A stretch of 8,530 nt of DNA from Nitrospirae bacterium CG2_30_53_67 (GTDB taxonomy: Bacteria > CG2-30-53-67), in assembly GCA_001873285.1 (NCBI GenBank), contig MNYV01000085.1:1-8530 (forward strand), in the 5' to 3' direction. Position 1 is the stretch's first letter, and each line of letters opens with the position of its first letter. Positions 1-8,530 of this stretch are shown piece by piece. Both the position numbers and the translations under genes were made by a program. Under the pieces are notes generated by a model. It was given only the letters and a program-made list of their open reading frames with translations. It made no database searches and was not told the origin of the DNA.

Positions 1-122
1 TCTTCTTCTATGGCCTCAAGGTAGCGGTAGCTGACCTTGGTTTCATCAGAGATCTCTCTTAACGAGATCTCTCTCAGTTCCCGCTCTCTTTTCAGGTACT
101 CGCCGAAAGAAGTCATTTCCAT
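1..122 (-). CDS. RodZ-like helix-turn-helix protein, N-terminal fragment
   Basis: Only the first 40 or so codons are in the window; the rest lies beyond base 1. The reading starts MEMTSFGEYLKRERELREIS and continues with LREISDETKVSYRYLEAIEE. This is the pattern of the HTH_25 (Xre-like) domain at the N terminus of RodZ-type proteins: FGEYLK-RE, then ISL-EI---TK, then YL-A-E. In the RodZ family this cytoplasmic domain binds MreB and is followed by a single membrane segment and a periplasmic part; neither can be seen here. I chose the ATG at 120-122 over the one at 114-116 because an AAGGA ribosome site lies 9 bases upstream of the first. The next gene upstream in transcription is a PilF-like TPR lipoprotein. 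That order recalls pilF-rodZ-ispG in Pseudomonas-type genomes and supports the RodZ reading over a generic regulator. A 283-base repeat-rich spacer separates the two genes, and I see no convincing promoter in it. Confidence 0.8.
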   Translation of the reverse strand, partial: MEMTSFGEYLKRERELREISLREISDETKVSYRYLEAIEE

Positions 123-200
123 GCTTTGTATTCCTTGATACCGGATCTGTGATTGATATTCGGTTCTTCTCCTCTACGAGCCATCGGCCATTTAGTGGGT

Positions 201-290
201 AAAAAGGGGCCGAGGATTCCAGGGGTCAAGGATTCAAGTGAACCCCGTTAGAGAGACGAACTCTCTAAGGGGGTGAAATACTGGCCCCTT
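201..290 (-). terminator. Possible long-range terminator after the TPR gene
   Basis: On the minus strand, downstream of the TPR gene stop, AAGGGGCC (290 to 283) can pair with GGCCCCTT (211 to 204). The second arm runs directly into a T5 tract (205 to 201). The enclosed 70 bases contain their own hairpin (243-273), so the loop is not simply open. GC-rich arms ending in a T run fit an intrinsic terminator or attenuator between the TPR gene and the RodZ-like gene. The weak points are the long enclosed region and many alternative GGGG partners in the adjacent tandem repeat. Confidence 0.4.
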
Positions 291-369
291 GACCCCTTGA
301 CCCCTTGACCCCTTGACCCCTTGACCCCTTGGCCCCTTGACCCCTTGGCCCCTTGAATCCTTGACCCCT
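221..369. repeat. 18-bp inverted repeat flanking the spacer (221-238 and 352-369)
   Basis: The sequence AGGGGTCAAGGATTCAAG at 221-238 is the exact reverse complement of 352-369, which lies inside the tandem repeat array. The left arm therefore belongs to the same repeat family as the array but in opposite orientation. The two copies bracket the hairpin at 243-273. A transcript through the region could fold as a large stem. Exact 18-base identity is unlikely by chance and suggests duplication and inversion of the repeat unit, or a REP-like element. Confidence 0.75.
243..273. repeat. Hairpin: 8-bp stem, 5-base loop, extended by four C-G pairs
   Basis: TTAGAGAG (248-255) pairs perfectly with CTCTCTAA (261-268) across the loop ACGAA. 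After one G/G mismatch (247 and 269), CCCC (243-246) pairs with GGGG (270-273). No T run follows directly on either strand, so by itself it is not a textbook intrinsic terminator. It sits at the centre of the inverted repeat described for 221-369 and probably nucleates folding of the larger structure. Confidence 0.7.
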
Positions 370-376
370 TGAACCC
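283..376. repeat. Tandem array of an 8-bp unit, about 12 copies, G-quadruplex prone
   Basis: The plus-strand unit is GACCCCTT, with variants GGCCCCTT (283, 331, 347), GAATCCTT (355) and a final partial GAACCC (371-376). Period 8 holds without slippage from 283 to the end. On the minus strand, which is the sense strand of the flanking genes, this gives nine consecutive GGGG runs separated by four-base TCAA or CCAA loops, plus a tenth after the degenerate unit. That is enough for two four-tetrad G-quadruplexes. The array begins about 30 bases after the TPR gene stop. Period 8 is not a multiple of 3 and no reading frame covers it, so it is a non-coding repeat. Copy number is likely to vary between strains. 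Confidence 0.9.
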
Positions 377-405
377 GTCTGTTTTCACGTACTCTTCACC
401 GGGAC

Positions 406-1203
406 TTATTGCAAGAGATCCAGATAGGTTGAAGCGTCCTCCGTCAACTTACTGTTGGGAGCAAGCTGTGTGACTGCTTGAAAATGAATCGATGCTTCAT
501 TCGCGTCTCCATTCTTGAAATAGGAAAGGGCCAGCCAATAGTGAAAATAGGCCAGGCTCAGGTCATTGACCGGGTCATTTTCCACCTTGGGATGCTTCTG
601 AATCGCATTGCTTAAAATCTGAACCGCTTTTTCAATCTGGTTGTTCTGATAGTAGAGCCTCCCAAGGTCAAGGTAGGCTCGCATCAGGTTAGGGTCCTGA
701 TGCACGGCTTCCAGGAGAGACGACTCGGCCTCCTTGATATTCCCGGTCTTTTCGTAACACAACCCGATGTTATGGAGGGCCTTGGCCGGTGTTTCATAAA
801 AAGGATTCTCCAGGGCCTTTCGGTATTGTTCAATCGCCTCAGCATACTTTTCCTGACGGGCATAGAGGCTGCCGAGATTGACATAGGATTTGGAGTAATC
901 CTTTTGCAGGGAGATGGCCTTCTTGTATTCCTTTTCGGCCTCATCGAATCGTTCCATATAATAAAAGACGATTCCCTTGGCATCGTGTATCCTCGGATCA
1001 TCAGCCTGTAAAGATTCGGCCTTGCGGAACTCAATCAGGGCATTCTGGTAGTCCCCTTCATCCAAGTGCTGTACACCGAGCTGATAATAGGCATTCGCCG
1101 ATTTCTTCTGCGACTCTTTCTTCTGGTTGAGCCCGGCACAGGACGGCATGAGCATAAGGACTGAAAAGAGCAGGATCCTAAAAAGCGTTTTCTTCCTATC
1201 CAT
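406..1203 (-). CDS. TPR lipoprotein, PilF/PilW-like (265 aa)
   Basis: The protein begins with a basic N terminus (MDRKK), a hydrophobic stretch at residues 6-19 and then MPSC with Cys22. This fits a type II signal peptide with a slightly atypical lipobox, so a lipid-anchored envelope protein is expected. The rest, from about residue 37 to 250, is about six tetratricopeptide repeats with the usual W/Y-LG---Y and A---Y--A spacing, for example YYQLGVQHLDEGDYQNALIEF and YVNLGSLYARQEKYAEAIEQY read as overlapping helical pairs. Known relatives (PilF/PilW, Tgl) help assemble the outer-membrane secretin of type IV pili. The next gene is RodZ-like, an order seen with pilF elsewhere. The start is well defined: its ATG directly abuts the TGA of the upstream PfkB kinase, with GAGGA 7 bases before it, so the two genes should be translated together. 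The TPR fold is certain; the pilus role is inferred from length, lipobox and neighbour. Confidence 0.85.
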   Translation of the reverse strand: MDRKKTLFRILLFSVLMLMPSCAGLNQKKESQKKSANAYYQLGVQHLDEGDYQNALIEFRKAESLQADDPRIHDAKGIVFYYMERFDEAEKEYKKAISLQKDYSKSYVNLGSLYARQEKYAEAIEQYRKALENPFYETPAKALHNIGLCYEKTGNIKEAESSLLEAVHQDPNLMRAYLDLGRLYYQNNQIEKAVQILSNAIQKHPKVENDPVNDLSLAYFHYWLALSYFKNGDANEASIHFQAVTQLAPNSKLTEDASTYLDLLQ

Positions 1204-2112
1204 TCAGATATCCTCAAAATGGGTCAGATCCTTGAACATCCTGAAACGCCGCTCGATCTCTTTATACTTCAGACTCCGCAGCCGGTTGATACTGAAATCC
1301 TCCACATTAAATGAAGCCATGACGCTGCCGAATATCATGGCCCGGCGGAGCGTCTCTTCATTGACGTTCTGTACATTGGACAGATACCCCATGAACCCTC
1401 CGGCAAAAGAGTCTCCTGCGCCGGTCGGATCGAAGACCGTCTCCAACGGATAGGCCGGCGCCGAAAAGATGCTTGCGCCGTTGAACATCAGGGCGCCGTA
1501 TTCCCCCCGCTTGATGATGAGTATCTTAGGCCCATATGAGAGAATTTTTCGGGCGGCTTTGACCAGATTGGCCTCTTCAGTCAACTGCCTGGCTTCTCCG
1601 TCGTTGATGGTCAGGATGTTCACTTTTTTCAGGACTTCCATCAGGGCTTCCCGTTTGCGTCCTATCCAGAAGTTCATGGTGTCCATACCCACAAAGTCCG
1701 GACTCTTCACCTGTTGCAGCACGGACCATTGAAGTTCGGGATCGATATTGGCCAGAAACACGTATTCGGCATCCCGGTATGAATCCGGGATCTCAGGGGT
1801 GAAGTTTTCAAAGACATTGAGGTGGGTCTCCAGGGTATGGGCCTCGTTGAGTTCAAAGGAATACTCCCCCTTCCATCGAAAGGTTTTCCCATCAACCCTT
1901 TGCAGACCCTGCGTATCCACATTTCTGGTGTTGAGGAATGCGATCTCGTGTTCGGGAAAATCCTTTCCGACCACGGCCACCAGATTGATGTCATTGAAGA
2001 AACCCGCGGACAAAGAAAAATAGACGGCCGATCCGCCTATCGCCTCTTCCACTTTCCCGAACGGGGTTTTGACCGAATCAAAGGCAATGGATCCTACGAC
2101 AAGAAGACTCAT
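1204..2112 (-). CDS. PfkB-family carbohydrate/nucleoside kinase (302 aa)
   Basis: This is an ATP-dependent sugar or nucleoside kinase of the ribokinase/PfkB family. It opens with VVGSIAFDSV and has the sugar-side GG motif at residues 26-27 (GGSAVYF). The conserved N-DGEA region lies at 170-174, a strand ending IIKRGEYG at 199-206, and PfkB signature 2, DPTGAGDSFAGGF, at 228-240 with catalytic Asp234 and the GAGD anion hole. The length is normal for the family. It lies 12 bases downstream of methylthioadenosine phosphorylase. The phosphorylase yields adenine and an already phosphorylated sugar, so a kinase acting on adenosine or a related purine nucleoside makes more sense than one acting on methylthioribose. 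Substrate cannot be read from the sequence. An AGG just before the ATG is a poor ribosome site; GGA about 10 bases upstream is more likely, with coupling to the preceding gene. Confidence 0.85.
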   Translation of the reverse strand: MSLLVVGSIAFDSVKTPFGKVEEAIGGSAVYFSLSAGFFNDINLVAVVGKDFPEHEIAFLNTRNVDTQGLQRVDGKTFRWKGEYSFELNEAHTLETHLNVFENFTPEIPDSYRDAEYVFLANIDPELQWSVLQQVKSPDFVGMDTMNFWIGRKREALMEVLKKVNILTINDGEARQLTEEANLVKAARKILSYGPKILIIKRGEYGALMFNGASIFSAPAYPLETVFDPTGAGDSFAGGFMGYLSNVQNVNEETLRRAMIFGSVMASFNVEDFSINRLRSLKYKEIERRFRMFKDLTHFEDI

Positions 2113-2124
2113 CCTTTACGCATC

Positions 2125-2976
2125 CTATAAGAGAAACTCAAGCCGTCTCCGTGTCTCTTCGGGGAAACGGGACGGATCCGTGAGGATGGCCCCCTTCACG
2201 GCATCCCTGCACCTGCAACTCGTCTGCAGAATCTCCCCGGAAAGAGAGAGCCGGATCATCTCCTTGGCCTTGGCCACGTTGTTCCGCAGGATCGAAAGCA
2301 CGGCATCCGCGCTCACGCCCTCCTCTTCCGTGTGCCAGCAGTCATAATCCGTTGAAAGGGCCAGGGTCGCATAACAGATCCCAGCCTCCCGGGCGAGCTT
2401 GGCCTCGGTCACATTGGTCATTCCGATCACATCCACGCCCCAGCTCCGGAAAATTTTGGATTCAGCCCGTGTGGAGAACTGAGGGCCTTCAATACAGAGG
2501 TAGGTCCCCCCTTCATGGATCTTAGCGCCGGCCCGCTTCCCCGCCCGAATGAGAATGCCGCAGAGATCCCTGCATACCGGATCGGCCATGGCCACGTGCC
2601 CCGCAATCCCATCGCCGAAGAACGTGCTGACGCGCTTCTTTGTATGATCGAAGAACTGGTCCGGGATCACGATGTCACCCGGTGCGATCTCTTCCTTCAT
2701 GCTCCCCACCGCGCTCACTGAGATGATCCTCCGGACCCCGAGTTTTTTCATGGCATAGATATTGGCCCTAAAATTGATGTCGGAGGGGAGGATGCGATGC
2801 CCCCTGCCATGCCGCGGCAGGAATGCGACCCCGATGCCGTTCAGTTTTCCCACGTGGAACAGATCCGATGGATCCCCGAAGGGAGTGCTGACGGCAGCCT
2901 CCCGGAGCCCTTCGATCCCCTGGATTTCGTAAAGCCCGCTCCCGCCGATCACGCCGATCTCAATGGCTTCCGGCAT
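2125..2976 (-). CDS. mtnP: S-methyl-5'-thioadenosine phosphorylase (283 aa)
   Basis: The enzyme splits 5'-methylthioadenosine with phosphate into adenine and 5-methylthioribose 1-phosphate. It recycles the by-product of polyamine synthesis and radical-SAM or quorum-signal chemistry in the cytosol. The sequence is a complete PNP/MTAP family 2 protein. It has the phosphate-site loop IGGSGLY at 10-16, LPRHGRGH at 53-60 (phosphate-binding Arg55/His56), SAVGSM at 88-93, and the family signature GMTNVTEAKLARE at 185-197 with the ribose-contacting Met186. STDYDCW follows at 208-214. The Asp residues in STDYD fit recognition of the 6-amino group of adenine rather than the Asn found in hypoxanthine/guanine enzymes, so MTAP is favoured over PNP. 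The ATG has a strong GGAGG (2981-2985) four bases upstream and its own promoter candidate at 3000-3028. It is therefore probably the first gene of an operon with the PfkB kinase and TPR lipoprotein. No missing residues noted. Confidence 0.93.
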   Translation of the reverse strand: MPEAIEIGVIGGSGLYEIQGIEGLREAAVSTPFGDPSDLFHVGKLNGIGVAFLPRHGRGHRILPSDINFRANIYAMKKLGVRRIISVSAVGSMKEEIAPGDIVIPDQFFDHTKKRVSTFFGDGIAGHVAMADPVCRDLCGILIRAGKRAGAKIHEGGTYLCIEGPQFSTRAESKIFRSWGVDVIGMTNVTEAKLAREAGICYATLALSTDYDCWHTEEEGVSADAVLSILRNNVAKAKEMIRLSLSGEILQTSCRCRDAVKGAILTDPSRFPEETRRRLEFLL

Positions 2977-2999
2977 ATCTCCTCCAAAAAAACGGCGTT

Positions 3000-3028
3000 A
3001 TCCTATCATCCGAATCTCGTCCAGTCAA
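3000..3028 (-). promoter_or_regulatory. Sigma-70 promoter for the mtnP operon
   Basis: On the minus strand, TTGACT (3028-3023) and TAGGAT (3005-3000) are separated by exactly 17 bases. The -10 box is preceded by TGA, giving an extended TGn element. The -35 matches five of six consensus bases and the -10 four of six. Transcription would start near 2993, leaving a leader of about 17 bases that contains a T7 run and the GGAGG ribosome site. The short leader leaves no room for a riboswitch. Confidence 0.7.
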
Positions 3029-3037
3029 GACATTTAG

Positions 3038-3047
3038 TCTCATGAGA
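3038..3047. promoter_or_regulatory. 10-bp palindrome just upstream of the mtnP -35 box
   Basis: TCTCATGAGA is a perfect palindrome ending 10 bases before the TTGACT box. Position and symmetry suit a dimeric regulator acting at this promoter, either an activator or a repressor reaching over the -35. It resembles no operator I can name. A 10-bp palindrome can also occur by chance. Confidence 0.3.
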
Positions 3048-3081
3048 TGGTGTTGATTTGTTCATTTTGGCAGATCCCCAG

Positions 3082-3126
3082 TGAACCAGTTCAGTTACCG
3101 TGGTTTCCGGAGGCGCCAGGAAACGG
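3082..3126. other. Two dyads in the nramp-mtnP intergenic region
   Basis: TGAACCAGTTCA (3082-3093) is a 5-bp inverted repeat with a two-base centre. Next to it, GTTTCC-type arms (3103-3108 with 3119-3124) enclose a 10-base loop containing GGCGCC, with two more G-C pairs outside. They lie 50-150 bases after the NRAMP-like gene stop and upstream of the mtnP promoter. No T run follows on the minus strand, so I do not call an intrinsic terminator. They could help end the upstream transcript by another route or bind a regulator. The rest of the 199-base gap (2977-3175) shows nothing else I recognise. Confidence 0.3.
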
Positions 3127-3175
3127 ATAGGAGTGCCCCAGGTGACGGAGCAACTGCTCACATATGACAAACTCG

Positions 3176-4423
3176 TTAACCCGGGACGCACATGAAAAAC
3201 AGCAGGGCCAGAGAGAGGACGATCATCAGGATCACGGTCAGCCATGCCGCCATATTATAGACCCTGGAATTGACGAACTCCCCCATGAGACGCTTGTTGT
3301 TCACGAGGCGAAGCATCAGGATCAGGACAAACGGCAGGAGCAGGCCATTGGCCACCTGGGAGAAAAACATGATCTTCACCAGGGAGATATTGGGGATCAG
3401 GATGAAGACGGCCCCCAGGATGATAATGCCGGTGTAGAGGGAATAGAACTGCGGCGCCTCCCGGAAATGCTTGTTGACCCCCAGTTCCCACCCCATGCCT
3501 TCGCAGACCGAATAGGCCGTGGAAAGGGGGAGGATGGAAGCGGCAAACAGGGAGGCGTTGAAAAGCCCGAACGCAAAGAGCATATAACAATAATCGCCTG
3601 CCAGGGGCTTTAAGGCCAGGGCCGCGTCCTTGGCCGTCTCCACCATAATGCCGTGTTTGAAGAGGGTGCCGGCACAAACCACGATGATAAAAAAAGCCAC
3701 GATGTTGACGATAAAGGCGCCGATGATGACATCGAGACGGTGATAGGCGTACTCCTTGAGCTTGATCCCCTTCTCCACAACCGATGCCTGCTGATAAAAC
3801 TGCATCCAGGGCGCGATCGTGGTCCCGATCAGGCCGATCAGCATGACCAGGTAGACCTTGTTCATGTGCAATTGCGGCCGGACCGTCTGCCTGGCGACCT
3901 CGGACCAGTCCGGCCTGGTGACAAAACCTGAAATAATGTAGGAGAGATAAAAGATGCACGCCACCAGGAAGACCTTTTCCACGGATTTATAATTCCCCTT
4001 GACCACCAGCCACCAGACGAACAGGGCACAGAGGATGATGAGCACGGACCTTCTGATCCCGAAGAGGTCCGCGCTGGCTGCGATGCCCGCGAATTCCGCC
4101 ATGACGTTGCCGATGTTGGCCACGATCAGGACGACCATGGCATAAAAAGTGACCTTGACCCCCATTTCCTCCCGGATCAGGTCCGCAAGCCCCTTGCCTG
4201 TGACCACGGCCATGCGGCTCGCCATCTCCTGTACCACGATCAGGACAAAGATGATCGGGATGAAAGACCAGAGCAGGGAGTAGCCGAAATGCGCGCCGGC
4301 CACGGTATAGGTGGCGATGCCGCCGGCATCATTGTCCACGTTGGCCGTGATGATGCCGGGCCCCATGACTGAGATGAATATCCGGATCTTTTTCAGTATG
4401 GATTTGGTCCTGGTGTTCAGCAT
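3176..4423 (-). CDS. NRAMP-superfamily divalent cation transporter, divergent metal site (415 aa)
   Basis: This is an integral membrane protein with about eleven hydrophobic helices and the NRAMP/SLC11 (LeuT-fold) layout. TM1 reads GPGIITANVDNDAGGIATY (21-39), followed by AGAHFGYSLLW (42-52), TM3 with the N---E-AG-A pattern (105-115), and TM6 GTTIAPWMQFYQQAS (200-214). Against Mn/Fe carriers such as MntH, the TM1 motif DPGN is replaced by DAGG (32-35) and the TM6 motif MPH by APW (204-206). The aspartate is kept, but the metal-binding Asn and Met are lost. Loss of that Met is consistent with the NRAMP-related magnesium transporters (NRMT) rather than transition-metal carriers. The gene starts three bases after the stop of a PRC/MgtE_N/CBS protein, with GAGGAAG 15 bases upstream, so it is probably translationally coupled. 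Family: very sure. Mg2+ as substrate: inferred from motifs and neighbour; Mn2+ or Fe2+ remain possible. Confidence 0.88.
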   Translation of the reverse strand: MLNTRTKSILKKIRIFISVMGPGIITANVDNDAGGIATYTVAGAHFGYSLLWSFIPIIFVLIVVQEMASRMAVVTGKGLADLIREEMGVKVTFYAMVVLIVANIGNVMAEFAGIAASADLFGIRRSVLIILCALFVWWLVVKGNYKSVEKVFLVACIFYLSYIISGFVTRPDWSEVARQTVRPQLHMNKVYLVMLIGLIGTTIAPWMQFYQQASVVEKGIKLKEYAYHRLDVIIGAFIVNIVAFFIIVVCAGTLFKHGIMVETAKDAALALKPLAGDYCYMLFAFGLFNASLFAASILPLSTAYSVCEGMGWELGVNKHFREAPQFYSLYTGIIILGAVFILIPNISLVKIMFFSQVANGLLLPFVLILMLRLVNNKRLMGEFVNSRVYNMAAWLTVILMIVLSLALLFFMCVPG

Positions 4424-4426
4424 ATT

Positions 4427-5746
4427 TTAAAGCTGTATCTTCCTCTTGGCCCTTCGCCATGCAATCGCAACCAGCCGGCTGAAGATGTCATCCATGGTGA
4501 TAATGCCGATCAGAATATTGGACGCATCCACCACAGGCACGGCGTTGACCTTGTATTTGTCCATCAGAAGCGCAATCCGCTTCACATCATCCTCGACATG
4601 AATCTTGACGGTCTTTTTCAAAGCGGCCTTCATCACTTCGTCGGGAGGGTCGGCGGTGATCAGGCGGCGAAGTACGGTGGAGCCTGCAAGATGGTTCTCT
4701 TTATCCACAATAAAAATATTATGGATGGTTTCGGCCTTCAGCGTTTTTTCCTTGACGATCTTGAGCGCCTGTTCAATGGTCGCCGTATCCGGTACGGCGA
4801 TATATTCGGTGGTCATCAGGCCTCCGGCAGACTCCTCGGAGTAGCCGAGAAGCTTTGAGAGCATCTTGGCGTTCTTGGATTCCATCAGGCCGAGTATCTT
4901 GTTCACCGTCCCCTCCGGCAGATCGCCCAGAAAATCCGCCGCTTCATCCTTGGGTATGTTATTCAATATCTCGACCGCCTCCTTTTCGGACAGATCCTCC
5001 AGAAGAGACTTCTGCTCTTTGAAATCCAGGGCGGCGAAGAGCCGGCTCTTGGTATGGAGATCCAGGACCTTGAACAAGGCGAGCCTGTCCTGCGGGGCGA
5101 GATCCAGCATGATTTCGCTCAAGTCCGCGGCCGGAATTTCCCTGAGCATCTTCTGGGAAACGTCAACCTTGATCGTCTTGCTCACGGGGTTGATGGAGAG
5201 GGGCTGGATATGTTTCCAGGTGATGAAACTCGGCTTATTCAGGTATTCCGAATTTTTATTGAAGATCCTGACCAGCGGGTCGAGGAATTTTTCCAAACCC
5301 AGCCTCCGGACAATCCCTCTCAAACCGATGTCCACGTGCGCCACAACCAGATCCTGTTTGGCCTGAAGAAACTGGATATCGTTGACACGGATGACATTCT
5401 GGTTGTTGGTATCGACCACCTGCTGGTCCAGAATGTCCTGACGGATGGAAAGATCGCTGTGGTTGTTGATGGATGAAGAAAATTTCAGATCAGAAGCCGG
5501 GAGGTTCAGCCGGATGACGTGTTGGGTTATCTCAGAGATCCCGCTCCAGTCCACCGAAGCCCAGGATTTATGGAATCCCCCGGCCTCGACAATCAGGGTC
5601 TTGGACCTTGCGTACTTCCCCAGCGGCTCGATGATGATATCATGCAGAACCCCCTGAGGTTGATTGTCCTTATCAAAGACTCTCGCGCCCTGAAGCTCCG
5701 AGAAATAAACAAACATGAAATTGGGCTTCTGATTTTCAAGGGCCAT
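4427..5746 (-). CDS. Soluble PRC-barrel / MgtE_N / CBS-pair protein (439 aa)
   Basis: The domains in order are as follows. A PRC-barrel-like segment at about 12-80 includes SELQGARVFDKDNQPQGVLHD. A second PRC-like segment at about 100-185 includes DILDQQVVDTNNQNVIRVND. An MgtE_N helical domain at about 200-300 has repeated short helices such as LSEKEAVEILNNIPKDEAA. A CBS pair follows at about 305-428, entered by GYSEESAGGLMTTEYIAVP, which is the characteristic MgtE junction. In MgtE channels MgtE_N and the CBS pair form the cytosolic Mg2+ sensor that closes the pore. Here the five-helix membrane domain is absent: the protein ends RRAKRKIQL after CBS2 and has no hydrophobic helix. The very next gene is an NRAMP-like carrier, so I infer this protein gates or senses for that carrier. 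The start is the ATG at 5744-5746; its ribosome site is weak. A promoter candidate lies at 5864-5892. Domain calls are strong; the regulatory partnership is inference. Confidence 0.85.
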   Translation of the reverse strand: MALENQKPNFMFVYFSELQGARVFDKDNQPQGVLHDIIIEPLGKYARSKTLIVEAGGFHKSWASVDWSGISEITQHVIRLNLPASDLKFSSSINNHSDLSIRQDILDQQVVDTNNQNVIRVNDIQFLQAKQDLVVAHVDIGLRGIVRRLGLEKFLDPLVRIFNKNSEYLNKPSFITWKHIQPLSINPVSKTIKVDVSQKMLREIPAADLSEIMLDLAPQDRLALFKVLDLHTKSRLFAALDFKEQKSLLEDLSEKEAVEILNNIPKDEAADFLGDLPEGTVNKILGLMESKNAKMLSKLLGYSEESAGGLMTTEYIAVPDTATIEQALKIVKEKTLKAETIHNIFIVDKENHLAGSTVLRRLITADPPDEVMKAALKKTVKIHVEDDVKRIALLMDKYKVNAVPVVDASNILIGIITMDDIFSRLVAIAWRRAKRKIQL

Positions 5747-5781
5747 GGATCACTCTTATTCATTTCCTGAGAAGGTTTTAC

Positions 5782-5952
5782 TCATAGAACGACTTCAATC
5801 TCTTTGGTGACAAGACCTGGTTTTGTCTTTATCACATTCACTTTTTCAAGACCATCCTTTTTTAACTTATCAGCGGCAGGATCTCATGTCAAGATATCAA
5901 CCAGATATTCGGCCGAGACCGTACCGAAACCGGGAATCTCAAGATTGAACAT
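5782..5952 (-). pseudogene. Short reading frame (57 codons) with in-frame TGA: small selenoprotein or broken gene
   Basis: An ATG at 5952-5950 follows a very strong GGGGGAGGAGG and overlaps the end of the 104-aa gene. Translation gives MFNLEIPGFGTVSAEYLVDI, then LT, then TGA at codon 23 (5886-5884). The same frame then continues DPAADKLKKDGLEK and VNVIKTKPGLVTKEIEVVL to a TGA at 5784-5782. Both halves look like real protein. If the first TGA were decoded, the product would be 56 residues with Sec or another residue between Thr22 and Asp24. The opening LEIPGFGTVSAEYLV reminds me of the start of small HAD-type 'soluble P-type ATPase' proteins, but no catalytic DxD motif follows, so that likeness is weak. 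The only nearby stem (AUCCU/AGGAU starting two bases after the UGA, 19-base loop) is a poor bacterial SECIS. The alternatives are a nonsense or deletion mutant, or a real 22-aa peptide. Confidence 0.45.
5864..5892 (-). promoter_or_regulatory. Promoter candidate for the MgtE_N/CBS-NRAMP pair
   Basis: On the minus strand a perfect TTGACA (5892-5887) is followed after 17 bases by TAAGTT (5869-5864). That box is preceded by TGA as an extended -10 element and followed by an A-rich stretch. The layout matches the mtnP promoter (17-base spacer, TGA before the -10). The -10 itself matches only three of six consensus bases. Transcription would begin near 5857, about 110 bases before the MgtE_N/CBS start. 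The in-frame TGA of the short reading frame lies immediately after the TTGACA box. Confidence 0.45.
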
Positions 5953-6253
5953 CCTCCTCCCCCTTCCAGTGATTGGAATCCTCCCTCAGGGCCCGGTCGC
6001 ACTGCACACCCGCATTCTCTTCCAGCAGCCGCTTGAAACGGGGCCGGTAGATCAGCTCAAACTCCTCGTTCTTGTCCGGAAACAAAATGAGAACATTCCT
6101 TCGGGTTTCTTCGATAAACTCCAAGGCCTCCCGTTCGGAAAGGGGGTCTTCCGTAAGAATCCGTGCCGCTTTGTCAACCATCTTTCTCAGCCGGCGCATC
6201 TTCTCTTCTTCATCCCGATATCCTCGACCGTATGCAGCAGATTCCTCACTCAT
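5939..6253 (-). CDS. Conserved small protein of unknown function (104 aa)
   Basis: I do not recognise a named family. The protein is soluble, charged and mostly helical. Its core is KMVDKAARILTEDPLSEREA followed by LEFIEETRRNVLILFPDKNE, and then FELIYRPRFKRLLEE, a tail that looks conserved rather than random. There is no signal peptide or membrane segment, and a single Cys at residue 84 (GVQCDRAL). Its ATG overlaps the stop of the MrfB-like exonuclease by four bases (ATGA). A good AAGGGA lies five to six bases upstream, inside the exonuclease's last codons, so start and coupling are clear. The neighbours suggest it could serve the same repair process as the helicase/nuclease pair, but nothing in the sequence shows a catalytic site. 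Confidence 0.75.
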   Translation of the reverse strand: MSEESAAYGRGYRDEEEKMRRLRKMVDKAARILTEDPLSEREALEFIEETRRNVLILFPDKNEEFELIYRPRFKRLLEENAGVQCDRALREDSNHWKGEEDVQS

Positions 6254-7545
6254 GACATTCCCTTCTTTTTTTGCAGCCGCCGGAGCCTGTATTCGATCTC
6301 CCCGATCTCTTCGGGGCTGAGCGAAAATACACTGAAGGCCCTGGAGGCGTACTCCGCCGCCCGGTCGTAATCCTTCCCGTTGTGTTCATAATGCTTGGCG
6401 AGTTCGATCAGGGGAAAGGTCTCCCGGACCGGGTCGATTGCGACCATATCCCGCCAGGCCTTGACCGCAAGAGCGTCCCTTCCGCTTCTCTTGTAGGTCA
6501 GTGAGAGGAATTTCAGGATTTCCCATTCTCTTTCCGAATAGGCGCAGGACTCCAGGGCGGAGACAAAGCATGCCGCGGCCTCATCGAACCTTCCCCCCTC
6601 CAGATGGATCCTCCCCAAGGAATACTGTTCCATCCCGTCCATGCGGCACGACGTGGTATGATCGCTGATCCTCCGTTGAATTAGAATCGTCAGGGCGACC
6701 AGGGTCAGGATGTCCAATCGGTTATGGTAAAAGACCCGTTTTAGCCGGGTGGGATCCTTGCCCTGAAGATACTGGAAATAGATTCCGGGGATCATCTCTC
6801 CTGCGACGTCATCCACGCGTTCAAGGCCTAAAAGCTCACGCTCCAGATTGGAAAGCCGGCAGCTATCGAGGCTCCTTTTCCATATTCTCCTGGCCGGATA
6901 GAGGAGATCGAGGTGCGGCAGGGCCAGGACGTCGGGTTGGAGCCTCGAAAGGATGAAGCGGGCCTCAAGAAGAGGGAGGTCAAAAGACTTTCCGTTAAAA
7001 CTGACCAGGTACCGGAACCTCCTGAGCCGCTCCCGGAGCAGCGTGAGCATCTCCCTCTCCTCGGACTGGTCCCGCATCAGAAACTGTTCCACCACAAACT
7101 CTCCCTGGTCAAAGAAACCGATTCCGACCAGAAAGGCATAGGTCCCGGTCCCCCCGGAAAGGCCCGTGGTTTCGGTATCCATGAAGACCGTCTCATCCGG
7201 ATGCATGCCATAGAGATCCGGGTGGGTTAAGAGCTCCCCGAATATATCAAGCGATACATGATAGATATCTTCCAATTGTATGTTTCCATGCAGATATCCT
7301 GCTTCATGTCCATGGCGCGCCACGAAGATTTCCGAAGATTCCACGGCATGGAGATCCCCGGGGACGATCTCCTCGATTGCAGGGCCCTGGTAAGGGCCCT
7401 CTCTCCTCCTCCGCTCCAGGACGGGCTTCTGCATAACCCGGCCGATCCGTGAACGAAGCTCGGAGATGAGATCTTCCTTTGGATCCCGCCTGACCGATGG
7501 GGCCGCTGATTTGAGCCGGTCCAATCTTTGTCTGATTTCGCTCAT
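6250..7545 (-). CDS. mrfB: MrfB/YprB-like DEDD 3'-5' exonuclease with C-terminal TPRs (431 aa)
   Basis: The central part is an RNase H-like exonuclease domain (RNase_H_2). Exo I is MDTETTGLSGGTGTY with Asp123 and Glu125. Exo II is SFNGKSFDLPLLEARF with Asp189. Exo III is YHNRLDILTLVAL with His274 and Asp278. The spacing of these acidic residues matches the DEDDh layout of Bacillus subtilis MrfB. Residues 300-425 form TPR-like helices (YSLGRIHLEGGRFDEAAACF and onwards), an extension also present in MrfB. The N-terminal 60 residues are basic and probably flexible. In B. subtilis, MrfA helicase and MrfB nuclease repair mitomycin C damage independently of UvrABC. Here the gene overlaps the helicase stop by four bases (ATGA) and its own stop overlaps the next start in the same way. 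Its dedicated ribosome site is weak, so coupling is likely. All five metal-site residues are present. Confidence 0.88.
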   Translation of the reverse strand: MSEIRQRLDRLKSAAPSVRRDPKEDLISELRSRIGRVMQKPVLERRRREGPYQGPAIEEIVPGDLHAVESSEIFVARHGHEAGYLHGNIQLEDIYHVSLDIFGELLTHPDLYGMHPDETVFMDTETTGLSGGTGTYAFLVGIGFFDQGEFVVEQFLMRDQSEEREMLTLLRERLRRFRYLVSFNGKSFDLPLLEARFILSRLQPDVLALPHLDLLYPARRIWKRSLDSCRLSNLERELLGLERVDDVAGEMIPGIYFQYLQGKDPTRLKRVFYHNRLDILTLVALTILIQRRISDHTTSCRMDGMEQYSLGRIHLEGGRFDEAAACFVSALESCAYSEREWEILKFLSLTYKRSGRDALAVKAWRDMVAIDPVRETFPLIELAKHYEHNGKDYDRAAEYASRAFSVFSLSPEEIGEIEYRLRRLQKKKGMS

Positions 7546-8530
7546 GTCCGGATCAACCTCAGGATTGAGAGTGCTGTTTCTTTGGCCATGGCCCCCACTT
7601 CATTCACCGGCCCCACACAGGAGGGACACCCTTCCCTGCAAGAACAGTTCATGATCAGGGACTCGGTCTCCTTTAAAAGCGTATCATGGAGATCATAGAG
7701 CTTGGACGCAAACCCGACCCCACCGGGAAAGGCATCATACAGGAAGAGGGTGGGGTCAAAGGCGCCGGGGTCCTCCATGCCGGCCGATTCATCCACGGGC
7801 ACAATCCCTTTACCTCCCTGGACCGACCATTTCCCATGCCGGTCACCCACGGCCCGGTCCAGGTCCCGGACATCACACATCAGGTGGAGCACGGCGATGT
7901 GATGCAGGGCATGGGCGATCCCGAGGATCCCGTCCATGAGGGTCCCGCGTTCGTAAGGGAGCCCAAGGAGAGCGTCCGAAGGGATTGTGCACCAGTAGGC
8001 CGTGGTGTGCAGGTCCAGGTCCGGGAGGTTCACCTCCCCGTACCCCAGATTTTCCGAGGTGAAGAAACGGATCTTCTTGTATCCGACCACCTTGCGCGCC
8101 ACATGGACCTCGCCGTGGGCCCTGCTGCAATGGCGGCCGTCCTCTGATTCGAAGACCTCAAGCGCCTGCACCCTCGTGTAGGTCATGGCATCGGTGTAGT
8201 AGTCCACGTCGGCCTTCTTCACGAAGGCCTGCCGGTTTGCGAAGTCGAGTTTTTCCACGATGTACGGCCTGGACTCCAGGAGATAAATGGCCCCTTCATG
8301 GAGGGTGACCGGGGCGGATGTGAAGTCGACCTCGGCAATGGTCACGGGCTTCGCGGGATCGGTCCGGTCCGTGACCACGAAGTTCTCCTCCGGGATATTC
8401 CGGAGGCTCACGGCATTGGCGGGATAGGCGTCCCTGTTCCAGTGATACCGCTCTCCGGCCCGGTGGAGGACCTGCTCTTCTTCAAGGTATTTCAGGATCT
8501 CGTCCAGGTCTTCGCCTCCGAAGGCCTCCC
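7542..8530 (-). CDS. mrfA: MrfA/YprA-like DEAD/DEAH helicase, C-terminal part (DUF1998/MZB)
   Basis: The frame is open to the window edge, so this is the last 328 residues of a longer protein; the ATP-binding helicase cores lie outside. The visible part starts with a winged-helix-like end (ILKYLEEEQVLHRAGERYHW, then YPANAVSLRNIPEENF). It continues through a beta-rich stretch and ends in the DUF1998 domain. That domain shows HTTAYW, LMCDVRDLD, LYDAFPGGVGFA and the zinc cluster NCSCREGCPSCVGP. Five Cys are available (residues 218, 295, 297, 301 and 304 of the fragment); MrfA proteins use four Cys in this region for zinc. The GTG that codes the V of VSLRN is internal and not a start. The family is a 3'-5' DNA helicase that works with MrfB, and the overlapping downstream gene is exactly that partner. 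This makes the assignment firm even without the motor domains. Confidence 0.87.
   Translation of the reverse strand, partial: EAFGGEDLDEILKYLEEEQVLHRAGERYHWNRDAYPANAVSLRNIPEENFVVTDRTDPAKPVTIAEVDFTSAPVTLHEGAIYLLESRPYIVEKLDFANRQAFVKKADVDYYTDAMTYTRVQALEVFESEDGRHCSRAHGEVHVARKVVGYKKIRFFTSENLGYGEVNLPDLDLHTTAYWCTIPSDALLGLPYERGTLMDGILGIAHALHHIAVLHLMCDVRDLDRAVGDRHGKWSVQGGKGIVPVDESAGMEDPGAFDPTLFLYDAFPGGVGFASKLYDLHDTLLKETESLIMNCSCREGCPSCVGPVNEVGAMAKETALSILRLIRT

Follow-up and report, generated by a model that had tools for sequence, protein, structure and literature searches.

The closest described systems to the locus analysed here are the operons named mgtE-nramp by Shin et al. (2014, PMC4072509), who reported that most NrmT genes adjoin a gene for a protein corresponding to the N-terminal cytosolic domain of MgtE. 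There the partner was speculated to exert cytoplasmic feedback regulation or to act as a chaperone. In the same paper, the NrmT of C. acetobutylicum rescues Mg2+-uptake mutants and works without its partner. That of A. capsulatum, which has an MgtE-like gene adjacent, rescued an Mn2+ mutant fully but needed low millimolar Mg2+ to rescue an Mg2+ mutant, and co-expression of the MgtE-like protein brought no further gain in Mg2+ rescue, i.e., no partner effect. The carriers themselves, also written NRMT, are defined by DxxG-TxxA/T instead of DPGN-AxxM, with Ala for the Met ligand, Trp for the first His and a Gln in helix 10 (PMC8806188). In the literature searched, no paper on the MgtE-like partner later than that of 2014 was found. 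The locus analysed below is thus a previously described gene pair, and since the idea of regulation is already present there, the proposal to which a sequence-only reading of this DNA had led amounts to an independent rediscovery.

The window, i.e., the whole stretch of 8,530 nucleotides that was analysed, is contig C85 of a 2.36-Mb draft genome (G000). The sequence-only reading had recognised in it a PRC-PRC-MgtE_N-CBS-CBS protein (hereafter the regulator), lacking a membrane domain and standing 3 bases before an NRAMP-fold carrier, and both the open reading frames and Pfam agree. The two genes (Table 1) share the same frame, the 3 bases separating the stop codon of the regulator from the ATG of the carrier. 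Before them, on the same strand, lie the genes of a DEAH-type helicase (truncated where the window ends), of an RNase H-like/TPR protein and of an unknown 104-aa protein; after them come those of a methylthioadenosine phosphorylase, of a PfkB-type kinase and of a TPR lipoprotein-like protein. The 104-aa protein (5939-6253), whose gene separates the RNase H-like one from that of the regulator, has no Pfam or NCBIfam match.

Table 1. Features of the gene pair, with positions in the window
Feature	Residues	Positions	Strand	Basis
Regulator gene, PRC-PRC-MgtE_N-CBS-CBS, without membrane domain	439 aa	4427..5746	-	ORF, Pfam, AlphaFold, Foldseek
First PRC barrel	11-82	5501..5716	-	Pfam PRC; AlphaFold beta strands, block pLDDT at least 87
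Second PRC barrel	101-183	5198..5446	-	AlphaFold; conservation
MgtE_N superhelix; D267 (= TtMgtE D91, Mg4) and D271 (= D95, Mg6) kept	198-304	4835..5155	-	Pfam, alignment
CBS pair; D420 (= D247, Mg4) kept; E216, D226, D250 replaced by K389, K399, S423	305-425	4472..4834	-	Pfam, alignment
Short basic tail, where MgtE would enter the acidic plug helix	426-439	4430..4471	-	alignment, AlphaFold
Carrier gene, NRMT-type SLC11/NRAMP member	415 aa	3176..4423	-	Pfam, structure match, motif, tree
DAGG, helix 1; D32 = EleNRMT D55; G35 replaces NRAMP Asn	32-35	4319..4330	-	alignment, tree set
TTIAPW, helix 6; T201 = EleNRMT T224; A204 replaces NRAMP Met; W206 replaces His	201-206	3806..3823	-	alignment, tree set

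The carrier matches the Nramp family of Pfam (E 3.1e-103), and its best solved relative is EleNRMT, the Mg2+ transporter of Eggerthella lenta (PDB 7qia; E 6.8e-111), the next-best solved Nramp, of MntH type, being matched at E 3.4e-26. The fold superposes on 7qia with a Z of 51.8 and an rmsd of 2.4 over 391 residues. The replacement of DPGN by DAGG and of MPH by APW, already pointed out by the sequence-only reading, is plainly seen, and all the NRMT-defining residues (D32, G35, T201, A204, W206 and Q356) are nearly invariant in 81 sequences, D and G of the motif occurring in 81/81 and T and A in 80/81. As that reading had proposed, the carrier was placed in a maximum-likelihood tree, where it falls together with 80 relatives and EleNRMT, apart from an MntH-type side made up of two Nramps (Dra and Bfra), with a support of 100/100; its nearest neighbours are Omnitrophota sequences. 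By sequence, metal-site motif, tree and predicted fold the carrier thus belongs to the known NRMT group, and transport of Mg2+ and not of Ca2+, a property of that group, is predicted for it. On sequence grounds an MntH-type Mn/Fe carrier is rejected, by the E values of the structure matches, the metal site and the tree. As a separate observation, the helix-3 glutamate E110 (4094-4096; EleNRMT E133), among the last possible proton-pathway residues, corresponds to Asn in 15 of the 81 sequences, scattered over several lineages.

The regulator presents PRC in two stretches (25.5 bits, cut-off 21.2), MgtE_N (E 2.4e-21) and CBS (E 4.5e-16). The MgtE pore domain (PF01769) is absent from its 439 residues in the Pfam search, and the score against TIGR00400 (161) lies under the cut-off of 232.75, so that, judged by its domains, it is not an MgtE. 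The AlphaFold model (mean pLDDT 87) displays the same modules, and comparison with MgtE cytosolic domains (Foldseek, VIA-align 2) gives Z values of 24-27 over about 240 residues. The PRC part has no significant match among solved sequences, and the structure-search results hardly test it.

How general is this association? A carrier-alignment scan of genome contigs from 84,980 species yielded at least 579 confirmed relatives, the best 80 of which were used. Among these, the regulator adjoins the carrier on the same strand in 73 of the 75 loci with enough flank (72 upstream, 1 downstream). The sister genome of the genus is part of this count, and because the loci were selected for their closeness to this carrier, distant NRMTs may show a lower rate. 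In the same best 80 the two genes mostly overlap or lie no more than some tens of bases apart, and all full-length regulators match the PRC region; MgtE_N and CBS are present in every regulator examined, and in one locus (L038) two separate frames make up the regulator. Each of the two non-adjacent loci has an unlinked regulator elsewhere in its genome, as do 4/6 genomes whose locus is cut by a contig end. The search for adjacency or fusion that the sequence-only reading had called for has therefore brought out the former, while no natural fusion of carrier and regulator occurs in these 80 loci. The distances of both proteins go together (r 0.88 for 69 pairs, computed without a third gene as control), and beyond the pair the loci have almost no neighbouring genes in common, the exceptions being a PfkB match in L039 and some weak ones to TPR. 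Pairs of this kind, some with the gene order reversed, also occur on plasmids of Alicyclobacillus, Citrobacter, Arthrobacter, Mycolicibacterium and Rhodococcus; there the regulator is labelled "CBS domain-containing protein" and the carrier a divalent metal or Nramp transporter. Each paired plasmid carrier has an NRMT-like site, and a second Mycolicibacterium Nramp, not beside a regulator, is without it.

Some individual loci are worth describing. Three from Actinomycetota plasmids (L132, L133, L135) encode longer carriers of about 530-580 aa, extended at both termini and with the site DNDAG[GA]/TT[IV]APW. In L086 (1781-3106) a Nitrospirota NRMT has no adjoining regulator, that of the genome being on another contig (L122), and its neighbour is a divergent membrane-protein gene, CNNM/CorC-like by eye. 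The unlinked regulator of an acidobacterial genome (Terriglobia, L127) has a single in-frame TAA within its matched part and may be broken.

Both proteins are kept, with 91-93% identity, in another genome of the genus; together with the recurrence of the pair in many phyla, this confirms that the pair is real and conserved far beyond chance. Among the eight genomes sampled from the phylum the pair is restricted to this genus, the six others having full-length MgtEs and no Nramp. This distribution and the position of the carrier inside Omnitrophota sequences suggest that the pair may have been acquired as one unit. CorA and CNNM-type proteins are likewise encoded in the genome, as is an MgtE pore protein that has CBS domains and lacks MgtE_N; the NRMT is hence not the sole candidate route for Mg2+. 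This pore protein (L104, contig C162 of G000, 1025-2281) is a reverse truncation, with 418 aa arranged as CBS-CBS-MgtE pore; no MgtE_N was recognised in it, and the regulator in the window holds the single MgtE_N of the genome.

These data bear on the possibility that the carrier is mainly an Mn2+ importer, the regulator responding to Mn2+ or another metal. The behaviour of the A. capsulatum NrmT described above (PMC4072509) speaks in its favour, as does the fact that the carrier is the only Nramp of a genome where CorA and the CBS-MgtE pore protein could supply Mg2+. Against it, the carrier has 45% identity to EleNRMT, its Mg2+ site is complete and lacks the methionine ligand, and relatives stand behind Mg2+ riboswitches: an M-box lies directly before the pair in 3 of the 18 loci scanned (L064, L067, L095), none being present in our window even at E values up to 5. 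We regard this explanation as unlikely.

The Mg2+ sites established for T. thermophilus MgtE (PMC5882242) were mapped onto the regulator by comparison. The equivalents of D91, D95 and D247 are kept, so that the Mg4 pair and D95 alone survive. E59, E216 (which we take to be part of the Mg6 site), D226 and D250 are replaced by R, K, K and S, respectively, and a short basic tail takes the place of the acidic plug helix. Across 73 regulators, the D95 equivalent is kept in 72 and that of E59 is acidic in 55, while the Mg4 pair is D at both positions in 47, at neither in 26 and never mixed; given that its loss is confined to one clade, this co-variation would represent one or two events. Furthermore, E59, D226 and D250 also vary among 11 full MgtEs of the phylum, and the loss of those alone is thus not peculiar to detached sensors. 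With no plug helix and most of the MgtE ligands lost, the regulator cannot close the carrier in the way it closes MgtE. The earlier proposal that the MgtE pore was swapped for an NRAMP carrier is thus supported in part: a detached MgtE-type sensor does stand beside an NRMT, but it bears two PRC barrels and the losses just described. The strong form of this reading, a sensor that shuts the carrier as in MgtE, is ruled out by the missing plug helix and Mg5/Mg7 ligands.

The loss of most Mg2+ ligands would also fit a regulator that senses a nucleotide (ATP, AMP or c-di-AMP) through its CBS pair instead of Mg2+, tuning the carrier to the energy state. Nucleotide binding is widespread among CBS-pair proteins, MgtE itself is reported to bind ATP in its CBS domain (PMC5529423), and some of the CBS pairs that match the regulator in structure have AMP or c-di-AMP bound. 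Nevertheless, the retention of the Mg4 pair here and of D95 in nearly all relatives, as well as the regulation of some of these operons by Mg2+ riboswitches, make this explanation quite improbable.

The largest set of invariant residues of the regulator belongs to the second PRC barrel (D107, Q109, D112, R120, N122, D123, D139, R147 and R148 in 70 sequences), which suggests that this barrel may be the partner-binding part. As the frames of regulator and carrier are in register, a read-through fusion could be folded, and AlphaFold returned a pTM of 0.79 for it vs. 0.57 for the regulator alone, with the second PRC barrel modelled at higher confidence; the artificial two-residue linker joining the chains forces nearness, and pTM alone does not prove an interface. 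By a rough estimate, placing the carrier alone would give about 0.46-0.60 and placing it together with the PRC part 0.60-0.74; the modelled value favours a defined arrangement of carrier and regulator. That the invariant residues concentrate in this barrel and not in the Mg2+ sites could also be expected of an assembly or metal-handling factor without feedback control, as in the chaperone role considered by Shin et al. However, MgtE_N and CBS are never lost from the regulators examined and NrmT functions without a partner (PMC4072509), and this role appears very improbable to us.

Our preferred reading, which we hold to be reasonably probable, is that of a two-gene Mg2+ uptake unit, composed of an NRMT carrier and a dedicated cytosolic regulator that slows it when Mg2+ is plentiful. 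The gene pair, its domain content, the NRMT membership, the conserved adjacency and the riboswitch link in relatives are established. The carrier would take up hydrated Mg2+, and probably also Mn2+, through its LeuT-type fold, while the regulator would dock on its cytosolic face, mainly through the PRC barrels. Cytosolic Mg2+ may then bind between MgtE_N and the CBS pair at Mg4/Mg6-like positions, perhaps with a nucleotide in the CBS pair, and the resulting change of shape would slow the carrier. The absence of a plug helix, the retained Mg4 and D95 positions, the invariant second barrel and the fusion pTM make regulation in trans, by a mechanism other than the MgtE plug, likely. The more specific idea that a detached MgtE-type sensor gates a LeuT-fold carrier in trans, with PRC docking, a reduced Mg4/Mg6 site set and no plug helix, is more tentative. 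Against the two-gene unit stand the A. capsulatum results, in which the partner did not improve Mg2+ rescue and the carrier acted as an Mn2+ importer, the partner-independent function of the C. acetobutylicum NrmT (both from PMC4072509), the replaced ligands and missing plug-helix acids of the regulator, and, in this genome, the lack of an M-box in the window and the presence of CorA and the CBS-MgtE pore protein. Nearly all of the NRMTs most closely related to this carrier have the regulator, a protein with two PRC barrels that is probably a stable partner of NRMT. If the proposal is true, it would reveal a way for bacteria to place a secondary Mg2+ carrier under feedback control, with the same sensor module acting on transporters that are unrelated.

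Compared with the cytosolic domain of MgtE (PDB 2yvy, 2oux, 8gpv), the regulator shares MgtE_N and the CBS pair, at about 26-31% identity, and differs by having no pore and no plug helix, by its two N-terminal PRC barrels and by the replacement of most Mg2+ ligands. The carrier resembles the NrmT/NRMT carriers (C. acetobutylicum CA_C0685/CA_C3329; EleNRMT) in fold, DxxG-TxxA site and conserved Gln, and, as in most NrmT loci, an MgtE-like gene adjoins it; unlike those carriers, it is of a different lineage, closest to Omnitrophota, has no M-box in the window and is a predicted Mg2+ transporter. With the mgtE-nramp operons (Fig. S5 of Shin et al., 2014) the locus shares the gene pair and the proposed feedback role, whereas the MgtE-like gene of C. 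acetobutylicum is, in that paper, split in two. The word PRC does not occur in the text of PMC4072509 and its passages seen here contain no residue-level comparison of MgtE Mg2+ sites; what is new in the present analysis is the mapping of those sites, the missing plug helix, the invariant second PRC barrel and the fusion model.
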